Of a stretch of DNA of 64,000 nucleotides, positions 1 through 64,000 are shown piece after piece. The notes beneath the pieces are model-generated. The model saw only the letters and a program-made list of their open reading frames with translations. It was not told the DNA's origin and ran no database searches. Position numbers and translations under genes: made by a program. Position 1 is the first letter of the stretch, and every line of letters starts with the position of its first letter. This DNA comes from Candidatus Leucobacter sulfamidivorax (GTDB lineage: Bacteria; Actinomycetota; Actinomycetes; Actinomycetales; Microbacteriaceae), in the NCBI GenBank assembly GCA_016771945.1, contig QZLF01000004.1:124001-188000 (forward strand), written 5' to 3'.

Positions 1-101
1 GGATGTACAGCTTCCGGCATGGTGCGACCGATACGGTGGAGTCAGCGATCGGCTCCCGCCTTTGGCTCAGCCAGGGCTTTCCCTCAGTCCGACACAGAAC
101 G

Positions 102-1220
102 GTGCCGACCATCGCAATCACGCATACCCCGAAGTTCGACGGGCTCGGTCCCCTCATGCCGACCAGAGCCAAGGCGGGGGACTTCCCTCCGATCGCGAAG
201 GCGTACTCCCGGGTCTCGGAGGTCGTGCGCGAATCGGGCCTGCTGCGCCGCGCGCCGTGGTTCTACGCGATGGTCGGGGCCGGGATCGCCGCCTCGCTCG
301 GAGGGGCCGTCACCGGGTTCATCCTGCTCGGCGACAGCTGGTTCCAGCTCCTCATCGCCGCGGCCCTCGCCATCGTCTTCACACAGATCGCGTTCCTCGC
401 CCACGAGGCGGCGCATCGCCAGATCCTCTCCCTGGGGCCCGCCAACGATCGTCTCGCCCGTGTGCTCGCCGGAATCGTCGGGATGAGCTATTCCTGGTGG
501 GATTCCAAGCACAGTCGCCACCACTCGAATCCGAACCGCGTCGGCAAGGATCCGGATATCGAGGTCGACACGATCTCCTTCATCGAGGAGGACGCGACGC
601 TGGCGCGAGGTCTGCGCCGCGAGATCACGAAGCGGCAGGGATGGCTCTTCTTCCCCCTGCTCACGCTCGAGGGCCTGAATCTCCATTTCCACAGCCTCAA
701 GTACCTGTTCAGCGCCGGATCGGTCAAGGGCCGGTGGACCGAGATCGGGATCATCGCGGCGCGTTTCTCGCTGCTGCTCATCCCGGTGTTCCTCCTGCTC
801 CCGCTCGGCATGGCCTTCGCATTCGTTGGCGTGCAGCTCGCGGTGTTCGGCGTCTACATGGGCGCCTCGTTCGCTCCGAACCACAAGGGCATGCCGGTCA
901 TCGCCCACGATGCGAAGCTCGACTTCTTCACCAAGCAGGTGCGCACCTCCCGCAACATCCGGGGCGGCTGGTGGGCGACCTGGCTCATGGGCGGGCTCAA
1001 CTATCAGGTCGAGCATCATCTCTTCCCCAGCATGTCCCGTCCGCATCTCGCGAAGACCCGTGAGATCGTGCGGGAATACTGCCGGACCCTGGACGTCCCC
1101 TACACGGAGACCTCGCTCTGGCGCTCCTACGCGATCGTCGTCGAGTACCTCAACCGGGTCGGGCTCGCCGCCCGCGACCCCTTCGAGTGCCCGATCACCG
1201 CCCAGTACAGGCGCGCCTGA
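102..1220 (+). CDS. Membrane fatty acid desaturase
   Basis: Di-iron membrane desaturase expected to introduce a double bond into acyl chains, adjusting membrane fluidity. Three His boxes are visible: HEAAH near residue 101, HSRHH near 137 and QVEHHLF near 303, with hydrophobic membrane hairpins between them (about residues 55-100 and 225-260). The reading frame is open from position 3, but the first 33 codons look non-coding. I chose the GTG at 102; the ATG at 156 is also possible, because the conserved part begins around there. It stands next to a cold-shock gene, which fits membrane cold adaptation, although each may have its own promoter. The family call is secure; the exact substrate and position of desaturation are not visible. 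Confidence 0.88.
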   Translation: MPTIAITHTPKFDGLGPLMPTRAKAGDFPPIAKAYSRVSEVVRESGLLRRAPWFYAMVGAGIAASLGGAVTGFILLGDSWFQLLIAAALAIVFTQIAFLAHEAAHRQILSLGPANDRLARVLAGIVGMSYSWWDSKHSRHHSNPNRVGKDPDIEVDTISFIEEDATLARGLRREITKRQGWLFFPLLTLEGLNLHFHSLKYLFSAGSVKGRWTEIGIIAARFSLLLIPVFLLLPLGMAFAFVGVQLAVFGVYMGASFAPNHKGMPVIAHDAKLDFFTKQVRTSRNIRGGWWATWLMGGLNYQVEHHLFPSMSRPHLAKTREIVREYCRTLDVPYTETSLWRSYAIVVEYLNRVGLAARDPFECPITAQYRRA

Positions 1221-1325
1221 TCCTCCGGATCCCGTGTCTCGAACACCGCTCCAAGCCTCCGCGACGAACCTCGTCGCGGTTCAACAAGATCACAACGTGA
1301 TCCCAGACAATGAAGGAACGACGTC

Positions 1326-1529
1326 ATGGCCACAGGCACCGTCAAATGGTTCAACTCCGAAAAGGGCTTCGGCTTCATCGCCCCCGATGACGGATCCGCC
1401 GATCTGTTCGCGCACCACAGCGCGATCATGAGCAGCGGCTTCCGCAGCCTCGAAGAGAACCAGAGGGTTCAGTTCGACGCCGAGCGCGGCCCCAAGGGCA
1501 TGCAGGCGGCGAACATCACCGCTCTCTGA
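1326..1529 (+). CDS. Cold-shock domain protein (CspA type)
   Basis: A 67-residue single cold-shock domain that binds single-stranded RNA/DNA and melts RNA structure. RNP1 (KGFGFI, residues 14-19) and RNP2 (DLFAHH, about 26-31) are intact, and the length is normal for the family. An AAGGA ribosome-binding site lies about 8 bases before the ATG. A strong hairpin follows the stop, so it is probably a monocistronic gene. Confidence 0.96.
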
Positions 1530-1540
1530 GCGTTCTCTCG

Positions 1541-1575
1541 CGGAAGCGCGTCCGACGGTGTCGGGCGCGCTTCCG
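1541..1575 (+). terminator. Hairpin terminator after the cold-shock gene
   Basis: CGGAAGCGCG pairs perfectly with CGCGCTTCCG, and the inner bases TCCGA/TCGGG extend the stem. There is no clear T-run, as is common in high-GC actinobacteria. Confidence 0.65.
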
Positions 1576-1585
1576 CCGTTCACGG

Positions 1586-1616
1586 GCTGGTAGGGCATAC
1601 GGGATTCGAGCCCGCG
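1586..1616 (-). repeat. Decayed tRNA 3'-half (attachment-site scar 1)
   Basis: GCTGGTAGGGCAT at 1586-1598 is identical to 5068-5080, which is the 3' end of the CAT-anticodon tRNA (CCA, discriminator and acceptor strand). The next 18 bases match its T-arm at 14 positions and still fold as a T-arm. The rest of a tRNA is missing. Read with the second scar at 2806-2848, this is best explained as an att remnant from integration at the tRNA. Confidence 0.7.
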
Positions 1617-1686
1617 GCATCGTGCCCCTCCTCGGATGGACTGACGCTGTCGCGCATACCCCCGAAAACAGGTCAGTTCTTGCTGA

Positions 1687-1715
1687 ATAGTCACTGAGCG
1701 GTGTATGGTCACTAT
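1687..1715 (+). promoter_or_regulatory. Probable operator of the CmtR-like repressor
   Basis: Imperfect inverted repeat: ATAGTCAC at 1687-1694 and GTCACTAT at 1708-1715, directly before the ATG at 1716. The position suits autoregulation by an ArsR/SmtB-family repressor. The exact operator is inferred. Confidence 0.45.
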
Positions 1716-2075
1716 ATGCTGACCATTGCCTCTCGCGTCGACGTGATGAATCGCCTGGGCCGCGCGATGGCCGATCCGACCCGGTCGCGCATCCTGCTCT
1801 CCCTCCTCGGCGGACCCGGCTACCCGGCGAAACTCGCCCGAGACCTCGAACTGACCCGCACGAACGTTTCGAACCATCTCGCCTGCCTGCGCGGCTGCGG
1901 GATCGTGGTCGCCGAGCCGGAGGGCCGCCAGACTCGCTACGAGATCGCCGACCCCCATCTGGCCGCGGCCCTCACCGCACTGGTGGATGTGACGCTCGCC
2001 GTCGACGAGCAGGAACCGTGCATCGATCCCCGCTGCACCGTGCCCGGCTGCTGCGATCCCGAATCCGTCGCGTGA
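1716..2075 (+). CDS. ArsR/SmtB-family metal sensor, CmtR-like (Cd/Pb)
   Basis: Winged-helix repressor closely resembling mycobacterial CmtR. The motif NHLACLRGCG carries the two cysteines of the recognition-helix metal site, and a third Cys lies in the C-terminal helix (AVDEQEPC). These correspond to the three Cys ligands known for Cd(II)/Pb(II) in CmtR. Extra cysteines follow (CTVPGCC near the C terminus). A GTG start at 1701 is possible, but the ATG at 1716 matches the family N terminus. Its stop codon overlaps the start of the downstream exporter (TGATG), so the pair is translationally coupled. The repressor is expected to release the operon when Cd or Pb enters the cell. Confidence 0.85.
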   Translation: MLTIASRVDVMNRLGRAMADPTRSRILLSLLGGPGYPAKLARDLELTRTNVSNHLACLRGCGIVVAEPEGRQTRYEIADPHLAAALTALVDVTLAVDEQEPCIDPRCTVPGCCDPESVA

Positions 2076-2821
2076 TGACCTCTGCGCCGACCCCGCTGCG
2101 CAGGGCGGTGCTGCAACGGCGGATCAGGATCGTCGTCGCCGTCACCATCACCTGGAACGTGGTCGAGGCCGTGATCGCGCTGATCGCCGGCGGCGTCGCC
2201 TCGTCGGCGGCGTTGATCGGCTTCGGCCTGGACTCGATCGTTGAGGTGCTCTCCGCCGCGGCCGTCGCCTGGCAGTTCGCCGCTCCCGATCCCGAGCGGC
2301 GTGAGAGGACCGCGCTGCGCATCATCGCGATCTCCTTCTTCGCGCTTGCGGCATACGTGACGGTGGAGGCTCTGCTGTCCCTGACCGGAATGCGGGAGCC
2401 GGAGCACGCTCCCGTCGGGATCGCGCTCGCTGCCCTCAGCCTGGCGATCATGCCGTTCCTGAGCTGGTTCGAGCGCCGAACGGGCCGGGAGCTCGGTTCG
2501 GCGTCCGCGGTCGCGGATTCGAAGCAGACCCTGATCTGCAGCTACCTCTCCGCGGCGCTGCTCACCGGCCTCCTGCTCAACAGCCTGTTCGGGTGGGCCT
2601 GGGCCGACGCTGTCGCGGCACTCGTCATCGCCGGCTTCGCCGTGCGCGAGGGTATCGAGGCGTGGCGCGGAGAAGCGTGCTGCGCCACCCCGGCATCGGT
2701 GCTCACCGGCGAGACCGAGGCCTGCGCGGACGAGCGTTGCACCGACGAGCGGTGCACAGACGAGTGCTGCACCGACGAGTGCCGCACCTCGAGTCCATCG
2801 CAGGGCGTTGATAGGGCATGA
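2075..2821 (+). CDS. Cation diffusion facilitator exporter with Cys-rich tail
   Basis: A protein of about 248 residues with six predicted membrane helices and the CDF-like motif GFGLDSIVEVLSA in helix 2. It probably exports Cd, Zn or Pb by proton antiport, since it is coupled to the CmtR-like sensor. The last 30 or so residues contain tandem Cys pairs in an acidic context (repeats of CTDE), a likely metal-loading tail not usual for CDF proteins. The ATG at 2075 was chosen because it overlaps the preceding stop. The stop codon lies inside the tRNA-derived scar at 2806-2848, so the gene's 3' end may have been reshaped by the integration. Confidence 0.85.
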   Translation: MTSAPTPLRRAVLQRRIRIVVAVTITWNVVEAVIALIAGGVASSAALIGFGLDSIVEVLSAAAVAWQFAAPDPERRERTALRIIAISFFALAAYVTVEALLSLTGMREPEHAPVGIALAALSLAIMPFLSWFERRTGRELGSASAVADSKQTLICSYLSAALLTGLLLNSLFGWAWADAVAALVIAGFAVREGIEAWRGEACCATPASVLTGETEACADERCTDERCTDECCTDECRTSSPSQGVDRA

Positions 2822-2848
2822 GGGACTCGAGCCCGCGACCGACGGATG
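2806..2848 (-). repeat. Decayed tRNA 3'-half (attachment-site scar 2)
   Basis: On the minus strand this segment reads as the anticodon-stem 3' side, variable loop, T-arm and acceptor 3' strand of the tRNA at 5070-5146. The 18 bases CGAGCCCGCGACCGACGGAT match it almost exactly, as does TAGGGCAT. The homology ends at the anticodon stem. It separates the CDF module from the MFS module. Confidence 0.72.
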
Positions 2849-2863
2849 CTCGTGAGCCGGTCC

Positions 2864-3415
2864 CTAGTCGGGCTCTGCCAGGGCGAGCAACTCGTTGCGT
2901 ACGGTGATGAGATCGTTCGGGTCGATCATCCACGAGCTGAGCGCTCCGACGACGCCCTCGGCTCCGTATCGGATGAGGAGCACGCGTTCGATGGGCAGCC
3001 CGTCGGCGGCGAGGTCCGCCCGCCACCTGAGCTCATCCTCGGCGAACAGTTCGGTGACCCCCGGGGTGGCGCGAAGAACGGCCCCCAGGCTGGTCGCCGC
3101 GAATGCCGCGGTGATCGCTTCCTTCGGGTCGCACATGGCGCGCACATAGGCTCGGAGGAGCTTCCCCGGTCGGTTCTCGGTGAGATCGACTTGGGCGAGC
3201 ACTTCACTGCGGAATCGATCGATGCCGTCCACGGCCACGGCCCGGATGAGGTCCTGACGGGTGGGGAAATGGTGCAGGAGGCCGCTCTTGGAGACGCCGG
3301 CTGCGGCTGCGATCCGGGCGATGCTCGCCTCTCCTCCCGAAGCGGCGAAGGTGCGTTCGGCGGCATCGAGGATCGCGCGCCTCGTGCGGGCGGTATTTCG
3401 GACGAGGTCGCTCAT
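2864..3415 (-). CDS. TetR-family repressor
   Basis: A 183-residue regulator with an N-terminal TetR helix-turn-helix (AARIAAAAGVSKSGLLHHF type, residues about 33-52) and a divergent ligand domain. It follows the MFS exporter gene with a 3-base gap on the same strand, so it is cotranscribed with its probable target. The palindrome at 4960-4979 upstream of the exporter is the likely binding site. The ligand is unknown. Confidence 0.9.
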   Translation of the reverse strand: MSDLVRNTARTRRAILDAAERTFAASGGEASIARIAAAAGVSKSGLLHHFPTRQDLIRAVAVDGIDRFRSEVLAQVDLTENRPGKLLRAYVRAMCDPKEAITAAFAATSLGAVLRATPGVTELFAEDELRWRADLAADGLPIERVLLIRYGAEGVVGALSSWMIDPNDLITVRNELLALAEPD

Positions 3416-3418
3416 CTC

Positions 3419-4948
3419 TCACCTTCCTCTGTTCGGCTCCCTGAGCGAGGGGATGACCCGCCATGCGATGACGGCGGCCACGGCGAGCACGAGGGCGGCG
3501 CCGACAGAGGCGATCTGCATGCCGATGGTGAATGCCTCACGTGCTGCTTCCAACCCCTCGGTTCCGAGGGTATCGCCCTGCTCGATCAGGCTCGCACCCT
3601 TCGCGAGCGATTCCTCGAGTGCGGCGGCGGTGCTGTCGGGCAGCCCCGTGGGCAGAGCGAGCGTGGTGCGGTACACGACGAGCTGCAGAGATCCGAGCAC
3701 TGCGATGCCCAGGGCGACGCCGAGCTCGTATCCCGTCTCCGAGATCGAGGCCGCGGCGCCGGCGCGTTCCCGCGGTGCGGCGGCGACGATCGCGTCGGTG
3801 GACAGCGTCATGGACACTCCGATGCCGAGGCCGATGAGTGCCAGTGCGACCGCGAGCGCCGCGTAGCCCGTGATCCCCTCCGCGACGGTCAGGACGACGA
3901 ATCCTGCCGCGGCGATGGCCAGGCCTCCTCCGATCGCGCGTCCCGCTCCCAGGCGCCTCAGGATGAGCCCGATCACCGCGATCACCGCGATCGATGCGAT
4001 CGTCACCGGGAGCTCGGCGACACCGGCGAGCAACGGCGAGAATCCGCGGACGAGCTGCAGGTACTGGGAGAAGAAGAACAGCAGGCCGCTGAATGCGAAC
4101 ACCGAGAGGGTGTTCGCGACGACCGCGCCCGAGAAGGCCGGCATGCGGAACAGGGCCAGGTCGATCAGCGGCGTCGTGAGCCGGCGCTGGCGCCGCACGA
4201 AGAGCAGCCCCGCAATCGCTCCGATCGCCGCCGCGACACCCGCCAGCACGTCCGGTCCCGAGCCGACGGCATGCTTGATCGCGTAGACGAGCGGCACGAT
4301 CGTCGCGATCGAGAGCAGTGCGGAGAGGATGTCGATCGGTGCCCGCTCGGGGTTGCGCGACTCGGGCAGCAGGAACGAGCCCGCGATCAGGATGACCACG
4401 ACCACGGGCACATTGATCAGGAAGACGGACCCCCACCAGAAGTGCTCCAGCAGCGCCCCGCCGATGAGCGGCCCGGCTGCGGCCCCGCCGGTCGCGCCGG
4501 CCGACCAGATCGCGATCGCCCGAGTCCGTTGCGCCGGGTCGAGGAAGATGCTCCGCACGATCGACAGTGTCGACGGCATCAATGTGGCGCCGCTGATGCC
4601 CAGGACCGCTCGCGCCACGATCAGCATCTCCGGAGTAGAGGAGAATGCCGCGAGGACCGAGGAGAGACCGAAACCGACGCTGCCGATCAGCAGCAGTCGT
4701 TTGCGCCCGATCCGATCCGCCACATTGCCCATGGTCACCAGCAGCCCGGCGAGGGCGAACGAGTAGATGTCGCCGATCCAGAGAATCTGCGTCGCAGACG
4801 GGGCGAGATCCGCGCTCAGCGCAGGCACTGCCAGGGCGAGCACGGTCCCGTCCACCGCGAGCAGGACGACCGCCAGGGTGAGCACGCCGAGCGCGAGCCA
4901 GTCCCGCGTCGTCGCGCGAGGCCGAGTCGGTGAAGAGGAACTGACCAT
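3419..4948 (-). CDS. MFS drug exporter, DHA2 (14-helix) family
   Basis: A 509-residue transporter with about 14 hydrophobic segments. It has the family motifs DRIGRKRLLLIG in the loop between helices 2 and 3 and the antiporter motif region (SAGATGGAAAGPLIGG) in helix 5. It should expel a hydrophobic or cationic toxic compound by proton antiport. The first gene of a two-gene operon with the TetR repressor. The start at 4948 is close to the operator. The substrate cannot be read from sequence. Confidence 0.92.
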   Translation of the reverse strand: MVSSSSPTRPRATTRDWLALGVLTLAVVLLAVDGTVLALAVPALSADLAPSATQILWIGDIYSFALAGLLVTMGNVADRIGRKRLLLIGSVGFGLSSVLAAFSSTPEMLIVARAVLGISGATLMPSTLSIVRSIFLDPAQRTRAIAIWSAGATGGAAAGPLIGGALLEHFWWGSVFLINVPVVVVILIAGSFLLPESRNPERAPIDILSALLSIATIVPLVYAIKHAVGSGPDVLAGVAAAIGAIAGLLFVRRQRRLTTPLIDLALFRMPAFSGAVVANTLSVFAFSGLLFFFSQYLQLVRGFSPLLAGVAELPVTIASIAVIAVIGLILRRLGAGRAIGGGLAIAAAGFVVLTVAEGITGYAALAVALALIGLGIGVSMTLSTDAIVAAAPRERAGAAASISETGYELGVALGIAVLGSLQLVVYRTTLALPTGLPDSTAAALEESLAKGASLIEQGDTLGTEGLEAAREAFTIGMQIASVGAALVLAVAAVIAWRVIPSLREPNRGR

Positions 4949-4959
4949 ACGGTCTACTT

Positions 4960-4979
4960 TACCGACTATATGGTCGGTA
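4960..4979 (-). promoter_or_regulatory. TetR-type operator
   Basis: TACCGAC and GTCGGTA form a 20-bp palindrome with 18 matching positions, 11 bases upstream of the exporter start. A second shorter dyad (GACC-ATAC-GGTC) at 4943-4954 overlaps the start codon. Assignment to the adjacent TetR gene is by position. Confidence 0.7.
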
Positions 4980-5069
4980 GATCTACGTGCAGCATTGCTC
5001 CGCCGGGGAGGAGATGGGGGATCTCACGATTCGTCGCTCGACGAAGACGGCGCGATCCCCTGCAAACGC

Positions 5070-5146
5070 TGGTAGGGCATGCGGGACTTGAACCCGCGAC
5101 CGACGGATTATGAGTCCGCTGCTCTAACCGACTGAGCTAATGCCCC
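5070..5146 (-). tRNA. tRNA with CAT anticodon (Ile2 or elongator Met)
   Basis: A complete cloverleaf of 77 bases with encoded CCA. The acceptor is GGGGCAT/ATGCCCT (a G1-U72 pair), with a D-arm, anticodon stem GCGGA/TCCGT, loop CTCATAA and T-arm GCGGG/CCCGC. The anticodon complement lies at 5110-5112. It is not the initiator type. Whether it is lysidine-modified Ile2 or elongator Met cannot be settled by eye. Two decayed copies of its 3' half lie downstream at 2806 and 1586. Confidence 0.93.
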
Positions 5147-5188
5147 TGGCAACCGTCCCATCCTATCTGGCGGGTCGCACTGCTCTCG

Positions 5189-5590
5189 TCAGGGAGCGAG
5201 TTCGGTCACCAGGCCTTCGACTCTCAGGCGGATCTCATCCCGGATCCGGCGTACCGTGTTGATGTCCTGGCCTGCCGGGTCGTCCAGATCCCAGTCCTCA
5301 TAGCGCTTGCCGGGAAATATGGGGCAGGTGTCGCCGCAGCCCATCGTGATCACGACCTCGGACTCGCGGACCGACTGCGGGGTGAGGAGTCGAGGGGCGT
5401 TCGCGGTGATGTCGATGCCCTCCTCCGCCATCACGGCGACCGCGGCGGGGTTGATCCGGTCGGCGGGCTCGCTTCCCGCGGAGAGCACGCGGATCCGGCC
5501 GCCCGCGAGCGTCTGCAGGTATCCTGCTGCCATCTGCGAGCGTCCGGCATTGTGGACGCAGACGAACAGGACGGTGGGAATCCCGGGCAT
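5189..5590 (-). CDS. arsC: Arsenate reductase, low-molecular-weight phosphatase type
   Basis: A 133-residue enzyme that reduces arsenate to arsenite before export. The P-loop VCVHNAGRS near the N terminus supplies the nucleophilic Cys, MGCGDTCP supplies the further cysteines, and DWDLDDPAG is the conserved acid loop. The frame is open to 5731, but the ATG at 5590, preceded by GAGAGG, matches the family start. It is downstream of the Cys-rich peptide and of two ArsR operators, so it should be arsenite-inducible. No arsenite pump is seen beside it. Confidence 0.92.
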   Translation of the reverse strand: MPGIPTVLFVCVHNAGRSQMAAGYLQTLAGGRIRVLSAGSEPADRINPAAVAVMAEEGIDITANAPRLLTPQSVRESEVVITMGCGDTCPIFPGKRYEDWDLDDPAGQDINTVRRIRDEIRLRVEGLVTELAP

Positions 5591-5666
5591 CAGGGGGCCT
5601 CTCGGTCGGGCGGGCAAGGGGGGACCGACCGTCGCCCTGCGCATGACGACGGCCGGACGGCTGAGC

Positions 5667-5738
5667 TCAGCAGCACCCGCACCCGCACCCGTGGCATCCG
5701 GGCAGGCAGTCGATCGATTCGCAGCAGCCATTCATCAT
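5667..5738 (-). CDS. 23-residue Cys-rich peptide at the head of the ars operon
   Basis: A very short frame with a strong Shine-Dalgarno AAGGAG about 9 bases before a double ATG (5738 and 5735). It encodes 23 residues with cysteines at 5, 6, 11, 15, 18, 20, 22 and 23 and a His at 16: eight Cys in 23 residues. It starts MMNGCCESID and ends CHGCGCGCC. It lies between an ArsR operator and arsC on the same strand. A role as a small As(III) or metal-binding peptide is inferred. I do not recognise a family. The alternative is that the upstream frame simply extends arsC, but that extension (45 Pro/Ala/Arg-rich residues) has no ribosome-binding site of its own kind. Confidence 0.55.
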   Translation of the reverse strand: MMNGCCESIDCLPGCHGCGCGCC

Positions 5739-5751
5739 TCGCTCCTCTCCT

Positions 5752-5773
5752 TGTATCGACGGTCGTCGATACA
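5752..5773 (-). promoter_or_regulatory. ArsR-type operator, arsC side
   Basis: A 22-bp dyad with 20 matching positions: TGTATCGACG at the left and CGTCGATACA at the right. It sits just upstream of the ribosome-binding site of the Cys-rich peptide. Confidence 0.7.
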
Positions 5774-5787
5774 GCCATGATGCGGTC

Positions 5788-5809
5788 AATATCGACAGAT
5801 GTCAATATT
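5788..5809 (+). promoter_or_regulatory. ArsR-type operator, arsR side
   Basis: A 22-bp dyad with 18 matching positions, pattern AATATnGACA-nn-TGTCnATATT, 11 bases before the arsR start. Nearly the same pattern recurs at 27255-27276 and 33071-33092. Confidence 0.75.
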
Positions 5810-5820
5810 TATGGGAATCT

Positions 5821-6183
5821 ATGTATGTGAACATGACCGAGACGCTTCCAGCGCAGGAACTCCGAGCCTGCTGCGCACCGATCACCCATGAGCCGATCAC
5901 GCCCGCGAACGCCGACGTGCTCGCCCGCTCGCTGCGCGCGCTCGCGGATCCCGCCCGCCTCCGACTCGTCTCGATGGTCGCCGCCTGCGAGGACGGCGAG
6001 GCGTGCGTCTGCGATCTCACCGAACCGCTCGGCCTGTCCCAGCCGACCGTCTCCCACCATTTGCGCGTCCTGACGGAAGCCGGATTCCTCTCCCGTTCCA
6101 AGCGGGGCACGTGGGTCTACTACCGGCTGGTGCCGGGCGCCCTCGACGGCATGGCGCATCTCCTCGCGACCGTCGGAGAATAG
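5821..6183 (+). CDS. arsR: ArsR-family arsenic-responsive repressor
   Basis: A winged-helix repressor of 120 residues. An N-terminal Cys pair (ELRACCAPI) and the motif EACVCDLTEPLG at the start of the recognition region are the likely arsenite ligands; SQPTVSHHL is the DNA-recognition helix. It is divergent from the arsC unit, with two operators in between, so it should repress both directions. The ATG at 5833 is an alternative start. Its paralogue at 26895-27236 shares the same cysteine layout. Confidence 0.9.
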   Translation: MYVNMTETLPAQELRACCAPITHEPITPANADVLARSLRALADPARLRLVSMVAACEDGEACVCDLTEPLGLSQPTVSHHLRVLTEAGFLSRSKRGTWVYYRLVPGALDGMAHLLATVGE

Positions 6184-6229
6184 CGATCTCGACAGGCGCC
6201 GAGAGGCGCCGAGACGCGGCGCCTGTGCT

Positions 6230-6937
6230 CTAGTGCGCGGCACTCCGGGACGCCGCGCGCCGTCTCAGTCGCGCCCCGAGCCTGTCCACGCCGAAGACGA
6301 CGTAGCCCACGACCGTGAAGCAGACGCCGACGAACACCGCGTTCAGCGCGACCCGCCCGACGCCGAGCGCGTCGACGTCGAGGAAGGGGTACGGGTAGCG
6401 GCTGTGCTCCGGCTCGAAGATCGGACCGATGAACGGCGCGTGGAGCAGGGTGTAGAGCAGGAAGGCCGCGGGGATCACGAGCCAGATGAGCGGATCGAAC
6501 CAGCGCAGCAGCCCCTTGCGGTCGAAGACGAGCCAGTCGACGACCACGGCGACCGGAGCGAGGTAGTGCAGCACGAGGTTGGAGACCGAGAAGAAGTCGT
6601 AGTCGGGGTCGACGAAGTAGCTCGGCGCCAGCGCGATGTTGAAGATGAGGAAGGTGACGGTGATCGCCATGACGACCGCCCCCTTGACCCGGGGAAGGGT
6701 GGTCGTGCGCGCCGGCTCCTGCCCGACCCTCGCGTTCCGCCAGGAGAAGGGCAGGTCGATCGCGAAGTAGACGAGGCAGAAGAGGTTGCTGAGCACCGTG
6801 TAGTAGTTCAGCTGGGAGGGGATGAAGCGCCCTTCGAACAGCCCGAGGTTCGCAGCCAGCCCGATCGCCGACACGAGCACGAAGGCGCAGCGGTAGACGA
6901 ACGCGACCAGTGGACGCGAGGACCGGGTACCGCTCAC
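6230..6937 (-). CDS. Pr6Pr-family integral membrane protein
   Basis: About 235 residues with six hydrophobic segments, matching the Pr6Pr membrane protein family, whose function is unknown. Conserved-looking polar patches include LNYYTVLSNLFCLVYF and YPYPFLDVDALG. I chose the GTG at 6937, which is preceded by GAGG and lies 11 bases after the stop of the upstream amidotransferase gene. The two are likely cotranscribed. Confidence 0.75.
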   Translation of the reverse strand: MSGTRSSRPLVAFVYRCAFVLVSAIGLAANLGLFEGRFIPSQLNYYTVLSNLFCLVYFAIDLPFSWRNARVGQEPARTTTLPRVKGAVVMAITVTFLIFNIALAPSYFVDPDYDFFSVSNLVLHYLAPVAVVVDWLVFDRKGLLRWFDPLIWLVIPAAFLLYTLLHAPFIGPIFEPEHSRYPYPFLDVDALGVGRVALNAVFVGVCFTVVGYVVFGVDRLGARLRRRAASRSAAH

Positions 6938-6948
6938 GAACGCCTCGA

Positions 6949-7746
6949 TCAGGCCGCCGCCACGGCCCGCCCGGGCTCCGCGGCCTGCGTTCGCGGCGCG
7001 GGAGGCGCGGTGTCCGCGCGGGCGTACTGCTCGACGAAGCGGCCCAGCACCATGTGCGAGGCGCGCACGTCGACCGCGTCGATCCGCTCGAGGATCGTGT
7101 CCATCTCGTCGGGCTCGAAGTAGCCGTAGCCCGCATAGGCCCTGACGCGCGAGGCGAAGGCCTGCTTGTCGAGCTCGGGGTGGAACTGGGTGGCGTAGAC
7201 GTTCGAGCCGACGCGGAAGGCCTGCACCGGGCAGGTGGCCGAGCTCGCGAGCACGGTGAGGTGGGCGGGCACCTCGCTGATCGCCTCCTTGTGGCCGACG
7301 AAGGCGTCGAACTCTGCCGGCAGCTCGCGCAGCAGCGGATCGACCTGCGCCGCGGCCGTCAGCCGGATGCGCGCCGCCTGCGAGGGCTCGCCGTAGGTGC
7401 GGTCGACCCGCGCTCCCTGGTGCGAGCCGATCGTGCCGATACCGTAGCAGATGCCGAGGAAGGGGAAGTCGCGCAGGACGACCTCGTCGAGCAGCGAGGC
7501 GAGCTCCTGCTCCACGCGCAGCTCGTCGGGGGACTTGATCGACTCCGGCTCGCTCACCGTGAACGGGCTGCCGGCGAGGATGATGCCGCTGTAGCGATCG
7601 AGGTCCACGTGCCCGAGCGGGGTCCGCTCGATCCGCCGCCATTCCAGCTCCTCGGGAAGCAGCCCCGTGAGGTGGCAGTACGAGGCGTGCTCCTCCGCCG
7701 CGACCCTCTCGTCGTCGCGGGTCGTGATGAGCAGAAACGGCTTCAT
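6949..7746 (-). CDS. Class I glutamine amidotransferase-like protein
   Basis: A 265-residue GATase1 domain. The nucleophile elbow is GICYG (Cys near residue 99) and the His-Glu pair is QFHPEL near residue 190. It is a free-standing domain like GMP-synthase-type amidotransferases without a synthetase partner here. It may hydrolyse glutamine or gamma-glutamyl compounds. Cotranscribed with the Pr6Pr membrane protein. The specific substrate is unknown. Confidence 0.85.
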   Translation of the reverse strand: MKPFLLITTRDDERVAAEEHASYCHLTGLLPEELEWRRIERTPLGHVDLDRYSGIILAGSPFTVSEPESIKSPDELRVEQELASLLDEVVLRDFPFLGICYGIGTIGSHQGARVDRTYGEPSQAARIRLTAAAQVDPLLRELPAEFDAFVGHKEAISEVPAHLTVLASSATCPVQAFRVGSNVYATQFHPELDKQAFASRVRAYAGYGYFEPDEMDTILERIDAVDVRASHMVLGRFVEQYARADTAPPAPRTQAAEPGRAVAAA

Positions 7747-7915
7747 GGTTCTAAGGTAGCGGCAGCGGCGCGCGGCGCAACTCCCCGATGTCTTGCACCG
7801 TCATATGGAGCGCGATGCGACGTTGCGAGCGGCACTGAAAAGTGGCAGGATCGAAAGCACGATCACCGGATGATTCGGCGTTGGGGAAGACGTTCTGAGT
7901 CGAAAGGGGATCGTG

Positions 7916-8434
7916 ATGACGTCAGTGACCTCCCAGGCGATCGCCACGGGGGTGCTTTTCGTGCACTCCTGCCCGAAGGCGCTGGCACCGCATGTCGAGT
8001 GGGCGCTCGCCCGCGAGATCGGTCGTGTGGTGAAGCTCGAGTGGACGGCGCAGCCGCTGCTGCCCGACGTGCTGCGCGCCGAAGCGATCTGGCGCGGACC
8101 CGCGGGCACCGCCGCGGCCGTGGCGTCCTCGCTGTTCGGATGGCAGCAGCTGCGCTTCGAGATCACCGAGGATCAGACCTCGGCGACGGCGGGCGGCCGG
8201 TGGATGCACACCCCGGCGCTCGGCATCTTCCACATGCAGACCGACGTGGCGGGCAACGGCGTGCTCAGCGAGGACGCGGTGCGCGCCGCGATCGTCGGGG
8301 CCGAGGGCGACGCCGATCGGCTGGCGCGCGAACTCCGCCTGGCGCTCGGCGAGGCCTGGGACGAGGAGCTGGAGCCCTTCCGCTCGGCGGAGGAGGGCGA
8401 CGCGCAGGTGCTGACGCTGCACCGCGTCGGATAG
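7916..8434 (+). CDS. DUF3145 family protein
   Basis: A 172-residue actinobacterial protein of unknown function, recognised by the N-terminal pattern GVLFVHSCPKALAPHVEWAL and by WxxxxGTAAAVASSLFGWQQLRFEITED. No membrane segment or catalytic motif is obvious. GTG at 7913 and ATG at 7916 are both possible starts. In many actinobacteria it lies near the fatty-acid cluster, as here, facing fabF convergently across a shared hairpin. Confidence 0.88.
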   Translation: MTSVTSQAIATGVLFVHSCPKALAPHVEWALAREIGRVVKLEWTAQPLLPDVLRAEAIWRGPAGTAAAVASSLFGWQQLRFEITEDQTSATAGGRWMHTPALGIFHMQTDVAGNGVLSEDAVRAAIVGAEGDADRLARELRLALGEAWDEELEPFRSAEEGDAQVLTLHRVG

Positions 8435-8441
8435 AGATGTA

Positions 8442-8473
8442 CCGGCTGGCCTCGGCATACCGGGGCCGGCCGG
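8442..8473. terminator. Bidirectional hairpin between DUF3145 and fabF
   Basis: CCGGCTGGCC (8442-8451) pairs with GGCCGGCCGG (8464-8473), with one G-T pair, between two convergent genes. Confidence 0.6.
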
Positions 8474-8494
8474 CACGCCAACCAAGGGTGGCGA

Positions 8495-9733
8495 TCAGCT
8501 GTAGGAGCGGATCGCCACCACCGCGTTGTGGCCCCCGAACCCGAAGGAGTTCGAGAGCGCGAGCTGCGGCCCGTCGCCCAGCGGCATCGGCTGCGCGGAG
8601 ATCGTGAGCGGGATCTCGGGATCCTGCTCCGCCACGTTGATGGTGGGCGGTGCGAGACGGTCGCGCAGCGCGAGGACCGTGAAGACCGCCTCGAGCGCGC
8701 CGGTGCCGCCCAGCAGGTGGCCGTGGGCCGCCTTGGTCGCCGAGACCGGGATGCCGTCGATGCGGTCGCCGAAGACCGAGCGCAGGGCGTTGTACTCGGC
8801 GCCGTCTCCCGTGGGCGTCGAGGTGGCGTGCGCGTTGATGTGGGTCACCTCGTCGGGCGAGGCGCCCGCGGTCTCGAGCGCGAGCCGCACGGCGCGGCTG
8901 GCGCCGAGGCCCTCGGGCTCGGGGGCGGTGATGTGGTACGAGTCGGAGGTGATGCCGCCGCCCGCGAGCTCGGCGTAGATGCGGGCGCCGCGGGCGAGCG
9001 CGTGCTCCTCGGTCTCGACGATGAGCGCGGCGCCGCCCTCGCCCATCACGAAGCCGTCGCGATCGACGGCGTAGGGGCGCGAGGCGGTCTCGGGGGAGTC
9101 GTTGCGGCGCGAGAGCGCCTGCATGGAGGAGAACGCGGCGACGGTGATCGGGTGGATCGCGCTCTCGGATCCGCCCGCGATGACGACGTCGGCGAGGCCG
9201 AGCTGCAGGTGCTCGTAGGCGTTGACGAGCGACTCGGTGCTGGAGGCGCAGGCGGAGGCCACGGTGCGCGCGTAGGCGCGGGCCTCGAGGTGCATGGAGA
9301 CCGCCGCCGAGGGGGCGTTGGGCATGAGCATGGGCACGGTCAGCGGCATGACGCGACGCGGGCCCTTCTCGCGCAGGGTGTCCCAGGCGTCGAGCAGGCT
9401 CCAGACGCCGCCGATGCCGGTGGCCCAGTCGACGCCGAGGCGCTCCGGTGCGACCTCGGGGTTCCCCGCGTCGGCCAGCGCCTCGAGCGCCGCGACGAGC
9501 GCGAACTGGCTCGAGGGGTCGAGACGCTTCGCGACGGGGCGCTCGAGCACCTGGTCGGGGCGCACCTTCGCCTCCCCGGCGAAGTGCACCGGCAGATCGT
9601 ACTGCTCGACCCATTTGTAGGGGAGCGTGCGGACGCCGCTCTCTCCCGCCAGCAGCGCGGCCCAGCTCTCGGGGGCGGTGCCGCCGAGGGGTGAACTCGC
9701 TCCGACGCCGGTGATGACGATCTTCTTGGCCAT
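8495..9733 (-). CDS. fabF: Beta-ketoacyl-ACP synthase II
   Basis: Condensing enzyme of type II fatty acid synthesis, elongating acyl-ACP with malonyl-ACP. It has 412 residues, the usual length. The active-site Cys is in VASACASSTES (near residue 165), and the catalytic His residues are in NAHATSTPTGD and AAHGHLLGGTG. The last gene of the fabD-fabH-acpP-fabF operon. Confidence 0.96.
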   Translation of the reverse strand: MAKKIVITGVGASSPLGGTAPESWAALLAGESGVRTLPYKWVEQYDLPVHFAGEAKVRPDQVLERPVAKRLDPSSQFALVAALEALADAGNPEVAPERLGVDWATGIGGVWSLLDAWDTLREKGPRRVMPLTVPMLMPNAPSAAVSMHLEARAYARTVASACASSTESLVNAYEHLQLGLADVVIAGGSESAIHPITVAAFSSMQALSRRNDSPETASRPYAVDRDGFVMGEGGAALIVETEEHALARGARIYAELAGGGITSDSYHITAPEPEGLGASRAVRLALETAGASPDEVTHINAHATSTPTGDGAEYNALRSVFGDRIDGIPVSATKAAHGHLLGGTGALEAVFTVLALRDRLAPPTINVAEQDPEIPLTISAQPMPLGDGPQLALSNSFGFGGHNAVVAIRSYS

Positions 9734-9828
9734 GGTCTCGAACTCCGCGTGGGGTGAAGGGGAGAGGGATGGTGGATTGCGCGAGTCGGGGCGGGCCTGC
9801 GTCTGCAGCGACCGCCCCGACCCGGATG

Positions 9829-10077
9829 TCAGGACTGGGCGCCCGCGATGAAGTCGACGGCGTCGCCGACGGTCTTGAGGTTCTTGACCTCGTCGTCGGG
9901 GATCTTCACGTCGAACTTCTCCTCGGCGTTCACGACGATGGTCATCATCGAGATCGAGTCGATGTCGAGATCGTCGGTGAACGACTTGTCAAGAGCCACG
10001 ACGTCGGCAGCGATACCGGTCTCGTCGTTGATGAGCTCGGCCAGGCCCGCGAGAATCTCGTCGTTGCTGAATGCCAT
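9829..10077 (-). CDS. acpP: Acyl carrier protein
   Basis: 82 residues, acidic. The phosphopantetheine attachment motif is DLDIDSISMM, with Ser near residue 40. It carries the growing acyl chain between the Fab enzymes encoded on either side. ATG at 10077 follows a good AAGGAG-like site. The gap to fabF is 95 bases and contains no obvious terminator. Confidence 0.97.
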   Translation of the reverse strand: MAFSNDEILAGLAELINDETGIAADVVALDKSFTDDLDIDSISMMTIVVNAEEKFDVKIPDDEVKNLKTVGDAVDFIAGAQS

Positions 10078-10154
10078 TGTTATCTCCTTGTTGGTTGGGG
10101 TGCGTGTCGGTGAAGACGGGTCAATGGAAGAATGTAGCGGATCGCGTTCGCGCG

Positions 10155-11159
10155 TCAGGGCATTTCGACGATCTGCGAGCCGTAGACGAGCCCGGCGCCG
10201 AAGCCGATGGTGAGGGCGAGGCCGCCGGAGAGCTCGGGGCGCTCCTCGAGCAGCGCGTGCATCGCGAGCGGGATCGAGGCCGCCGAGCTGTTGCCCTGCA
10301 TCGTGATGTCGCGGGCGATCACGACCGAGTCGGGCAGCTTCAGCTGCTTCGCGAACTCGTCGATGATCCGCATGTTCGCCTGATGCGGGATGAAGGCGGC
10401 GAGGTCTCCGGGCTCGACGCCGGAGGCCTCGAGCGTCTGCCGGGCGACCTTCGCCATCTCCCAGACCGCCCACCGGAAGACGGTCTGCCCGTCCTGCCGC
10501 AGCGTCGGCCAGGGCACCGTTCCCGGATTCGCCCGGTAGTCGCCGAAGGTGCTCGTCATGCGGATCGCGTCCCACTTCTCGCCGTCGGAGCCCCACAGGG
10601 TGGGGCCGATGCCGGTGTGGTCGCTGGGGCCGACGACCACGGCTCCGGCGCCGTCGGCGAGCAGGAAGGAGATGCTGCGGTCGGTGGGGTCGACGAGCTC
10701 GGAGAGCTTCTCGGCGCCGATCGCGAGCACGTTCTTGCACAGGCCCGCGCGTACGAGGGCGTCCGCCTGTCCCACGGCGTACACGTAGCCGGCGCAGGCC
10801 GCGGAGATGTCGAAGGCGGCGGCGGGTGCCAGACCCAGGCGATAGGCCGCGAGAGAGGCCATCGAGGGGGTCACGGCCACGTTCGAGATCGTCGAGATGA
10901 TGACGCCGTCGATCTTCGAGCGGTCGAGGCCGCTGCGCGCGATCGCCTCCTCGCCCGCGGCGACGGCGAGGTCGACCGCGCCGATGCCGTCGCTCGCCCG
11001 TCGGCGCTGCACGATGCCGGTGCGCTGGCGGATCCACTCGTCCGAGGAGTCGATCGGCCCCACCAGGTCGTCGTTCGGCACATCCAGATCGCCGCGCGCG
11101 GCGCCGATCGAGAGAATCCGGGTGTGAGCGGGGCCGGTGGGCTGCGTCAGGGTGGCCAT
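10155..11159 (-). CDS. fabH: Beta-ketoacyl-ACP synthase III
   Basis: Initiates fatty-acid synthesis by condensing a short acyl-CoA with malonyl-ACP; in actinobacteria this starter choice sets branched-chain content. It has 334 residues. The Cys-His-Asn triad is visible in SAACAGY, IPHQANMR and MQGNSSAAS. It is preceded closely by fabD (20-base gap) and followed by acpP. Confidence 0.96.
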   Translation of the reverse strand: MATLTQPTGPAHTRILSIGAARGDLDVPNDDLVGPIDSSDEWIRQRTGIVQRRRASDGIGAVDLAVAAGEEAIARSGLDRSKIDGVIISTISNVAVTPSMASLAAYRLGLAPAAAFDISAACAGYVYAVGQADALVRAGLCKNVLAIGAEKLSELVDPTDRSISFLLADGAGAVVVGPSDHTGIGPTLWGSDGEKWDAIRMTSTFGDYRANPGTVPWPTLRQDGQTVFRWAVWEMAKVARQTLEASGVEPGDLAAFIPHQANMRIIDEFAKQLKLPDSVVIARDITMQGNSSAASIPLAMHALLEERPELSGGLALTIGFGAGLVYGSQIVEMP

Positions 11160-11179
11160 GTGTTTCCTTTCGGCGATGC

Positions 11180-12112
11180 TCAGGCAGCGGTGCGGATGAG
11201 CTCGGCGGCGGCGTCGAGGTCGGCAGGGGTCTTGACGGCGACCGCGGGCACGCCCTTGAGCGCGCGCTTCGCGATGCCGGTGAGCGCGCCCGCGGGCGTG
11301 AGCTCGATGAGGCCGGTGATGCCGGCCGCGGTGAAGCCCTCCAGGCAGGCGTCCCAGCGCACGGGGCTCGCGATCTGCGAGACGAGCGAGTCGAGGAAGC
11401 TCGTGCCGCTGGAGACCCGCGAGCCGTCGGCGTTGGTCCAGAGCGGACGCACCGGGTCCGCGGGGGAGACGGCCGCGGCGGCCTCGGCGAGCACCGGCAC
11501 GGCGCTCGCCATGTACTCGGTGTGGAACGCGCCCGCCACCTGCAGCGGGATGACGCGTGCGCCGCGGGGCGCGTTCTCGGCGAGCGCGGCGAGCGCGGGC
11601 AGGGCGCCGGCCGCCACGATCTGGCCGCCTCCGTTGCGGTTGGCCGGGGTGAGCCCCTGGGCGGCGATCGCCGCCAGCACATCGTCCTCGCCGCCGCCGA
11701 CGACCGCGCTCATGCCGGTCGCCTCGCGGGTCGCGGCCTCGGCCATCGCGCGGCCGCGCACGCCCACGAGCGCCAGCGCGTCGTCGTCGGAGAGCACGCC
11801 GGCGGCCACCGCCGCGGCGAACTCGCCCACCGAGTGACCGGCGGTGCCCGCGCCGTCGAGCGAGCCGCCGTCCCGCGCGACGCGGTTCTCCAGGGCGCGC
11901 CACGCGAGCACGCTCGCCGCGACGATGAGCGGCTGCGCGATGCGGGTGTCGCGGATCGTCTCGGCGTCGCTCTCGGTGCCGTGGACCACGAGGTCGACGC
12001 CCGAACGCTCGGAGGCGCGCTCGAGGAACTCGCGTGCGCCCTCGTCTTCGAGCCATTCGGAGAGGAAACCTGGGGTCTGGGAGCCCTGTCCCGGGCAGGC
12101 GATAACGATCAC
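11180..12112 (-). CDS. fabD: Malonyl-CoA:ACP transacylase
   Basis: Loads malonyl groups onto ACP. It has 310 residues. The nucleophile elbow is GHSVGE (Ser near residue 93), the catalytic His lies in GAFHTEYM, and GQGSQ near the N terminus forms the oxyanion region. First gene of the operon. A region of about 190 bases separates it from the PucR-type regulator upstream, where its promoter should be. Confidence 0.95.
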   Translation of the reverse strand: MIVIACPGQGSQTPGFLSEWLEDEGAREFLERASERSGVDLVVHGTESDAETIRDTRIAQPLIVAASVLAWRALENRVARDGGSLDGAGTAGHSVGEFAAAVAAGVLSDDDALALVGVRGRAMAEAATREATGMSAVVGGGEDDVLAAIAAQGLTPANRNGGGQIVAAGALPALAALAENAPRGARVIPLQVAGAFHTEYMASAVPVLAEAAAAVSPADPVRPLWTNADGSRVSSGTSFLDSLVSQIASPVRWDACLEGFTAAGITGLIELTPAGALTGIAKRALKGVPAVAVKTPADLDAAAELIRTAA

Positions 12113-12300
12113 CCCACAAGTCTTCCAGATGTTTCGGCTTTGCCCTGCATATACCCGATCAGAAAATTGGGAAATGATTGTGCCGAGCCTCCAGAAACGG
12201 GGGTCTTCGGAGACCGGGTGGCGGCGTCAGGGTTTCGCCCGTCCGTCGCTCCCGCGCAGTTCCCGGAGGTCGGGCAGCCCCGTGTACGGGTCTGCCCGAC

Positions 12301-13497
12301 TCACCTTGAAGACGACGCTTCGCGTCGTCCCTTTTGCGCGATGGACCCGAGGATCAGCGCCGACTGCAGGTTCAGGGCGGCGCGCGGATTGGTGGCGTTC
12401 CAGCCCACGAGCTCGGTGACCTTCTTCAGCCGGTAGCGCACCGTGTTCGGGTGCACGAACAGCTCGCGGGCGGTGGCCTCGAGCGACCGGCCATTGTCGA
12501 GATAGCACCAGAGCGTCTCGAGCAGCTCGCCCGATTGCGCGCGGAGCGGCTCGTAGATCTGCTCGATCAGCGTGCGCCGCGCGAGCCCGTCGCCCGCGAG
12601 CGCCCGCTCGGGCAGCAGCTCGTCGGCCTCCACCGGCCTGCCCGCGCCGCGCCAGGAGCGGGCCACCGCGATGCCGGCGAGCGCCGCCCTGGCGCTGCGC
12701 GAGGCGTCGACGAGGTTCTCGACCGAGGGGCCGAGCACGAGCGGCCCGTCGGAGAAGAACTCGGCGAGGCGGCCCGCGATGTCGAGGAAGGGGAGGGGAT
12801 CGGGCGGCGGGGTCTGGGGATCCTTCGGCGGGAACTCGGCCCGTCCGAGGACGAGCACGAGGCGCGTGCCCTGCAGCCCGACCAGCACGTCCGCGCCCGA
12901 GAGCCGCGCCGTGCGGCGGATCTGATCGACGTCGATGACGCGATCGCTGCTGCCGACGAGCACCGCGGACTCGCCCTCGCCGTGCCAGCCGAGCGCCGCG
13001 ATGCGGCTCGGCAGCTCGTCGTCGCTCTCCCCGGTGAGGATCGAGTCGACCACGAGTGCCTCGAGGCGGGCGTCCCAGAGACCGCGGGCCTCGGCCGCGC
13101 GCGCGTACACGTCGGCCGCGGCGAAGGCGACGTCCCGCGAGTAGTGGAATACCGCCTCGCGCAGGGCCTCGCCGCGCGGCGCGACCCGCTCCTCGACGAC
13201 CGAGACCACCACGCGGATCAGCTGCAGCGTCTCCGAGAGGCTGATCGAGCGCAGCAGCTCGCGCGGCGCCGCACTGAACACGTCGGAGGCGATCCAGGGC
13301 GTCGAGCTCGGATCCTCGTACCACTGGATGAACGAGCTGATCCCGGTCTGCGCGACGAGGCCGACGGCGCTGCGCCGCCCCGGCGGCATGTTGCCGTACC
13401 AGGGCAGCGTCTCCTCCAGACGGGCGATCGTCTGGGTGGCGAGCTCACCGGTGATCCCGCGGAGCCACGCCAGCTCACGTTCCTTGGTCCGGTCCAT
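12301..13497 (-). CDS. PucR-type regulator of fatty-acid synthesis (FasR-like)
   Basis: A 398-residue regulator with a C-terminal PucR helix-turn-helix (LEATARELFVHPNTVRYRLKKV, residues about 337-358) and a GGDEF-like middle region. Placement directly upstream of fabD matches Streptomyces FasR, an activator of the fab operon. That role here is inferred from family and position. It lies between aceE and fabD on the same strand. Confidence 0.88.
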   Translation of the reverse strand: MDRTKERELAWLRGITGELATQTIARLEETLPWYGNMPPGRRSAVGLVAQTGISSFIQWYEDPSSTPWIASDVFSAAPRELLRSISLSETLQLIRVVVSVVEERVAPRGEALREAVFHYSRDVAFAAADVYARAAEARGLWDARLEALVVDSILTGESDDELPSRIAALGWHGEGESAVLVGSSDRVIDVDQIRRTARLSGADVLVGLQGTRLVLVLGRAEFPPKDPQTPPPDPLPFLDIAGRLAEFFSDGPLVLGPSVENLVDASRSARAALAGIAVARSWRGAGRPVEADELLPERALAGDGLARRTLIEQIYEPLRAQSGELLETLWCYLDNGRSLEATARELFVHPNTVRYRLKKVTELVGWNATNPRAALNLQSALILGSIAQKGRREASSSR

Positions 13498-13519
13498 GGG
13501 GCTCGCTACGGGCGCGGGT

Positions 13520-16246
13520 TCAGGACTCTCCGCCGGCGCCGCCGGTGGTGCCCGCGTGCACGTCGTCCAGACGGTACTTCTCGAAGGCCTGCCGGGGGAT
13601 GTCGGCGTCGATCCTGCCCTGCGCGGCGAGCCGCTGCAGCACCTTCACGACGACCGACTCCCGGTCGATCGCGAAGAAGCGGCGGGCGGCCGCGCGGGTG
13701 TCGCTGAAGCCGAAGCCGTCGGCGCCGAGTACCGAGTAGTCGCCCGGCACGAAGGGGCGGATCTGGTCGGGCACGTCGGTGGCCCAGTCGCTGACCGCCA
13801 CGACGGGGCCGTCGGCCCCCGCGAGCTTCTCGGTGAGGTAGGGCACGCGCGGCTCGTCGCCGGGGTGGAGCAGGTTGTGACGCTCGGCGGCGAGGCCGTC
13901 GCGGCGCAGCTCGCTCCACGAGGTGACGCTCCACACGTCGGCGGAGACCCCCCAGTCGCTCTGCAGCAGCTCGGCGGCCTGGATCGCCCACGGCACCGCG
14001 ACGCCGGAGGCGAAGACCTGCGCCCGCTCCCCGTCGCCCTGCGCCTCGTGCACCCGGTGGATGCCGCGCACGATGCCCTCGGCGTCGACGCCCTCGGGCT
14101 CGGCCGGGTGGATCATGGGCTCGTTGTAGACCGTGAGGTAGTACATGACGTTCGGATCGGGGTGCGCTCCGCCGTACATGCGATCGATGCCGCTCTTGAC
14201 GATGTGGGCGATCTCGTACCCGTAGGCGGGATCGTAGGAGAGGGTCGCCGGGTTGGTGTTCGAGAGCACCAGCGAATGGCCGTCGGCGTGCTGCAGTCCC
14301 TCGCCGGTGAGCGTGGTGCGGCCGGCGGTCGCGCCGATCATGAAGCCGCGCGCCATCTGATCGCCGGCCGCCCAGATCGCGTCGCCGGTGCGCTGGAAGC
14401 CGAACATCGAGTAGAAGATGTAGATCGGGATCAGCGGCTCGCCCTGCGTCGCGTAGGAGGTGCCGACGGCGGTGAACGCCGCGAGGGCGCCGGCCTCGTT
14501 GATGCCGACGTGGAGCAGGACACCCTGCGCGCTCTCCTTGTAGGCCAGCAGCAGCTCGCGATCCACCGAGGTGTAGTTCTGCCCGTTCGGGTTGTAGATC
14601 TTCGAGGTGGGGAAGTAGCTGTCCATGCCGAAGGTGCGCGCCTCGTCGGGGATGATCGGCACGAAACGGGCGCCGAAGCCCTGGTCGCGCATCAGATCCT
14701 TCAGCATGCGCACGAAGACCATGGTCGTCGCGGCCTCCTGCGCGCCGCTGCCCTTCCGCGCGATCTCGTAGCTCTTCGCCTCGGGCACCGTGACCGCGAC
14801 GTGGTTCGACCGGCGCTCGGGCAGGTAGCCGCCGAGCGCGCGGCGGCGCTCGTGCATGTACTGGATCGCCTCGTTCTCGGCCCCCGGGTGGTAGTAGGGC
14901 GGCTGGTACGGATCGGCCTCGAGCTCGGCGTCGCTGATCGGCACGCGCATGATGTCGCGGAACTGCTTGAGATCGTCGAGGGTGAGCTTCTTCATCTGGT
15001 GCGTCGCGTTGCGCGCCTCGAAGTGCGAGCCCAGGGTGTAGCCCTTGATGGTCTTCGCGAGGATCACGGTCGGCCGTCCCTTGTGCTCGACGGCGGCCTT
15101 GAACGCGGCGTACACCTTGCGGTAGTCGTGGCCGCCGCGGCGCAGGCCCCAGACCTCCTCGTCGGTGTAGTTCTCGACCAGGCGGAGCGCGCGCTCGTCG
15201 CGGCCGAAGAAGTGCTCGCGCACATAGGCGCCGTTCTCGGCCTTGTAGGTCTGGTAGTCGCCGTCGGGCGTGACGTTCATGAGGTTCAGCAGCGCGCCGT
15301 CGGTGTCGCGGGCGAGCAGCTCGTCCCACTCCCGGCCCCAGACGACCTTGATGACGTTCCAGCCGGCGCCGCGGAAGAAGCTCTCGAGCTCCTGGATGAT
15401 CTTGCCGTTGCCGCGGACCGGGCCGTCGAGGCGCTGCAGGTTGCAGTTGATCACGAAGTTCAGGTTGTCGAGGCCCTCGTTCGCGGCCACCTGCAATTGG
15501 CCACGGCTCTCGACCTCGTCCATCTCGCCGTCGCCGAGGAACGCCCAGACCTGCTGGTCGGAGCAGTCCTTGATGCCGCGGTTGGTGAGGTAGCGGTTCA
15601 GCTGCGCCTGGTAGATCGCGTTGATGGGGCCGATGCCCATCGAGACGGTGGGGAACTGCCAGAAGTCGGGCAGCAGGCGCGGGTGCGGGTAGCTCGGCAG
15701 GCCGTTCGGCGCGTGCGACTTCTCCTGGCGGAAGCCGTCGAGCTGATCCGTCGTGAGCCGCCCCTCGAGGAAGGCGCGGGCGTACATGCCGGGGGAGGCG
15801 TGGCCCTGGAAGAAGATCTGGTCGCCGCCGCCCGGGTGATCCTGACCCCGGAAGAAGTGGTTGAAGCCGACCTCGTAGAGCGAGGCGGCCGAGGCGTAGG
15901 TGGAGATGTGCCCGCCGACGCTGATGCCGGGGCGCTGCGCCCGGTGCACGGTCACCGCGGCGTTCCAGCGGATCCAGCGGCGGTAGCTGCGCTCGAGCTC
16001 CTCGTCGCCCGGGAAGTCGGGCTCGTCAGCGGAGGCGATGGTGTTGATGTAGTCGGTGGTGGGCACCTGGGGCACGCCGAGGTGACGCTTGCGGGAGTGC
16101 GCGAGCAGGCTCGTCATGATCTCGCGGCCGCGGCCGGCTCCTCGCGCATCGACGGCCTCGTCGAGCGACTCCAGCCACTCCGCGGTCTCCGCGGGGTCGC
16201 TGTCCACCTGACCCGATGCGTAGGGGTCTTCAGTGTTCACGGCCAT
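13520..16246 (-). CDS. aceE: Pyruvate dehydrogenase E1 component, homodimeric
   Basis: Thiamine-diphosphate enzyme that decarboxylates pyruvate and passes the acetyl group to E2, feeding acetyl-CoA to the TCA cycle and to the adjacent fatty-acid genes. It has 908 residues. The cofactor motif GDGEMDE is near residue 245, and [10 protein letters not shown] and [17 protein letters not shown] are typical of AceE. An ATG at 16252 also exists, but AAGGAG is ideally spaced (7 bases) from the ATG at 16246. Confidence 0.97.
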
Positions 16247-16478
16247 GGTCATGCTCCTTCACCAGACTTCGTGCGATCGCCGGGGATCTGGGCGTCGCAA
16301 CGGGGCGCGCGGGATCTGCACGCCGCTTCCCACACTATCGAAAAGCGACGAGGGCTACACGGATATGCCCGCTTCTCGTGTCGAGAATCCACAAAAGCCG
16401 GTGGGTGCGATTCCACTAGGCTGGGTGGGTCCGGCCACACTCGAATCAGGCGCCGCGGGGCGCCGGGAAAGGAGCGCC

Positions 16479-16937
16479 ATGGTGCTTCAGGCAGGCGCGA
16501 TCGCGCCCGATTTCACCCTCTCCGATCAGAACGGCGAGGAGCTGACCCTGTCGGAGCTCGTCGCGGAATCGCCCGTGGCCCTCGTGTTCTTCCCGCTCGC
16601 GTTCTCGGGCATCTGCACGGGCGAGCTGTGCGAGCTGCGCGACAATCTCGCGGTCTTCGACGACGCCAAGGTGCGCCTCGTCGGGGTCTCGGTCGACTCC
16701 GTCTTCGCGCTCAAGGCCTGGGCGACGCAGGAAGGCTACGAGTTCTCGATCCTCTCCGACTTCTGGCCGCACGGCGCGGTGGCCCGCGAGTATGGCGCCT
16801 TCGTCGAGGAGCGGGGCATCGCGACCCGCGCCACCGTGATCATCGGCGAGGGGCTCAAGGTGCTGGCCTCCTTCGAGAACTCGCCGGGCGAGCCGCGCGA
16901 CTTCGCCGCCTACCGCGAGGCCGTCGCCGCGCTGTAG
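16479..16937 (+). CDS. Peroxiredoxin, AhpE type
   Basis: 152-residue thiol peroxidase that reduces hydroperoxides or peroxynitrite. The peroxidatic Cys is in FSGICTGELC near residue 45, with a nearby second Cys (GELCELRD). The start ATG has AAAGGAG 6 bases upstream; the longer open frame from 16233 is not supported. It is divergent from aceE and followed by a large hairpin. Confidence 0.93.
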   Translation: MVLQAGAIAPDFTLSDQNGEELTLSELVAESPVALVFFPLAFSGICTGELCELRDNLAVFDDAKVRLVGVSVDSVFALKAWATQEGYEFSILSDFWPHGAVAREYGAFVEERGIATRATVIIGEGLKVLASFENSPGEPRDFAAYREAVAAL

Positions 16938-16972
16938 GGTCTCGGCTCCGACCGGTTCTCTCCGGTTTTCAT

Positions 16973-17015
16973 CCGCCGCGCGGCTGCCCCTATGCTGGGG
17001 GAGCCCGCGCGGCGG
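16973..17015 (+). terminator. Large GC hairpin between peroxiredoxin and tRNA-Val
   Basis: CCGCCGCGCGG at 16973-16983 pairs perfectly with CCGCGCGGCGG at 17005-17015, and GCCCC/GGGG pairs inside. TATGCT in the loop could be the -10 element of the tRNA promoter, so both roles are possible. Confidence 0.55.
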
Positions 17016-17019
17016 GCGC

Positions 17020-17093
17020 GCGCCTGTAGCTCAGTTGGTTAGAGCACCTGGTTTACACCCAGGTGGTCGGGGGTTCGAGTCCCTCCGGGCGCA
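17020..17093 (+). tRNA. tRNA-Val (TAC)
   Basis: A cloverleaf of 74 bases with acceptor GCGCCTG/CGGGCGC, anticodon stem CCTGG/CCAGG with loop TTTACAC, and a T-arm with TTCGAGT. The anticodon TAC reads Val codons. CCA is not encoded. Confidence 0.95.
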
Positions 17094-17673
17094 CCTTCGG
17101 GCGCACTGCCGCCCTCTGGCGGTGAGCGCGGACCTTCGCCCGATTGCCGCAGTGCTGCATGGAGCACCAGCGACGGGAGTTCGGGCGCGAGCCGTCGAAG
17201 AAGACGAGGTCGCAGTCCTGCGAGGCGCATCGTCGGATTCGGTCGGAGTCCCGCGAGAAGACGTCCACGGCGTCACGGGCGATCGTGGCGAGCGCCTGGG
17301 CCGTAGACGCCTGCACCGGCGTGACGGTGCCGCCTCCGAGCGCCGGGGCGATGTCGGGTCGGGCGGCCCAGGAGTTCAGAACGTCGATCTGCTCCGGATC
17401 GGGCGCTGCGCCGTCGGCGTGAGCCCGGGCGATCCGGGTGATCGCGCTCCGCAGTTCTTTGGCGCCCGACAGTTCGTCGGCTTCCGCGTCCGTGCTCAGC
17501 GGGCCGTGTCGCTCGACCAGCCAGGCCTTCAGATCCGCTGGTGTGCGAAGCCGCTCCCATGCGGGGTTGTCGTAGCCGAAGTCGCCGGTGTAGGCGAAAT
17601 CGAGACAGAGCGCCCCCGAGTCGAAGTACCAGCGCGCGCCGATGCCGTCGATGAACCATTGACCGGAGCGCAT
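17053..17673 (-). CDS. CGNR zinc-finger (ABATE domain) protein
   Basis: About 206 residues. The N-terminal domain (WYFDSGALCLDFAYTG) and C-terminal treble-clef-like motif (RRCASQDCDLVFFDGS, then CSMQHCGNRAKVRAHR) identify the ABATE/CGNR family, which are probable transcription regulators of stress genes. Its last 14 codons are the antisense of tRNA-Val, so the stop lies inside the tRNA gene. It is divergent from an SRPBCC protein with only 21 bases between the start codons. Confidence 0.85.
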   Translation of the reverse strand: MRSGQWFIDGIGARWYFDSGALCLDFAYTGDFGYDNPAWERLRTPADLKAWLVERHGPLSTDAEADELSGAKELRSAITRIARAHADGAAPDPEQIDVLNSWAARPDIAPALGGGTVTPVQASTAQALATIARDAVDVFSRDSDRIRRCASQDCDLVFFDGSRPNSRRWCSMQHCGNRAKVRAHRQRAAVRPKVRPEGLEPPTTWV

Positions 17674-17694
17674 GTAACCACTATATCTAGTTTC

Positions 17695-18111
17695 ATGACC
17701 GAGACGACCGGACTCGCGAAAGACGCAGGCTGGCAGATGGGCGTCCGTCGCACACTCCCTCTCCCGCCGGAGCCCGTCTGGGAGTTTCTTCTGGGGGCGG
17801 GACTTCCGCTGTGGCTCGGGCGTACCGTGCTGGGGCAGGAGGCAGGCGAGGCGTATGCCACCGATGCAGGGGTTCGGGGCGAGGTCCGCAGCCGAACAGA
17901 GGGTCGGAGAGTGCGGTTGACCTGGCAGCCGCCGGACTGGTCGCACGACACCACCCTGCAGCTCACGGTGCTGCCCGCAGCGACCGGGACGACGATCGCC
18001 TTCCACCAGGATCGACTGGCGAGTGCGGCCGAACGCGCGGAGATGCTCGCCCACTGGACGGCGGTGCTCGACGACATCCGTGCAGCCATCACACCCGTCG
18101 GAAGCGCGTAG
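17695..18111 (+). CDS. SRPBCC-domain protein (AHSA1-like)
   Basis: A 138-residue START-like ligand-pocket protein, with an N-terminal fragment (RRTLPLPPEPVWEFLL) and C-terminal region (TTIAFHQDRLASAAERAEM) typical of the activator-of-Hsp90-ATPase-like group. Its ligand is unknown. The ATG at 17695 is nearly leaderless relative to the divergent CGNR gene, suggesting shared control. Confidence 0.8.
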   Translation: MTETTGLAKDAGWQMGVRRTLPLPPEPVWEFLLGAGLPLWLGRTVLGQEAGEAYATDAGVRGEVRSRTEGRRVRLTWQPPDWSHDTTLQLTVLPAATGTTIAFHQDRLASAAERAEMLAHWTAVLDDIRAAITPVGSA

Positions 18112-18121
18112 GCCGCGCGCC

Positions 18122-19585
18122 TCAGTACGCGGGCTCGGGTATCGGTACAGGCGTAGGCGCCGGCTCGAACCTGACCCGGGTACCGGGTGGTCGGTCGCGG
18201 TGGACCCTGCCGGTGGGCGAGCGCCACTCCATGACGCCTCCGCGCTGCTGGATCACCTGCCACCCGGTGTGGTGCTTGAGCGTGTGGTGTCCGCGGCAGA
18301 GGTGCGCGAGGTTCGTGGTCGCCGTCGGCCCGCCCTGAGCGGCGTCGATCGTGTGGTCGATATCGCAGCGGGTCGCCGGTCGGCGGCATCCCGGGAAGCG
18401 GCAACGCTGGTCCCGGACCCGCAGGAAGCGTTTCATGCGTGCGCTGGGCCGGTACCGGTCGACGGCCAGCACTTCGCCGGTGCTCGCCTGCGTGCGCACG
18501 AGATCCCAGTGCGCGGCCCCCGCCGCGAGCGTCGCTGCGACGGCCGGGCTGATGGGGCCGTACCCGCACAGCACGGCGGGCTCGGCCGCGGCGGCCGCGG
18601 AGCGGAACGCCGGGCGAGACGTCGCATGGTCCGCTCCGAGGGCCGTTGCGAGCTGCCGGGGGAGCGCGTCGACGGGGATCACGACCTGCACCCGGGCGCG
18701 GATCTCGCGGGGGTCGGCGGCGCCGGCCGAACGGCCGTCGTCGCCGTGACCGCCGCACAGACCGCTGCCGGGATCACCGCCGAGCAGGAGGTCGGCGAAG
18801 ACGTCGGCACGGATCTCGTCGCGTGACCTGCGGAGCTCGGGGAGGGAACCGTCGGCATCGGCGGGACCGCCGGGTGCGGCACCACCGGAACCGCCATATG
18901 CGGCATCGCCGGATTCGACCGTGAGGGTGATCCGCGTCAGCCGCTCGTGGATCCCGTACGCCTCCACGGCGGGCAGGTGTGCGATGAGATCGGCCATGCC
19001 GTCCTCCCGGTCGAGCAGGACCACCCGGCGGCGTGCCCGGGCCTGCTCGTGGCGCTCCTCGAGCGGGCATGCCGCGTACTGCTCGGCGAGGCGCTTCGCG
19101 ATGGGGCGCAGCCGGTTCGGGGTCTCCGCGACCGCGTAGGGCAGGATCTCCCGCTCGTAGGCGCGGCGGCGGGTCTCGGTCAGGAGATCTTCGTCGCTGC
19201 CGATCACCGCAGCCGCGTCCACGATGACCCGGGTGTGCTGCTCGGAGACCCGCCCGTCGGCGAGGGCTGCGAGCACGGTCGGGTAGTCGGTGACGAGGGC
19301 GTGCGCGTGAGCCAGGCGCCGGTCGGCGTCCTGCTCGCTGATGCGGAGTGCGGTGGCGAGATCGGCCCTGGCGGCCCGGTAGGCGAGTTCGGCGCGGCCG
19401 CCGCTGGGGACTGTAGAGAGGTCGTCGTCGGATTCCGCTGCGGCGAGATCGAGGATCGTGGCGAGCACGCGGGTGAGCTCGGCCTCGGCGGCGCGGATCT
19501 GCCGAGTGATCTCCTCCGCCTCCGAGAGGGCATGGTCGAGCATGCCCGTGAGGGTGTGCTCGGGGGAGAAGAAGGGGAGGCTCAT
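18122..19585 (-). CDS. DUF222 / HNH endonuclease domain protein
   Basis: About 487 residues. The N-terminal DUF222 (13E12-type) region is followed by a low-complexity linker (about 240-285) and a C-terminal HNH domain with CRFPGCRRPATRCDIDHT and LCRGHHTLKH. This family occurs in many copies in actinobacteria and may be mobile; its natural substrate is unknown. The ATG at 19585 is preferred to 19615. Confidence 0.9.
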   Translation of the reverse strand: MSLPFFSPEHTLTGMLDHALSEAEEITRQIRAAEAELTRVLATILDLAAAESDDDLSTVPSGGRAELAYRAARADLATALRISEQDADRRLAHAHALVTDYPTVLAALADGRVSEQHTRVIVDAAAVIGSDEDLLTETRRRAYEREILPYAVAETPNRLRPIAKRLAEQYAACPLEERHEQARARRRVVLLDREDGMADLIAHLPAVEAYGIHERLTRITLTVESGDAAYGGSGGAAPGGPADADGSLPELRRSRDEIRADVFADLLLGGDPGSGLCGGHGDDGRSAGAADPREIRARVQVVIPVDALPRQLATALGADHATSRPAFRSAAAAAEPAVLCGYGPISPAVAATLAAGAAHWDLVRTQASTGEVLAVDRYRPSARMKRFLRVRDQRCRFPGCRRPATRCDIDHTIDAAQGGPTATTNLAHLCRGHHTLKHHTGWQVIQQRGGVMEWRSPTGRVHRDRPPGTRVRFEPAPTPVPIPEPAY

Positions 19586-19772
19586 GCGATTCAGTGAACC
19601 AGGGACCACCGACATTCACGGGCCGTTCTGAGGGCATGCGCGGACAGAATTCCGGGGGAATCTTTATTGAGAACCCTACAAAGCGAGTGCGGGCGGGACG
19701 CTGCAGTGCGCGCGACCGGCCCGGGAGGGCAGGATGGTGGGTGAGTCGCGTCGCGGGAGGGAAGTGGAGACC

Positions 19773-20984
19773 ATGGTCGGAACCGAAGGAACCGGAGCAG
19801 CCGAAGGAACCGGAGCAGCCGAAGGAACCGGAGCAGCCGAGGGAACCGGAGCAGCCGAGAACGAGCACTCGACCCGGGGCTCCTACGTCACCGGCGGCGA
19901 GGAGTTCACGCGCGACACCCACTACATCGAGGACCGCATCGTCGCAGACCCCGAGCGGACCCGCAGGCTCCCCGCCCCGCCGGCCTCGAAGGTCGGCTCC
20001 CTCGGCTACGGCCTGAGCGAGGGCGCGCGGGCCTGGCCCGTCGAACCCGGCCGCTACCGCCTCGTGGCGGCGAACGCCTGCCCCTGGGCCAACCGCACGG
20101 TCATCGTGCGCCGCCTGCTCGGGCTCGAGGAGGTCATCTCTCTCGGCCGGCCCGGCCCCACGCACGACGCGCGATCCTGGACCTTCGATCTCGGCGGCCA
20201 GCCGCAGAACATCGACGGCCGCGACCCGGTGCTCGGCACCGAGCGCCTGCAGCAGAACTACTTCAAGCGCTTCCCCGGCTACCCGCGGGGCATCACCGTG
20301 CCGGCCATCGTCGACGTGCCGAGCGGCGAGGTCGTCACCAACGACTATCCGCAGATCACGCTCGACTTCTCGACCGAGTGGCGCGAGTTCCACCGCGAGG
20401 GCGCCCCGGACCTGCTGCCCGAGCACGCGCTCGAGGAGATGTGGCCGATCATGACCCGCGTCTTCACCGAGGTGAACAATGGGGTCTACCGTTGCGGCTT
20501 CGCCGGCAGCCAGGAGGCCTACGACGCGGCCTACGCCAGGCTCTGGGAGGCCCTCGACTGGCTCGAGGAGCGGCTCGCGACCCGGCGCTATCTGATGGGC
20601 GGCACCATCACCGAGGCCGACGTGCGCCTCTTCACCACGCTCGCGCGCTTCGATCCCGTCTACCACGGCCATTTCAAGACGAACCGCAACAAGCTCGTCG
20701 AGATGGAGCACCTCTGGGGCTACGCGCGCGACCTCTTCCAGACGCCCGGTTTCGGCGACACGATCGACTTCGTGCAGATCAAGCAGCACTACTACATCAC
20801 CCACGAGGACATCAATCCGACGCGGATCGTGCCGGACGGCCCCGAGCTCTCGAACTGGCTCGATCCCCACGGCCGCGAGCGGCTCGGCGGCGCGCCCTTC
20901 GGCGACGGCACGCCGCCCGGCCCGGTGTGCGAGGGAGAGCGGATCGCGGCGGGGCACAGCCCCCTGTACCCGGAACGGACATGA
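19773..20984 (+). CDS. Glutathionyl-hydroquinone reductase-type GST (mycothiol analogue likely)
   Basis: About 403 residues. The thioredoxin-fold active site NACPWANR, with catalytic Cys near residue 81, and the YFKRFPGYPRGITVPAIVD region identify the xenobiotic-reductase GST class that removes thiol groups from quinone conjugates. Actinobacteria use mycothiol, so that is the likely partner. The N terminus carries four GTGAAE repeats encoded by an 18-bp tandem repeat, an unusual unstructured tail. The ATG at 19773 has GGAG upstream. Its stop overlaps the dinB start (ATGA). Confidence 0.88.
   Translation: MVGTEGTGAAEGTGAAEGTGAAEGTGAAENEHSTRGSYVTGGEEFTRDTHYIEDRIVADPERTRRLPAPPASKVGSLGYGLSEGARAWPVEPGRYRLVAANACPWANRTVIVRRLLGLEEVISLGRPGPTHDARSWTFDLGGQPQNIDGRDPVLGTERLQQNYFKRFPGYPRGITVPAIVDVPSGEVVTNDYPQITLDFSTEWREFHREGAPDLLPEHALEEMWPIMTRVFTEVNNGVYRCGFAGSQEAYDAAYARLWEALDWLEERLATRRYLMGGTITEADVRLFTTLARFDPVYHGHFKTNRNKLVEMEHLWGYARDLFQTPGFGDTIDFVQIKQHYYITHEDINPTRIVPDGPELSNWLDPHGRERLGGAPFGDGTPPGPVCEGERIAAGHSPLYPERT
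19785..19858 (+). repeat. 18-bp tandem repeat in coding sequence
   Basis: About four in-frame copies of a unit like GGAACCGGAGCAGCCGAA, encoding GTGAAE. Copy number is prone to slippage. Confidence 0.9.
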
Positions 20985-22222
20985 CAGCCCCCGCGAGCCC
21001 CGAGCGCCGCGAGGCGTCGATCCTGCACGTCGACATGGACTCCTTCTACGTCTCGGTCGAGCTGCTCGATCGCCCGGAGCTGCGCGGCCGGACCACGGCG
21101 GTCGCCCACGACACGAGCCGCTCGGTGGTCTCCAGCGCCAGCTACGAGGCGCGCCGCTTCGGCGTGCGATCCGCCATGCCCGTCGTCCGCGCGAAGCAGC
21201 TCTGCCCGGGGCTCATCCTCATCGACCCCGACTTCACCAAGTACCGCGCGGCCTCCCGCGAGGTGATGGCGATCTTCCAGGAGTTCACGCCGCTCGTCGA
21301 ACCGCTCAGCATCGACGAGGCCTTCCTCGACGTGGCCGGCTCGATCCGCCTCTTCGGCCCTCCTGCCGAGATCGCGCGGCTGATCAGGCACCGCGTGCGC
21401 GAGCGCACCGGCCTGCCCGCCTCGATCGGCCTCGCCTCGACCAAGCACGTGGCGAAGCTCGCCTCGCAGCGGGCGAAGCCCGACGGCATGCTCGAGATCC
21501 CCCCGGAGCGCACCCTCGAGTTCCTGCACTCCCTGCCCGTCGAGGCGATCTGGGGCGTCGGCGGCGCGACGGCGAAGGCGCTGCACGGCCGTGCGATCCG
21601 GACCGTCGCCGATCTCTCGCGCGAGCCGCTCGACAGCCTGCGCCGCATCGTCGGCAACGCGAACGCCGAGCGGCTGCACGAGCTCGCGAACGGGCGCGAC
21701 GCGCGCGAGGTCGAGCCGGTGCGGATCGAGAAGAGCATCGGGCACGAGGAGACCTTCGCCGTGGATCGCAGCGACCGCGCCGGCATCGAGGCCGAGCTGC
21801 TGCGCCTCGCCACCCGGACCGGCGAGCGGCTGCGCGCCCGCGGCCTCGAGGCCCGCACGGTCGCGATCAAGGTCCGCTACGGCGACTTCGAGACGCTGTC
21901 GCGCTCGCGCACCCTGCCCGAGGCGACGAACGCGACGAGACGCCTCTATCTCACCGCGCGCGAGCTCTTCGACGCGCTCGACGGGGGCAGCGGCCCGAGC
22001 CTCACGCGCGCCGTGCGCCTCATCGGCGTGCGCACCGAGCAGCTGGCCCCGGCGGGCAGCGACCCCGCGGGGCTCTGGAGCGACGACGAGGACTGGCGCG
22101 CGGTGGATCGCGCGGTCGACGAGGTGACCGGGCGCTTCGGCAGGGAGGGGCTCACCTCGGCGCGGCTGCTCGCGGGACGCGAGGACGTGGTGGATCCGCG
22201 CTCGCTCGAACCCCCGGTCTGA
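20981..22222 (+). CDS. dinB: DNA polymerase IV (Y family)
   Basis: Translesion polymerase with 413 residues. The palm motifs are HVDMDSFYVSVE (first catalytic Asp) and PLSIDEAFLDV (catalytic Asp-Glu), followed by helix-hairpin-helix thumb motifs (IWGVGGATAKAL) and a little-finger domain. Translationally coupled to the upstream GST gene by a 4-base overlap. The C terminus lacks a clear beta-clamp motif, so clamp binding is uncertain. Confidence 0.95.
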   Translation: MTAPASPERREASILHVDMDSFYVSVELLDRPELRGRTTAVAHDTSRSVVSSASYEARRFGVRSAMPVVRAKQLCPGLILIDPDFTKYRAASREVMAIFQEFTPLVEPLSIDEAFLDVAGSIRLFGPPAEIARLIRHRVRERTGLPASIGLASTKHVAKLASQRAKPDGMLEIPPERTLEFLHSLPVEAIWGVGGATAKALHGRAIRTVADLSREPLDSLRRIVGNANAERLHELANGRDAREVEPVRIEKSIGHEETFAVDRSDRAGIEAELLRLATRTGERLRARGLEARTVAIKVRYGDFETLSRSRTLPEATNATRRLYLTARELFDALDGGSGPSLTRAVRLIGVRTEQLAPAGSDPAGLWSDDEDWRAVDRAVDEVTGRFGREGLTSARLLAGREDVVDPRSLEPPV

Positions 22223-22243
22223 GCGGGCGTCGCCCGGCCGGCG

Positions 22244-22831
22244 CTACTCCGGGGTCAGCATCCGCAGCAGGGAGTCGAGGATCGCGCCCAGCCAGTCGTA
22301 GACGAGCACCGTGCCGCGGGTCTCCTCGTCGGCGAGCAGCCGGGGGTGGTCGGACTCCGCGTCGAGGCCGATCCGCGCCGCGATCGCGAGACGCAGGGCC
22401 GTGAGCGTGCGCACCCAGGGCGCGAGGGAGGCCGTCGTGATGAGCGCGTCGACGGTGCCGCCGCCGTCCCCCTCGGCGTCGCTTTCCTCGACCGCCGCGG
22501 GCGGGCGCCCGAGGGCCAGCTCGCTCGTCACCGCGAGCGCGTCGTGCAGCTTGCGGTTCAGCAGGCCCTGCTCGGTGAGGCTGCGGAACTGCGCGGCGTC
22601 GTCGCCCGTTTCGTAGGCGTCGGGGAAGAGACGGGCGAGCGCCGGGTCGTTCGGCGGCTCGCGCGATCCGCCCACCTCGAGGCTGGCGAAGAGCGGGTCC
22701 GGATCGAGCGCCGTGCGGCTGTGGCTCTGCAGCAGGTCGATGAGCTGGCCGGTGAGCTGATCGAGCAGCCTCGCCTCGTCGATGTCGAGGCGCAGGCGCA
22801 GGGAGCCGTCGGGCAGCGGCAGCAGCCTCAT
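22244..22831 (-). CDS. DUF2017 family protein
   Basis: 195 residues, the usual actinobacterial partner gene of clpS. Its ATG overlaps the clpS stop (ATGA). The sequence is helical and acidic, with LPDGSLRLRLDIDEARLLDQL at the start. Its function is unknown. The conserved order metallopeptidase-clpS-DUF2017 suggests a link to ClpS/ClpCP proteolysis. Confidence 0.85.
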   Translation of the reverse strand: MRLLPLPDGSLRLRLDIDEARLLDQLTGQLIDLLQSHSRTALDPDPLFASLEVGGSREPPNDPALARLFPDAYETGDDAAQFRSLTEQGLLNRKLHDALAVTSELALGRPPAAVEESDAEGDGGGTVDALITTASLAPWVRTLTALRLAIAARIGLDAESDHPRLLADEETRGTVLVYDWLGAILDSLLRMLTPE

Positions 22832-23121
22832 GACGCGCCGCCCTGCCGCACCGTCGCCCAGAGCCCGTAGCCGTGCAGCGCCTCGACGTGCAGCTCCATG
22901 GCCTCGCGGCCGCCCTCGGCGACGACCGCGCTGCCCTCGTGGTGCACCCGCAGCATCAGCTCCTCGGCCCTCGCGCGATCGAAGCCGAAGTGCTGCCGGA
23001 AGACGTAGGTGACGTACGACATCAGGTTCACGGGGTCGTCCCATACGACGGTCTGCCACGGGTGCTCGTGCTCGAGGGCCGGGCCGTCCTGCTGCGCGGG
23101 CCGGGTGTCGGGCGCCGCCAT
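22828..23121 (-). CDS. clpS: ATP-dependent Clp protease adaptor
   Basis: 97 residues. It delivers N-degron substrates to ClpA/C. The core VVWDDPVNLMSYVTYVF and the helix EELMLRVHHEGSAVVAEG match the ClpS fold and its N-end residue pocket. The ATG at 23121 overlaps the stop of the metallopeptidase gene (TGATG), so the three genes are translationally coupled. Confidence 0.93.
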   Translation of the reverse strand: MAAPDTRPAQQDGPALEHEHPWQTVVWDDPVNLMSYVTYVFRQHFGFDRARAEELMLRVHHEGSAVVAEGGREAMELHVEALHGYGLWATVRQGGAS

Positions 23122-23468
23122 CAACCCCACCCCAGCTCGTGGATCCGCTCCTCGGTGAGGCCGTAGAAGTGCGCGATCTCATGGACGAGGGTGATGCGGA
23201 TCTCGGCGACGAGATCCTCCATGTCGGCGCAGTGCTCGAGCAGGTTCTCCCGGAAGAGGATGATGCGATCCGGCTCCTCGCCGTAGCCGTAGGCGCTGCG
23301 CTCGGCCAGCGAGAAGCCCTCGTAGACGCCGAGGATGCCGCTGCCGTCCGTCGGACGGTCCTCGACGAGGAAGATGACGTTGTCGAGCTCGGCCAGCATG
23401 TCCTCGTGCAGGCTGTCGAGGCCCTCGCCGACGAGGGTCTCGAAGTCTTCGTGCGAGACGCTGAGCAT
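23121..23468 (-). CDS. Metallopeptidase family protein (zincin)
   Basis: 115 residues. The zinc motif HEIAHFYG near residue 96 and the following glycine turn mark a minimal zincin. The acidic N-terminal half (EDFETLVGEGLDSLHEDM) is typical of the family found upstream of clpS in actinobacteria. Its substrates are unknown. First gene of a three-gene operon. Confidence 0.9.
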   Translation of the reverse strand: MLSVSHEDFETLVGEGLDSLHEDMLAELDNVIFLVEDRPTDGSGILGVYEGFSLAERSAYGYGEEPDRIILFRENLLEHCADMEDLVAEIRITLVHEIAHFYGLTEERIHELGWG

Positions 23469-23600
23469 GGTTTCACCCTATACGGGCTCCCGTGCGATCA
23501 CCCGGCTTTCGCCTGCGCGATACCTCGTGTTCACCGGCGGATCACCCGGCTTCGGCACGCTGGCTGATGAGAACTGCACGCACCGAGAGAAGCGAGCCGC

Positions 23601-25964
23601 ATGCGCATCCGAGGATCCGCTCGATCCGTCCTGTCCGCGACCCTGCTGCTGGGCGTGACGCTCGGCCTGATCGCCGCACCGTCGGCCGTCGCGCCGGCCG
23701 CGAACGCCGCGCCGGGCGACATCGTGATCAACGAGGTCGAGTCGAGCGGCGGCAGCGGTGTGCTCGATTGGGTGGAGCTCACCAACACCGGCGCGGCGCC
23801 GGTGGATATCAGCGGCTGGATCGTGAAGGACGACAACGACTCCCGCACGCTCGCGGTGCCCGCTTCCACGGTGCTCGCTCCCGGCGAGTTCTTCGCCATG
23901 AACACCGAACCCGACTTCGGCCTGGGCGGCGCCGACAGCATTCGCATCTTCCTGCCCGACGGCACGACGCTCGTCGACTCCTTCAGCTGGACCTCGCACG
24001 CGGCGCAGACCTATGGGCGCTGCCCGGACGGCACGGGTCCGTTCATCGACACGCTCTCGCCGACCCGCGGTGCGGCGAACGACTGCCCGGCTCCGGCGAC
24101 CGTTCCGCCGGTCGTGATCAACGAGGTGGAGTCGAGCGGCGGCACTCCCGGAGACTGGATCGAGCTGTTCAACAACGGCGCCGAGCCGGCGGACGTGAGC
24201 GGGTGGATCCTCCGCGACGACAATCCGTCGAACGCGTTCGTGCTGCCGGCGGGATCCGTGATCGCTCCCGGCGGCTTCCTCGTCGCCGACGTGGAGACCG
24301 CGTTCGGTCTCGGCGGTGCCGACGAGGCGCGGCTGTACCTCGCGGACGGCGCCACGCTCGTCGACTCCTACGACTGGAGCGCGCACGCGGCCACGAGCTA
24401 CGGCCGCTGTCCGGACGGCACGGGCGCCTTCGCGACGACGCTCTCCTCGACCCGCGGCGCGGCGAACGACTGCCCGGCCTCGCCCGCGCTGCCCGAGATC
24501 CTCATCAACGAGATCGAGTCGAGCGGAGGAACCCCGGGTGACTGGGTCGAGCTGTTCAACGCCGGATCCGCCGCCGTCGACGTCAGCGGATGGATCATCC
24601 GGGACAACGACGACTCGCACGCCTTCGTGCTGCCGGCCGGCTCGGTGATCGCCCCCGGCGGCTTCCTCGTCGCCGACGTGGAGACCGCGTTCGGTCTCGG
24701 CGGCATCGACTCCGCGCGGCTCTACCTCGCCGACGGCACGACGCTCGTCGACTCCCACGACTGGACCTCGCACGCCACGGTCACCTACGGCCGCTGCCCC
24801 GACGGCAGCGCGGACTGGCGCGACACCACGGTGTCGACGCGGGGCGCGGCGAACGACTGCTCGGAGCCGGTCGACACCCTCGAGACCTCGCCCTGGCCCG
24901 GGCCAGCGGGCATGACTCCCGTGGACGAGGCGAACGCCTTCGGGCAGGACATGAGCGGGCTCGTCTTCGAAGCCGACGGCAGCGGGATCTGGGCGGTGAA
25001 CAACGGCGACGGCACGCTGCATCTGCTCTCGCTCGCGGGCGGTGCGCTGAGCGAGCAGGGGCGGTGGACGCTGCACTACCCCGACGGCACCGGCATCGTC
25101 GACGCCGAGGCGGTCGCATTGATCGGCGGATCGGCGCGGAACGGCGTGCTCGTCGGCTCCGAGCGCAACAACGCGTCCGGGCAGGGCGGCGTGAGCCGGC
25201 CGTCGGTGCTGCGCTACTCCGTCGACGAGGGGTCGAGCGCGCTGAACGCGACCCGCGAGTGGAACCTCTCGGGCTTCTACCCGGGGATCGGGGCGAACGC
25301 CGGCATCGAGGGGCTCGCGTGGGTGTCGGACGACTTCCTCGTCCTGGAGGGGCTCGTCGACGAGAACACGGGGGAGCGGTACGACCCCGACGCGTATCCG
25401 GCGCACGGCGGCGGGGTCGTCTTCGTCGGAGTCGAGGCGACGAACATCGTCGCGGGCTATGTGCTTGGCGACGAGGGGCAGATGATCCGCATCACGCAGT
25501 TCGCGACGGACTTCCCCGGCGTCATGGAGCTCGAGTTCGATGCGGCCTCCGGGCAGCTCTGGGTGCTCTGCGACGAGGTCTGCCAGGGGCGCGCGCAGCT
25601 CTTCTCCGTCGACGCGTCCGGCGCCTTCGTCCCGACCGTGATCCACGAGCGGCCCGCGGAGACCCAGAACTACGCGAACGAGGGCTTCGCGCTCGCCCCG
25701 ATGAGCCAGTGCGTCGACGGATCGCGGCCGGCGCTCTGGGCCGATGACAACCAGACCGACGGGCACGCGTTCCGCGTCGGCTCGATCGCCTGCAGCGCGG
25801 GCGGATCTGGCGGATCGGGCGGCCCGGGCTCCGGATCCGGCGGGACCGGTCAGCTCGCCAGCACCGGCATGAGCGAGGAGGGATGGTCGGCGCTGATCGC
25901 GGGCATCGCCGGCCTGCTCATCGTCCTCGGCAGCAGCGCGCTGGTCGCTCGCCGGCGCGGCTGA
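23601..25964 (+). CDS. Cell-wall-anchored protein: three lamin-tail domains plus beta-propeller-like domain
   Basis: 787 residues, secreted. The signal peptide ends near residue 38 (PAANAAPG). Three lamin-tail domains begin at about residues 41, 173 and 302, each starting with a VINEVESSGG-like motif. The region after about residue 430 (GLVFEADGSGIWAVNNGDGTL, GIEGLAW) resembles an esterase-like or phytase-like propeller. The C terminus has LASTG, one hydrophobic helix and RRRG, a class E sortase signal. A role in surface phosphoester or nucleic acid handling is a guess from the lamin-tail context. Confidence 0.85.
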   Translation: MRIRGSARSVLSATLLLGVTLGLIAAPSAVAPAANAAPGDIVINEVESSGGSGVLDWVELTNTGAAPVDISGWIVKDDNDSRTLAVPASTVLAPGEFFAMNTEPDFGLGGADSIRIFLPDGTTLVDSFSWTSHAAQTYGRCPDGTGPFIDTLSPTRGAANDCPAPATVPPVVINEVESSGGTPGDWIELFNNGAEPADVSGWILRDDNPSNAFVLPAGSVIAPGGFLVADVETAFGLGGADEARLYLADGATLVDSYDWSAHAATSYGRCPDGTGAFATTLSSTRGAANDCPASPALPEILINEIESSGGTPGDWVELFNAGSAAVDVSGWIIRDNDDSHAFVLPAGSVIAPGGFLVADVETAFGLGGIDSARLYLADGTTLVDSHDWTSHATVTYGRCPDGSADWRDTTVSTRGAANDCSEPVDTLETSPWPGPAGMTPVDEANAFGQDMSGLVFEADGSGIWAVNNGDGTLHLLSLAGGALSEQGRWTLHYPDGTGIVDAEAVALIGGSARNGVLVGSERNNASGQGGVSRPSVLRYSVDEGSSALNATREWNLSGFYPGIGANAGIEGLAWVSDDFLVLEGLVDENTGERYDPDAYPAHGGGVVFVGVEATNIVAGYVLGDEGQMIRITQFATDFPGVMELEFDAASGQLWVLCDEVCQGRAQLFSVDASGAFVPTVIHERPAETQNYANEGFALAPMSQCVDGSRPALWADDNQTDGHAFRVGSIACSAGGSGGSGGPGSGSGGTGQLASTGMSEEGWSALIAGIAGLLIVLGSSALVARRRG
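24108..24866 (+). repeat. Direct duplication of lamin-tail domains 2 and 3
   Basis: The segments around 24240-24320 and 24629-24709 are almost identical (GGCTTCCTCGTCGCCGACGT in both), as are their flanks, showing recent in-frame duplication of one domain. Confidence 0.85.
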
Positions 25965-26085
25965 GCCGGGGATCGGGGGACGCGGTCCCCGTCCTGATCC
26001 CGGCCGCGCCGGGTTCGCGGTCGGGCGCGCGGATGGGATATGATCGTGGGGTTGCCTGTCGAGCCTCGGCGCGGCGGGTCAGCAT

Positions 26086-26159
26086 GGTGGCTTTAGCTCA
26101 GTTGGTAGAGCACCGGCTTGTGGTGCCGGTGGTCGCGGGTTCAAGTCCCGTAAGCCACC
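26086..26159 (+). tRNA. tRNA-His (GTG)
   Basis: Acceptor GTGGCTT/AAGCCAC with the extra G(-1) at 26086 opposite C73. The anticodon stem is CCGGC/GCCGG with loop TTGTGGT, and there is a T-arm with TTCAAGT. The accessory island begins just past its terminator. Confidence 0.95.
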
Positions 26160-26163
26160 CGGG

Positions 26164-26204
26164 CCCCTGCCCCCGATTTTTGTTTCGGGGGCAGGGGATT
26201 TTTC
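26164..26204 (+). terminator. Intrinsic terminator of tRNA-His
   Basis: A 13-bp GC-rich stem, CCCCTGCCCCCGA with TCGGGGGCAGGGG, followed by ATTTTTC. Confidence 0.92.
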
Positions 26205-26311
26205 ATAAAACCCCAGATCAGACCCATTTTGTGTCAATGGTACGCAATGGTGACCGAGGTGTTCGGCCCGGGTTTGAAACGTTTCCATTGGTGGTACGCA
26301 ATGGTGAAGGT

Positions 26312-26881
26312 TCAAACCTTTCCAGGTTTGAGATTGCGTGTCAGGGTGGCGTGCGAGACTCCGAGCTGGCGTGCGGTCGCACGCAGGCTTGCGCCGCACG
26401 CGATAGAGGATCGGGCTGCCTCCAACTGGGCTGGGCTCAGTAGCTTCACCCTCGCTCGAAGGTTGACGCCGACTTCTTTGAGACGTTTACTCACTGTCTG
26501 AACATGCATGTCATGTTTCTGGGCAAGCTCCATTTGGGTGAGCCCGTTTGCGTAGTCGACTACGAGCGCGAGCAGAGCCTGCAACGCGCGTTCATTCATT
26601 TGAAGAGTGGTGGCTTCGGATGGGGGATTGCTCGAAGTCTTTGTGCTTGAATCGGGTCGCGGAGTGATCGGCGTCTTCGTGCTGGCTCGTACTTCAGTCG
26701 TTGCTGGCAGCTGTTCTTTGGGCTTTTCAGTCGAGGCGGTGGCGTCGAGTTCGTGATTTGCCTTCAGGTTCGCCATCAACTGGGTGAACGCCGGAGTCGG
26801 GTGTAGCAAGGCATTTACCAAGTCACGTACTTTGTCCAGCGACTCTTCTGATCTCATTTGCGGTTTGGTGTCGATGTTCAT
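26312..26881 (-). CDS. Helix-turn-helix DNA-binding protein with disordered middle
   Basis: 189 residues. A helical N terminus is followed by a Pro/Ser/Thr-rich linker (about 55-95) and two helix-turn-helix units: MELAQKHDMHVQTVSKRLKEVG and LRATARQLGVSHATLTRNL. The last codons, stop and downstream DNA lie in a short dyad AAGGTT-CA-AACCTT that resembles the large inverted repeat at 34864-34922. It is related in layout to the proteins at 34402-34722 and 63296-63577, and reminiscent of resolvase C-terminal domains without a catalytic domain. Its function is unknown. Confidence 0.7.
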   Translation of the reverse strand: MNIDTKPQMRSEESLDKVRDLVNALLHPTPAFTQLMANLKANHELDATASTEKPKEQLPATTEVRASTKTPITPRPDSSTKTSSNPPSEATTLQMNERALQALLALVVDYANGLTQMELAQKHDMHVQTVSKRLKEVGVNLRARVKLLSPAQLEAARSSIACGASLRATARQLGVSHATLTRNLKPGKV

Positions 26882-26894
26882 GTGTTGACGACGC

Positions 26895-27236
26895 TCACCC
26901 GAGGAGCGCGCTCACAGCCTCAGCGAGCGTGCTCGTTGTTGGCTGGTAGAAGGCCCATTTGCCGCGCTGCTCTCGGGTGACGAGTCCCGCTTCGACAAGC
27001 AGTTTCATGTGGTGAGAGACCGTCGGCTGTGACAGGCCGACCGGCTCTGTGAGATCGCAGACGCACATTTCTCCGTTTGTGCTCGCGACGATCATTGAGA
27101 GGAGCTTCACACGTGTCGGGTCGCCGAGCGCCTTGAACACCTTCGCGAGGTCTTGAGCGGTTCCGTCGTCCATCGCCTGGCCGGAGGCGCAGCATGATCC
27201 AGCGGTGGTGTCGATGGTGACAGGCAAGGAGCTCAT
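26895..27236 (-). CDS. arsR: ArsR-family arsenic-responsive repressor (second copy)
   Basis: 113 residues. It has an N-terminal GSCCASG cysteine pair and MCVCDLTEPVGLSQPTVSHH, the same sensor and recognition layout as the ArsR at 5821-6183. ATG at 27236 was chosen over the longer frame because the operator lies immediately upstream. It is divergent from the flavoprotein gene, with two operator-like dyads between them. The expected inducer is As(III), by family. Confidence 0.88.
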   Translation of the reverse strand: MSSLPVTIDTTAGSCCASGQAMDDGTAQDLAKVFKALGDPTRVKLLSMIVASTNGEMCVCDLTEPVGLSQPTVSHHMKLLVEAGLVTREQRGKWAFYQPTTSTLAEAVSALLG

Positions 27237-27254
27237 GGCCCCATTCTGCCCGAC

Positions 27255-27276
27255 GCATTGACATTTGTCGATATGA
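27255..27276 (-). promoter_or_regulatory. ArsR-type operator, second arsenic locus
   Basis: GCATTGACATTTGTCGATAT, ending GA, the same dyad pattern as 5788-5809, 18 bases upstream of the arsR start. Confidence 0.72.
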
Positions 27277-27296
27277 GCGGCATGATCGTCTTGTCT

Positions 27297-27318
27297 CATA
27301 TCGAAGGATTTCAATACG
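27297..27318 (+). promoter_or_regulatory. Second, weaker ArsR-like operator
   Basis: CATATCGA at the left and TTCAATACG at the right, placed like the paired operators of the first ars locus, 11 bases before the flavoprotein start. Confidence 0.45.
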
Positions 27319-27329
27319 TGGAGGTCGCA

Positions 27330-28655
27330 GTGAATCCTGTCGTTGTCATTGGTGCTGGTCCGCAGGGGCTGGCCGCCGCCGCCCATCTCCTCGAGCGCGG
27401 GCTCGAACCTCTCGTGCTTGAGTCCGGTGACGCCGCCGCATCCGCTGTTGCCGAGTGGGGTCATGTGCGTCTGTTCTCGCCGTGGACGGAACTCACCGAT
27501 GCGGCCTCACGTCGCCTGCTGGCACCGACCGGCTGGAGTGCGCCGGAGAGCGGATATCCGACTGGTTCGCAGTGGATCGAGCTGTACCTTGCGCCCCTCG
27601 CGGACGCGCTCGGTGATCGGGTCAGGTATGGGGCCCGTGTCGTGGGGGTCGGCCGCAAGGGTCGTGACCTTTCAGTCGACGATGGTCGAGCAGAGCAACC
27701 CTTCGTTGTTCATGTCGAGCACGCGAACGGTGCTGAGGAGCGGATCGAAGCAAGCGCGGTGATCGACGCCTCCGGAACGTGGCGCTCACCGAACCCTGCG
27801 GGAGCCGATGGGCTGCCTGCGCTCGGTGAGCGGGTCGCAGCCGACGCTGGACTGGTCGAATACCGGATGCCCTCGATCGAGGACGCGAAGAGCCTGGCAG
27901 GGAAACACGTGGTCGTGGTCGGTAACGGGCACTCTGCGGCAACGACCATTGGGATCCTCACCCGTGTCGCGAAGCGCAACCCAGATACACGCATCACCTG
28001 GGTGCTGCGGCGCGGCACCGTCGGGAACACATTTGGCGGGGGCAGTGAAGACGAGCTGCCCGAACGCGGCGCGCTGGGGCAGCGGGCAAAGCAGGCCGTC
28101 GAGGACGGAATTGTCGACCTCGTCACTGGTTTTCGCACGGAACAGATCCTGATGCGTGAAGGCCAAGCTGAGCTTGTGGCAGAGGACGGCCGTCACCTTG
28201 ACCGTGCGGCCAAGGTGTTTGTTGCAGCCGGGTTCCGGCCTGACCTGTCCTTCCTCTCCGAGATTCGACTCGACCTCGATGTGCGGTTGCAGGCCCCCTC
28301 GAAGGTCGCGCTTGAAGTCGACCCGAACCTGCATTCCTGTGGATCCGTGCGCGCTACTGGTGCGGCAGATCTTGCCCAGCCGGAGTCGGGCTTCTACATC
28401 GTGGGTGCGAAGTCGTACGGTCGCGCCCCGACGTTTCTCGCTCTCACCGGCTTCGAACAAGTGCGCAGCGTGGTGGCGGCGATCGCAGGTGACACCGCAG
28501 CGGCTGCGCGGGTTGATCTTGTTCTGCCAGATACCGGAGTGTGCGGCGGTGCCGGCCTCTTCGATGCACCTGCAGAGGAATCGGCTGGCGGGTCCTGCTG
28601 TGCGCCAGCACCGCAGCTTGTTCAGATCGGAACGGCGTCCTCGACCTGCTGCTGA
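27330..28655 (+). CDS. FAD/NAD(P)-dependent oxidoreductase of the ars locus
   Basis: 441 residues. The N-terminal Rossmann motif is VVVIGAGPQGLAAAAHL, and a second dinucleotide motif, HVVVVGNGHSAATT, lies near residue 200, as in flavin monooxygenases and ArsO-like proteins. The C-terminal 50 residues add Cys-rich stretches (VCGGAG, GGSCCAP, and STCC at the end), which could bind arsenic. The GTG at 27330 has GGAGG 7 bases upstream. It is divergent from arsR, so it should be arsenite-controlled. The precise reaction is unknown. Confidence 0.82.
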   Translation: MNPVVVIGAGPQGLAAAAHLLERGLEPLVLESGDAAASAVAEWGHVRLFSPWTELTDAASRRLLAPTGWSAPESGYPTGSQWIELYLAPLADALGDRVRYGARVVGVGRKGRDLSVDDGRAEQPFVVHVEHANGAEERIEASAVIDASGTWRSPNPAGADGLPALGERVAADAGLVEYRMPSIEDAKSLAGKHVVVVGNGHSAATTIGILTRVAKRNPDTRITWVLRRGTVGNTFGGGSEDELPERGALGQRAKQAVEDGIVDLVTGFRTEQILMREGQAELVAEDGRHLDRAAKVFVAAGFRPDLSFLSEIRLDLDVRLQAPSKVALEVDPNLHSCGSVRATGAADLAQPESGFYIVGAKSYGRAPTFLALTGFEQVRSVVAAIAGDTAAAARVDLVLPDTGVCGGAGLFDAPAEESAGGSCCAPAPQLVQIGTASSTCC

Positions 28656-28668
28656 ATCCTGAACGACC

Positions 28669-28703
28669 AAGGGGGCAGGAACCAGATCGGTTGCTGCCCC
28701 CTT
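28669..28703 (+). terminator. Terminator after the flavoprotein
   Basis: AAGGGGGCAG pairs perfectly with CTGCCCCCTT. Confidence 0.8.
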
Positions 28704-28715
28704 CATGTATGGTGA

Positions 28716-28825
28716 CGTGCTTTGGGCAGACTCTCCGGGAGATCGCGCAGCCAACCGGCAGCCATTTGGGAACGACCCGCGTTGTGGACGCAATCGAAGG
28801 GTACGGTGGGCTGGTGTTCGGTGGT
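28716..28825 (-). pseudogene. arsC remnant (N-terminal part)
   Basis: The minus strand encodes DCVHNAGRSQMAAGWLRDLP, the catalytic P-loop region of a low-molecular-weight arsenate reductase. It has lost its start codon, has a changed beta-strand (PTVPFD for the usual VLFV) and stops after about 35 residues. It lies between the flavoprotein terminator and the IS3 element. Confidence 0.75.
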
Positions 28826-28876
28826 CTTGTCTGGGTTGCACTTTCAGTCTGAGGTGAATCGGCCTGGGTTTCGTTC

Positions 28877-29110
28877 CTATCGGTTTCCTTGTCCGGCTGT
28901 TGCCGGGGAGGCTGATTCGAGATCAGCGTAGTACGCCTCCTCGATCTCGATCGGGGTGCGCATGTCGAGTTCGCCGTGGAGGCGCTGGTGGTTCCACCAC
29001 CACACCCATTCGAGCGTGGCGAGTTCGACCTGCTCGACGGTCTTCCAGGGGCCGCGTTGACGGATTAGTTCGGTCTTGTAGAGGTTGTTGACCGCCTCGG
29101 CGAGGGCGTT
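28877..29110 (-). pseudogene. IS3-alpha transposase orfB, 3' part
   Basis: Begins exactly at Asn-Ala of the GDSYD|NALAEAV motif. It continues with YKTELIRQRGPWKTVEQVEL and WWWNHQRLHGEL, the C-terminal part of the integrase domain. It is severed from the 5' part (30462-31163) by IS110 copy A. Confidence 0.9.
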
Positions 29111-29126
29111 GATGCTCCTATATTTG

Positions 29127-30197
29127 TCAACTCACGATCTCACCGGTTCTCGGGTTGACTTTGACCAGGTGGTAAAGCTCGCGGATGACATAGCGTTTCA
29201 AGCATCGGATGATGTCTCGTTTGCTTTTCCCTTCGGCGGTTCTGCGGGCGACATAGTCGATCGTGGGTTGGTGGAATCGCATTCTCACGATCACGGTCCG
29301 GTAGATCGCGGCGTTGAGTTGCCGGTGCCCACCATGATTGATGCGGTGCTTCCCACTCGTTATTCCAGAGCCAGCGGGTATCGGGCTAATGCCAGCGAGT
29401 TTCGCGAACGCCGCCTCGGACTTGATGCGCTCGGGGTTGTCTCCTGCCACGATGAGGATTTCTGCGGCAGTGTCCACGCCAATGCCGAACTCGTCGAGCA
29501 GATGGGGCGCACGCTGGAGGACGAGTTCCTCGATCATGCTCGTAAGTTCCTTGCTCTCCTCGTCGAGCAGGAGCCAGCGCTTCGCAAGCGACCGCAAGGC
29601 ATGCCGGTTCGCGTCCTCTGGAGATTCGAGACCGCGCGGTCGGAATGCCGCACAGTAACGCGCGAGCGTACGCTGTGTCTTCCGGGCGGTCTCGATGCGG
29701 AGTTGTTCTGGTGCGTGCACGAGCATGGCTTTGAGTGTCACCATCGTCGCAGCTTTCTGCTTCACTGCGGTGTCATGGGCGACTTTCAGTTGCCGAATCA
29801 TCTCGACCGCACCATCCATCGTCTTCGGGGTTGCGGTCGCGAAGCCTGCAAGCACCGCTCTCGCGGCGTTCTCCGCGTCAAGGGTGTCTGACTTGCCGTT
29901 GAGTCGGCGCAGCCGCCTGTCAGGGCGCGAGACCTCGACGACCTTATGGCCTTGCCTTCGTAGGAACGAGGTGAGGCCTGCCCCGTAGGAGCCAGTCCCC
30001 TCAATCCCGAAGGAGATGACCTTCCCGAAGCTCTCAGCCCAGGCGAGGAGCTGCTTGAACCCGGCGGTATCGGTCGCGATCGTAAGTGTCGCGAGGATCC
30101 CTCCGATCGTGTCCATCACGGCAGCGACGTGGATATGTTTATGCGTATCGACGCCGATCACGACGTGCCCTGAACGGGAGGGTGTTTCTTGGGTCAT
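29127..30197 (-). CDS. IS110-family transposase (copy A)
   Basis: 356 residues. The N-terminal DEDD RuvC-like domain shows VIGVDTHKHIH (Asp), FGIEGTGSYG (Glu) and KSDTLDAENAAR (Asp). The C-terminal Tnp_20 domain has AGISPIPAGSGITSGKHRIN, holding the presumed catalytic Ser. Such recombinases work with a bridge RNA transcribed from the non-coding end (known for IS621). Intact reading frame. Confidence 0.96.
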   Translation of the reverse strand: MTQETPSRSGHVVIGVDTHKHIHVAAVMDTIGGILATLTIATDTAGFKQLLAWAESFGKVISFGIEGTGSYGAGLTSFLRRQGHKVVEVSRPDRRLRRLNGKSDTLDAENAARAVLAGFATATPKTMDGAVEMIRQLKVAHDTAVKQKAATMVTLKAMLVHAPEQLRIETARKTQRTLARYCAAFRPRGLESPEDANRHALRSLAKRWLLLDEESKELTSMIEELVLQRAPHLLDEFGIGVDTAAEILIVAGDNPERIKSEAAFAKLAGISPIPAGSGITSGKHRINHGGHRQLNAAIYRTVIVRMRFHQPTIDYVARRTAEGKSKRDIIRCLKRYVIRELYHLVKVNPRTGEIVS

Positions 30198-30251
30198 AGC
30201 GGTGCTCTCCTCTGCCGGTTATCGTGGGGTTCACGCTGTCACCGGCGAGGG

Positions 30252-30401
30252 GACAGGACTGTCACGGGGACGCTATCGAAAGTATGCTCCAGGCTCCTAT
30301 TAGGTCACGCCTCGTCCGGTGGCAGCGCTTCTATTGCGCTGCCCGGGCGGAGGGCCGACAGATCAACGCAAAGGCACCATGCGGGCCAATCAAAACACGA
30401 G
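30252..30401 (-). ncRNA. Candidate IS110 bridge RNA core, copy A
   Basis: Same sequence as in copy B (42355-42504): candidate target loop, 8-bp hairpin and candidate donor loop upstream of the transposase. See copy B for the reading. Confidence 0.5.
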
Positions 30402-30461
30402 CCAGACCACTCCGACCGGGACTCCCCAATCCTTGCGAGATCAGGTAGAAACAGACTGACA

Positions 30462-31163
30462 GTCATACGAGTCCCCGACGGTTCCCGTCGAGGGTGTTGC
30501 GCCAAGCTCGACAACCCGGTCGGTGTAGACCATCGACATGTAGTTCGACCCGTGATCGGCGTGATGGATGAGCCCATCTAGCGGACCGTCCGCACCCCAG
30601 GCGGCCATGTCCAGCGCCTGCAACGGCAGCACTTCCGCTTTCAGCGTTGAGGCGACGTTCCAGCCCACGATCCGCCGTGAATAGACGTCGGTGACGAACG
30701 CGACGTATGCGAACCCCGCCCAGGTGGCGACATACGTGATGTCTGCGACCCAGAGGCGCCGCGGCGCGTCCGCGCGGAACTGCCGCTGGACGAGGTCCCG
30801 CGGAAGGGCCTGCGTCTTGTCCGGCCTCGTCGTGAACACCTTCTTCGACTTGCGCACCCCGCGCACTCCCGCCAGGCGCATGAGCCTCGCGGTCTGGTCG
30901 CGGCCGATCTCCCACCCCTGCCGCTTCAAGAGCGAATGCATCTTCCGTCGCCCATAGACGCTGTAGTTCTACGCATGTAGCCTGGCGACCTCGGGCACCA
31001 GCAGCTCGTCACGCAGCTGCCGGGCAGAGGCGACGCGGGTCTTCGCGGCGCGATACCCGCGGGACGTGAGGAATCCCTGCACGGCCGGGCGCAGCGTCCG
31101 GCAGATGAGCTCGACCCCGAACCGCTCTCGATACTCGTCGATGAAGCGGATTATCTCGGTCAG
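30462..31163 (-). pseudogene. IS3-alpha transposase orfB, 5' part, with internal stop
   Basis: Encodes IIRFIDEYRERFGVELICR, then a TAG nonsense codon in VARLHA-stop-NYSVYGRRKMH (about 30971), then the DDE core WVADITYVATWAGFAYVAFV and up to TVGDSYD. A single G-to-T change would explain the stop. After Asp the frame runs into IS110 and ends CQSVST. Confidence 0.88.
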
Positions 31164-31471
31164 GGCCGGTCGAGCTCCTTCGCGAAAAACACGCTCGCTG
31201 CCTTGAGGATCTCATTCGCCTTCCGAAGCTCGGCCACCTCGCGGCGCAGCCGCTTATTCTCCTCAGCAACATCGCTTGGGACACCGGGCTTCACGCCGGC
31301 ATCGACCTCACGGCGGCGATGCCACACCCGCAGCGTCTCCGCACTCATACCGAGGAGGCCGGCGACGTGTCGGACCGCGGACATCAGATTCGGGTGCTCA
31401 CCGGAGGCCTTGGCCTCGTCGAGCATCCGCAGCGCCCGATCACGCATCTCGGGAGAATACTTCTGGTTCAT
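31160..31471 (-). CDS. IS3-alpha orfA (helix-turn-helix protein)
   Basis: About 103 residues. It has an N-terminal helix-turn-helix (YSPEMRDRALRMLDEAKASG and GMSAETLRVWHRR) and a C-terminal leucine-zipper-like coiled coil (EENKRLRREVAELRKANEIL). OrfA binds the IS ends and is normally fused to orfB by -1 frameshifting. Intact, although orfB is dead. Confidence 0.9.
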   Translation of the reverse strand: MNQKYSPEMRDRALRMLDEAKASGEHPNLMSAVRHVAGLLGMSAETLRVWHRRREVDAGVKPGVPSDVAEENKRLRREVAELRKANEILKAASVFFAKELDRP

Positions 31472-31519
31472 CGTGTTCCATCCTTGCTTCAAGAACGGAA
31501 CGAAACCCAGGCCGATTCA

Positions 31520-31668
31520 GAGGCGAGGGAGTTGAGCAGTGTGCGCACGCGGCCTGCGATATCTTCGCGTATCTCAGCGAGTTCGTCGGTGGAGGCGAGG
31601 GCGGGATCGCCCACTGCCCAGTCTTCTTAGCGGACCCCGGGAATGATTGAGCACACGTCGGTCGCGAG
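31520..31668 (-). pseudogene. arsC remnant (C-terminal part)
   Basis: The minus strand reads EDWAVGDPALAST, then DELAEIREDIAGRVRTLLNS, the C-terminal third of a low-molecular-weight arsenate reductase, with an upstream in-frame stop and no catalytic part. If the IS is removed, its end is followed immediately by the N-terminal remnant at 28716-28825. This implies two tandem arsC genes, both now decayed. Confidence 0.65.
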
Positions 31669-31677
31669 GTGTCGCCG

Positions 31678-31917
31678 TTACCCGGCCGCCTCAATGAGTT
31701 CGCGCAGCGCCCGCGTCACGGGGACCTTGCCCGAGACCACGACCTGCTCGTCGATCACGAGCGCGGGGGTCTGCATGACCCCGTATGCGGCGATCTCGGC
31801 GTAGTCGGTCACCTTGGTGACGGTGGCGTCTTGCCCGAGTTCAGCGAGAGCCTCATGGGTGCGCTTCTCGAGTGTGGCGCAGTTGCGGCAGCCGGGGCCG
31901 AGAATCTTGATGTCCAT
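31678..31917 (-). CDS. Small thioredoxin-like redox protein
   Basis: 79 residues. It has the active-site motif GCRNC (residues 9-13), the cis-Pro segment MQTPALVID and a C-terminal helix. This mini-thioredoxin family commonly accompanies ArsP-type permeases, as here, 61 bases downstream of one. A role in thiol handling of arsenicals is inferred from context. Confidence 0.88.
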   Translation of the reverse strand: MDIKILGPGCRNCATLEKRTHEALAELGQDATVTKVTDYAEIAAYGVMQTPALVIDEQVVVSGKVPVTRALRELIEAAG

Positions 31918-31978
31918 GTGCGTGGCCTTTCGAGGGTGGATCTGCCAGCCAGTCGGCGCGATGGCCTTCGGGCGGCTA

Positions 31979-33046
31979 TCAGGCGATCGGGATGAGGTTG
32001 AAGATGAAGCCGATGAGGAAGATCGCGGCGAGCACGATCCCGGTGAAGAGCGCCAGCAGCGGCCACTTCATGACCCGGCGCAGCATGATGAGTGAGGGGA
32101 TGGAGAGCGCGACGAGGCTCATCATGAACGCCATCGTGGTACCGAGTGCGACACCCTTCGTGAAGAGCGCTGAGGCGAGCGGCACGACCGCTGCCGGGTT
32201 CGCATAGAGCGGGGCCCCGGCAAAGGTGGCGATGAGGAGCGAGAACGGGTTCTCGGGGCCCGCGACCTCGGCGAAAAACTCGTCGGGCACCCACCCGTGA
32301 ATCGCGGCACCGATGAGCACGCCGAGCACCAGGTAGGGGAGGATCTTTACGATTATCTGCCGGGTCTCCGCCCATGAAGCGTCCACCCTGTCACGCATGC
32401 TGGGCCTCTTCTGAGCGGTTGCGAGCTGCGTGGTGCGGCTGGTGAAGACGAAGGGCTCGATCCACTGGTCAAGTTTGAAACGCGACAGCACCAGTCCGAC
32501 CGTGATCGAGACGGTCGCACCGGCGAGGGCCCAGCCTGCGGCGATGTCCCACCCGAAGGTGCCGCCCATCAGGATGATGCCTGTCTCGCTAATGAGTGGG
32601 GAGGAGACGAGGAAGGCGAGGGTCACGGCGAGGGGAACGCCCGCGGCGACGAGGCCGATGAAGATCGGGATCGAACTGCACGAGCAGAACGGGGTGATTG
32701 CCCCGAGCGCCACCGCCAGCAGGATGCCCACGAAGAGCCCCTTGCCGGTGAGCACCCCGCGCACCCTCTCTGGTGAGATCTGCGTGTTCACGAGGCCCAC
32801 GAGGAACAGGAGCCCCACGAGCAGCAAGGTGATTTTGACGGTGTCGTAGAGAAAGAACTCGAGGGCCGCGCCGAGTGTGGATGCGAGATCTACCCGGAAG
32901 AGGTCGCCAAGCAGCCACGGCCACAGCACCTCGTTCACGGCAAACACCACGCCCCAAACTGCTGCCAGGCCCACAAGTAGTGCCCAAACCTTCAGGTCGT
33001 CTCGGGGTGACGCGGATCGCGTCGGGCGCGCACTGTCGACCGTCAT
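31979..33046 (-). CDS. ArsP-type permease (organoarsenical/metal efflux)
   Basis: 355 residues with about ten membrane segments. The motif TPFCSCSSIPIFIGL near residue 120 is the cysteine signature of the ArsP/DUF318 permease family, which exports trivalent organoarsenicals in characterised cases. ATG at 33046 was chosen because the longer frame runs through the operator. An ArsR-like operator at 33071-33092 suggests it belongs to the same regulon as the two ars loci. Confidence 0.88.
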   Translation of the reverse strand: MTVDSARPTRSASPRDDLKVWALLVGLAAVWGVVFAVNEVLWPWLLGDLFRVDLASTLGAALEFFLYDTVKITLLLVGLLFLVGLVNTQISPERVRGVLTGKGLFVGILLAVALGAITPFCSCSSIPIFIGLVAAGVPLAVTLAFLVSSPLISETGIILMGGTFGWDIAAGWALAGATVSITVGLVLSRFKLDQWIEPFVFTSRTTQLATAQKRPSMRDRVDASWAETRQIIVKILPYLVLGVLIGAAIHGWVPDEFFAEVAGPENPFSLLIATFAGAPLYANPAAVVPLASALFTKGVALGTTMAFMMSLVALSIPSLIMLRRVMKWPLLALFTGIVLAAIFLIGFIFNLIPIA

Positions 33047-33070
33047 GCGTGCCTCCCGGAGTTCGTGCTT

Positions 33071-33092
33071 GCATTGATAATATTCGATGTGA
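33071..33092 (-). promoter_or_regulatory. ArsR-like operator upstream of the permease
   Basis: GCATTGATAATATTCGATGT, ending GA, matches the arsR2 operator (27255-27276) at 17 of 22 positions, 25 bases before the permease start. Confidence 0.6.
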
Positions 33093-33193
33093 GTCGGGGC
33101 GTGTGGTGATTGAGTTCTCGTCGGGTGCTGCACGGGGCGCGGCAGTCTCACAGCGTACTGTTGAGTTACAGGCTGCGTGAGGGGTGGGAACTG

Positions 33194-33538
33194 ATGACGA
33201 CCGCGGAGGGAGTGCTGCGCGAACTGCTTGCCGAGGCGATGGGCGCGATGGAGCAGGCCTCAGGCGGCGCCTCGGTGTGCAGTTTCACGAAGTCAGGTGT
33301 GCCCGTTCCCGCACTGAAATATGCTGAGGGACGATGGGCTGCGCTGCGCGAGCTGAAGTCCCAGGGCGCCACCGAAGAAGCGTCGCTGGCATTGGGTGCC
33401 GTCTGGCAGGAGCGCCTCGCGGAACTGCAGTCACGTGGTGCGGGAAGCGATTGGCTCGCGTATACGACCGGAGGGGTTGATGCGCTTGCGGAGTTCAGGC
33501 TGCGTGTCAGTCATGAATCCGGGGATGATCGGCCCTAA
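33194..33538 (+). CDS. Hypothetical protein
   Basis: 114 residues, soluble and mainly helical, with one Cys (SVCSFTKSG) and conserved-looking GRWAALRELKSQGATEEASLAL. I do not recognise a family. It follows GGGTGGGAACTG, a weak ribosome-binding site. Divergent from the ArsP permease and overlapping by 4 bases, tail to tail, with the lipoprotein gene. Confidence 0.6.
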   Translation: MTTAEGVLRELLAEAMGAMEQASGGASVCSFTKSGVPVPALKYAEGRWAALRELKSQGATEEASLALGAVWQERLAELQSRGAGSDWLAYTTGGVDALAEFRLRVSHESGDDRP

Positions 33539-34176
33539 GGTCGTCCGGTCTGAAACTCGGCCATTTGCTCCGGGGTGAGTGTTCCACCTTGCTCGGCGGC
33601 TGCCTGAAACGCTGGCAAATGGACATCGGCTGAAGCGCGGCGAAGATTGGTGAGCACACGGAACAGCGCGGCATCATCCGTCTGAGCGAGGAGGGTGTCG
33701 TACATGGCAATGTTCGCGACTTCTCCGTCGGCCCACGCCCGGGCGGCCGTCGTCAGATCTGAGGGGGCCTGGAGCTTCCCGAGGTAAGGGTTTTCGGGAA
33801 CCTCGATGCCAAGCCGTTCCAACTGTCTGACGAGCGCGCTGCTGTGTCGATCCTCCGCAGCTCGGATCGACACATAAGGTTCGACTTCACCGAATTTCTC
33901 GATGACTGCGAGATAACTCGCGGAGGCATGGTACTCGCCGTCGGGGCCCATCAAAGCCTCCCAGGCGATCGCTGCGTCGGTGCCTGCAGGGGGAGCCTCC
34001 GGAAGGGTCACGGTTTCCGGGGAATCCCGCTCGGCGCTCTCCTCCACCGTGCTCTCGGCTGGGGCCTCCGTCGTGGCTGGCGTGTCGGCGTTCTCTGTGA
34101 CTGGTGCGACTGTCGTGCATCCAGCCAGTCCGATCATCAGGGCGGTTGTTGCGAGAAGGGCGAACTGCCTGATCAT
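33535..34176 (-). CDS. DUF2202-like ferritin-fold lipoprotein
   Basis: 213 residues. The signal peptide has a lipobox (IGLAGC, Cys at 20), followed by a Thr/Glu/Pro-rich linker (to about 65). The four-helix domain has GEYHASASYLAVIEKFG and RAAEDRHSSALVRQL, the Glu/His residues of a ferritin-like DUF2202 fold. Membrane-tethered and outside the cell, so it could bind metal. A CsoR/CstR-like dyad lies 39 bases upstream of the start. Confidence 0.8.
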   Translation of the reverse strand: MIRQFALLATTALMIGLAGCTTVAPVTENADTPATTEAPAESTVEESAERDSPETVTLPEAPPAGTDAAIAWEALMGPDGEYHASASYLAVIEKFGEVEPYVSIRAAEDRHSSALVRQLERLGIEVPENPYLGKLQAPSDLTTAARAWADGEVANIAMYDTLLAQTDDAALFRVLTNLRRASADVHLPAFQAAAEQGGTLTPEQMAEFQTGRP

Positions 34177-34214
34177 TTCGAAACCCCAAACTGTGTGATC
34201 GTAATGCGTGTCCT

Positions 34215-34232
34215 GATACTACCCGGGGTATC
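34215..34232 (-). promoter_or_regulatory. CsoR/CstR-like operator upstream of the lipoprotein
   Basis: GATACTACCCGGGGTATC: GATAC/GTATC arms around a C/G-rich centre, like the two dyads at 55008-55058 next to the CsoR-family gene. Confidence 0.5.
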
Positions 34233-34309
34233 TATGTGAGGCCAGCACAAGTTCAGTGATCGGGCAAAGTCATGCGAAGCCGGGGAGCAAAGGGAAATGG
34301 GCTCACTTG

Positions 34310-34335
34310 TGACCTGACCTACAGTTTTATTTCCA
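34310..34335. mobile_element. Solo terminal repeat of IS3-gamma type
   Basis: TGACCTGACCTACAGTTT, followed by TATTTCCA, nearly matches the terminal repeat of the IS3 element at 55733. No element body is attached, so it is a leftover of an excision or deletion. Confidence 0.65.
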
Positions 34336-34401
34336 CTCTCACCTGAACGAGCATCAGACCCGAACGTGACTGTGTGCTTGTCGTGGGGGTTTCATCTCAA
34401 T

Positions 34402-34722
34402 TCACGGTCGAGCGTTCGCGATAATTGCACCAGCTGTGACTAGCGAGATGCGCACCTGCTTTCGGTCGGCGCCGAGTGTGCGGGCGATCGCGCGTATCGA
34501 GATGCCGCCGCCGTGCAGTTTCACTGCTTCAGCGGCATCCTCGATCGTGAGTCCGTGCTGGCGGCGCACGACATTGTTCCGGGTGAGGTGCTTCGAGACT
34601 GTTGCACGGTGCACACCATACTTCTGTGCGAGATAGCCGACGCTGAGACCAGTGAGGTAATCGTCGACCAGGCGGTCTACTTCAGAGGGGGTGAGAAAGG
34701 TTTGAGGTTTCCCAATCCTCAT
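34402..34722 (-). CDS. Small helix-turn-helix DNA-binding protein
   Basis: About 106 residues with two helix-turn-helix units: LSVGYLAQKYGVHRATVSKHL and IRAIARTLGADRKQVRISL, resembling the DNA-binding tail of serine resolvases without a catalytic part. The frame is open to 34821, but the ATG at 34722 gives a compact domain. A perfect 16-bp inverted repeat lies upstream at 34864-34922. A truncated near-copy is at 63296-63577. Confidence 0.72.
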   Translation of the reverse strand: MRIGKPQTFLTPSEVDRLVDDYLTGLSVGYLAQKYGVHRATVSKHLTRNNVVRRQHGLTIEDAAEAVKLHGGGISIRAIARTLGADRKQVRISLVTAGAIIANARP

Positions 34723-34863
34723 GATGCAGGCCCCTCGAACGTCCTGAATTGGGGTGTTCTCGACCCGCTGAGACACCCGGTAGACGCCTCGTTTCCAGCG
34801 GGATATCAACGATTTCAGCATCGGGGTAGGGTTTGAAAACTCTCTACGCAGGAACCCGGAAAT

Positions 34864-34922
34864 GGGAGAGGTTCAAACCTTGAACAAGAGTAAGTGCGCT
34901 TGATTCGGTTTGAACCTCTCCC
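34864..34922. repeat. Perfect 16-bp inverted repeat
   Basis: GGGAGAGGTTCAAACC at 34864-34879 and GGTTTGAACCTCTCCC at 34907-34922, with a 27-base spacer. A related GGTTTGA/TTCAAACC motif recurs nearby (34825) and next to the similar gene at 26312. It could be an operator or recombination site for these helix-turn-helix proteins. From here to 35446 I see no recognisable gene. Confidence 0.8.
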
Positions 34923-35446
34923 TTATTGATCAGCTCTGCCGCCCCGCTCAAGGGTTATGTTGCAAGGCATGGTTTGCCAGGCAATTCGGCCAGCCGTTAT
35001 CGAATGCCAGTGACCGGTTGGATGCGTGAGCCGTTGCGAGCTGGTCCAGTTTCTGCCGCTGTGATCGCACATCGCCAAGCAGATCCCCCAAAACGCCATA
35101 CAAGTGTTTCGAGTGCTAGAACCTGTTGCTCGCGCGCACCCGACTGTGTAGTGCTTCGTAAGCTTCATCGGCACCGGCACCGGCACCGACATCGTAGATG
35201 CGTAGGGATAGTGCTCTCATGACAGCCAAGGTAATGATCTGGATGTTTTGGAGGAGCACTTCTCGCACCGGGCGTCGAGGGCTGGGGCAATCCCGACCCA
35301 TGAAGCTCTGGTGGTGGTGCGTTTCGATTGTGATGTCCCTGATATCACAACCCCACGCCCGCCCTTGCCTGTGTGGAGGCCACCCAAGCAAGGGCCGGGA
35401 AGGTGCGCCGTTCAAGTGTGCCACCATGGGGCGCTTTCTTGTGAGG

Positions 35447-35528
35447 TTATGAGGCGATTGCTTTGTGCGATCCGCCTTTGCCGACTTCGATCTTGCGGGG
35501 CTTCGCGGATTCAGCGACCGGGATGACC
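35447..35528 (-). pseudogene. Hsp20 (small heat-shock protein) C-terminal remnant
   Basis: The minus strand encodes VIPVAESAKPRKIEVGKGGS, then HKAIAS and a stop, the C-terminal tail of an alpha-crystallin protein with its I-x-V motif. The rest is cut off exactly where the IS3 fragment begins at 35529. Confidence 0.65.
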
Positions 35529-35766
35529 TGAATTGGCCTGGTTCTTGTTCCGACCGGTTTCCCTGTCAGCCGGTCGGTGACAGAAGCGTCTCGGTTTCAG
35601 CGTAGTACGCCTGTTCGACCTCGATCGGAGTACGCATATCGAGTTCCCCGTGGAGACGCTCATGGTTCCACCACCACACGTATTCGAGGGTCGCAAGCTC
35701 GACCTGCTCGACCGTCCGCCAGGGCCTTGCTGACGGATCAGTTCGGTCTTGTAGACCTTCATGGCG
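35529..35766 (-). mobile_element. IS3 fragment related to IS3-alpha
   Basis: The terminal repeat TGAATTGGCCTGGTTCTTGT is similar to that of IS3-alpha. It is followed on the minus strand by the orfB C terminus (KVYKTELIRQQGP, then WWWNHERLHGELDMRTPIEV) with a one-base deletion that shifts the frame. Only the last 240 bp remain. Confidence 0.82.
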
Positions 35767-35842
35767 CCCAGCAGATCAACCAAGAAGCGACTCACGGCAC
35801 CCAAGTAGCTGGTGAGCCACAGAGAGGAGCTCCTAGCACGAC

Positions 35843-35856
35843 TTGATCTAGGTCAA
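35843..35856 (+). promoter_or_regulatory. FNR/Crp-family box upstream of the metal operon
   Basis: TTGATCTAGGTCAA, one change from the FNR-type dyad TTGAT-n4-ATCAA, 93 bases before the HMA-chaperone start. A Crp/Fnr regulator is encoded in the same operon at 40342-41106. A small CCCCGTTTCGGGG hairpin (35919-35931) follows. Confidence 0.5.
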
Positions 35857-35948
35857 GGCTGAGGCTCTGTCAACACAATAGTCTGGGTCGTAAAGGCCAG
35901 GAACCTCCTGGTCGATCCCCGTTTCGGGGTGAAGCGAAAGGACTCATC

Positions 35949-36185
35949 ATGGCGAACGCTACTGACACCACCCACACTCTGCTGCGCGCCGAGGGTTTCT
36001 CGTGCCCGTCGTGCGTGACCAAGATCGAGAAGCAGGTCGGCAAGCTCGATGGCGTCGAGAACGTGACGGTGCACTTCGCCTCTGGTCGCGTTGAGATCGA
36101 CCACGATGAGACAAGAAGTTCCGTCGACGATCTCATTGCTGCTGTCGATAAGGCCGGCTATAAGTCGAAGGCCTCCGCGTTCTAG
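35949..36185 (+). CDS. Heavy-metal-associated (HMA) domain chaperone, CopZ-like
   Basis: 78 residues. A single ferredoxin-like HMA fold with the metal site FSCPSCVTKIEKQV (Cys-x-x-Cys, residues 19-22). It should bind Cu(I) or another soft metal and pass it to the P-type ATPase encoded 51 bases downstream. The usual GMTCxxC Met is replaced by FSCPSC. Confidence 0.9.
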   Translation: MANATDTTHTLLRAEGFSCPSCVTKIEKQVGKLDGVENVTVHFASGRVEIDHDETRSSVDDLIAAVDKAGYKSKASAF

Positions 36186-36236
36186 CCAAACGGCTCCTAA
36201 CGCACTAAGTTCACCAATTCGAAAGGCGGCACATTC

Positions 36237-38276
36237 GTGAACGCGTTCCGTAAGTGGCGGTATGGCAACTGGTTCATTCCCGTTGTCTCGGGCCTCCTCA
36301 TTCTCGTGTCGTTCGGCGTCGAAAAGCTCTTCGGCGGCAGCTGGAACGTCACGGTCGGTCCGCAATGGTGGATCGACGCTGGCGAACACGCCCACGGTTC
36401 TGGTCATGTGTTTACCCTTGCGAACGCGTTCATGCTCGCCGCAGCAATTGTCGCGGGGTACGGAATCGTCGTGAAGGCCGTCCGGGCACTGCTCGTAAAG
36501 TTCATCAGTATCGACCTGCTCGTATCGATTGCAGCGATCGGCGCGACACTCATCGGCAACTTCTGGGAAGCTGCCGCCGTGACGTTCCTCTTCGCGATCG
36601 GTCACGCACTCGAAGCCGGCACGATGAACAAGACCCGTGCAGCGCTCGCTGAGTTGGTCGCGGTGGCCCCCGACGTTGCAGTCGTGATGCGCGACGGTGA
36701 GCAGGTCGAGATCGCCGCACATCAGGTGCGCATGGGCGAGATCGTGCTCGTAAAGAACGGAGCGAAAGTTCCCGTCGACGGGCAGGTCGTGTCAGGCACC
36801 GGAGCGATCGACGAGGCATCGATCACGGGTGAGTCGATCCCTGTCGAAAAGACGAAGTCAGATCACGTGTTTGCGGGCACGATCTCGCGGGGCGGATTCC
36901 TACAGGTCATGGCGACCGGCATCGGAGCCGACACGACGCTCGCGCGCATCATTCACCGTGTCGAAGAAGCGCAGGATGCGAAAGCGAAAACGCAGGCATT
37001 CATCGACCGATTCTCGAAGTGGTACACGCCCGCGGTGATGGTACTCGCGCTTGCGGCGGGCCTCATCTCTGGTGACGTAGTGCTCGGCCTCACGTTGCTC
37101 GTGATCGGTTGCCCGGGCGCGCTCGTCATCTCGATTCCCGTGGCGATCGTAGCGGGAATCGGCCGCTCGGCCCGCAACGGGATTCTCATCAAGGGCGGCG
37201 AGTACCTCGAAACCTCGGCCAAGATCTCGGCCGTCGCAGTCGATAAGACGGGGACTCTCACCGAGGGCCGCCCGGTACTCACCGACATCGTTGTGCTCAA
37301 TCCTGAAGCGGATCGGCGCGAGGTGCTTCGCTGGGCCGCCGCAGCAGAAGCAGGGTCCGAGCACCCACTTGCCCGCCCGATCCTCGACACCGCACGAGAA
37401 GAAGGAGTGGCCCCCGAGGGCCTTCCGGGATCGGTCACACCGGTCGTGGGCAAGGGGATCGTGGCCGACGCTCACGGCAAGCGGGTACTCATCGGTAACG
37501 TGCCGCTGCTCGAACAGTACGGGATCGTGAACGACGCGGGGGCGGCTGTGGCTGCGAACAAACTGGCAGCGGCAGGCAAGACCCCCATGATTGTCGCGGT
37601 CGATGAGAGCGTGCTTGGCGTAATCGGTGTCGCAGATACGATCCGCGAGGATGCCCCCGAGATGATCAGGCGCTTGCACGCTAGCGGGGTGCAGAAGGTG
37701 ATGATGCTCACCGGAGATACGCGCCTTGTCGCCGAAGCCATCGGTGAGGCGGTCGGCATCGATGAGATCCATGCTTCGTTGCTACCCGAGGACAAGCTCG
37801 ACGCTGTCGCGCGGTTGCAGCGCGAGGGGCACACGGTCGCGATGGTGGGCGACGGCGTGAACGACGCCCCGGCCCTCGCGACCGCCGACATTGGTGTTGC
37901 CATGGGTGCAGCGGGCTCAGCGGTGGCCGTGGAGACGGCAGACATTGCCCTGATGGGCGACAACCTCTTGAAACTGCCCGAAGCAATCAGCCTCGCCAAA
38001 CGCACCGTGAACGTCATGCGCCAGAACATCTGGATCGCGCTCATCACCGTTGTCGTGCTGCTCGTCGGGGTCTTCGCAGGGGGTGTCACGATGGCTATCG
38101 GCATGCTCGTGCACGAGGGATCGGTGCTCATCGTAATCCTCAACGCGATGCGCCTGCTGCGCAACACCCAAGGAGCCACTGCGTTGTCGAGGAGTGAACG
38201 CGCCCGAGCCGCACATGAAACAGGCCGCCCGGTCGAACCAGCCACGGCCCAGAGTTCATCCGAACTTCCATCTTAA
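36237..38276 (+). CDS. P1B-type heavy-metal ATPase with CPG motif
   Basis: 679 residues, no HMA domain of its own. The ATPase signatures are complete: ITGESIP (actuator), DKTGTLTEG (phosphorylated Asp), GSEHPLARP (HP motif) and GDGVNDAPALATADIGVAMG. The intramembrane metal motif is IGCPGALVIS, that is CPG instead of the usual CPC or SPC. GTG start with GAAAGG upstream. The metal is not certain; the CopZ-like neighbour suggests a soft metal. Unusually, the cupin, oxidoreductase and methyltransferase genes follow in the same operon. Confidence 0.92.
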   Translation: MNAFRKWRYGNWFIPVVSGLLILVSFGVEKLFGGSWNVTVGPQWWIDAGEHAHGSGHVFTLANAFMLAAAIVAGYGIVVKAVRALLVKFISIDLLVSIAAIGATLIGNFWEAAAVTFLFAIGHALEAGTMNKTRAALAELVAVAPDVAVVMRDGEQVEIAAHQVRMGEIVLVKNGAKVPVDGQVVSGTGAIDEASITGESIPVEKTKSDHVFAGTISRGGFLQVMATGIGADTTLARIIHRVEEAQDAKAKTQAFIDRFSKWYTPAVMVLALAAGLISGDVVLGLTLLVIGCPGALVISIPVAIVAGIGRSARNGILIKGGEYLETSAKISAVAVDKTGTLTEGRPVLTDIVVLNPEADRREVLRWAAAAEAGSEHPLARPILDTAREEGVAPEGLPGSVTPVVGKGIVADAHGKRVLIGNVPLLEQYGIVNDAGAAVAANKLAAAGKTPMIVAVDESVLGVIGVADTIREDAPEMIRRLHASGVQKVMMLTGDTRLVAEAIGEAVGIDEIHASLLPEDKLDAVARLQREGHTVAMVGDGVNDAPALATADIGVAMGAAGSAVAVETADIALMGDNLLKLPEAISLAKRTVNVMRQNIWIALITVVVLLVGVFAGGVTMAIGMLVHEGSVLIVILNAMRLLRNTQGATALSRSERARAAHETGRPVEPATAQSSSELPS

Positions 38277-38291
38277 GAAAGGACCACACAC

Positions 38292-38723
38292 ATGAGTGAG
38301 AACCAATTCAGCGTCGGCGAGAAGGCGACGCACTTCATCATCGACGAGGTCGCGAAAGCAAACACGAATTTTCGTCAGGTGCTCTGGACGGGAAAGCATT
38401 CCCAACTCGTTGCGATGACGATCCCGGTGGGCGGGGAGATCGGCGACGAGGTGCATGACACCACCGACCAGTTGCTGAGTTTTGTGTCGGGCAGCGGAGA
38501 GGCCGACCTTGACGGCGAGACGCACACCGTTGATGCTGGCGACCTGTGCGCTGTCCCGGCCGGTACTCGCCACAACTTCCGCAACACTGGCGATGAGCCT
38601 TTGGTGCTCTACACCGTCTATTCACCTCCGGAGCACGCAATTGACGCGGAATATGCCACGAAGGAACTCGCTGATGCGGCAGAGGCTTCGGGTGAAGACG
38701 CTCCGCCACAGGCAACCACGTAA
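38292..38723 (+). CDS. Cupin-domain protein
   Basis: 143 residues. The cupin core has PVGGEIGDEVHDTTDQLLSFV and DAGDLCAVPAGTRHNFRN, the two cupin motifs with metal-ligand His and Glu. The ribosome-binding site GAAAGGA sits just ahead of the ATG, 15 bases after the ATPase stop. Reaction unknown. Such one-domain cupins often detoxify or sense small molecules. Confidence 0.85.
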   Translation: MSENQFSVGEKATHFIIDEVAKANTNFRQVLWTGKHSQLVAMTIPVGGEIGDEVHDTTDQLLSFVSGSGEADLDGETHTVDAGDLCAVPAGTRHNFRNTGDEPLVLYTVYSPPEHAIDAEYATKELADAAEASGEDAPPQATT

Positions 38724-38758
38724 GTGTCACTCACCTGGAGAATGAGGAGAAGTCAATA

Positions 38759-39664
38759 ATGTCGAAAGCGCTGGTCTTCGCCGCCTATGGCGGCCCCGAG
38801 ACGCAGGAACTCGTTGAACGCCCCGCTCCGGCGCCTGGGCCTGGAGAGCTCGCGATCGAAGTGAAAGCGGCCGGGGTGAACCCTGCTGACTGGAAGATCC
38901 GTGCGGGGCAGATGGGCTCCCACTGGCCGCTTCCCGCACCGATGGGCCGAGAGGCCTCCGGTGTCGTCACCGCCGTAGGCGCAGAGGTCGAGAACTTCGC
39001 TGTCGGTGACATGGTGCTCGGCCTCGCGGCCAAAGGACAGGGAACGTTCGCGAAGCACACGGTGTTGGATGCGGCACAAACCGTCCAGAAGCCCGAAGAG
39101 CTTTCCTTTGCTGACGCTGCAGCACTGCCTGTCGCAGGGGCGACTGCGTATGACGTGACGCACCAGATCGAGCTGGAACCTGGTCAGACGATGCTGATTC
39201 TTGGCGCCGGAGGCGGGGTCGGGCTGATGGCGGCGCAGATCGGCAATGTGCACAAGTTCACGGTCATCGGTGTGGCCAGTGCAGCGAAGCAGGAACTGGT
39301 GGAGTCGACCGGTGCGACGTTCGTTGCCTCCGGGGAGGGTGCGGCTGACCGGGTGCGTGCCATCGCGCCGGAGGGTGTTGATGTGCTCATCGACCTGGTC
39401 GGTGGGCAGGCGCTTCGTGATCTCGCGGTCGTCGCCAAAGACCCGACCGTCATCATCAGTACCGCAGACCCGACCACCGTGCAGCAACTCGGTGGCGTAG
39501 CGGTGGTGCGCACGCGTGAAGGGCTCGAGAAGGTCACCGGCGTCGCCCAGTACGGTCTCGTCGATCCGCAGGTGACGGACCGGTACAGTCTCGATCGGGC
39601 TGCGGAAGCCGTCGCCATGGTGGAGGCCGGGCACACTGCCGGCAAAGTGATCATCGAACCATGA
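38759..39664 (+). CDS. NADP-dependent quinone oxidoreductase-like (MDR family)
   Basis: 301 residues. The N-terminal GroES-like domain has AGVNPADWKIRAG and MGREASGVV, and the Rossmann segment is LILGAGGGVGLMAAQIG. The catalytic zinc cysteines of alcohol dehydrogenases are absent, so it is a quinone reductase-type enzyme. Its stop overlaps the methyltransferase start (ATGA). Confidence 0.88.
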   Translation: MSKALVFAAYGGPETQELVERPAPAPGPGELAIEVKAAGVNPADWKIRAGQMGSHWPLPAPMGREASGVVTAVGAEVENFAVGDMVLGLAAKGQGTFAKHTVLDAAQTVQKPEELSFADAAALPVAGATAYDVTHQIELEPGQTMLILGAGGGVGLMAAQIGNVHKFTVIGVASAAKQELVESTGATFVASGEGAADRVRAIAPEGVDVLIDLVGGQALRDLAVVAKDPTVIISTADPTTVQQLGGVAVVRTREGLEKVTGVAQYGLVDPQVTDRYSLDRAAEAVAMVEAGHTAGKVIIEP

Positions 39665-40329
39665 CCCAGCGGCCTGAGGCACCGACGGACGCCGTATTCA
39701 CAGCAGCACGGACGTCTGATCCTGTGGCCTCAATACACCGGGTGGCCGATGCATACGGGTCGCCTGAGGTTGATATCGAGGGCATTCTCGGTGCCGAGAT
39801 CTCACCGGATGACCCTGATCGTGCGGTCATCGAGCCGTGGGCCGCGACAGTCGATGGCCCCATTCTCGATGTCGGCGCGGGTACCGGGCGTTGGACCGGT
39901 CACCTCGCACGCCTCGGACACACGGTGGAAGGGCTCGAGCCATCGGATCGCCTCATCACGATTGCCCGAGCCAGACATCCCGCGGTTGTGTTCCATCACG
40001 ATTCCATCGAAGATCTCGCCCACTGTGCCACCCGCCGGGGCGGGATCCTTGCCTGGTATTCGATGATCCATATGAGCGCAGAAGAGCTACCACACGCTCT
40101 CGCGGTATTGCGCGCACGGCTGCATGACGGGGGATCTTTGCTGATGTCTTTCTTCGCAGGGCCACGGCTGGAGGCATTCGATCATCCGATTGCCGCCGCC
40201 TACCGGTGGCCGATGAACAAGACAGCCGAAGCCCTCACCCAGGCCGGGTTCGAACTGATTGTGCAGCACTCGAACCCGCGGTCGCCACACGCGTACATCA
40301 CTGCATGCGCCGCCCCTGGCTGCAGTTGA
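39661..40329 (+). CDS. Class I SAM-dependent methyltransferase
   Basis: 222 residues. SAM motif I is ILDVGAGTGRWTGHLA, followed by VEGLEPSDRLI (motif II acid), and the catalytic region has GILAWYSMIHMSAEELPHAL. The substrate is unknown; given the location, a metalloid or small toxic compound is possible. Translationally coupled to the preceding oxidoreductase. Confidence 0.85.
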   Translation: MTQRPEAPTDAVFTAARTSDPVASIHRVADAYGSPEVDIEGILGAEISPDDPDRAVIEPWAATVDGPILDVGAGTGRWTGHLARLGHTVEGLEPSDRLITIARARHPAVVFHHDSIEDLAHCATRRGGILAWYSMIHMSAEELPHALAVLRARLHDGGSLLMSFFAGPRLEAFDHPIAAAYRWPMNKTAEALTQAGFELIVQHSNPRSPHAYITACAAPGCS

Positions 40330-40341
40330 AGTGCGGGTGTT

Positions 40342-41106
40342 GTGCCACGAGTCGCCATACTAGAGGAGAAGCGAAGGGCGCCGTTGTCTGTATCAACCGA
40401 TGTGGATGTGGATCCATCAAATGATCTCTGCGTGGCTCGTGTACCGCTGTTTCAAGGGCTCACACATGCGCAGCAAGTGGAAGTTGCGGGATTTGCACGT
40501 ACCGTCCGATTAGACGCTGTCGAGCAGGCGTATACAGCAGGCTCGGATATGTCGCAGTTGATGGTGGTGCACACCGGTCAGGTGAAGATCGCTCGCACAA
40601 GTGCGGCTGGGCACGAGCAGGTGATCCGGGTCCTTGGGCCGGGCGACTTCATCGGAGAATCCGCGTTTCTCACCGGCACGAGACCGGATCACGCAGCAGA
40701 AGCGCTGGTGTATACCGAACTGTGCGTGTTCCGTCATGCCGATCTCGGGCGTCTCGTCGAGAAGCATCCGAGCATCGGGCTGCGCATGCTGCAAGGAGTG
40801 AGTCAGCGCTTGGATGATACTGAGGCGCGACTGGCTTCTGTCATCTCGGGAAACGTGAGCTCTCGTCTCGCCGATTACCTGCTCTCGCTCCCTGCGACGC
40901 CAGGGCCGCGAGGAGCCATCGACGTGACGCTGCCGCTCGCAAAGAAGGACATCGCTTCGCTCCTGTCCACGACACCAGAGTCCCTCAGTCGGCAACTTCG
41001 CAAACTCACCGACACCGGGGTGATCTCACAACAGGAGCAGGGGCGGATCACGATCACTGATGTGACCGCGCTCACCGCACTCTCAACCCTCACGAAGAGA
41101 GACTGA
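40342..41106 (+). CDS. Crp/Fnr-family regulator
   Basis: About 254 residues. It has an N-terminal cyclic-nucleotide-type effector domain (VLGPGDFIGESAFLTG), a dimer helix, and a C-terminal winged helix with KKDIASLLSTTPESLSRQLRKL. Start uncertain: GTG at 40342, or TTG at 40384 preceded by GAAGG. A few cysteines near the N terminus do not form a clear iron-sulfur site. It probably acts at the FNR-like box at 35843-35856, making the operon autoregulated. Confidence 0.88.
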   Translation: MPRVAILEEKRRAPLSVSTDVDVDPSNDLCVARVPLFQGLTHAQQVEVAGFARTVRLDAVEQAYTAGSDMSQLMVVHTGQVKIARTSAAGHEQVIRVLGPGDFIGESAFLTGTRPDHAAEALVYTELCVFRHADLGRLVEKHPSIGLRMLQGVSQRLDDTEARLASVISGNVSSRLADYLLSLPATPGPRGAIDVTLPLAKKDIASLLSTTPESLSRQLRKLTDTGVISQQEQGRITITDVTALTALSTLTKRD

Positions 41107-41164
41107 GAACAGCACCGTGCCAGCCCAGACCATCGCCCCACGTACCTCGGAAGCGTCACACGCA

Positions 41165-41209
41165 ATGTCATCGACGGTGGAATTTCTTCGCAACCGCAAG
41201 CTCATGATG
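41165..41209 (+). pseudogene. First 15 codons of the second P-type ATPase, cut by IS3-beta
   Basis: ATG at 41165 encodes MSSTVEFLRNRKLMM. IS3-beta is inserted after ATG at 41207-41209, and the same ATG reappears at 43911, where the ATPase frame resumes as MFVLVGLATG. The 3-bp target duplication is thus a start codon. Confidence 0.85.
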
Positions 41210-41263
41210 TGAAGCGCTCTGGGTTTGTTGGAGGCTCCTGATCTTGGAAACGAGGATGGAGTT

Positions 41264-41608
41264 ATGCCGAAGGAACAGAGTGTGGGGAAGCCGACGACGC
41301 GTCGCTACTCGGTCGAGGAGAAGGCTGCCGCGGTGCGGATGGTGAGGACGCTGCGCGCCGAGCTCGGCGTCACGCAGGGGACCGTGCAGCGTGTCGCGAC
41401 GCAACTTGGTTATGGGGTCGAGTCCGTGCGGACGTGGGTGAAGCAGGCCGATTTCGACGATGGCGTCACCACCGGCGTGAGTACTGCCGAGGCGCAACGA
41501 GTGAAGGAGCTCGAGCAGGAGAACCGGGAGCTTCGCCGCGCCAACGAGGTGTTGAAGAGGGCGGCGTCTTTCTTCGGGGCGGAACTCGACCGCCACTACC
41601 GGAAGTAG
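41264..41608 (+). CDS. IS3-beta orfA
   Basis: 114 residues. It has an N-terminal helix-turn-helix (RRYSVEEKAAAVRMVRTLRA and YGVESVRTWVKQA) and a C-terminal coiled coil (VKELEQENRELRRANEVL). ATG at 41264. OrfB lies in the -1 frame, as expected for frameshift production of the full transposase. Confidence 0.92.
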   Translation: MPKEQSVGKPTTRRYSVEEKAAAVRMVRTLRAELGVTQGTVQRVATQLGYGVESVRTWVKQADFDDGVTTGVSTAEAQRVKELEQENRELRRANEVLKRAASFFGAELDRHYRK

Positions 41609-42294
41609 TCGCGTTCATCGACGCGAACAAGGACGACGTCGTGGACGGTCGCCGGCTCGGGGTCGAGTTCATCTGCAGACTGCTGCAGGTGGCTCCGAGC
41701 AGCTACTACGCCGTAAAGACGCGCGCACCCTCGGCGCGGACGCTGCGGGACGAGGAACTGATCCCGCAGCTCGTCGAGCTCTGGGAGGCCAACTACCGGG
41801 TCTACGGGATCCGCAAGCTCTGGAAAGCGGCCAGCCGGGCGGGGATCACGATCGGCCGTGATCAAACCGCGAGGCTAATGCGCGCCGCCGGGATCGAGGG
41901 AGCGAGGCGGTCGAAGCGAGTGAAGACCACCCGGCCGGATCCTTCGTCGGCGCGGCACCCGGATCTGGTGAAACGGGAGTTCACCGCGACCGCCCCGAAC
42001 CGGCTTTGGGTCACAGATCTGACGTTCGTGCCGACCTGGGCCGGGGTCGCGTACGTGTGCTTCATCGTCGACGAGTTCAGTCGGATGATCGTCGGGTGGA
42101 GGTGCGCGTCGCACATGCGTACCGAGATGGTCCTCGACGCAATCGAGATGGCCCGCTGGTCGCGTGGCGCCCACCACGAGGATTTGCGGTGTCACAGCGA
42201 TGCCGGGTCTCAATTCACGTCGATTCGCTACGGCGAACGCCTCGCGGAGATCGGCGCGTCCCCGTCGATCGGGACCGTCGGGGACAGCTATGAC
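41593..42294 (+). pseudogene. IS3-beta transposase orfB, 5' part
   Basis: The integrase core runs from VAFIDANKDDVVDGRRLG through the DDE segment LWVTDLTFVPTWAGVAYV and HSDAGSQFTS to SPSIGTVGDSYD. It ends at Asp because IS110-B begins at 42295; the frame then reads CQSVST and stops. The rest is at 43646-43879. Confidence 0.92.
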
Positions 42295-42354
42295 TGTCAG
42301 TCTGTTTCTACCTGATCTCGCAAGGATTGGGGAGTCCCGGTCGGAGTGGTCTGG

Positions 42355-42504
42355 CTCGTGTTTTGATTGGCCCGCATGGTGCCTTTGCGTTGATCTGTCG
42401 GCCCTCCGCCCGGGCAGCGCAATAGAAGCGCTGCCACCGGACGAGGCGTGACCTAATAGGAGCCTGGAGCATACTTTCGATAGCGTCCCCGTGACAGTCC
42501 TGTC
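42355..42504 (+). ncRNA. Candidate IS110 bridge RNA core, copy B
   Basis: Four short motifs lie in the order expected of a bridge RNA. TTTTGATT (42361-42368) resembles the left target flank. GCGTT (42387-42391) is the complement of the right flank AACGC. GGAGCAT (42466-42472) is identical to the element's right end. TGACAGT (42492-42498) is the complement of the left junction ACTGTCA. An 8-bp hairpin GGCAGCGC/GCGCTGCC (42413-42435) separates the two pairs. Position 5' of the transposase matches IS621-type IS110 elements. The ends of the transcript are not determined. Confidence 0.55.
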
Positions 42505-42558
42505 CCCTCGCCGGTGACAGCGTGAACCCCACGATAACCGGCAGAGGAGAGCACCGCT

Positions 42559-43629
42559 ATGACCCAAGAAACACCCTCCCGTTCAGGGCACGTCGTGATC
42601 GGCGTCGATACGCATAAACATATCCACGTCGCTGCCGTGATGGACACGATCGGAGGGATCCTCGCGACACTTACGATCGCGACCGATACCGCCGGGTTCA
42701 AGCAGCTCCTCGCCTGGGCTGAGAGCTTCGGGAAGGTCATCTCCTTCGGGATTGAGGGGACTGGCTCCTACGGGGCAGGCCTCACCTCGTTCCTACGAAG
42801 GCAAGGCCATAAGGTCGTCGAGGTCTCGCGCCCTGACAGGCGGCTGCGCCGACTCAACGGCAAGTCAGACACCCTTGACGCGGAGAACGCCGCGAGAGCG
42901 GTGCTTGCAGGCTTCGCGACCGCAACCCCGAAGACGATGGATGGTGCGGTCGAGATGATTCGGCAACTGAAAGTCGCCCATGACACCGCAGTGAAGCAGA
43001 AAGCTGCGACGATGGTGACACTCAAAGCCATGCTCGTGCACGCACCAGAACAACTCCGCATCGAGACCGCCCGGAAGACACAGCGTACGCTCGCGCGTTA
43101 CTGTGCGGCATTCCGACCGCGCGGTCTCGAATCTCCAGAGGACGCGAACCGGCATGCCTTGCGGTCGCTTGCGAAGCGCTGGCTACGGCTCGACGAGGAG
43201 AGCAAGGAACTTACGAGCATGATCGAGGAACTCGTCCTCCAGCGTGCGCCCCATCTGCTCGACGAGTTCGGCATTGGCGTGGACACTGCCGCAGAAATCC
43301 TCATCGTGGCAGGAGACAACCCCGAGCGCATCAAGTCCGAGGCGGCGTTCGCGAAACTCGCTGGCATTAGCCCGATACCCGCTGGCTCTGGAATAACGAG
43401 TGGGAAGCACCGCATCAATCATGGTGGGCACCGGCAACTCAACGCCGCGATCTACCGGACCGTGATCGTGAGAATGCGATTCCACCAACCCACGATCGAC
43501 TATGTCGCCCGCAGAACCGCCGAAGGGAAAAGCAAACGAGACATCATCCGATGCTTGAAACGCTATGTCATCCGCGAGCTTTACCACCTGGTCAAAGTCA
43601 ACCCGAGAACCGGTGAGATCGTGAGTTGA
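42559..43629 (+). CDS. IS110-family transposase (copy B)
   Basis: 356 residues, intact, with the same DEDD and Tnp_20 motifs as copy A. It differs in one visible residue (RWLRLDEES for RWLLLDEES). GAGGAGAG lies upstream of the ATG. Confidence 0.96.
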   Translation: MTQETPSRSGHVVIGVDTHKHIHVAAVMDTIGGILATLTIATDTAGFKQLLAWAESFGKVISFGIEGTGSYGAGLTSFLRRQGHKVVEVSRPDRRLRRLNGKSDTLDAENAARAVLAGFATATPKTMDGAVEMIRQLKVAHDTAVKQKAATMVTLKAMLVHAPEQLRIETARKTQRTLARYCAAFRPRGLESPEDANRHALRSLAKRWLRLDEESKELTSMIEELVLQRAPHLLDEFGIGVDTAAEILIVAGDNPERIKSEAAFAKLAGISPIPAGSGITSGKHRINHGGHRQLNAAIYRTVIVRMRFHQPTIDYVARRTAEGKSKRDIIRCLKRYVIRELYHLVKVNPRTGEIVS

Positions 43630-43645
43630 CAAATATAGGAGCATC

Positions 43646-43879
43646 AACGCCCTGGCAGAGACGGTGAACGGGTACTACAAGGGCGAACTTGTTCGCGGGC
43701 CGGCCCGGTCAGGGCCATGGAAGACGGTCGAGGATCTCGAGCTCGCGACGCTCGGATGGGTGCACTGGCACAACACTCAGCGCCTCCACGGCTACCTCGG
43801 CGATATCCCACCCGCGGAGTTCGAGCAGACGTTCTATGCTGGCCAAACTGACCGCGAACAGTTGGTCGGAATCAAATAG
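43646..43879 (+). pseudogene. IS3-beta transposase orfB, 3' part
   Basis: Starts with NALAETVNGYYKGELVRGPA and continues WVHWHNTQRLHGYLGDIPPA to DREQLVGIK. It is the final quarter of the integrase domain, separated from its 5' part by IS110-B. Confidence 0.92.
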
Positions 43880-43910
43880 CGCGAGTCTCCATCAAACCCA
43901 GAGCGCTTCA

Positions 43911-45728
43911 ATGTTCGTGCTCGTCGGTTTGGCGACCGGGGTTATGCTCTGGCTGACCGGCGCAGAGATGGCTCTCGGGGTCACCGCATACTTGGTGCTC
44001 GGTATCGTGATCGTGATCACCGCGATCGACATGTTCAAAGATCTGATGCGCGGGCATTGGGGGCTCGACATTCTTGCGGTCATCGCCATGATCGCGACGC
44101 TCGCCGTACAGGAATATGTCGCGGGGCTCATCATCGCGTTGATGCTCACCGGAGGGGAAGCACTCGAAGACCTCGCCGCTCGCCGCGCGAGCCGAGAACT
44201 CGACCAACTGTTGAACCGAGCCCCAGCATTCGCGGGTCGAATTCACCCGGTAACAGGTGAGGTCGAACGCATCGCGATCGAAGAGGTGAAAGTCGGCGAC
44301 GAACTGTTGGTGCGCTCCTCAGAGATCCTCCCCGTCGACGGGGTGCTCCTATCGGATCACGCGACGATTGATGAATCATCCGTGACCGGTGAACCGATCC
44401 CGGTGAACTACCACGCGGGCGACCCACTGCTTTCTGGAACGGTCAACAGCACGACGAGCTTCACGATGCGCGCGCAGAAGGTGGCAGCCGATTCGAACTA
44501 CGCCTCGATCGTACGGTTGGTCGAGGAGGCCGTGGACTCCCGGGCACCGATGGTGCGACTCGCCGACCGTTATGCGGTGCCGTTCACCATTGTGTCATTG
44601 CTGATTGCGGGCTTCGCGTGGTTTCTCAGCGGGGACCCGGTGCGATTTGCCGAGGTGCTCGTCGTGGCGACGCCGTGCCCGCTGCTCATCGCCACCCCGG
44701 TCGCGTTTATGGGCGGGATGAGTTCCGCGGCAAAGCTCAACGTCATCATCAAAGACGGTGGCGTGTTAGAGGTGCTCGCCCGGGTTCGCTCGGCCGCGTT
44801 CGATAAAACAGGCACCCTGACCCAAGGCAAAGCCGACGTCGTCGACATTCACCCGTCCTCCCGCACCGCGACCGAAACGCTTCGCCTCGCAGCAGCCGCT
44901 GAGCAGTACTCCGTGCATGTGTTCGCCGACCCGATCGTCGCAGCCGCAAGAGCACAACAACTTGAGCTGCCAGCAGTCACGAACGCTGACGAGGTAGCAA
45001 CGAACGGTGTGCTCGCCATTCTCGCGGAGGGCACCGTGGTGCGAGTGGGCAAACCTACGTTCATCGAGGAGGCGACCGGGCCGATCGATCGCCCCGTACT
45101 CGCGGCTGGCGAGACGGCCGTGTACGTGTCGGTTGGTGAGGAACTGGCCGGTGTCATCATTTTGTCGGACCCGATTCGTGAGCAGGCTGCGGCCACCGTG
45201 TCCCGTCTGCGCCGAGCGGGTGTGGCCGAGATCGCGATGGTGACCGGTGATGTCGCACCCACCGCTAAATCGGTCGCACACGCGATCGGCATCGACACGG
45301 TTCATGCTGAAACCACTCCCCAGACCAAGGTCGAGATCGTGCAGGGCATGCGGCCGCGGCCGGTACTTATGGTCGGTGATGGGATTAATGATGCCCCCGT
45401 GCTGGCGGCAGCCGACGTGGGTATCGCGATGGCGGGACGAGGGGCGACGGTCGCGAGCGAGTCGGCCGCAGCAGTGATCACCTCGAACGACATCGCACGC
45501 GTGGCAGATGTGGCCTATGTCTCGCGGCGCACCGTGCAGATCGCGCTGCAGTCGATCTGGATGGGCATCATCATCTCAGTGGGTTTGATGCTCGTCGCCG
45601 CATTCGGTTACCTGCCCGCAGTTGTGGGGGCCCTCCTGCAAGAGATCGTCGATCTCGTCGCCATCGTGTCCGCGCTCCGAGCACTCCGCGCGCACACAGG
45701 AACGAAGCGAGACCGCGTCAGACGCTAG
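43911..45728 (+). CDS. P1B-type metal ATPase with CPL motif; 5' end displaced by IS3-beta
   Basis: 605 residues from the ATG at 43911. The original protein had 14 more residues, encoded at 41165-41206. Signatures: SVTGEPIPV, DKTGTLTQG and GDGINDAPVLAAADVGIAM. The membrane motif is ATPCPLLIATP (CPL rather than CPC), and the usual HP pair is replaced (SVHVFADPI). The target-duplicated ATG may allow translation of an almost complete pump, but no good ribosome-binding site precedes it. No HMA domain. Metal unknown. Confidence 0.85.
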   Translation: MFVLVGLATGVMLWLTGAEMALGVTAYLVLGIVIVITAIDMFKDLMRGHWGLDILAVIAMIATLAVQEYVAGLIIALMLTGGEALEDLAARRASRELDQLLNRAPAFAGRIHPVTGEVERIAIEEVKVGDELLVRSSEILPVDGVLLSDHATIDESSVTGEPIPVNYHAGDPLLSGTVNSTTSFTMRAQKVAADSNYASIVRLVEEAVDSRAPMVRLADRYAVPFTIVSLLIAGFAWFLSGDPVRFAEVLVVATPCPLLIATPVAFMGGMSSAAKLNVIIKDGGVLEVLARVRSAAFDKTGTLTQGKADVVDIHPSSRTATETLRLAAAAEQYSVHVFADPIVAAARAQQLELPAVTNADEVATNGVLAILAEGTVVRVGKPTFIEEATGPIDRPVLAAGETAVYVSVGEELAGVIILSDPIREQAAATVSRLRRAGVAEIAMVTGDVAPTAKSVAHAIGIDTVHAETTPQTKVEIVQGMRPRPVLMVGDGINDAPVLAAADVGIAMAGRGATVASESAAAVITSNDIARVADVAYVSRRTVQIALQSIWMGIIISVGLMLVAAFGYLPAVVGALLQEIVDLVAIVSALRALRAHTGTKRDRVRR

Positions 45729-45828
45729 CGTCGGCGATTTCAGTGACACGAAATGCCTGACGCGAGCTCGTTCCAGCTGCCTGACCATCACCTCGGTAGT
45801 TTCATTCACACTTACAGGATGGCGATAG

Positions 45829-45860
45829 TTGCCCAACGGGCATATTTGCCCATTGGGCAA
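45829..45860 (+). promoter_or_regulatory. 32-bp operator palindrome of the TetR/MMPL unit
   Basis: TTGCCCAACGGGCA and TGCCCATTGGGCAA flank TATT: 14-bp arms with one mismatch, 22 bases before the TetR start. TTGCCCA half-sites appear twice on each strand, consistent with two bound dimers. Confidence 0.8.
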
Positions 45861-45881
45861 TTGTGTGGTTAAGGTGTGATC

Positions 45882-46454
45882 ATGACAGAACCTAGCCACC
45901 GCGATTGGAAGCGCCAACAGACCTCGCATGCGCTCGCGCGCGCAGCATTCGAGCTGACACGTGAGCACGGGCTTGAGGGCTACACGATTGATGATGTCGT
46001 GGGGCGGGCCGGCGTGTCACGTCGAACCTTTGCGAACTACTTCTCGAATAAGGAGGAAGCGGTTACGGCGCTCGCGCTCGAGCAGCTGCACCAGGGAATT
46101 TCCTCGATGCCCGAGCTGCCCGCCGACACTGCGTTGTTGGACTGGGTGAAGGGCCTTGCGATTCATCAGCTCTCCGGGGGCCTGTTGGACCTTCTCTTCC
46201 AGCTTCGAGACCTTGCGGAGGCGGATCCGGCACTGCGACCGTACCTGGAGAGCGTGCACGCTCAGATTCGCCGCACCGCACAACACGTTGTCGGAGAGCG
46301 CGCAGGGAATTCGGTCTCGAAACTCACGTCACACATTATTGTCGGTGCCGCGTATGGGGCACTGAGTTCTCTCATCGATGGGGCAGTGTCGCCGCCGAGT
46401 TCGCCCGGCGAGTTCGTCGAGAAGGTCTTCTCGAGACTCAAGTCCGGTCTCTGA
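45882..46454 (+). CDS. TetR-family repressor
   Basis: 190 residues. The N-terminal helix-turn-helix has TIDDVVGRAGVSRRTFANYF, followed by SNKEEAVTAL, and the C-terminal ligand domain belongs to the MftR-like group. ATG at 45882; GTG at 45876 is possible. Upstream of the MMPL exporter on the same strand, with a large palindromic operator in front. Confidence 0.9.
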   Translation: MTEPSHRDWKRQQTSHALARAAFELTREHGLEGYTIDDVVGRAGVSRRTFANYFSNKEEAVTALALEQLHQGISSMPELPADTALLDWVKGLAIHQLSGGLLDLLFQLRDLAEADPALRPYLESVHAQIRRTAQHVVGERAGNSVSKLTSHIIVGAAYGALSSLIDGAVSPPSSPGEFVEKVFSRLKSGL

Positions 46455-46519
46455 TTTTTTCATCTTGAGCGTGATCTGTTGCTGCTCGCGCTGCTTTCCC
46501 CCGCCAGAAAGGCTTTTCG

Positions 46520-48898
46520 ATGTCAATATTCCTGTACCGTTTGGGGCGCTTCTCCTACCGGCGCCCGTGGGTGTTTCTGATCACCTGGTTCCTCATTCTC
46601 GGGAGCGTCATCACGTTGGCGATCACGGGCGGGGTGAAGATCAGTTCTGCGATCACGATCGATGGGACAGAGAGTCAAGCCGTCATCGAAGAGCTTCGTT
46701 CTGAGTTTCCTGACACCGCTGGCGGGCAGGGCACGATCGTGTTCACGAGCCCGTCTGGTGAGCGAGTCGACGAGGGGGCGAGCGCAGAAGCGATCCGCTC
46801 GTCACTCACGGCCATCTCGGCCAACGAGTTCGTGGTGGAGCGCAGCACAGAGAATCTCGCAGCAGTCATGCCGAAACCTGAGGACGCCACCGGTCCGATA
46901 GCGCCTGGTGATGCGCCACAACCACCCGAGCAGATGCAAGGTCATGCCGGGCAACAGGTCTCCCCAGCTGAGCAAGAAATGATGATGCAGCAGGCTCTCC
47001 GGCAGCAGGGAATGCTCGCCCCCGGTGTGCTCATCTCTGACGACGGAACTGTGGCGCTCATGCAGATCCAGTTCTCTCTGCAAGTCGAAGACCTTCCTGC
47101 AGGTGTGATCGACGACGTGGTCACTACTGCGACACAACACGCCGAAGAAGTCGGAATCATGGCTCTGCCGACCGAGTCTCTGAAACCTCACGAACCTCCT
47201 CTGGGCGGGCATGAAGCGTTGGGGTTGTTGGTGGCAGGTCTTGTGCTCTTCCTCACCCTGGGTTCACTCCGGGCTGCAGGCCTGCCACTTGTTACCGGGG
47301 TGCTCGGTGTCGCGGTCGGTCTGGGTGGCGCATTCGCCCTGTCGAACACCGTTGAACTCACCAGTGCGACACCGGTGCTTGCGCTCATGATCGGGCTCGC
47401 CGTCGGCCTCGACTACGCCCTCTTCATCGTCAACCGGCAACGGCACCTCATTCTCCGCGAAGGGCTTTCTGCAGCGGAGGCAGCCGGTCGAGCATTAGGG
47501 ACCGCTGGTAGTGCGGTAGCTTTCGCAGGTCTCATCGTGGTCATCGCTCTCGGCGGGTTGACGCTGATCGGGATATCTTTTCTCACCACCATGGCACTCG
47601 TGGCTGCGGCAACTGTGCTTCTGGCGGTACTCATCGCGCTCACCCTGCTCCCGTCCCTGTTGGGAATCGTCGGTGAACGAATTCTCAGCCCGCGGGCACG
47701 GCAGAGACAGCAGCAGCGCAGTTACGTACAACGTCACGGTTTCGCCCACACATTCGCCTCCGGCGTGGTGAAGGGGCGGTGGGCCGTCATCATCGGCGTT
47801 GTCGCACTCCTGGGGGTCGCCGCCATCCCTATGACTCAGATGTCTCTCGGCATGCCCAATGGATCCACCGCAAATCTCGATACGACCGAGCGGCAGGCAT
47901 CCGACGCCGTCACCCGGGGTTTCGGTGAGGGCTACAACGCACCGCTCATCACCGTCATTCATGCACCAGACGGAGAACACTTCGACGCCACCGAACTCCC
48001 TGCCATTGCCGAATCACTCGAACGCGGTGAGTCTGTCGAGACAGTTAGGCCCATGGGGCTTTCTCCCGACGACACGCTCGCACTCTTCACCGTCATCCCT
48101 ACTGAAGGAGCCGATGCTGAGTCAACAACCACGCTCGTGCACACGTTGCGCGCAGATTCCGGTGATCTCACCGGAATCGCCGGAACAACCATTGGTGTCA
48201 CAGGTCTCACTGCGATCAATCTCGATATTTCCGAGAAACTCGCGAGCGTGCTCCCGCTCTACATCACCATCATCGTCATCCTCTCGTTGCTGGTGCTGCT
48301 CGTGGTCTTCCGTTCGATCCTGATCCCGATTAAAGCAACCGTGGGGTTCTTGCTGACCATTGGCGCGACGTTCGGGATCATGACCGCGATCTTCCAGTGG
48401 GGATGGCTGAAAGACCTCGTCGGCATCGACACGGCTGGCCCGATCCTCAGTTTCCTTCCCATCATGGTCACTGGCATCTTGTATGGCCTTGCAATGGACT
48501 ACGAGATGTTCCTTGTCAGTTCTATGCGTGAAGCCCACGTGCACGGGCACCAGGGAGCCCAAGCCGTCATCCGCGGGTTCGAACAGTCCAGTCGTGTCGT
48601 GGTTGCTGCCGCCGCGATTATGGTCTCAGTGTTTGCCGGGTTCATCTTCAGCGAAGACAGCATGGTGAAACAATTTGGGTTAGCGCTGGCTGTCGGAATA
48701 TTGATTGATGCGTTCTTGATCCGCATGACACTCGTCCCAGCCCTCATGGCAACACTTGGACGCGCAGCATGGTGGACACCGAAATGGCTCGACAAGATCC
48801 TCCCGAACCTGGATATCGAAGGTGACCGCCTCACGGACTACCTTCGCACACAGCGAGGTCTCACCCGAACGCACAGGGCCGAACAATCAAATGGATAA
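46520..48898 (+). CDS. MMPL-family transporter (RND superfamily)
   Basis: 792 residues with about 12 membrane helices in two halves. Each half has a large extracytoplasmic loop (about 38-225 and 470-590). The family motif GLAVGLDYALFIVNRQRHL and its second-half counterpart GILYGLAMDYEMFLVSSMRE carry the proton-relay Asp-Tyr pairs. The first loop has a Gln-rich stretch (about 145-165). It probably exports a lipid or drug under TetR control. Confidence 0.93.
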   Translation: MSIFLYRLGRFSYRRPWVFLITWFLILGSVITLAITGGVKISSAITIDGTESQAVIEELRSEFPDTAGGQGTIVFTSPSGERVDEGASAEAIRSSLTAISANEFVVERSTENLAAVMPKPEDATGPIAPGDAPQPPEQMQGHAGQQVSPAEQEMMMQQALRQQGMLAPGVLISDDGTVALMQIQFSLQVEDLPAGVIDDVVTTATQHAEEVGIMALPTESLKPHEPPLGGHEALGLLVAGLVLFLTLGSLRAAGLPLVTGVLGVAVGLGGAFALSNTVELTSATPVLALMIGLAVGLDYALFIVNRQRHLILREGLSAAEAAGRALGTAGSAVAFAGLIVVIALGGLTLIGISFLTTMALVAAATVLLAVLIALTLLPSLLGIVGERILSPRARQRQQQRSYVQRHGFAHTFASGVVKGRWAVIIGVVALLGVAAIPMTQMSLGMPNGSTANLDTTERQASDAVTRGFGEGYNAPLITVIHAPDGEHFDATELPAIAESLERGESVETVRPMGLSPDDTLALFTVIPTEGADAESTTTLVHTLRADSGDLTGIAGTTIGVTGLTAINLDISEKLASVLPLYITIIVILSLLVLLVVFRSILIPIKATVGFLLTIGATFGIMTAIFQWGWLKDLVGIDTAGPILSFLPIMVTGILYGLAMDYEMFLVSSMREAHVHGHQGAQAVIRGFEQSSRVVVAAAAIMVSVFAGFIFSEDSMVKQFGLALAVGILIDAFLIRMTLVPALMATLGRAAWWTPKWLDKILPNLDIEGDRLTDYLRTQRGLTRTHRAEQSNG

Positions 48899-49025
48899 CA
48901 CACCCTCGCACGGCTGACATGCCGTGAGCATCCAGCCCACCAGGCGATTTTTCTACGCTGCCAACACCGCGAAGGAAGCACTAGCCCAAGAAGACACCGA
49001 AACTTCACCATACGTCGGGCAGTTC

Positions 49026-49856
49026 TCACCGATAATTGCCAGGACCCAGACCATGCATGAAGCGATTGAGCCGATCGCTTTCGACTACGTGAAGTTCATC
49101 ATTGTCCGTGCTGGCAGTGCGCTGTTGTTTAGTGAGTATCGATTCATCCATGGCCGCACTTCCGTCAACAATCATGCCGTCGGCCGGCACGCTGCCGCCC
49201 GGGCGCACGATCACGAGATCATCAACGCGCAACTCCGCCGGGCTCACCGTGACGGCCGTTTCACCCTCGACCCGCTCGGCTTCGTCGGGCAAAAGCGCAG
49301 CGAGGGAGTCGAGCGCAGAAGTGGTCTGGGCGAGCGAACGCATCTCGATCCAGTGCCCGAGCAGCATAATGACCACCAGCAGCGCGAGTTCCCACCAGAA
49401 TTCGAGCTCGTGATGCAACAGCCCGAGTGGTGCGCCCCACGATGCGAGGAAGGCCACGGTGATGCCCAGGGCGATCAGCAGCATCATGCCCGGTTTGCGG
49501 GCCTTGATTTCGCTCACCGTGCCCGTCAAGAATGGGGAGCCGCCCCAGACATACATCACGGTGCCGATAACAGGTGCGATCCAGGTGGCCCAGCCTGGTA
49601 CTGAATGGCCGAGGATCATGGCAAACATTGGCGAGAACGCGACGACTGGCACCGCGAGCACGAGATTCACCCAGAACAGGCGCCGAAACTGTGCCACATG
49701 ATCGCCGTGGCCGCCGTGACCGCAGTGGCCCATATGGCCAGCGTGACCACCGTGATCCTCGTGCCCAGTGCGCTCGTGGTGCTCGTGGTGCTCGTGGTGC
49801 TCGTGGCCACTGTGAGGCCCGTGGTCGTGCCCGTGGCCCGAGTGTGGCTTCGTCAT
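49026..49856 (-). pseudogene. CopB-like copper ATPase, truncated
   Basis: Starts with a His-rich metal-binding region (MTKPHSGHGHDHG, then HHEHHEHHE). It continues through the first membrane helices (GTVMYVWGGSPFLTG) to the actuator, VPADGMIVDGSAAMDES, and then runs into unrelated sequence. The phosphorylation and ATP-binding domains are missing, so it cannot pump. The full frame extends to 50000, but the ATG at 49856 is the natural start. Confidence 0.88.
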
Positions 49857-49859
49857 ACT

Positions 49860-50106
49860 CAAGGCGCTCCCGCTCGCGGTCACCCACTCAGGTGATTCTG
49901 ATTCGACGGGTGCGCTCTGTGGCAACATCCTTGGTGCGCTGCATGGAGAAGAATCGTTGCCGCCGCAGCTGGTGTTTGAGGTTGAAGGTCGGGGCACCAT
50001 CCTCGAACTTACAGATGACTTTGTCTACGAGTTCACTCGCGGGCATGAACTGCAGGGCGAATACGGCCTGTACACACGCTGGACCACACGGTATCCCGGT
50101 TGGTGA
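49860..50106 (+). pseudogene. ADP-ribosylglycohydrolase C-terminal remnant
   Basis: The plus strand encodes HSGDSDSTGALCGNILGALH, then EVEGRGTILELTDDFVYEF, ending YPGW and a stop. The SGDSDSTG motif is the metal-binding signature of ADP-ribosylglycohydrolases. The N-terminal two-thirds are absent and there is no start codon. Its 5' break coincides with the CopB-like gene start. Confidence 0.75.
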
Positions 50107-50256
50107 GCGCATGGCTCGAACCTCCCAGACATTCGCGTTGACCGCATGAGGATTCGCACGGCTTCTCGGCTGCGGAGGTAACGAAACTGCACGCATCGGG
50201 GCCTCGGGATGCTTCAGGATCTCGAAAGTACAAAGGCTGCCGGGAGCCTCCGTGCT

Positions 50257-50802
50257 CTATTCGACGATACGAGTACCCTCGAACGTCATTGCCTCATGAG
50301 TTTCGCCCTCGAGTGTTACCGTCACAAATCCAGAAATCTGGTGCCTCTTGTCATCTTGCGTTGACCAATCGACCTGCATCGGCATCTCTTTCTCTGTGTC
50401 AGCAGCTGCGGTGCAGGTTGCAGAGGCTAGCTCCTCGTCGTAATCGCAGTTCCAGAGCGCATCATCGCTCGTGAGAATCGTGAGTGTGGTGAGGCTCGTC
50501 TTCGTAATGTCGAAAACTCCGTCTGCCGGTGGCGCACCCCAGATGTAGTCCTGGACAGTCACTTCGTAACGACCGGTGACGACATCAATCGGGGTGACAT
50601 ACCCACCGCTTGCCCTATCGCCCAACGAGATGCCGCCGCCGACACGACCATCAGCGGTGGTTCTCATGCACCCCGAAAGTCCTGCGATGGCGACGCATGC
50701 AACGAGCAACCCGACGGCTGCGCGGGGAAAAGGAAGGTTCTGCGTAGTTATCCTTTGTGGTGCGAGTGTGAAGGAGGAAAGAGCCGATTCGACATCACTC
50801 AC
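50257..50802 (-). CDS. Putative lipoprotein
   Basis: 181 residues. After a long polar n-region comes a hydrophobic stretch ending in a lipobox (AIAGLSGC, Cys near 45). The mature part contains VTGRYEVTVQDYIWGAPPADG and ends with a beta-rich domain. I do not recognise a family. Similar actinobacterial lipoproteins exist with unknown roles. A later start is likely, nearer PFPRAAVG. Confidence 0.7.
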   Translation of the reverse strand: MSDVESALSSFTLAPQRITTQNLPFPRAAVGLLVACVAIAGLSGCMRTTADGRVGGGISLGDRASGGYVTPIDVVTGRYEVTVQDYIWGAPPADGVFDITKTSLTTLTILTSDDALWNCDYDEELASATCTAAADTEKEMPMQVDWSTQDDKRHQISGFVTVTLEGETHEAMTFEGTRIVE

Positions 50803-50902
50803 ACCGTATTACAGTTTTCGGCCGCAAGCATGGGTATGCACACACGCGGCTCACCGCGTAGGTGCCTGCTGAAGACCAGATTTCAACCCGTGTCAGAGAG
50901 CC

Positions 50903-51271
50903 TTAACGGATGATTGCGACGCCGGTCGCCTGGGCTGCCTGCTCGAGGGAGCCGAGATTCGTGAGGTTGGTGAAACCTGCCTGTTCCATGAGCGTGATCG
51001 CCTGGCCGGCGCGGTTACCAGAGCGGCAGTAGACGAGGTACTCGGCCTCAGGGTCGAGGGTTGGGATCGCCTTGGCAACCTCACCGCTGTTGAAGTCGAG
51101 CAACTGTGAGCCTTCGAGGTGACCTGCGGCGTGTTCGTCGGCGGTGCGCACATCGAGGATGATCGTGTTTGCGCCGACCTCCACGGAGCCTGCGACGGGC
51201 CCTGCCGAGCAAGCAGTCAGGCCAAGCATTAGTGCGGATGCGGCGAGGGGGAGGAGGATGATGCGACGCAT
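50903..51271 (-). CDS. Rhodanese-domain lipoprotein
   Basis: 122 residues. The signal peptide has a lipobox (MLGLTAC), followed by a single rhodanese domain. The active-site loop is VYCRSGNRAGQA with the persulfide-carrying Cys; substrate motifs are ILDVRTADEHAAGHLEGS. A surface-tethered sulfur transferase, last gene of the sulfur operon that starts at 54972. Confidence 0.9.
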   Translation of the reverse strand: MRRIILLPLAASALMLGLTACSAGPVAGSVEVGANTIILDVRTADEHAAGHLEGSQLLDFNSGEVAKAIPTLDPEAEYLVYCRSGNRAGQAITLMEQAGFTNLTNLGSLEQAAQATGVAIIR

Positions 51272-51333
51272 GATGCGGTCCTTTCGTGACGGGTGAGGGT
51301 GGTGAGCGAAGCACTGGGGTGACTGTTCGGCGA

Positions 51334-51915
51334 TTAGAAATGTTTGCGGGATTGGGTGAATGCGGTGACGACAGGATCTTCCGCGTGATAATCGCAGGTG
51401 CCGCCGGGACAATACATAGGTGGTTGTTTACCGAACCGCTTCTGTAATACACACCCGACGCAGATGCCGAACGCGGTCTCGAGAAAGAGCAGGATGAGGC
51501 ACACGCTGCAGAGCGCGAGGGTGACCCAGAGCGGGGCGGCGAAAAGTCCCATGCTGGCACAGGAGACCGCGGCCAAGGCGAACCCGAGCCACCAGGCGAA
51601 TTCCTTCTGTGAGGCTCCCACCCACTCGGGCCGCTGGCGGCTGACGACCAGGCGGCCGAGGACCAGGGTGGGGGACCAGCGGTCGCCGGCCACGACGCGG
51701 AGCAGCATGTCGAGCATGAAGAACATGCCGAATGGCTGGAGAGGCTGCATGGACTCAGTGAAGAAAGCGGTCGCGAACGCGGCACCGCCGAGTAGGAAGA
51801 GGATGCCCGCTGCCGCCCGAACCGCGCGCTCGTTGATCACCGGAACCGCGTAGCCGGGCACGATCGTGCCGATGCGGGGTCGCGCTGTCTGTGCGGAAGG
51901 GGGTGCGGGTGCCAC
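51334..51915 (-). CDS. DUF4395 membrane protein
   Basis: 193 residues with about four membrane helices. It has the N-terminal VINERAVRAAAGILFLLGG and a C-terminal cysteine-bearing stretch (FGICVGCVLQKRFG, then YCPGGTCDYH). DUF4395 proteins are regularly found beside rhodanese and TauE genes. Role unknown but likely in sulfur or redox transport. Confidence 0.88.
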   Translation of the reverse strand: MAPAPPSAQTARPRIGTIVPGYAVPVINERAVRAAAGILFLLGGAAFATAFFTESMQPLQPFGMFFMLDMLLRVVAGDRWSPTLVLGRLVVSRQRPEWVGASQKEFAWWLGFALAAVSCASMGLFAAPLWVTLALCSVCLILLFLETAFGICVGCVLQKRFGKQPPMYCPGGTCDYHAEDPVVTAFTQSRKHF

Positions 51916-51950
51916 AACGGCCTTTCTGGTGAGACGGGGCCAGTTGGAGA

Positions 51951-52742
51951 TCAGGCGCCGGTGAGGGAGGTGATGAGTGGGGGGAGTTCTTGCACGAGCA
52001 CGAACGCGCCCATCACGAGCACGAAGATGCCGAACCCCTTGCGGAGTGCGCGTTCGGGCACTCGGCCAGCGAGGGCGACGCCCGCGAACGAGCCCGCGAT
52101 CGCGGTCGCGGTGAACGCGAGCACGATCGGCCAGTTCAGCTGCACCGAGAAGAGGTAGCCGCCGAGTCCGGCGAATGACTTCATCGTGATGACCAGCAGT
52201 GAGGTGCCAACGGCGATGGCCATGGGGAGGCCACCGAGCAGGTTCAAGGCCGGCACGATGAGGAACCCGCCGCCCGCGCCGACAAGGCCGGTGGCGATGC
52301 CGACCAGGAACCCGTCGAGCAGGATGCGTACGAGCGCGGGTGTGTGCTCGGCAGCCGAGCTTTTCGCGGCCTGGTTTTTTCTACCGCGGATCATCGCGGT
52401 CGCCGTGACGATCATCATGACCGCGAACAAGACCATCAGGATCGCGCCCGGGATCAACCCACCGAGAATGCCGCCCGCGAACGCCCCGGCCATGCCCGCG
52501 ACGCCGAAGAGCAGCCCGGCCTTCCAGCGCACCCTCCCCGCTTTGGCGTGCCCAATCATGCTGACGGCGCTGGTCGCGCCCACGATGAAGAGGGACGCGG
52601 CGATCGCTTCGCGCGGCGGCATGCCCAGCACGTACGTGAGGATCGGGACGGTAAGGATCGATCCGCCTCCACCGAGGAGCCCCAGGGAGACCCCAACCAG
52701 CGCCGCAAGGGCGAGCGCGATGATGATGAGTTGGGGTTCCAC
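51951..52742 (-). CDS. TauE/SafE-family sulfite exporter-like permease
   Basis: 263 residues with about eight membrane segments. The two repeats carry the glycine-rich motifs LGLLGGGGSILTVPIL and TGLVGAGGGFLIVPAL. It should export a sulfur oxyanion produced by the adjacent persulfide-oxidising enzyme. GTG at 52742 with GGAG upstream; 25 bases follow the upstream stop. Confidence 0.9.
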   Translation of the reverse strand: MEPQLIIIALALAALVGVSLGLLGGGGSILTVPILTYVLGMPPREAIAASLFIVGATSAVSMIGHAKAGRVRWKAGLLFGVAGMAGAFAGGILGGLIPGAILMVLFAVMMIVTATAMIRGRKNQAAKSSAAEHTPALVRILLDGFLVGIATGLVGAGGGFLIVPALNLLGGLPMAIAVGTSLLVITMKSFAGLGGYLFSVQLNWPIVLAFTATAIAGSFAGVALAGRVPERALRKGFGIFVLVMGAFVLVQELPPLITSLTGA

Positions 52743-52767
52743 TGGGTGCTCCTCAGCGTGGCGATGG

Positions 52768-54192
52768 TTAAGCTGCTTCGATGACGGGCACGTTGCCGAC
52801 CCGTGATACCCAGGCGGCGTAGCTGCCGTCGAGTTCTGCGATGTCGTACCCGGCGCGGCGCAGCGCGCTCGCGGCAACACTGTTGCGCACCCCGCTCTGG
52901 CAGTACGTCACGATCGTGCCGGCGCCGGGTGCGGGCAGCTGATCCAGGTGCCACATCACGCGGCCCCCAGAGAGCTGTACCGCGCCGGGCAGGTGGCCGT
53001 CAGCGTACTCGGTCTTGTTACGCACGTCGAGGAGCATCACACGGTCGAAACCATCGAGCTGTTCTGGCTGAACCAGTTTCGGGGTGACGAGATCGAGGCC
53101 CTCGAGTGTCGTGATGAACCCGTGTGTGGTGTCGATACCGACACGCACCAGGTGATCACGGAACTCCTCTGCATGCTCGCGTGATTCCGCGAGGAGCACC
53201 AGCGGGCGCTGCTCGAGGTCGGGATCTACGACCCACGCGCCGTAGCTTGCGGCCTTCTCTACGCCCGGAATGTTCAGCGATCGATCTACGGTTCCCTCGT
53301 GCACCAGCTGGTTGTTTCGGGTGTCAACGAAGATGACCCGGTCATCGGTGAGCGCCTGCGTGAGGTCTGCGGTGGTGTACTCGACAAGTTCTTGCACGTC
53401 ACCAATGACGGCGGGGCCGATCTTGTTCTGCAGCTTCATGCGCGCGAAGTAGGCGTGTGCGTCGGGCTGCCCATTGAGGAGCTCGTCGACGAAGCCCTGC
53501 TCGTCGTTGTTCTTCAGGTATTTGCCCCACCACGAGAAGTTCCGCTCGTAGCCGACCGTGGTCACAGCGATTGCGCCAAGCGCCTTGCCGCACGCTGAAC
53601 CCGATCCGTGTGCGGGAAGAACCTGCACGTAGTCGGGGAGGGTGAGGAAACGGTCGCGCAGACTCGCGAAGAGATCTTTCGCGCCCTTGAACCGGGTATC
53701 AACAAAGCCGGCTGCTTCGTCGAGGAGGTCAGGGCGGCCGAGGTCGCCGACGAATACGAAGTCACCGGTGAGCATGAAGCCTGGCTCGGGTGACTGTGCG
53801 CCGTCGGTAATGAGGAACGACATGTGCTCGGGCGTGTGGCCGGGGGTGTGCACCGCCTCGATCGTGATGTTGCCGAGGGTGATCTGGTGGCCGTGCTTCA
53901 TGCGCACGGCGCTATCGAACGCGGCGGAGTAGGTCCAGTCGGGGCCGCCCTCGTCCGACACGTACATTTGCGCGCCGGTGTGTGCGGCGAGCTCGCGGGT
54001 GCCTGACAGGTAATCGGCGTGGATGTGAGTTTCGGTGACGGCGACGATCTTCATGCCATTTTTTGCGGCGAGATCGAGGTAGACGTCGAGGTCGCGGCGG
54101 GGGTCGACGACGATGGCCTCGCCCTTCGCCTGGCAACCGATGAAGTAGCTCGCCTGTGCGAGGTCTTCGTCGTAGATGCGCTCAAGCAGCAT
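52768..54192 (-). CDS. MBL-fold persulfide dioxygenase-like protein fused to rhodanese domains
   Basis: 474 residues. The N-terminal metallo-beta-lactamase domain has THIHADYLSG (metal ligands), HTPGHTPEHMSFLI and GDFVFVGDLGRPDL, as in ETHE1-like persulfide dioxygenases. It is followed by a degenerate rhodanese (about 255-345) and an active one with VTYCQSGVRNSVAA near residue 440. It oxidises glutathione- or mycothiol-type persulfides to sulfite and transfers sulfur. Central enzyme of the operon. Confidence 0.92.
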   Translation of the reverse strand: MLLERIYDEDLAQASYFIGCQAKGEAIVVDPRRDLDVYLDLAAKNGMKIVAVTETHIHADYLSGTRELAAHTGAQMYVSDEGGPDWTYSAAFDSAVRMKHGHQITLGNITIEAVHTPGHTPEHMSFLITDGAQSPEPGFMLTGDFVFVGDLGRPDLLDEAAGFVDTRFKGAKDLFASLRDRFLTLPDYVQVLPAHGSGSACGKALGAIAVTTVGYERNFSWWGKYLKNNDEQGFVDELLNGQPDAHAYFARMKLQNKIGPAVIGDVQELVEYTTADLTQALTDDRVIFVDTRNNQLVHEGTVDRSLNIPGVEKAASYGAWVVDPDLEQRPLVLLAESREHAEEFRDHLVRVGIDTTHGFITTLEGLDLVTPKLVQPEQLDGFDRVMLLDVRNKTEYADGHLPGAVQLSGGRVMWHLDQLPAPGAGTIVTYCQSGVRNSVAASALRRAGYDIAELDGSYAAWVSRVGNVPVIEAA

Positions 54193-54228
54193 GATCAGTT
54201 CCTTCGTGGGTGGGGGTGGGTCAGGGAA

Positions 54229-54345
54229 TTAGTGGCACTGGCAGCGGTCGGCCTCGGGAACGCCCCAGAGAGCTTCCTCGATATGGTTGCCGCAGCCAGC
54301 CCAGGTTGGCTTGCCGCAGTTCGAGCAAGTGGTACGTGCACACAT
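54229..54345 (-). CDS. Small Cys-rich protein, 38 residues
   Basis: Starts MCARTTCSNCGKPTWAGCG and ends with RCQCH. It has seven cysteines, with CxxC and CGK elements of a mini zinc ribbon, and the core TCxxCGKxTWAGCG is shared with the protein at 54787-54972. GGAA-type ribosome-binding site upstream. Probably a metal- or persulfide-binding partner in the operon; its function is unknown. Confidence 0.8.
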   Translation of the reverse strand: MCARTTCSNCGKPTWAGCGNHIEEALWGVPEADRCQCH

Positions 54346-54387
54346 GATGGTGTTCCTTTCTAAGGGTTGTGTTGGAGGGGGTGCGGG

Positions 54388-54762
54388 CTAGGCTGCAGGC
54401 TGTGATTCTCGTTCGGCGATCTGCCGGCGGACGTCATCCATGTCGAGGTCACGTGCGCCTTGAATGAGCTGCTCGAGCTGCGGTGCGGGGAGTGCTCCGG
54501 GCTGCGAGTAGACCATGATGCCATCACGGAAGACCATGAGCGTCGGGATCGAGGTGATCCTGAACTCGGCAGCCAGTTGCTGCTCCGCTTCTGTGTCAAC
54601 CTTGCCGAACACGATGTCGGTGTGCTGCTCAGAGGCCCGCTCGAAGGTTGGGGCGAATGCTCGGCACGGGCCGCACCATGCCGCCCAGAAATCGACGAGC
54701 GCGATGCCGTCGCTGTTGACGAATTCTGGGAAATCGCTCAGGGTGAGATGTTTCGTAGCCAT
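54388..54762 (-). CDS. Thioredoxin
   Basis: 124 residues. The active site is FWAAWCGPCRAFAPTFE, and the cis-Pro loop is ITSIPTLMVFRDG. The C-terminal extension (DLDMDDVRRQIAERE) is unusual for a standard thioredoxin. In this operon it likely reduces persulfides or rhodanese intermediates. Confidence 0.93.
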   Translation of the reverse strand: MATKHLTLSDFPEFVNSDGIALVDFWAAWCGPCRAFAPTFERASEQHTDIVFGKVDTEAEQQLAAEFRITSIPTLMVFRDGIMVYSQPGALPAPQLEQLIQGARDLDMDDVRRQIAERESQPAA

Positions 54763-54786
54763 AATGTGAATCGTCCTTGCTCGTGT

Positions 54787-54972
54787 TTACTTACCGAAGA
54801 GGCGCGAAAAGAAACCGCCGCGTTCGGCTTTCGCCGCGTCGATCTGCGCTTGTGTGTGCTTTCCGCCGCACCACTGCGATGCGGGTACGGATTTCTTCAC
54901 CATGTTGATGTGTTGGCCACATCCTGCCCAGGTGGTCTTTCCGCAGGTCTTGCAGGTGACTGCTCTACACAT
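54787..54972 (-). CDS. Small Cys-rich protein, 61 residues
   Basis: It has the same MCxxxTCxxCGKxTWAGCG core as the 38-residue protein at 54229-54345, then a further Cys (ASQWCGGK) and a basic C terminus (FFSRLFGK). First gene of the leftward operon, starting 36 bases from the nearest CsoR-type operator. The two mini-proteins bracket the thioredoxin gene. Confidence 0.82.
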   Translation of the reverse strand: MCRAVTCKTCGKTTWAGCGQHINMVKKSVPASQWCGGKHTQAQIDAAKAERGGFFSRLFGK

Positions 54973-55007
54973 GTGGGCTCCCTTTGTCTTCCCGTATCAG
55001 CGGTGAA

Positions 55008-55023
55008 ATACACCCCGGGGTAT
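55008..55023 (-). promoter_or_regulatory. CsoR/CstR-type operator 1
   Basis: ATACACCCCGGGGTAT, C/G-rich centre with ATAC/GTAT arms, on the side of the leftward sulfur operon. Confidence 0.75.
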
Positions 55024-55041
55024 TCGTTTGGCTAAGATCAA

Positions 55042-55058
55042 TATACCCTGGGGGGTAT
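55042..55058 (+). promoter_or_regulatory. CsoR/CstR-type operator 2
   Basis: TATACCCTGGGGGGTAT, on the repressor side of the divergent region, 39 bases before its start. Confidence 0.75.
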
Positions 55059-55096
55059 CGGGTTTGTCAAGTGAGTGTTGAAAAGGAAATTCTGGA

Positions 55097-55393
55097 ATGA
55101 ATGCTGAGCGAATTCATGGAGGCCAGTCAGAAGAGTCTCGTGCTGCCGCAAACCGCAAGATTGTCAACCGGCTACGGCGCGCACAGGGGCAGCTTGCGGC
55201 GGTGATTGCTACCGTTGAAGAGGATGCCCCTTGTCGAAACACGGTGCAGCAACTTGCGGCTGTCTCGAAGGCGGTGGACCGAGCCGGATATCTTTTGATC
55301 GCCAATGCGCTCACCGAGTGTCTGAGTCACCCGCAACCGCATGGCTCGGACGGACCTGAAGAGCTCGAGAAACTGTTCCTGACCCTGGCATAA
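55097..55393 (+). CDS. CsoR/FrmR-family repressor, CstR-like (persulfide sensor)
   Basis: 98 residues, all helical. The first Cys is in EEDAPCRNTVQQL, the second in ANALTECL. The copper-binding His expected four residues before the second Cys in CsoR is Ala here, so copper sensing is unlikely and persulfide sensing (CstR) fits better. It is divergent from the sulfur operon, with two operators between. It probably also binds the dyad at 34215-34232. Confidence 0.85.
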   Translation: MNAERIHGGQSEESRAAANRKIVNRLRRAQGQLAAVIATVEEDAPCRNTVQQLAAVSKAVDRAGYLLIANALTECLSHPQPHGSDGPEELEKLFLTLA

Positions 55394-55557
55394 GCGGCGC
55401 GGGTGCTGCGGTGCGTTCCAGCAGGGTTTCAGTATCCCGCGCATAGTCGTTGTCCGTGTAAGGGGGAGTGATGTTCATTGTCCAGGGAATATCGAACCCG
55501 GTGACTGCTTCGACCTGTGTTTAGTTCCGATCTTTCAACCAGGAAGATAGGAACATC

Positions 55558-55704
55558 ATGCCCAAACCATACGACCCAGATTTCAAAGACCGAGCGTTGC
55601 GCATGCTCGCCGAAGCACTTCCCGAGCACGCCAGCCTCCACGCGGCGAGCAAACATATCGGTGGGCTCCTCGGGGTCTCTCCCGACACCCTCCGCGTCTG
55701 GCAA
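55558..55704 (+). pseudogene. IS3 orfA fragment (N-terminal)
   Basis: Encodes MPKPYDPDFKDRALRMLAEA and then GGLLGVSPDTLRVWQ, the helix-turn-helix of an IS3 orfA related to that of IS3-alpha. The frame then becomes unrelated and ends before IS3-gamma at 55733. No orfB remains. Confidence 0.85.
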
Positions 55705-55774
55705 GGGTCTGATGTCGGTTTGATTGACTCGGTGACCTGACCTACAGTTTGGTTTCCAGTCTCGGTCGCTAGCT

Positions 55775-55978
55775 TCAGGCTGGTGTCAACTGTCTGGTGA
55801 GGGCGAGATCGAAGTCTGCGGGAGTTTGATAGCCCAACGATGAATGCCTTCGTTTGCGATTGTAGAACACCTCGATGTACTCGAATATCGCGTTCGCGAG
55901 CTCGATCCGCGTCGTCCATTTCTTTCGATTGAGCAGCTCGATCTGCATTGATGACCAAAACGATTCCATCATTGCGTT
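55775..55978 (-). pseudogene. IS3-gamma transposase orfB, 3' part
   Basis: Starts NAMMESFWSSMQIELLNRKK and continues IEYIEVFYNRKRRHSSLGYQ to a stop at 55775. The 5' part is 5.5 kb away at 61453-62109. Both meet IS110-C at the same Asp|Asn-Ala site. Confidence 0.92.
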
Positions 55979-55994
55979 GATGCTCCTATATTTG

Positions 55995-57065
55995 TCAACT
56001 CACGATCTCACCGGTTCTCGGGTTGACTTTGACCAGGTGGTAAAGCTCGCGGATGACATAGCGTTTCAAGCATCGGATGATGTCTCGTTTGCTTTTCCCT
56101 TCGGCGGTTCTGCGGGCGACATAGTCGATCGTGGGTTGGTGGAATCGCATTCTCACGATCACGGTCCGGTAGATCGCGGCGTTGAGTTGCCGGTGCCCAC
56201 CATGATTGATGCGGTGCTTCCCACTCGTTATTCCAGAGCCAGCGGGTATCGGGCTAATGCCAGCGAGTTTCGCGAACGCCGCCTCGGACTTGATGCGCTC
56301 GGGGTTGTCTCCTGCCACGATGAGGATTTCTGCGGCAGTGTCCACGCCAATGCCGAACTCGTCGAGCAGATGGGGCGCACGCTGGAGGACGAGTTCCTCG
56401 ATCATGCTCGTAAGTTCCTTGCTCTCCTCGTCGAGCAGGAGCCAGCGCTTCGCAAGCGACCGCAAGGCATGCCGGTTCGCGTCCTCTGGAGATTCGAGAC
56501 CGCGCGGTCGGAATGCCGCACAGTAACGCGCGAGCGTACGCTGTGTCTTCCGGGCGGTCTCGATGCGGAGTTGTTCTGGTGCGTGCACGAGCATGGCTTT
56601 GAGTGTCACCATCGTCGCAGCTTTCTGCTTCACTGCGGTGTCATGGGCGACTTTCAGTTGCCGAATCATCTCGACCGCACCATCCATCGTCTTCGGGGTT
56701 GCGGTCGCGAAGCCTGCAAGCACCGCTCTCGCGGCGTTCTCCGCGTCAAGGGTGTCTGACTTGCCGTTGAGTCGGCGCAGCCGCCTGTCAGGGCGCGAGA
56801 CCTCGACGCCCTTATGGCCTTGCCTTCGTAGGAAAGAGGTGAGGCCTGCCCCGTAGGAGCCAGTCCCCTCAATCCCGAAGGAGATGACCTTCCCGAAGCT
56901 CTCAGCCCAGGCGAGGAGCTGCTTGAACCCGGCGGTATCGGTCGCGATCGTAAGTGTCGCGAGGATCCCTCCGATCGTGTCCATCACGGCAGCGACGTGG
57001 ATATGTTTATGCGTATCGACGCCGATCACGACGTGCCCTGAACGGGAGGGTGTTTCTTGGGTCAT
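55995..57065 (-). CDS. IS110-family transposase (copy C)
   Basis: 356 residues, intact. One visible difference from copy A (HKGVEVSR for HKVVEVSR). Its natural left end is now 4 kb away, so the element cannot move as one unit. Confidence 0.95.
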   Translation of the reverse strand: MTQETPSRSGHVVIGVDTHKHIHVAAVMDTIGGILATLTIATDTAGFKQLLAWAESFGKVISFGIEGTGSYGAGLTSFLRRQGHKGVEVSRPDRRLRRLNGKSDTLDAENAARAVLAGFATATPKTMDGAVEMIRQLKVAHDTAVKQKAATMVTLKAMLVHAPEQLRIETARKTQRTLARYCAAFRPRGLESPEDANRHALRSLAKRWLLLDEESKELTSMIEELVLQRAPHLLDEFGIGVDTAAEILIVAGDNPERIKSEAAFAKLAGISPIPAGSGITSGKHRINHGGHRQLNAAIYRTVIVRMRFHQPTIDYVARRTAEGKSKRDIIRCLKRYVIRELYHLVKVNPRTGEIVS

Positions 57066-57119
57066 AGCGGTGCTCTCCTCTGCCGGTTATCGTGGGGTTC
57101 ACGCTGTCACCGGCGAGGG

Positions 57120-57269
57120 GACAGGACTGTCACGGGGACGCTATCGAAAGTATGCTCCAGGCTCCTATTAGGTCACGCCTCGTCCGGTGGCAGCGCTTCT
57201 ATTGCGCTGCCCGGGCGGAGGGCCGACAGATCAACGCAAAGGCACCATGCGGGCCAATCAAAACACGAG
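57120..57269 (-). ncRNA. Candidate IS110 bridge RNA core, copy C
   Basis: Same candidate loops as copy B. Here the leftmost 60 bp, which may include the promoter, has been replaced by the end of IS3-beta. Confidence 0.4.
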
Positions 57270-57322
57270 CCATGAAGCGCTCTGGGTTTGATGGAGACTC
57301 GCGCTATTTGATTCCGACCAAG

Positions 57323-58732
57323 GCCGCGTCCCTTTGAGTGGTGGAAATTCGCGTCACCAGGGCAAGGGTCAGTAGCAGTAGTTTAGGCCGCGTTCAGCTC
57401 GGCGAGCATCACCTCCCCAGGCTGTTGGGGGAGGAGTTTCATGGAGTGCTCACTGAAGTAGCGCCGCTCGGCTGCTTCCCACTCGTCGTGCTGCTCGATC
57501 AGCACATGCCCGGTCAGGCGCAGGAGCGCGTCGGGGTTCGGAAACGTGCCGACGACATTCGTGCGCCGCTTGATCTCTTTGTTGAGGCGTTCGAGCGGGT
57601 TCGTCGACCAGATCTGCTGCCAATGCTGGGGCGGGAACTCCGTGAACGCGAGGAGATCATCCCTGGCCTCGTCGAGCATCACGGCGACCGCGGGATGGGA
57701 CTTCTCAAGCAGCGTGACGACCTCGTCGAACTGGGCGTGCACGAGTTCCCTCTTTCCTCGAGGCACGAAGATCGTGCGGATGATCGCCGCGACCATGGGG
57801 CCGGCGACTTTCGGCACCCGGGCGAGCACGTTGCGCATGAAATGCACCCGGCACCTCTGCCAGGCGGCCCCTTGGAACGCGACACGGATCGCGCGGATGA
57901 GGCCGGTATGGGCGTCGCTGATCACGAGCTGCACCCCGGACAGGCCACGGCTTTTGAGATCGCGGAAGAACTCGGTCCAGAATGACTCGGATTCCGTGTC
58001 ACCGACCTGGAAGCCCAGCACCTGCCGTCGGCCGTCTGCTGCGACGCCGATCGCGACCACGACCGCCTGGGAGACGATGCGCTTGCCGACGCGGGCTTTG
58101 CAATAGGTTGCGTCGACGAACACGTACGGGTAGCTCGTGTCTGAGAGAGCTCGGTGTTGGAACTCGGTGATGTCCTCATCAAGATCGGCGCAGATGCGCG
58201 ATACCTCGGACTTCGAGATCCCAGTATCGGCGCCGAGCGCTTTCACGAGGTCGTCGACTTTCCTCGTGGAGACCCCGTGCACGTACGCTTCCATAACCAC
58301 CGCGAACAGGGCCTGGTCAACTCTGCGACGCCGTTCGAGGAGTGAAGGGAAGAACGATCCTTGGCGGAGTTTCGGGATGCGCAGATCGAGATCGCCGGCA
58401 GTCGTGGTGAGCGTGCGGGCGCGGCTGCCGTTACGTTGTGTCGTCCGTTCTGCGGACCGTTGGTACGGGGCGGCGCCGATCACGGCTGTAGCTTCGGCAT
58501 CAATGAGTTCCTGGAACGCGCGCTGTGTTAACGCGCGGATACGGTCGGTGGTGTCGGTGAGTTCGAGTTCCTTCAAGAGCTCGATCAAGGCAGACTGGGT
58601 CAGAGCCATCGTGCGATGTGTCCTTCCGTTGAGATCAGTAGAGAGTTCTCACTGACCATCGCACGATGGCTCGCTCGTCGCTCAGGACGACACACGAGCT
58701 TCAGGAATTACACCACCCACCGGGACGCGGCC
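57323..58732 (-). mobile_element. IS256-family element, 1410 bp
   Basis: Terminal repeats GGCCGCGTCCC at 57323 and GGGACGCGGCC ending at 58732. An 8-bp target duplication CCGACCAA lies at 57315-57322 and 58733-58740, the typical IS256 length. It is inserted near the end of IS3-beta orfB. Confidence 0.95.
57383..58609 (-). CDS. IS256-family transposase
   Basis: 408 residues, intact. The DDE residues lie in VFVDATYCKARVG, LVISDAHTGL and NPLERLNKEIKRRTNVVGTF. It has the conserved Mutator-type C/H motif WQRCRVHFMRN. Length is normal for the family. Confidence 0.96.
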   Translation of the reverse strand: MALTQSALIELLKELELTDTTDRIRALTQRAFQELIDAEATAVIGAAPYQRSAERTTQRNGSRARTLTTTAGDLDLRIPKLRQGSFFPSLLERRRRVDQALFAVVMEAYVHGVSTRKVDDLVKALGADTGISKSEVSRICADLDEDITEFQHRALSDTSYPYVFVDATYCKARVGKRIVSQAVVVAIGVAADGRRQVLGFQVGDTESESFWTEFFRDLKSRGLSGVQLVISDAHTGLIRAIRVAFQGAAWQRCRVHFMRNVLARVPKVAGPMVAAIIRTIFVPRGKRELVHAQFDEVVTLLEKSHPAVAVMLDEARDDLLAFTEFPPQHWQQIWSTNPLERLNKEIKRRTNVVGTFPNPDALLRLTGHVLIEQHDEWEAAERRYFSEHSMKLLPQQPGEVMLAELNAA

Positions 58733-58956
58733 CCGACCAACTGTTCGCGGTCAGTTTGGCCAGCATAGAACGTCTGCTCGAACTCCGCGGGTGGGATATC
58801 GCCGAGGTAGCCGTGGAGGCGCTGAGTGTTGTGCCAGTGCACCCATCCGAGCGTCGCGAGCTCGAGATCCTCGACCGTCTTCCATGGCCCTGACCGGGCC
58901 GGCCCGCGAACAAGTTCGCCCTTGTAGTACCCGTTCACCGTCTCTGCCAGGGCGTT
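58733..58956 (-). pseudogene. IS3-beta copy D orfB, 3' part
   Basis: NALAETVNGYYKGELVRGPA onward, up to DREQLVG, where IS256 enters. The last codons (IK and stop) are at 57304-57322 on the other side of IS256. Confidence 0.9.
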
Positions 58957-58972
58957 GATGCTCCTATATTTG

Positions 58973-60043
58973 TCAACTCACGATCTCACCGGTTCTCGGG
59001 TTGACTTTGACCAGGTGGTAAAGCTCGCGGATGACATAGCGTTTCAAGCATCGGATGATGTCTCGTTTGCTTTTCCCTTCGGCGGTTCTGCGGGCGACAT
59101 AGTCGATCGTGGGTTGGTGGAATCGCATTCTCACGATCACGGTCCGGTAGATCGCGGCGTTGAGTGGCCGGTGGCCGCCATGATGGATGCGGTGCTTTGC
59201 ACTCGTGATGCCAGATCCAGCGGGTGTCGGGCTAATGCCAGCGAGTTTCGCGAACGCCGCCTCGGACTTGATGCGCTCGGGGTTGTCTCCTGCCACGATG
59301 AGGATTTCTGCGGCAGTGTCCACGCCAATGCCGAACTCGTCGAGCAGATGGGGCGCACGCTGGAGGACGAGTTCCTCGATCATGCTCGTAAGTTCCTTGC
59401 TCTCCTCGTCGAGCAGGAGCCATCGCTTCGCAAGCGACCGCAAGGCATGCCGGTTCGCGTCCTCTGGAGATTCGAGACCGCGCGGTCGGAATGCCGCACA
59501 GTAACGCGCGAGCGTACGCTGTGTCTTCCGGGCGGTCTCGATGCGGAGTTGTTCTGGTGCGTGCACGAGCATGGCTTTGAGTGTCACCATCGTCGCAGCT
59601 TTCTGCTTCACTGCGGTGTCATGGGCGACTTTCAGTTGCCGAATCATCTCGACCGCACCATCCATCGTCTTCGGGGTTGCGGTCGCGAAGCCTGCAAGCA
59701 CCGCTCTCGCGGCGTTCTCCGCGTCAAGGGTGTCTGACTTGCCGTTGAGTCGGCGCAGCCGCCTGTCAGGGCGCGAGACCTCGACGACCTTATGGCCTTG
59801 CCTTCGTAGGAACGAGGTGAGGCCTGCCCCGTAGGAGCCAGTCCCCTCAATCCCGAAGGAGATGACCTTCCCGAAGCTCTCAGCCCAGGCGAGGAGCTGC
59901 TTGAACCCGGCGGTATCGGTCGCGATCGTAAGTGTCGCGAGGATCCCTCCGATCGTGTCCATCACGGCAGCGACGTGGATATGTTTATGCGTATCGACGC
60001 CGATCACGACGTGCCCTGAACGGGAGGGTGTTTCTTGGGTCAT
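58973..60043 (-). CDS. IS110-family transposase (copy D, variant catalytic patch)
   Basis: 356 residues, intact. Around the Tnp_20 catalytic region it reads SPTPAGSGITSAKHRIHHGG and GHRPLN, where the other copies read SPIPAGSGITSGKHRINHGG and GHRQLN. The changes are confined to about 65 bp, suggesting gene conversion from another IS110. Confidence 0.95.
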   Translation of the reverse strand: MTQETPSRSGHVVIGVDTHKHIHVAAVMDTIGGILATLTIATDTAGFKQLLAWAESFGKVISFGIEGTGSYGAGLTSFLRRQGHKVVEVSRPDRRLRRLNGKSDTLDAENAARAVLAGFATATPKTMDGAVEMIRQLKVAHDTAVKQKAATMVTLKAMLVHAPEQLRIETARKTQRTLARYCAAFRPRGLESPEDANRHALRSLAKRWLLLDEESKELTSMIEELVLQRAPHLLDEFGIGVDTAAEILIVAGDNPERIKSEAAFAKLAGISPTPAGSGITSAKHRIHHGGHRPLNAAIYRTVIVRMRFHQPTIDYVARRTAEGKSKRDIIRCLKRYVIRELYHLVKVNPRTGEIVS

Positions 60044-60097
60044 AGCGGTGCTCTCCTCTGCCGGTTATCGTGGGGTTCACGCTGTCACCGGCGAGGG

Positions 60098-60247
60098 GAC
60101 AGGACTGTCACGGGGACGCTATCGAAAGTATGCTCCAGGCTCCTATTAGGTCACGCCTCGTCCGGTGGCAGCGCTTCTATTGCGCTGCCCGGGCGGAGGG
60201 CCGACAGATCAACGCAAAGGCACCATGCGGGCCAATCAAAACACGAG
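60098..60247 (-). ncRNA. Candidate IS110 bridge RNA core, copy D
   Basis: Same candidate loops as copy B; GCGTTGATC at 60207-60215 and TGACAGT at 60104-60110 (minus strand). Confidence 0.5.
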
Positions 60248-60307
60248 CCAGACCACTCCGACCGGGACTCCCCAATCCTTGCGAGATCAGGTAGAAACAG
60301 ACTGACA

Positions 60308-61009
60308 GTCATAGCTGTCCCCGACGGTCCCGATCGACGGGGACGCGCCGATCTCCGCGAGGCGTTCGCCGTAGCGAATCGACGTGAATTGAGACCCGGC
60401 ATCGCTGTGACACCGCAAATCCTCGTGGTGGGCGCCACGCGACCAGCGGGCCATCTCGATTGCGTCGAGGACCATCTCGGTACGCATGTGCGACGCGCAC
60501 CTCCACCCGACGATCATCCGACTGAACGCGTCGACGATGAAGCACACGTACGCGACCCCGGCCCAGGTCGGCACGAACGTCAGATCTGTGACCCAAAGCC
60601 GGTTCGGGGCGGTCGCGGTGAACTCCCGTTTCACCAGATCCGGGTGCCGCGCCGACGAAGGATCCGGCCGGGTGGTCTTCACTCGCTTCGACCGCCTCGC
60701 TCCCTCGATCCCGGCGGCGCGCATTAGCCTCGCGGTTTGATCACGGCCGATCGTGATCCCCGCCCGGCTGGCCGCTTTCCAGAGCTTGCGGATCCCGTAG
60801 ACCCGGTAGTTGGCCTCCCAGAGCTCGACGAGCTGCGGGATCAGTTCCTCGTCCCGCAGCGTCCGCGCCGAGGGTGCGCGCGTCTTTACGGCGTAGTAGC
60901 TGCTCGGAGCCACCTGCAGCAGTCTGCAGATGAACTCGACCCCGAGCCGGCGACCGTCCACGACGTCGTCCTTGTTCGCGTCGATGAACGCGACTACTTC
61001 CGGTAGTGG
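60308..61009 (-). pseudogene. IS3-beta copy D orfB, 5' part
   Basis: Integrase core identical to copy B except CFIVDAFSRMIVG for CFIVDEFSRMIVG, ending at GDSYD where IS110-D begins. Confidence 0.92.
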
Positions 61010-61338
61010 CGGTCGAGTTCCGCCCCGAAGAAAGACGCCGCCCTCTTCAACCCCTCGTTGGCGCGGCGAAGCTCCCGGTTCTCCTGCTCGAGCTCCTTCA
61101 CTCGTTGCGCCTCGGCAGTACTCACGCCGGTGGTGACGCCATCGTCGAAATCGGCCTGCTTCACCCACGTCCGCACGGACTCGACCCCATAACCAAGTTG
61201 CGTCGCGACACGCTGCACGGTCCCCTGCGTGACGCCGAGCTCGGCGCGCAGCGTCCTCACCATCCGCACCGCGGCAGCCTTCTCCTCGACCGAGTAGCGA
61301 CGCGTCGTCGGCTTCCCCACACTCTGTTCCTTCGGCAT
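60994..61338 (-). CDS. IS3-beta copy D orfA
   Basis: 114 residues, same as the orfA at 41264-41608 except RANEGLKRAAS for RANEVLKRAAS. Intact helix-turn-helix and coiled coil. Confidence 0.92.
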   Translation of the reverse strand: MPKEQSVGKPTTRRYSVEEKAAAVRMVRTLRAELGVTQGTVQRVATQLGYGVESVRTWVKQADFDDGVTTGVSTAEAQRVKELEQENRELRRANEGLKRAASFFGAELDRHYRK

Positions 61339-61452
61339 AACTCCATCCTCGTTTCCAAGATCAGGAGCCTCCAACAAACCCAGAGCGCTTCACCAGACCA
61401 CTCCGACCGGGACTCCCCAATCCTTGCGAGATCAGGTAGAAACAGACTGACA

Positions 61453-62109
61453 ATCAAGCGCGTCACCGACGTTCCCGAACGATGACAGAAGTCCTGCAGA
61501 ACGAATCTTCTGGGTGAACGCCCATGACGTGAACTGGACCCCGTGGTCAGCGTGGACGATGCCGCCTGGGGATGGTGCTCTCGCGCGGAGCGCCATATCG
61601 AGGGCATTCACCACGAGTGTTGAATCCTGCTTGGAATCGATCGCCCAGCCAACGATCTTCCGGCTGCATGCGTCAAGCACTGCCGCACAGAACACCTTTC
61701 CTTCCCGCGTCGGATGCTCCGTAATATCCGTCACCCAGAGCTCGTTCGGCGACAGCCGGTGGAACTTGCGATGCACGAGATCATCAGCAGTAGCCACCCC
61801 TTTCAACCGTTTCACTCGAGTCGGACCAGGGAGTCCGTACATTCCACTCTTGGTCATCAGCACTGAGATCAGTCGACTCGAACAGGGGATCGCCATCCCG
61901 ATGGTGAGCTCGGCATGGATGCGCCGGTATCCATAGGTTCCGCGCGAGGCAGTGTGGATTTCTCGAATCAAACCAGTGAGCCATTGCCTGCGCATCTGCG
62001 TAGCACTCGTGGGGCGTCTGCGGTAGCGGTAGTAGCCCTGTCTGGAGACGCCCAGGAGTCGGCAGCAGGTCTCGACGGGTGCCCCGGCGTCGACGAGACG
62101 GTCGATCAC
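61453..62109 (-). pseudogene. IS3-gamma transposase orfB, 5' part
   Basis: Starts MIDRLVDAGAPVETCCRLLG and continues with ELWVTDITEHPTREGKVFCA and DHGVQFTSWAF to GNVGDALD, where IS110-C begins. Overlaps orfA by 4 bases. The 3' part is at 55775-55978. Confidence 0.92.
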
Positions 62110-62405
62110 CGGGTGAGCCCTTTTGGGTTAACGCGTTCCTCCTCAGAGAGCCATTTTGAGGCTCGTTTCACGATCTCTAGCTCTTGCACAAGCTGCCTGA
62201 TTCGGCCTCGTGCCGCTCGCAGCTCAGCGTCTTCGCTGGTAGATCTGCCTTTACGGCGACCGTTATCGATATCGTCTTGACGGAGCCAGGAATGGAGGGT
62301 GACCTCGTGGATGCCGAGATCGGCGGCGGTTTGCTTGACCGGTCGGCCATCGCGGACGAGCGCGATCGCACGTTCACGGAACTCTGGTGGGTAGGGGCGT
62401 GGCAT
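62106..62405 (-). CDS. IS3-gamma orfA
   Basis: 99 residues. Helix-turn-helix (PPEFRERAIALVRDGRPVKQ and LGIHEVTLHSWLRQ) followed by a coiled coil (LRAARGRIRQLVQELEIVKR). Intact; overlaps orfB. Confidence 0.92.
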   Translation of the reverse strand: MPRPYPPEFRERAIALVRDGRPVKQTAADLGIHEVTLHSWLRQDDIDNGRRKGRSTSEDAELRAARGRIRQLVQELEIVKRASKWLSEEERVNPKGLTR

Positions 62406-62475
62406 GTGGGTGAGCCTTTCATGAAGGCCATCGACTAGCTACCCTGAGTGGAAACCAAACTGTAGGTCAGGTCAG

Positions 62476-62643
62476 TCACCAACTCATGCAGCAGACCCGT
62501 CTGTGCGTTCGGCTCACTTAGCTGGACAGGCAGCACTTGAACTTGCTGGTCTTGATTCTGCCGAGTTGCCGACTCTTGCAACGGCAAGTGATGTAGATCC
62601 GGCAGCAGTAGTTCTGGTTACACCGTCCGAATGTCGAGCGTAG
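62476..62643 (+). pseudogene. C-terminal fragment of an unknown protein, cut by IS3-gamma
   Basis: An open frame with no start, entering directly from the IS end: ADPSVRSAHLAGQAALELAG, then TLATASDVDPAAVVLVTPSE. It looks coding and its stop overlaps the ankyrin gene start by a few bases, so the two were coupled. Family not recognised. Confidence 0.5.
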
Positions 62644-63299
62644 GGTGGCAGTTGGAAGTTGATTGGCCAGGCGTGATAGAGGCGGGACTTCTCAGGGAGA
62701 GTCGCGTCGACAACATCAACCGTCTTGCGGACGTTGCCAAAGTCGGCAATTGGGAGGCGGTATTTCGTCTTCTTGATCGAGAGCGATCTCTGAGCGTAAA
62801 TCAATGGAGAATCGCTGGTGACTCTTGGTTCACACCACTTCACCAGGCAGCTTGGCTCGGCGCCTCATCGGAGGTCGTGGATGAACTCATCCGCCGCGGA
62901 GCATGGCGTTCGTTACGGAACGCTGAAGGCGATCGTCCAATCGTTATTGCTTTGAAACGCAATCATCAGCATCTTGCTGATGCTCTGACCGTGCGTGATC
63001 TGAGCGACAACCAGTTGCGAAAGTTTGCTGCATGGGACAAGCACCTATCTGAACTGATTCAGGAACGTACCGAGTCTTTGGAGCCCGTAAAGATTCGGCC
63101 AATCCCTTCCGAGATCATCGCGTTGGAGACATTGGACAATCTGTACTTTGGTTATCCAGGTATGTACGGCGGCTTCTCGATGTCGATATTCAAGGGTCGA
63201 TTGCTGGTTGAGAGTTGGAGCCGAGTCGTTGACGGTTCAGGCCAGGCCCATGTCATTACCGAGAGCGGTTGTGTGCTTGTCGAGGAAGGCTTCGTTTAA
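62631..63299 (+). CDS. Ankyrin-repeat domain protein
   Basis: 222 residues. Ankyrin-like helices include GDSWFTPLHQAAWLGASSEV and AEGDRPIVIALKRNHQHLAD, followed by a C-terminal beta domain (YPGMYGGFSMSIFKGRLLVE, GSGQAHVITESGC). Soluble. Such proteins often bind a partner protein encoded next door, and the upstream truncated frame is coupled to it. An immunity-type role is possible but unproven. Confidence 0.85.
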   Translation: MSSVGWQLEVDWPGVIEAGLLRESRVDNINRLADVAKVGNWEAVFRLLDRERSLSVNQWRIAGDSWFTPLHQAAWLGASSEVVDELIRRGAWRSLRNAEGDRPIVIALKRNHQHLADALTVRDLSDNQLRKFAAWDKHLSELIQERTESLEPVKIRPIPSEIIALETLDNLYFGYPGMYGGFSMSIFKGRLLVESWSRVVDGSGQAHVITESGCVLVEEGFV

Positions 63300-63577
63300 A
63301 TTCTCATGGTCGAGGCTTGATCGACGAGTGCACCAGCTGCGACTAAGGAGATGCGAACCTGCTTACGGTCGACACCGAGAGTGCGTGAGATAGCGCGCAT
63401 CGAGATGCCGCCGCCGTGCAGCTTCACTGCTTCAGCGGCCTCGTCGATCGTAAGCCCATGCTGACGGCGCACGACTTCCTGCCGAGTGAGGTGCTTCGAG
63501 ACTGTCGCGCGGTGCACTGTTAGGACGACGCTTCGGAAAGCGCCTGTGTAGAGATCGGAAAGCGTGCGTGTAAGCAT
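63296..63577 (-). pseudogene. Truncated copy of the small helix-turn-helix protein
   Basis: From VHRATVSKHLTR onward it is nearly the same as the protein at 34402-34722 (RRQHGLTIDEAAEAVKLHGG, ISRTLGVDRKQVRISL). The first helix-turn-helix is replaced by unrelated residues. The break is abrupt, at the start of the recognition helix. Confidence 0.75.
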
Positions 63578-63655
63578 CGGGTAGCGCGTGTGGCTGCTCG
63601 ATGATGACTCTCAACCCTTCGACGAGTGTTCGTGGGGTGGGAGGAATGATTCTTC

Positions 63656-64000
63656 ATGACCGATTACCGCCAGTTGATGCGGCTTGTGCTGGACAAGGTC
63701 CCGTATCGCGAGATCGCTGCCAGGCAGGGGTGCTCGCAGCGTACGATCGCGAAGGTCCGTCGTGTGCTCGACGAACACCAGTTGACGGCTGTCAGCCAGG
63801 TCGACGCGCTCTCACGCGAAGACGTTGACGGGTTGTTCTCTGACGGGCGCAAGAGCGTGACCGGCGAGTTCGTGCCGGTCGATATCGACAAGGTGGTCGC
63901 TGCGAGGCTGGGGCGGAACAAGCCTCCGCTGAAGGTGTTGTGGGCGCAGTATCTGCACGTCGATGCTGCCGATGGCCGCGGCCACTATGGGTATGAACGG
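63656..64000 (+). CDS. IS21-family transposase istA, 5' part
   Basis: 115 codons to the window end. N-terminal helix-turn-helix: RLVLDKVPYREIAARQGCSQ, then RTIAKVRRVLDEH. Then KPPLKVLWAQYLHVDAADGR, GHYGYE, the region before the DDE core of IstA. Incomplete because the window ends. Confidence 0.85.
   Translation, partial: MTDYRQLMRLVLDKVPYREIAARQGCSQRTIAKVRRVLDEHQLTAVSQVDALSREDVDGLFSDGRKSVTGEFVPVDIDKVVAARLGRNKPPLKVLWAQYLHVDAADGRGHYGYER

What the first reader, a model, noticed from the sequence alone, without database searches (positions are those of the whole stretch)
42295..43645. IS110 element that always targets the same codons of IS3 transposase genes
All four 1351-bp IS110 copies (29111-30461, 42295-43645, 55979-61452, 58957-60307) are inserted at one place: between the Asp and Asn codons of Gly-Asp-x-x-Asp-Asn-Ala in orfB. 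The hosts are three different IS3 elements, whose flanks are GGGGACTCGTATGAC, GGGGACAGCTATGAC and GGTGACGCGCTTGAT on the left and AACGCC or AACGCA on the right. This is one of the most conserved stretches of IS3 transposases. It therefore gives the IS110 a spread-out, harmless landing site and kills a competing transposon. A mobile element specialised on other mobile elements is unusual.
Basis: seen in the sequence. Interest (0 to 1): 0.85.

Follow-up and report, generated by a model that had tools for sequence, protein, structure and literature searches.

The report
Jumping gene homing on rival transposons
This bacterial jumping gene carries a guide RNA that matches the stretch of DNA encoding the active site of a different kind of jumping gene (IS3), so it lands there and breaks its rival; elements that aim at IS3 were already known, but this exact aiming point and its persistence across distant bacteria were not found in the papers searched.

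Summary
Four copies of one 1351-bp IS110 element lie in the window (one split by a nested IS3), a fifth elsewhere in the genome. All five sit between the Asp and Asn codons of D|NAxxE in IS3 orfB, four codons before the catalytic Glu. An HMM of uninterrupted IS3 orfBs puts the junction exactly at its Asp|Asn columns in 73 of 100 related loci; Pfam supports 5 more. By recombinase identity that is 50 of 51 (>=70%), 22 of 27 (53-70%) and 6 of 22 (<53%).

The likely cause is a bridge RNA encoded in the 5' noncoding end. Its left guide resembles TAYGAY, its right guide matches AAYGC. Guides and targets co-vary (0 of 5000 shuffles as good), also in relatives aimed elsewhere. Donor guides co-vary too.

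IS110/IS1111 elements that target mobile elements are known, and ISEc21 is published as targeting IS3 at the second catalytic Asp (confirmed here). The window clade aims at another codon pair of that active site, across Actinomycetota and Pseudomonadota: a new variant of a known kind. 'Safe harbour' and 'kills a rival' are plausible inferences. Guide pairing alone does not explain IS3-only occupancy: nine equally well paired non-IS3 sites in this genome are empty.

The parts
42295..43645 (+). IS110 copy 2 (reference copy), 1351 bp, ends TGTCAGTCTG...TATAGGAGCATC, in IS3 orfB at Asp|Asn
42559..43629 (+). IS110 recombinase gene, 356 aa (DEDD_Tnp_IS110 and Transposase_20 domains)
42295..42558 (+). 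5' noncoding end that encodes the inferred bridge RNA
   Evidence: folding no better than shuffles, no Rfam match
42348..42403 (+). inferred target-binding loop: outer stem GGUC(u)GGC/GUCGGCC, inner hairpin GGC/GCC
   Evidence: inner hairpin GGC/GCC in 30 and GAC/GTC in 21 of 57 entries; coordinates checked
42360..42367 (+). left target guide GUUUUGAU, pairs with the bottom strand at the x-Asp codons
42386..42392 (+). right target guide UGCGUUG, pairs with C|AAYGC (Asn-Ala codons)
42456..42463 (+). left donor guide AUAGGAGC, same letters as the element's right end
42492..42497 (+). right donor guide UGACAG, reverse complement of C|TGTCA at the element's left end
   Evidence: 59 of 64 loci match 6 of 6
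41210..43910 (+). IS3 element hosting copy 2 (inverted repeats TGAAGCGCTCTGGGTTTG), orfB broken 4 codons before the catalytic Glu
29111..30461 (-). IS110 copy 1, in a different IS3 (GGGGACTCGTATGAC|AACGCC)
55979..57272 (-). IS110 copy 3, right piece (element positions 58-1351), in a third IS3 (GGTGACGCGCTTGAT|AACGCA)
61393..61452 (-). IS110 copy 3, left piece (element positions 1-60)
58957..60307 (-). IS110 copy 4, inside the IS3 that interrupts copy 3
57273..61392 (-). IS3 with copy 4 inside, itself inserted in IS110 copy 3 with a 3-bp duplication (CCA on the + strand)
57383..58609 (-). Mutator-family transposase gene lying in the right part of that IS3

Best explanation
An autonomous IS110 element whose noncoding 5' end encodes a bridge RNA. 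The target loop of that RNA is written to codons of the IS3 transposase active site: left guide = Tyr/Phe/Trp-Asp codons, right guide = Asn-Ala codons, 4 codons before the Glu of D-35-E. The donor loop pairs with the element's own joined ends. The recombinase, guided by this RNA, inserts the circular element between the Asp and Asn codons in one orientation. G.U pairs at third-codon positions let one guide accept some synonymous codons of different IS3 elements. Shown from sequence: the site, the guides, guide-target and guide-donor covariation, and at least some independent insertions. Inferred: expression of the RNA, the circular form, the recombination itself, and that selection (abundant, dispensable, re-seeding landing sites) keeps the guide aimed at IS3.
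For: Both IS110 domains. Junction exactly at IS3 Asp|Asn columns in 73 of 100 loci, plus rve domains beside a D|N junction in L050, L055, L100, L132 and L142. Left guide-target pairs 256 of 288 (48 loci), shuffles mean 232 and max 245; right 207 of 215 (43 loci), shuffles mean 197 and max 206; 0 of 5000 shuffles reach either. Right donor guide perfect in 59 of 64, co-changing with the element end (TGTCAG/UGACAG, TGTGAG/UCACAG, TGCGAG/UCGCAG, ACTCA/UGAGUG), 0 of 5000 shuffles; the right-end 7-mer recurs in the 5' region in 52 of 58. Relatives aimed elsewhere have matching guides: L084, L109, L136; L104 by eye. G.U use: 7 of 10 AAT targets face a guide G, 15 of 35 GAC targets a guide U. Tree: 56-row clade (SH-aLRT 99) with 53 rows at this site. 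Independent hits: IS110 in L003 differs by 1 nt from that in L002 (another IS3) but by 12 from that in L004 (same IS3).
Against: No RNA or activity data. Folding of the whole 264-nt region is no better than shuffles (z -0.34), no Rfam hit. Pairing is imperfect: the window's left guide (UUUUGAU) fits Phe-Asp better than its Tyr-Asp hosts; 5 of 7 Phe-Asp hosts and 1 of 4 Trp-Asp hosts (L055) carry a Tyr-Asp guide. Nine non-IS3 sites of this genome pair as well as or better than the occupied ones (8 of 9 have 6/6 + 5/5, occupied sites 1 of 5), yet all nine are empty, so pairing alone does not explain the IS3-only pattern. Two intact IS3 copies here with a weaker site (AGD|NAAME) are unoccupied, and a relative that holds a related element (G008) has 2 intact sites. 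The HMM panel was picked by this very motif. Shuffles ignore relatedness; the 100 loci hold close relatives and at least one place seen twice (L010/L074). Donor guides do not fit in L087, L088, L091, L102.
Confidence: 0.88

Rival explanations
1. Hitch-hiking: IS110 entered an IS3 rarely, and the repeated location reflects IS3 elements copying themselves with IS110 inside.
For: Copies 2, 4 and L003 sit in the same IS3 at three different places, and the IS3 with copy 4 shows a 3-bp duplication inside another IS110, so IS3::IS110 units may move.
Against: Different IS3 hosts in one genome and different IS3 types across genomes share the junction. IS110 in L003 is nearer to the one in L002 (other IS3) than to the one in L004 (same IS3). 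Guides co-vary with targets.
Confidence: 0.07
2. Chance guide: the RNA matches a common coding motif, insertions fall anywhere it matches, and IS3 is seen only because insertions into host genes are purged.
For: Nine equally well paired non-IS3 sites exist in this genome, five of them in open frames of 295-568 codons. A relative (L136) does sit in a gene with an FAD-binding domain, with perfectly matching guides.
Against: The same active-site codons are used by 53 of 56 rows of a clade, and Trp-Asp guides occur in three of four Trp-Asp hosts (L132, L142, L143; not L055) and in no Tyr-Asp or Phe-Asp host. Purging could still be what makes IS3 a favoured target, so this is partly compatible with the best explanation.
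Confidence: 0.25
3. Shared defence: IS110 is kept because it silences IS3 for the host.
For: Insertion truncates OrfB before the catalytic Glu. The Tyr-Asp-Asn-Ala site pattern has 0 intact matches in this genome, against 68 matches in 29 of the other 119 genomes searched.
Against: No benefit to the host was tested. Two IS3 copies with another form of the site are intact here. IS110 is itself mobile, and saturation of few sites may only mean recent activity.
Confidence: 0.1

Closest known systems
ISEc21 (IS110 family; Siddiquee et al. 2024, PMC11187229, passages and section 13 read)
   Same: IS110 with an upstream RNA-coding region, inserted in the catalytic codons of IS3-family transposases; natural re-aiming of a relative (ISMch6) is also reported there; guides of the same plan can be read in L147 (by eye)
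   Different: Targets the second Asp (HSD|QGSQY), not D|NAxxE; recombinase 43.7% identical to the window's; lies in another clade
IS621 bridge RNA system (Durrant et al. 2024, PMC11208160, passages read)
   Same: RNA with target-binding and donor-binding loops that pair with both strands of target and donor
   Different: IS621 targets REP sequences; core CT, whereas here only C is common to both junctions
IS4321/IS5075 (Tn21 inverted repeats) and IS1383 (IS1384 inverted repeats); only reference titles seen
   Same: IS110/IS1111 elements that use other mobile elements as targets
   Different: They target terminal inverted repeats, not protein-coding catalytic codons

Membership tests
IS110 family | DEDD (RuvC-like) N-terminal domain plus Transposase_20 C-terminal domain | tested here: met
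   PF01548 E=1.5e-21 and PF02371 E=1.7e-15
IS110 family | long noncoding end upstream of the recombinase gene (IS110 group, not IS1111) | tested here: met
   264 nt upstream, 16 nt between stop codon and right end
IS110 family | bridge RNA whose loops match target and donor | tested here: met
   covariation of guides with target and donor; the RNA itself was not seen
IS110 family | circular intermediate, no target duplication | tested here: inconclusive
   HMM columns 251|252 meet at the junction without duplication; circle not testable
ISEc21-type (IS3 second-Asp target) | insertion at HSD|xGSQY codons of IS3 | tested here: not met
   window copies lie at D|NAxxE, 31 residues further on in copy 2's host

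The most novel reading that the evidence does not exclude
A whole branch of IS110 elements is a guide-RNA hyperparasite of DDE transposons. Its guides are written to codons of the IS3 catalytic site, a stretch IS3 can hardly change without losing activity (inferred), with G.U pairs covering part of the synonymous codons. The aim has been kept across Actinomycetota and Pseudomonadota and placed along the same active site more than once (second Asp in ISEc21 relatives, the catalytic Glu of an IS481-like gene in L145, by eye). It may leave scars: two IS3 copies in this genome lack exactly the Asn codon at the landing point.
Probability: 0.4. Interest if true: 0.8.

Novelty: new variant of a known kind. 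Interest (0 to 1): 0.6.

Why it matters
It shows an RNA-guided mobile element keeping its guide on highly constrained codons of a rival transposon across distant bacteria, a natural test case for how bridge-RNA targets evolve. It also gives a ready set of naturally matched and naturally re-aimed recombinase, guide and target combinations for work on bridge recombinases, and a concrete case in which one transposon may limit another.

Tried and rejected
Thermodynamic folding of the whole 264-nt region and Rfam gave nothing; the loops came from comparing relatives. A first reading of the left guide as CAUGGUG was wrong: that stretch lies in the inner hairpin, and the guide lies just 5' of it. Automatic guide extraction first picked the wrong hairpin and was corrected; 22 loci with a left junction still gave no guide and are not in the covariation counts. 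In one search the pick for L052, and probably L061, still looks wrong; both were kept in the counts. The right-end pattern over 396 genomes of the phylum matched in 2, the window's own genome and one other. Of 119 loci carried into the junction table, one search left out L003, L004, L008 and L115 as repeats, L024 (flank too short) and 14 with no readable junction (L014, L018, L023, L027, L029, L034, L096-L098, L107, L110, L111, L139, L144). A relaxed Asn-deletion pattern in 36 genomes (35 behind fetched loci, plus G135 again) gave 4 hits, none IS3-like by eye. No paper describing this exact site was seen in searches of the open PMC library; figures (for example ISAar29 in PMC11208160) and supplements could not be seen, so an earlier description is possible. 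One further paper (PMC2516522) was looked at in passages only and does not bear on this site.

Full report
What is there. The 1351-bp element is present four times in the window (29111-30461 -, 42295-43645 +, 58957-60307 -, and 55979-57272 with 61393-61452 -, one copy split by an insertion) and once more in the genome (L003). It codes for a 356-aa recombinase with both IS110 domains, preceded by 264 nt of noncoding DNA. A contig of the 'same genus' genome G019 has the length of a Leucobacter luti contig, so the host is probably Leucobacter or close to it (inference).

The site. In all five copies the left flank ends in ...Gly-Asp-x-x-Asp and the right flank begins Asn-Ala of an IS3 orfB. On the host of copy 2, 35 residues lie between the Asp of HSD and the Glu of NALAE, so this is the Glu of the D-D-35-E triad (the triad itself is recalled knowledge of the IS3 family). 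Insertion leaves OrfB without the Glu, and its frame meets a stop codon six codons into the element.

How general. One scan of genome contigs gave 79 related loci. The genome search found matches in 27 of 199 genomes, many of them short or distant, and 18 plasmid records of 1394 with a match were fetched. I built an HMM from 22 uninterrupted IS3 orfB frames of at least 200 codons, out of 30 found at unoccupied sites of relatives; these were picked by the motif itself. Of 100 loci with at least one readable junction, 73 have it exactly at model columns 251|252, allowing 249-251 on the left: 48 of 51 at >=70% recombinase identity, 20 of 27 at 53-70%, 5 of 22 below 53%. Several hosts are frameshifted or cut further out (for example L039, L045, L068, L134). 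Pfam finds rve domains next to a D|N junction in five of the rest (L050, L055, L100, L132, L142), giving 78 of 100 (50 of 51, 22 of 27, 6 of 22); the right flank of L132 is not IS3. L089 is weak (rve_3 E=0.017) and L108 has only the motif. L059 is unresolved. The others lie elsewhere or cannot be assigned: L136 (FAD_binding_2), L084, L104, L109, L113, L101, L137, L141, L102, L017, L019, L020, L145 and six Modestobacter-group loci. Hosts of this site include Microbacteriaceae, Micrococcaceae, Brevibacterium, Streptomyces, Nocardia, Acidimicrobiia, Halomonas, Sphingomonas, Methylobacterium and Rahnella.

How it works. Comparing the 5' ends shows a target-binding loop: an outer stem, a left strand with the left guide, an inner hairpin (GGC/GCC in 30 and GAC/GTC in 21 of 57 entries), and a right strand with the right guide. 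Most loci with a readable guide carry UUACGAU or close variants on the left (Tyr-Asp codons) and GGCGUUG or UGCGUUG on the right (reverse complement of C plus the Asn-Ala codons). Three of four elements in Trp-Asp hosts have UGGGAU (L132, L142, L143); the fourth, L055, has a Tyr-Asp guide, as have 5 of 7 in Phe-Asp hosts. The window's own left guide fits Phe-Asp better than its Tyr-Asp hosts. Elements at other sequences have guides for those: L084 UCCCUGAA / TCCCTGAC|ATAGGG with CCCUGUG; L109 GUGACAAC / GTGACAAC|; L136 CGUUCGAU / CGTTCGAT|AATGCA with UGCAUUG. L104 shows the same by eye on the left. Over 48 loci, 256 of 288 left pairs form, against a shuffle mean of 232 and maximum of 245. Over 43 loci, 207 of 215 right pairs form, against mean 197 and maximum 206. 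None of 5000 shuffles reaches either (shuffles ignore relatedness). The right donor guide equals the reverse complement of C plus the first five bases of the element in 59 of 64 loci and changes with it; L142 misses one base, L087, L088, L091 and L102 do not fit. A 7-mer of the right end recurs in the 5' region in 52 of 58.

Codon tolerance. Opposite the third base of the Asn codon the right guide has G in 37 of 40 AAY targets (30 AAC, 7 AAT); the 3 with A all face AAT. At the last base of the Asp codon, of 35 GAC targets 15 face a guide U, 15 a C and 5 an A. The guide therefore tolerates synonymous change in part, not universally. Durrant et al. also invoke an rG:dT pair for frequently used sites (PMC11208160, passage read).

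Independent insertions and nesting. IS110 in L003 differs by 1 of 1351 bases from that in L002, which sits in another IS3, but by 12 from that in L004, which sits in the same IS3. Hitch-hiking is therefore not likely to be the sole cause. The IS3 carrying copy 4, which also holds a Mutator-family transposase gene, is inserted in IS110 copy 3 with a 3-bp duplication.

What pairing does not explain. The genome holds nine intact matches to TWYGAYAAYGC, none IS3-like by eye. Eight pair perfectly with the 6+5 core of the window guides; of the five occupied IS3 sites one does and four have one mismatch. All nine are empty. Purging of insertions in genes, or arrival of the element together with its IS3 hosts (four of five copies lie in one 32-kb stretch), would explain this; longer recognition is not visible in the pairing totals. 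Of the IS3-type genes in the rve census (27 hits), five are occupied, two have the site AGD|NAAME intact, and two lack the Asn codon.

Against the known. ISEc21 is published as targeting the codons around the second Asp of IS3 transposases (PMC11187229, passages read). I read its locus (L147) and confirm HSD|QGSQY. Two plasmid elements (L139, L144) read by eye as the same site and group with it (SH-aLRT 99). L145 reads by eye as TNGKA|ERFHRT, the catalytic Glu of an IS481-like gene (no family test run). The window element lies in a 56-row clade (SH-aLRT 99) with 53 rows at D|NA; L140, L142 and L143 (Halomonas, Escherichia albertii, Rahnella) at the same site form a separate group (quick tree of 78 rows, long branches warned of). 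So the principle is known, while this aiming point and its wide retention were not seen in the ten searches listed under Tried and rejected.

Noticed in passing
own genome C1:378511-378536 (L156/L177) and C1:556303-556328 (L154/L178): Two different IS3 orfBs lack exactly the Asn codon at the IS110 landing point (GDSYD-ALAE, GDSYD-AMAE). L156 is 99.6% identical (1054 of 1058) to the host of copy 1 up to the junction. In 119 related genomes the one other hit of the deletion pattern is not in IS3, against 68 matches of the intact pattern in 29 genomes. Scar of IS110 loss, or slippage between AC repeats.
   Followed up: partly
L131, around locus position 932: Left junction lacks the Asp codon (VADSY| instead of VADSYD|), a 3-base loss on the other side of the site.
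   Followed up: no
L047, L048, L060 (Streptomyces), upstream of the recombinase gene: Recombinase and right end of this clade, but a left end like that of a distant Arthrobacter element (L097): possibly hybrid elements with exchanged guides (by eye).
   Followed up: no
L056 and L059, right junction: The right end is followed by TGTC, the first bases of the element's own left end, as if from a tandem copy or circle junction.
   Followed up: no
L145 (Mycolicibacterium chubuense plasmid), L139, L144: Related IS110 elements seem to lie in other catalytic codons of rve-type transposases: catalytic Glu of an IS481-like gene, and the second Asp of IS3 (by eye).
   Followed up: partly
window 31982-33151, 46520-48895, 49029-50000, 52771-54192: The IS-rich region also codes for an ArsP-type permease, an MMPL protein, part of a P-type ATPase and a metallo-beta-lactamase-fold/rhodanese protein, suggesting a mobile island.
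   Followed up: no
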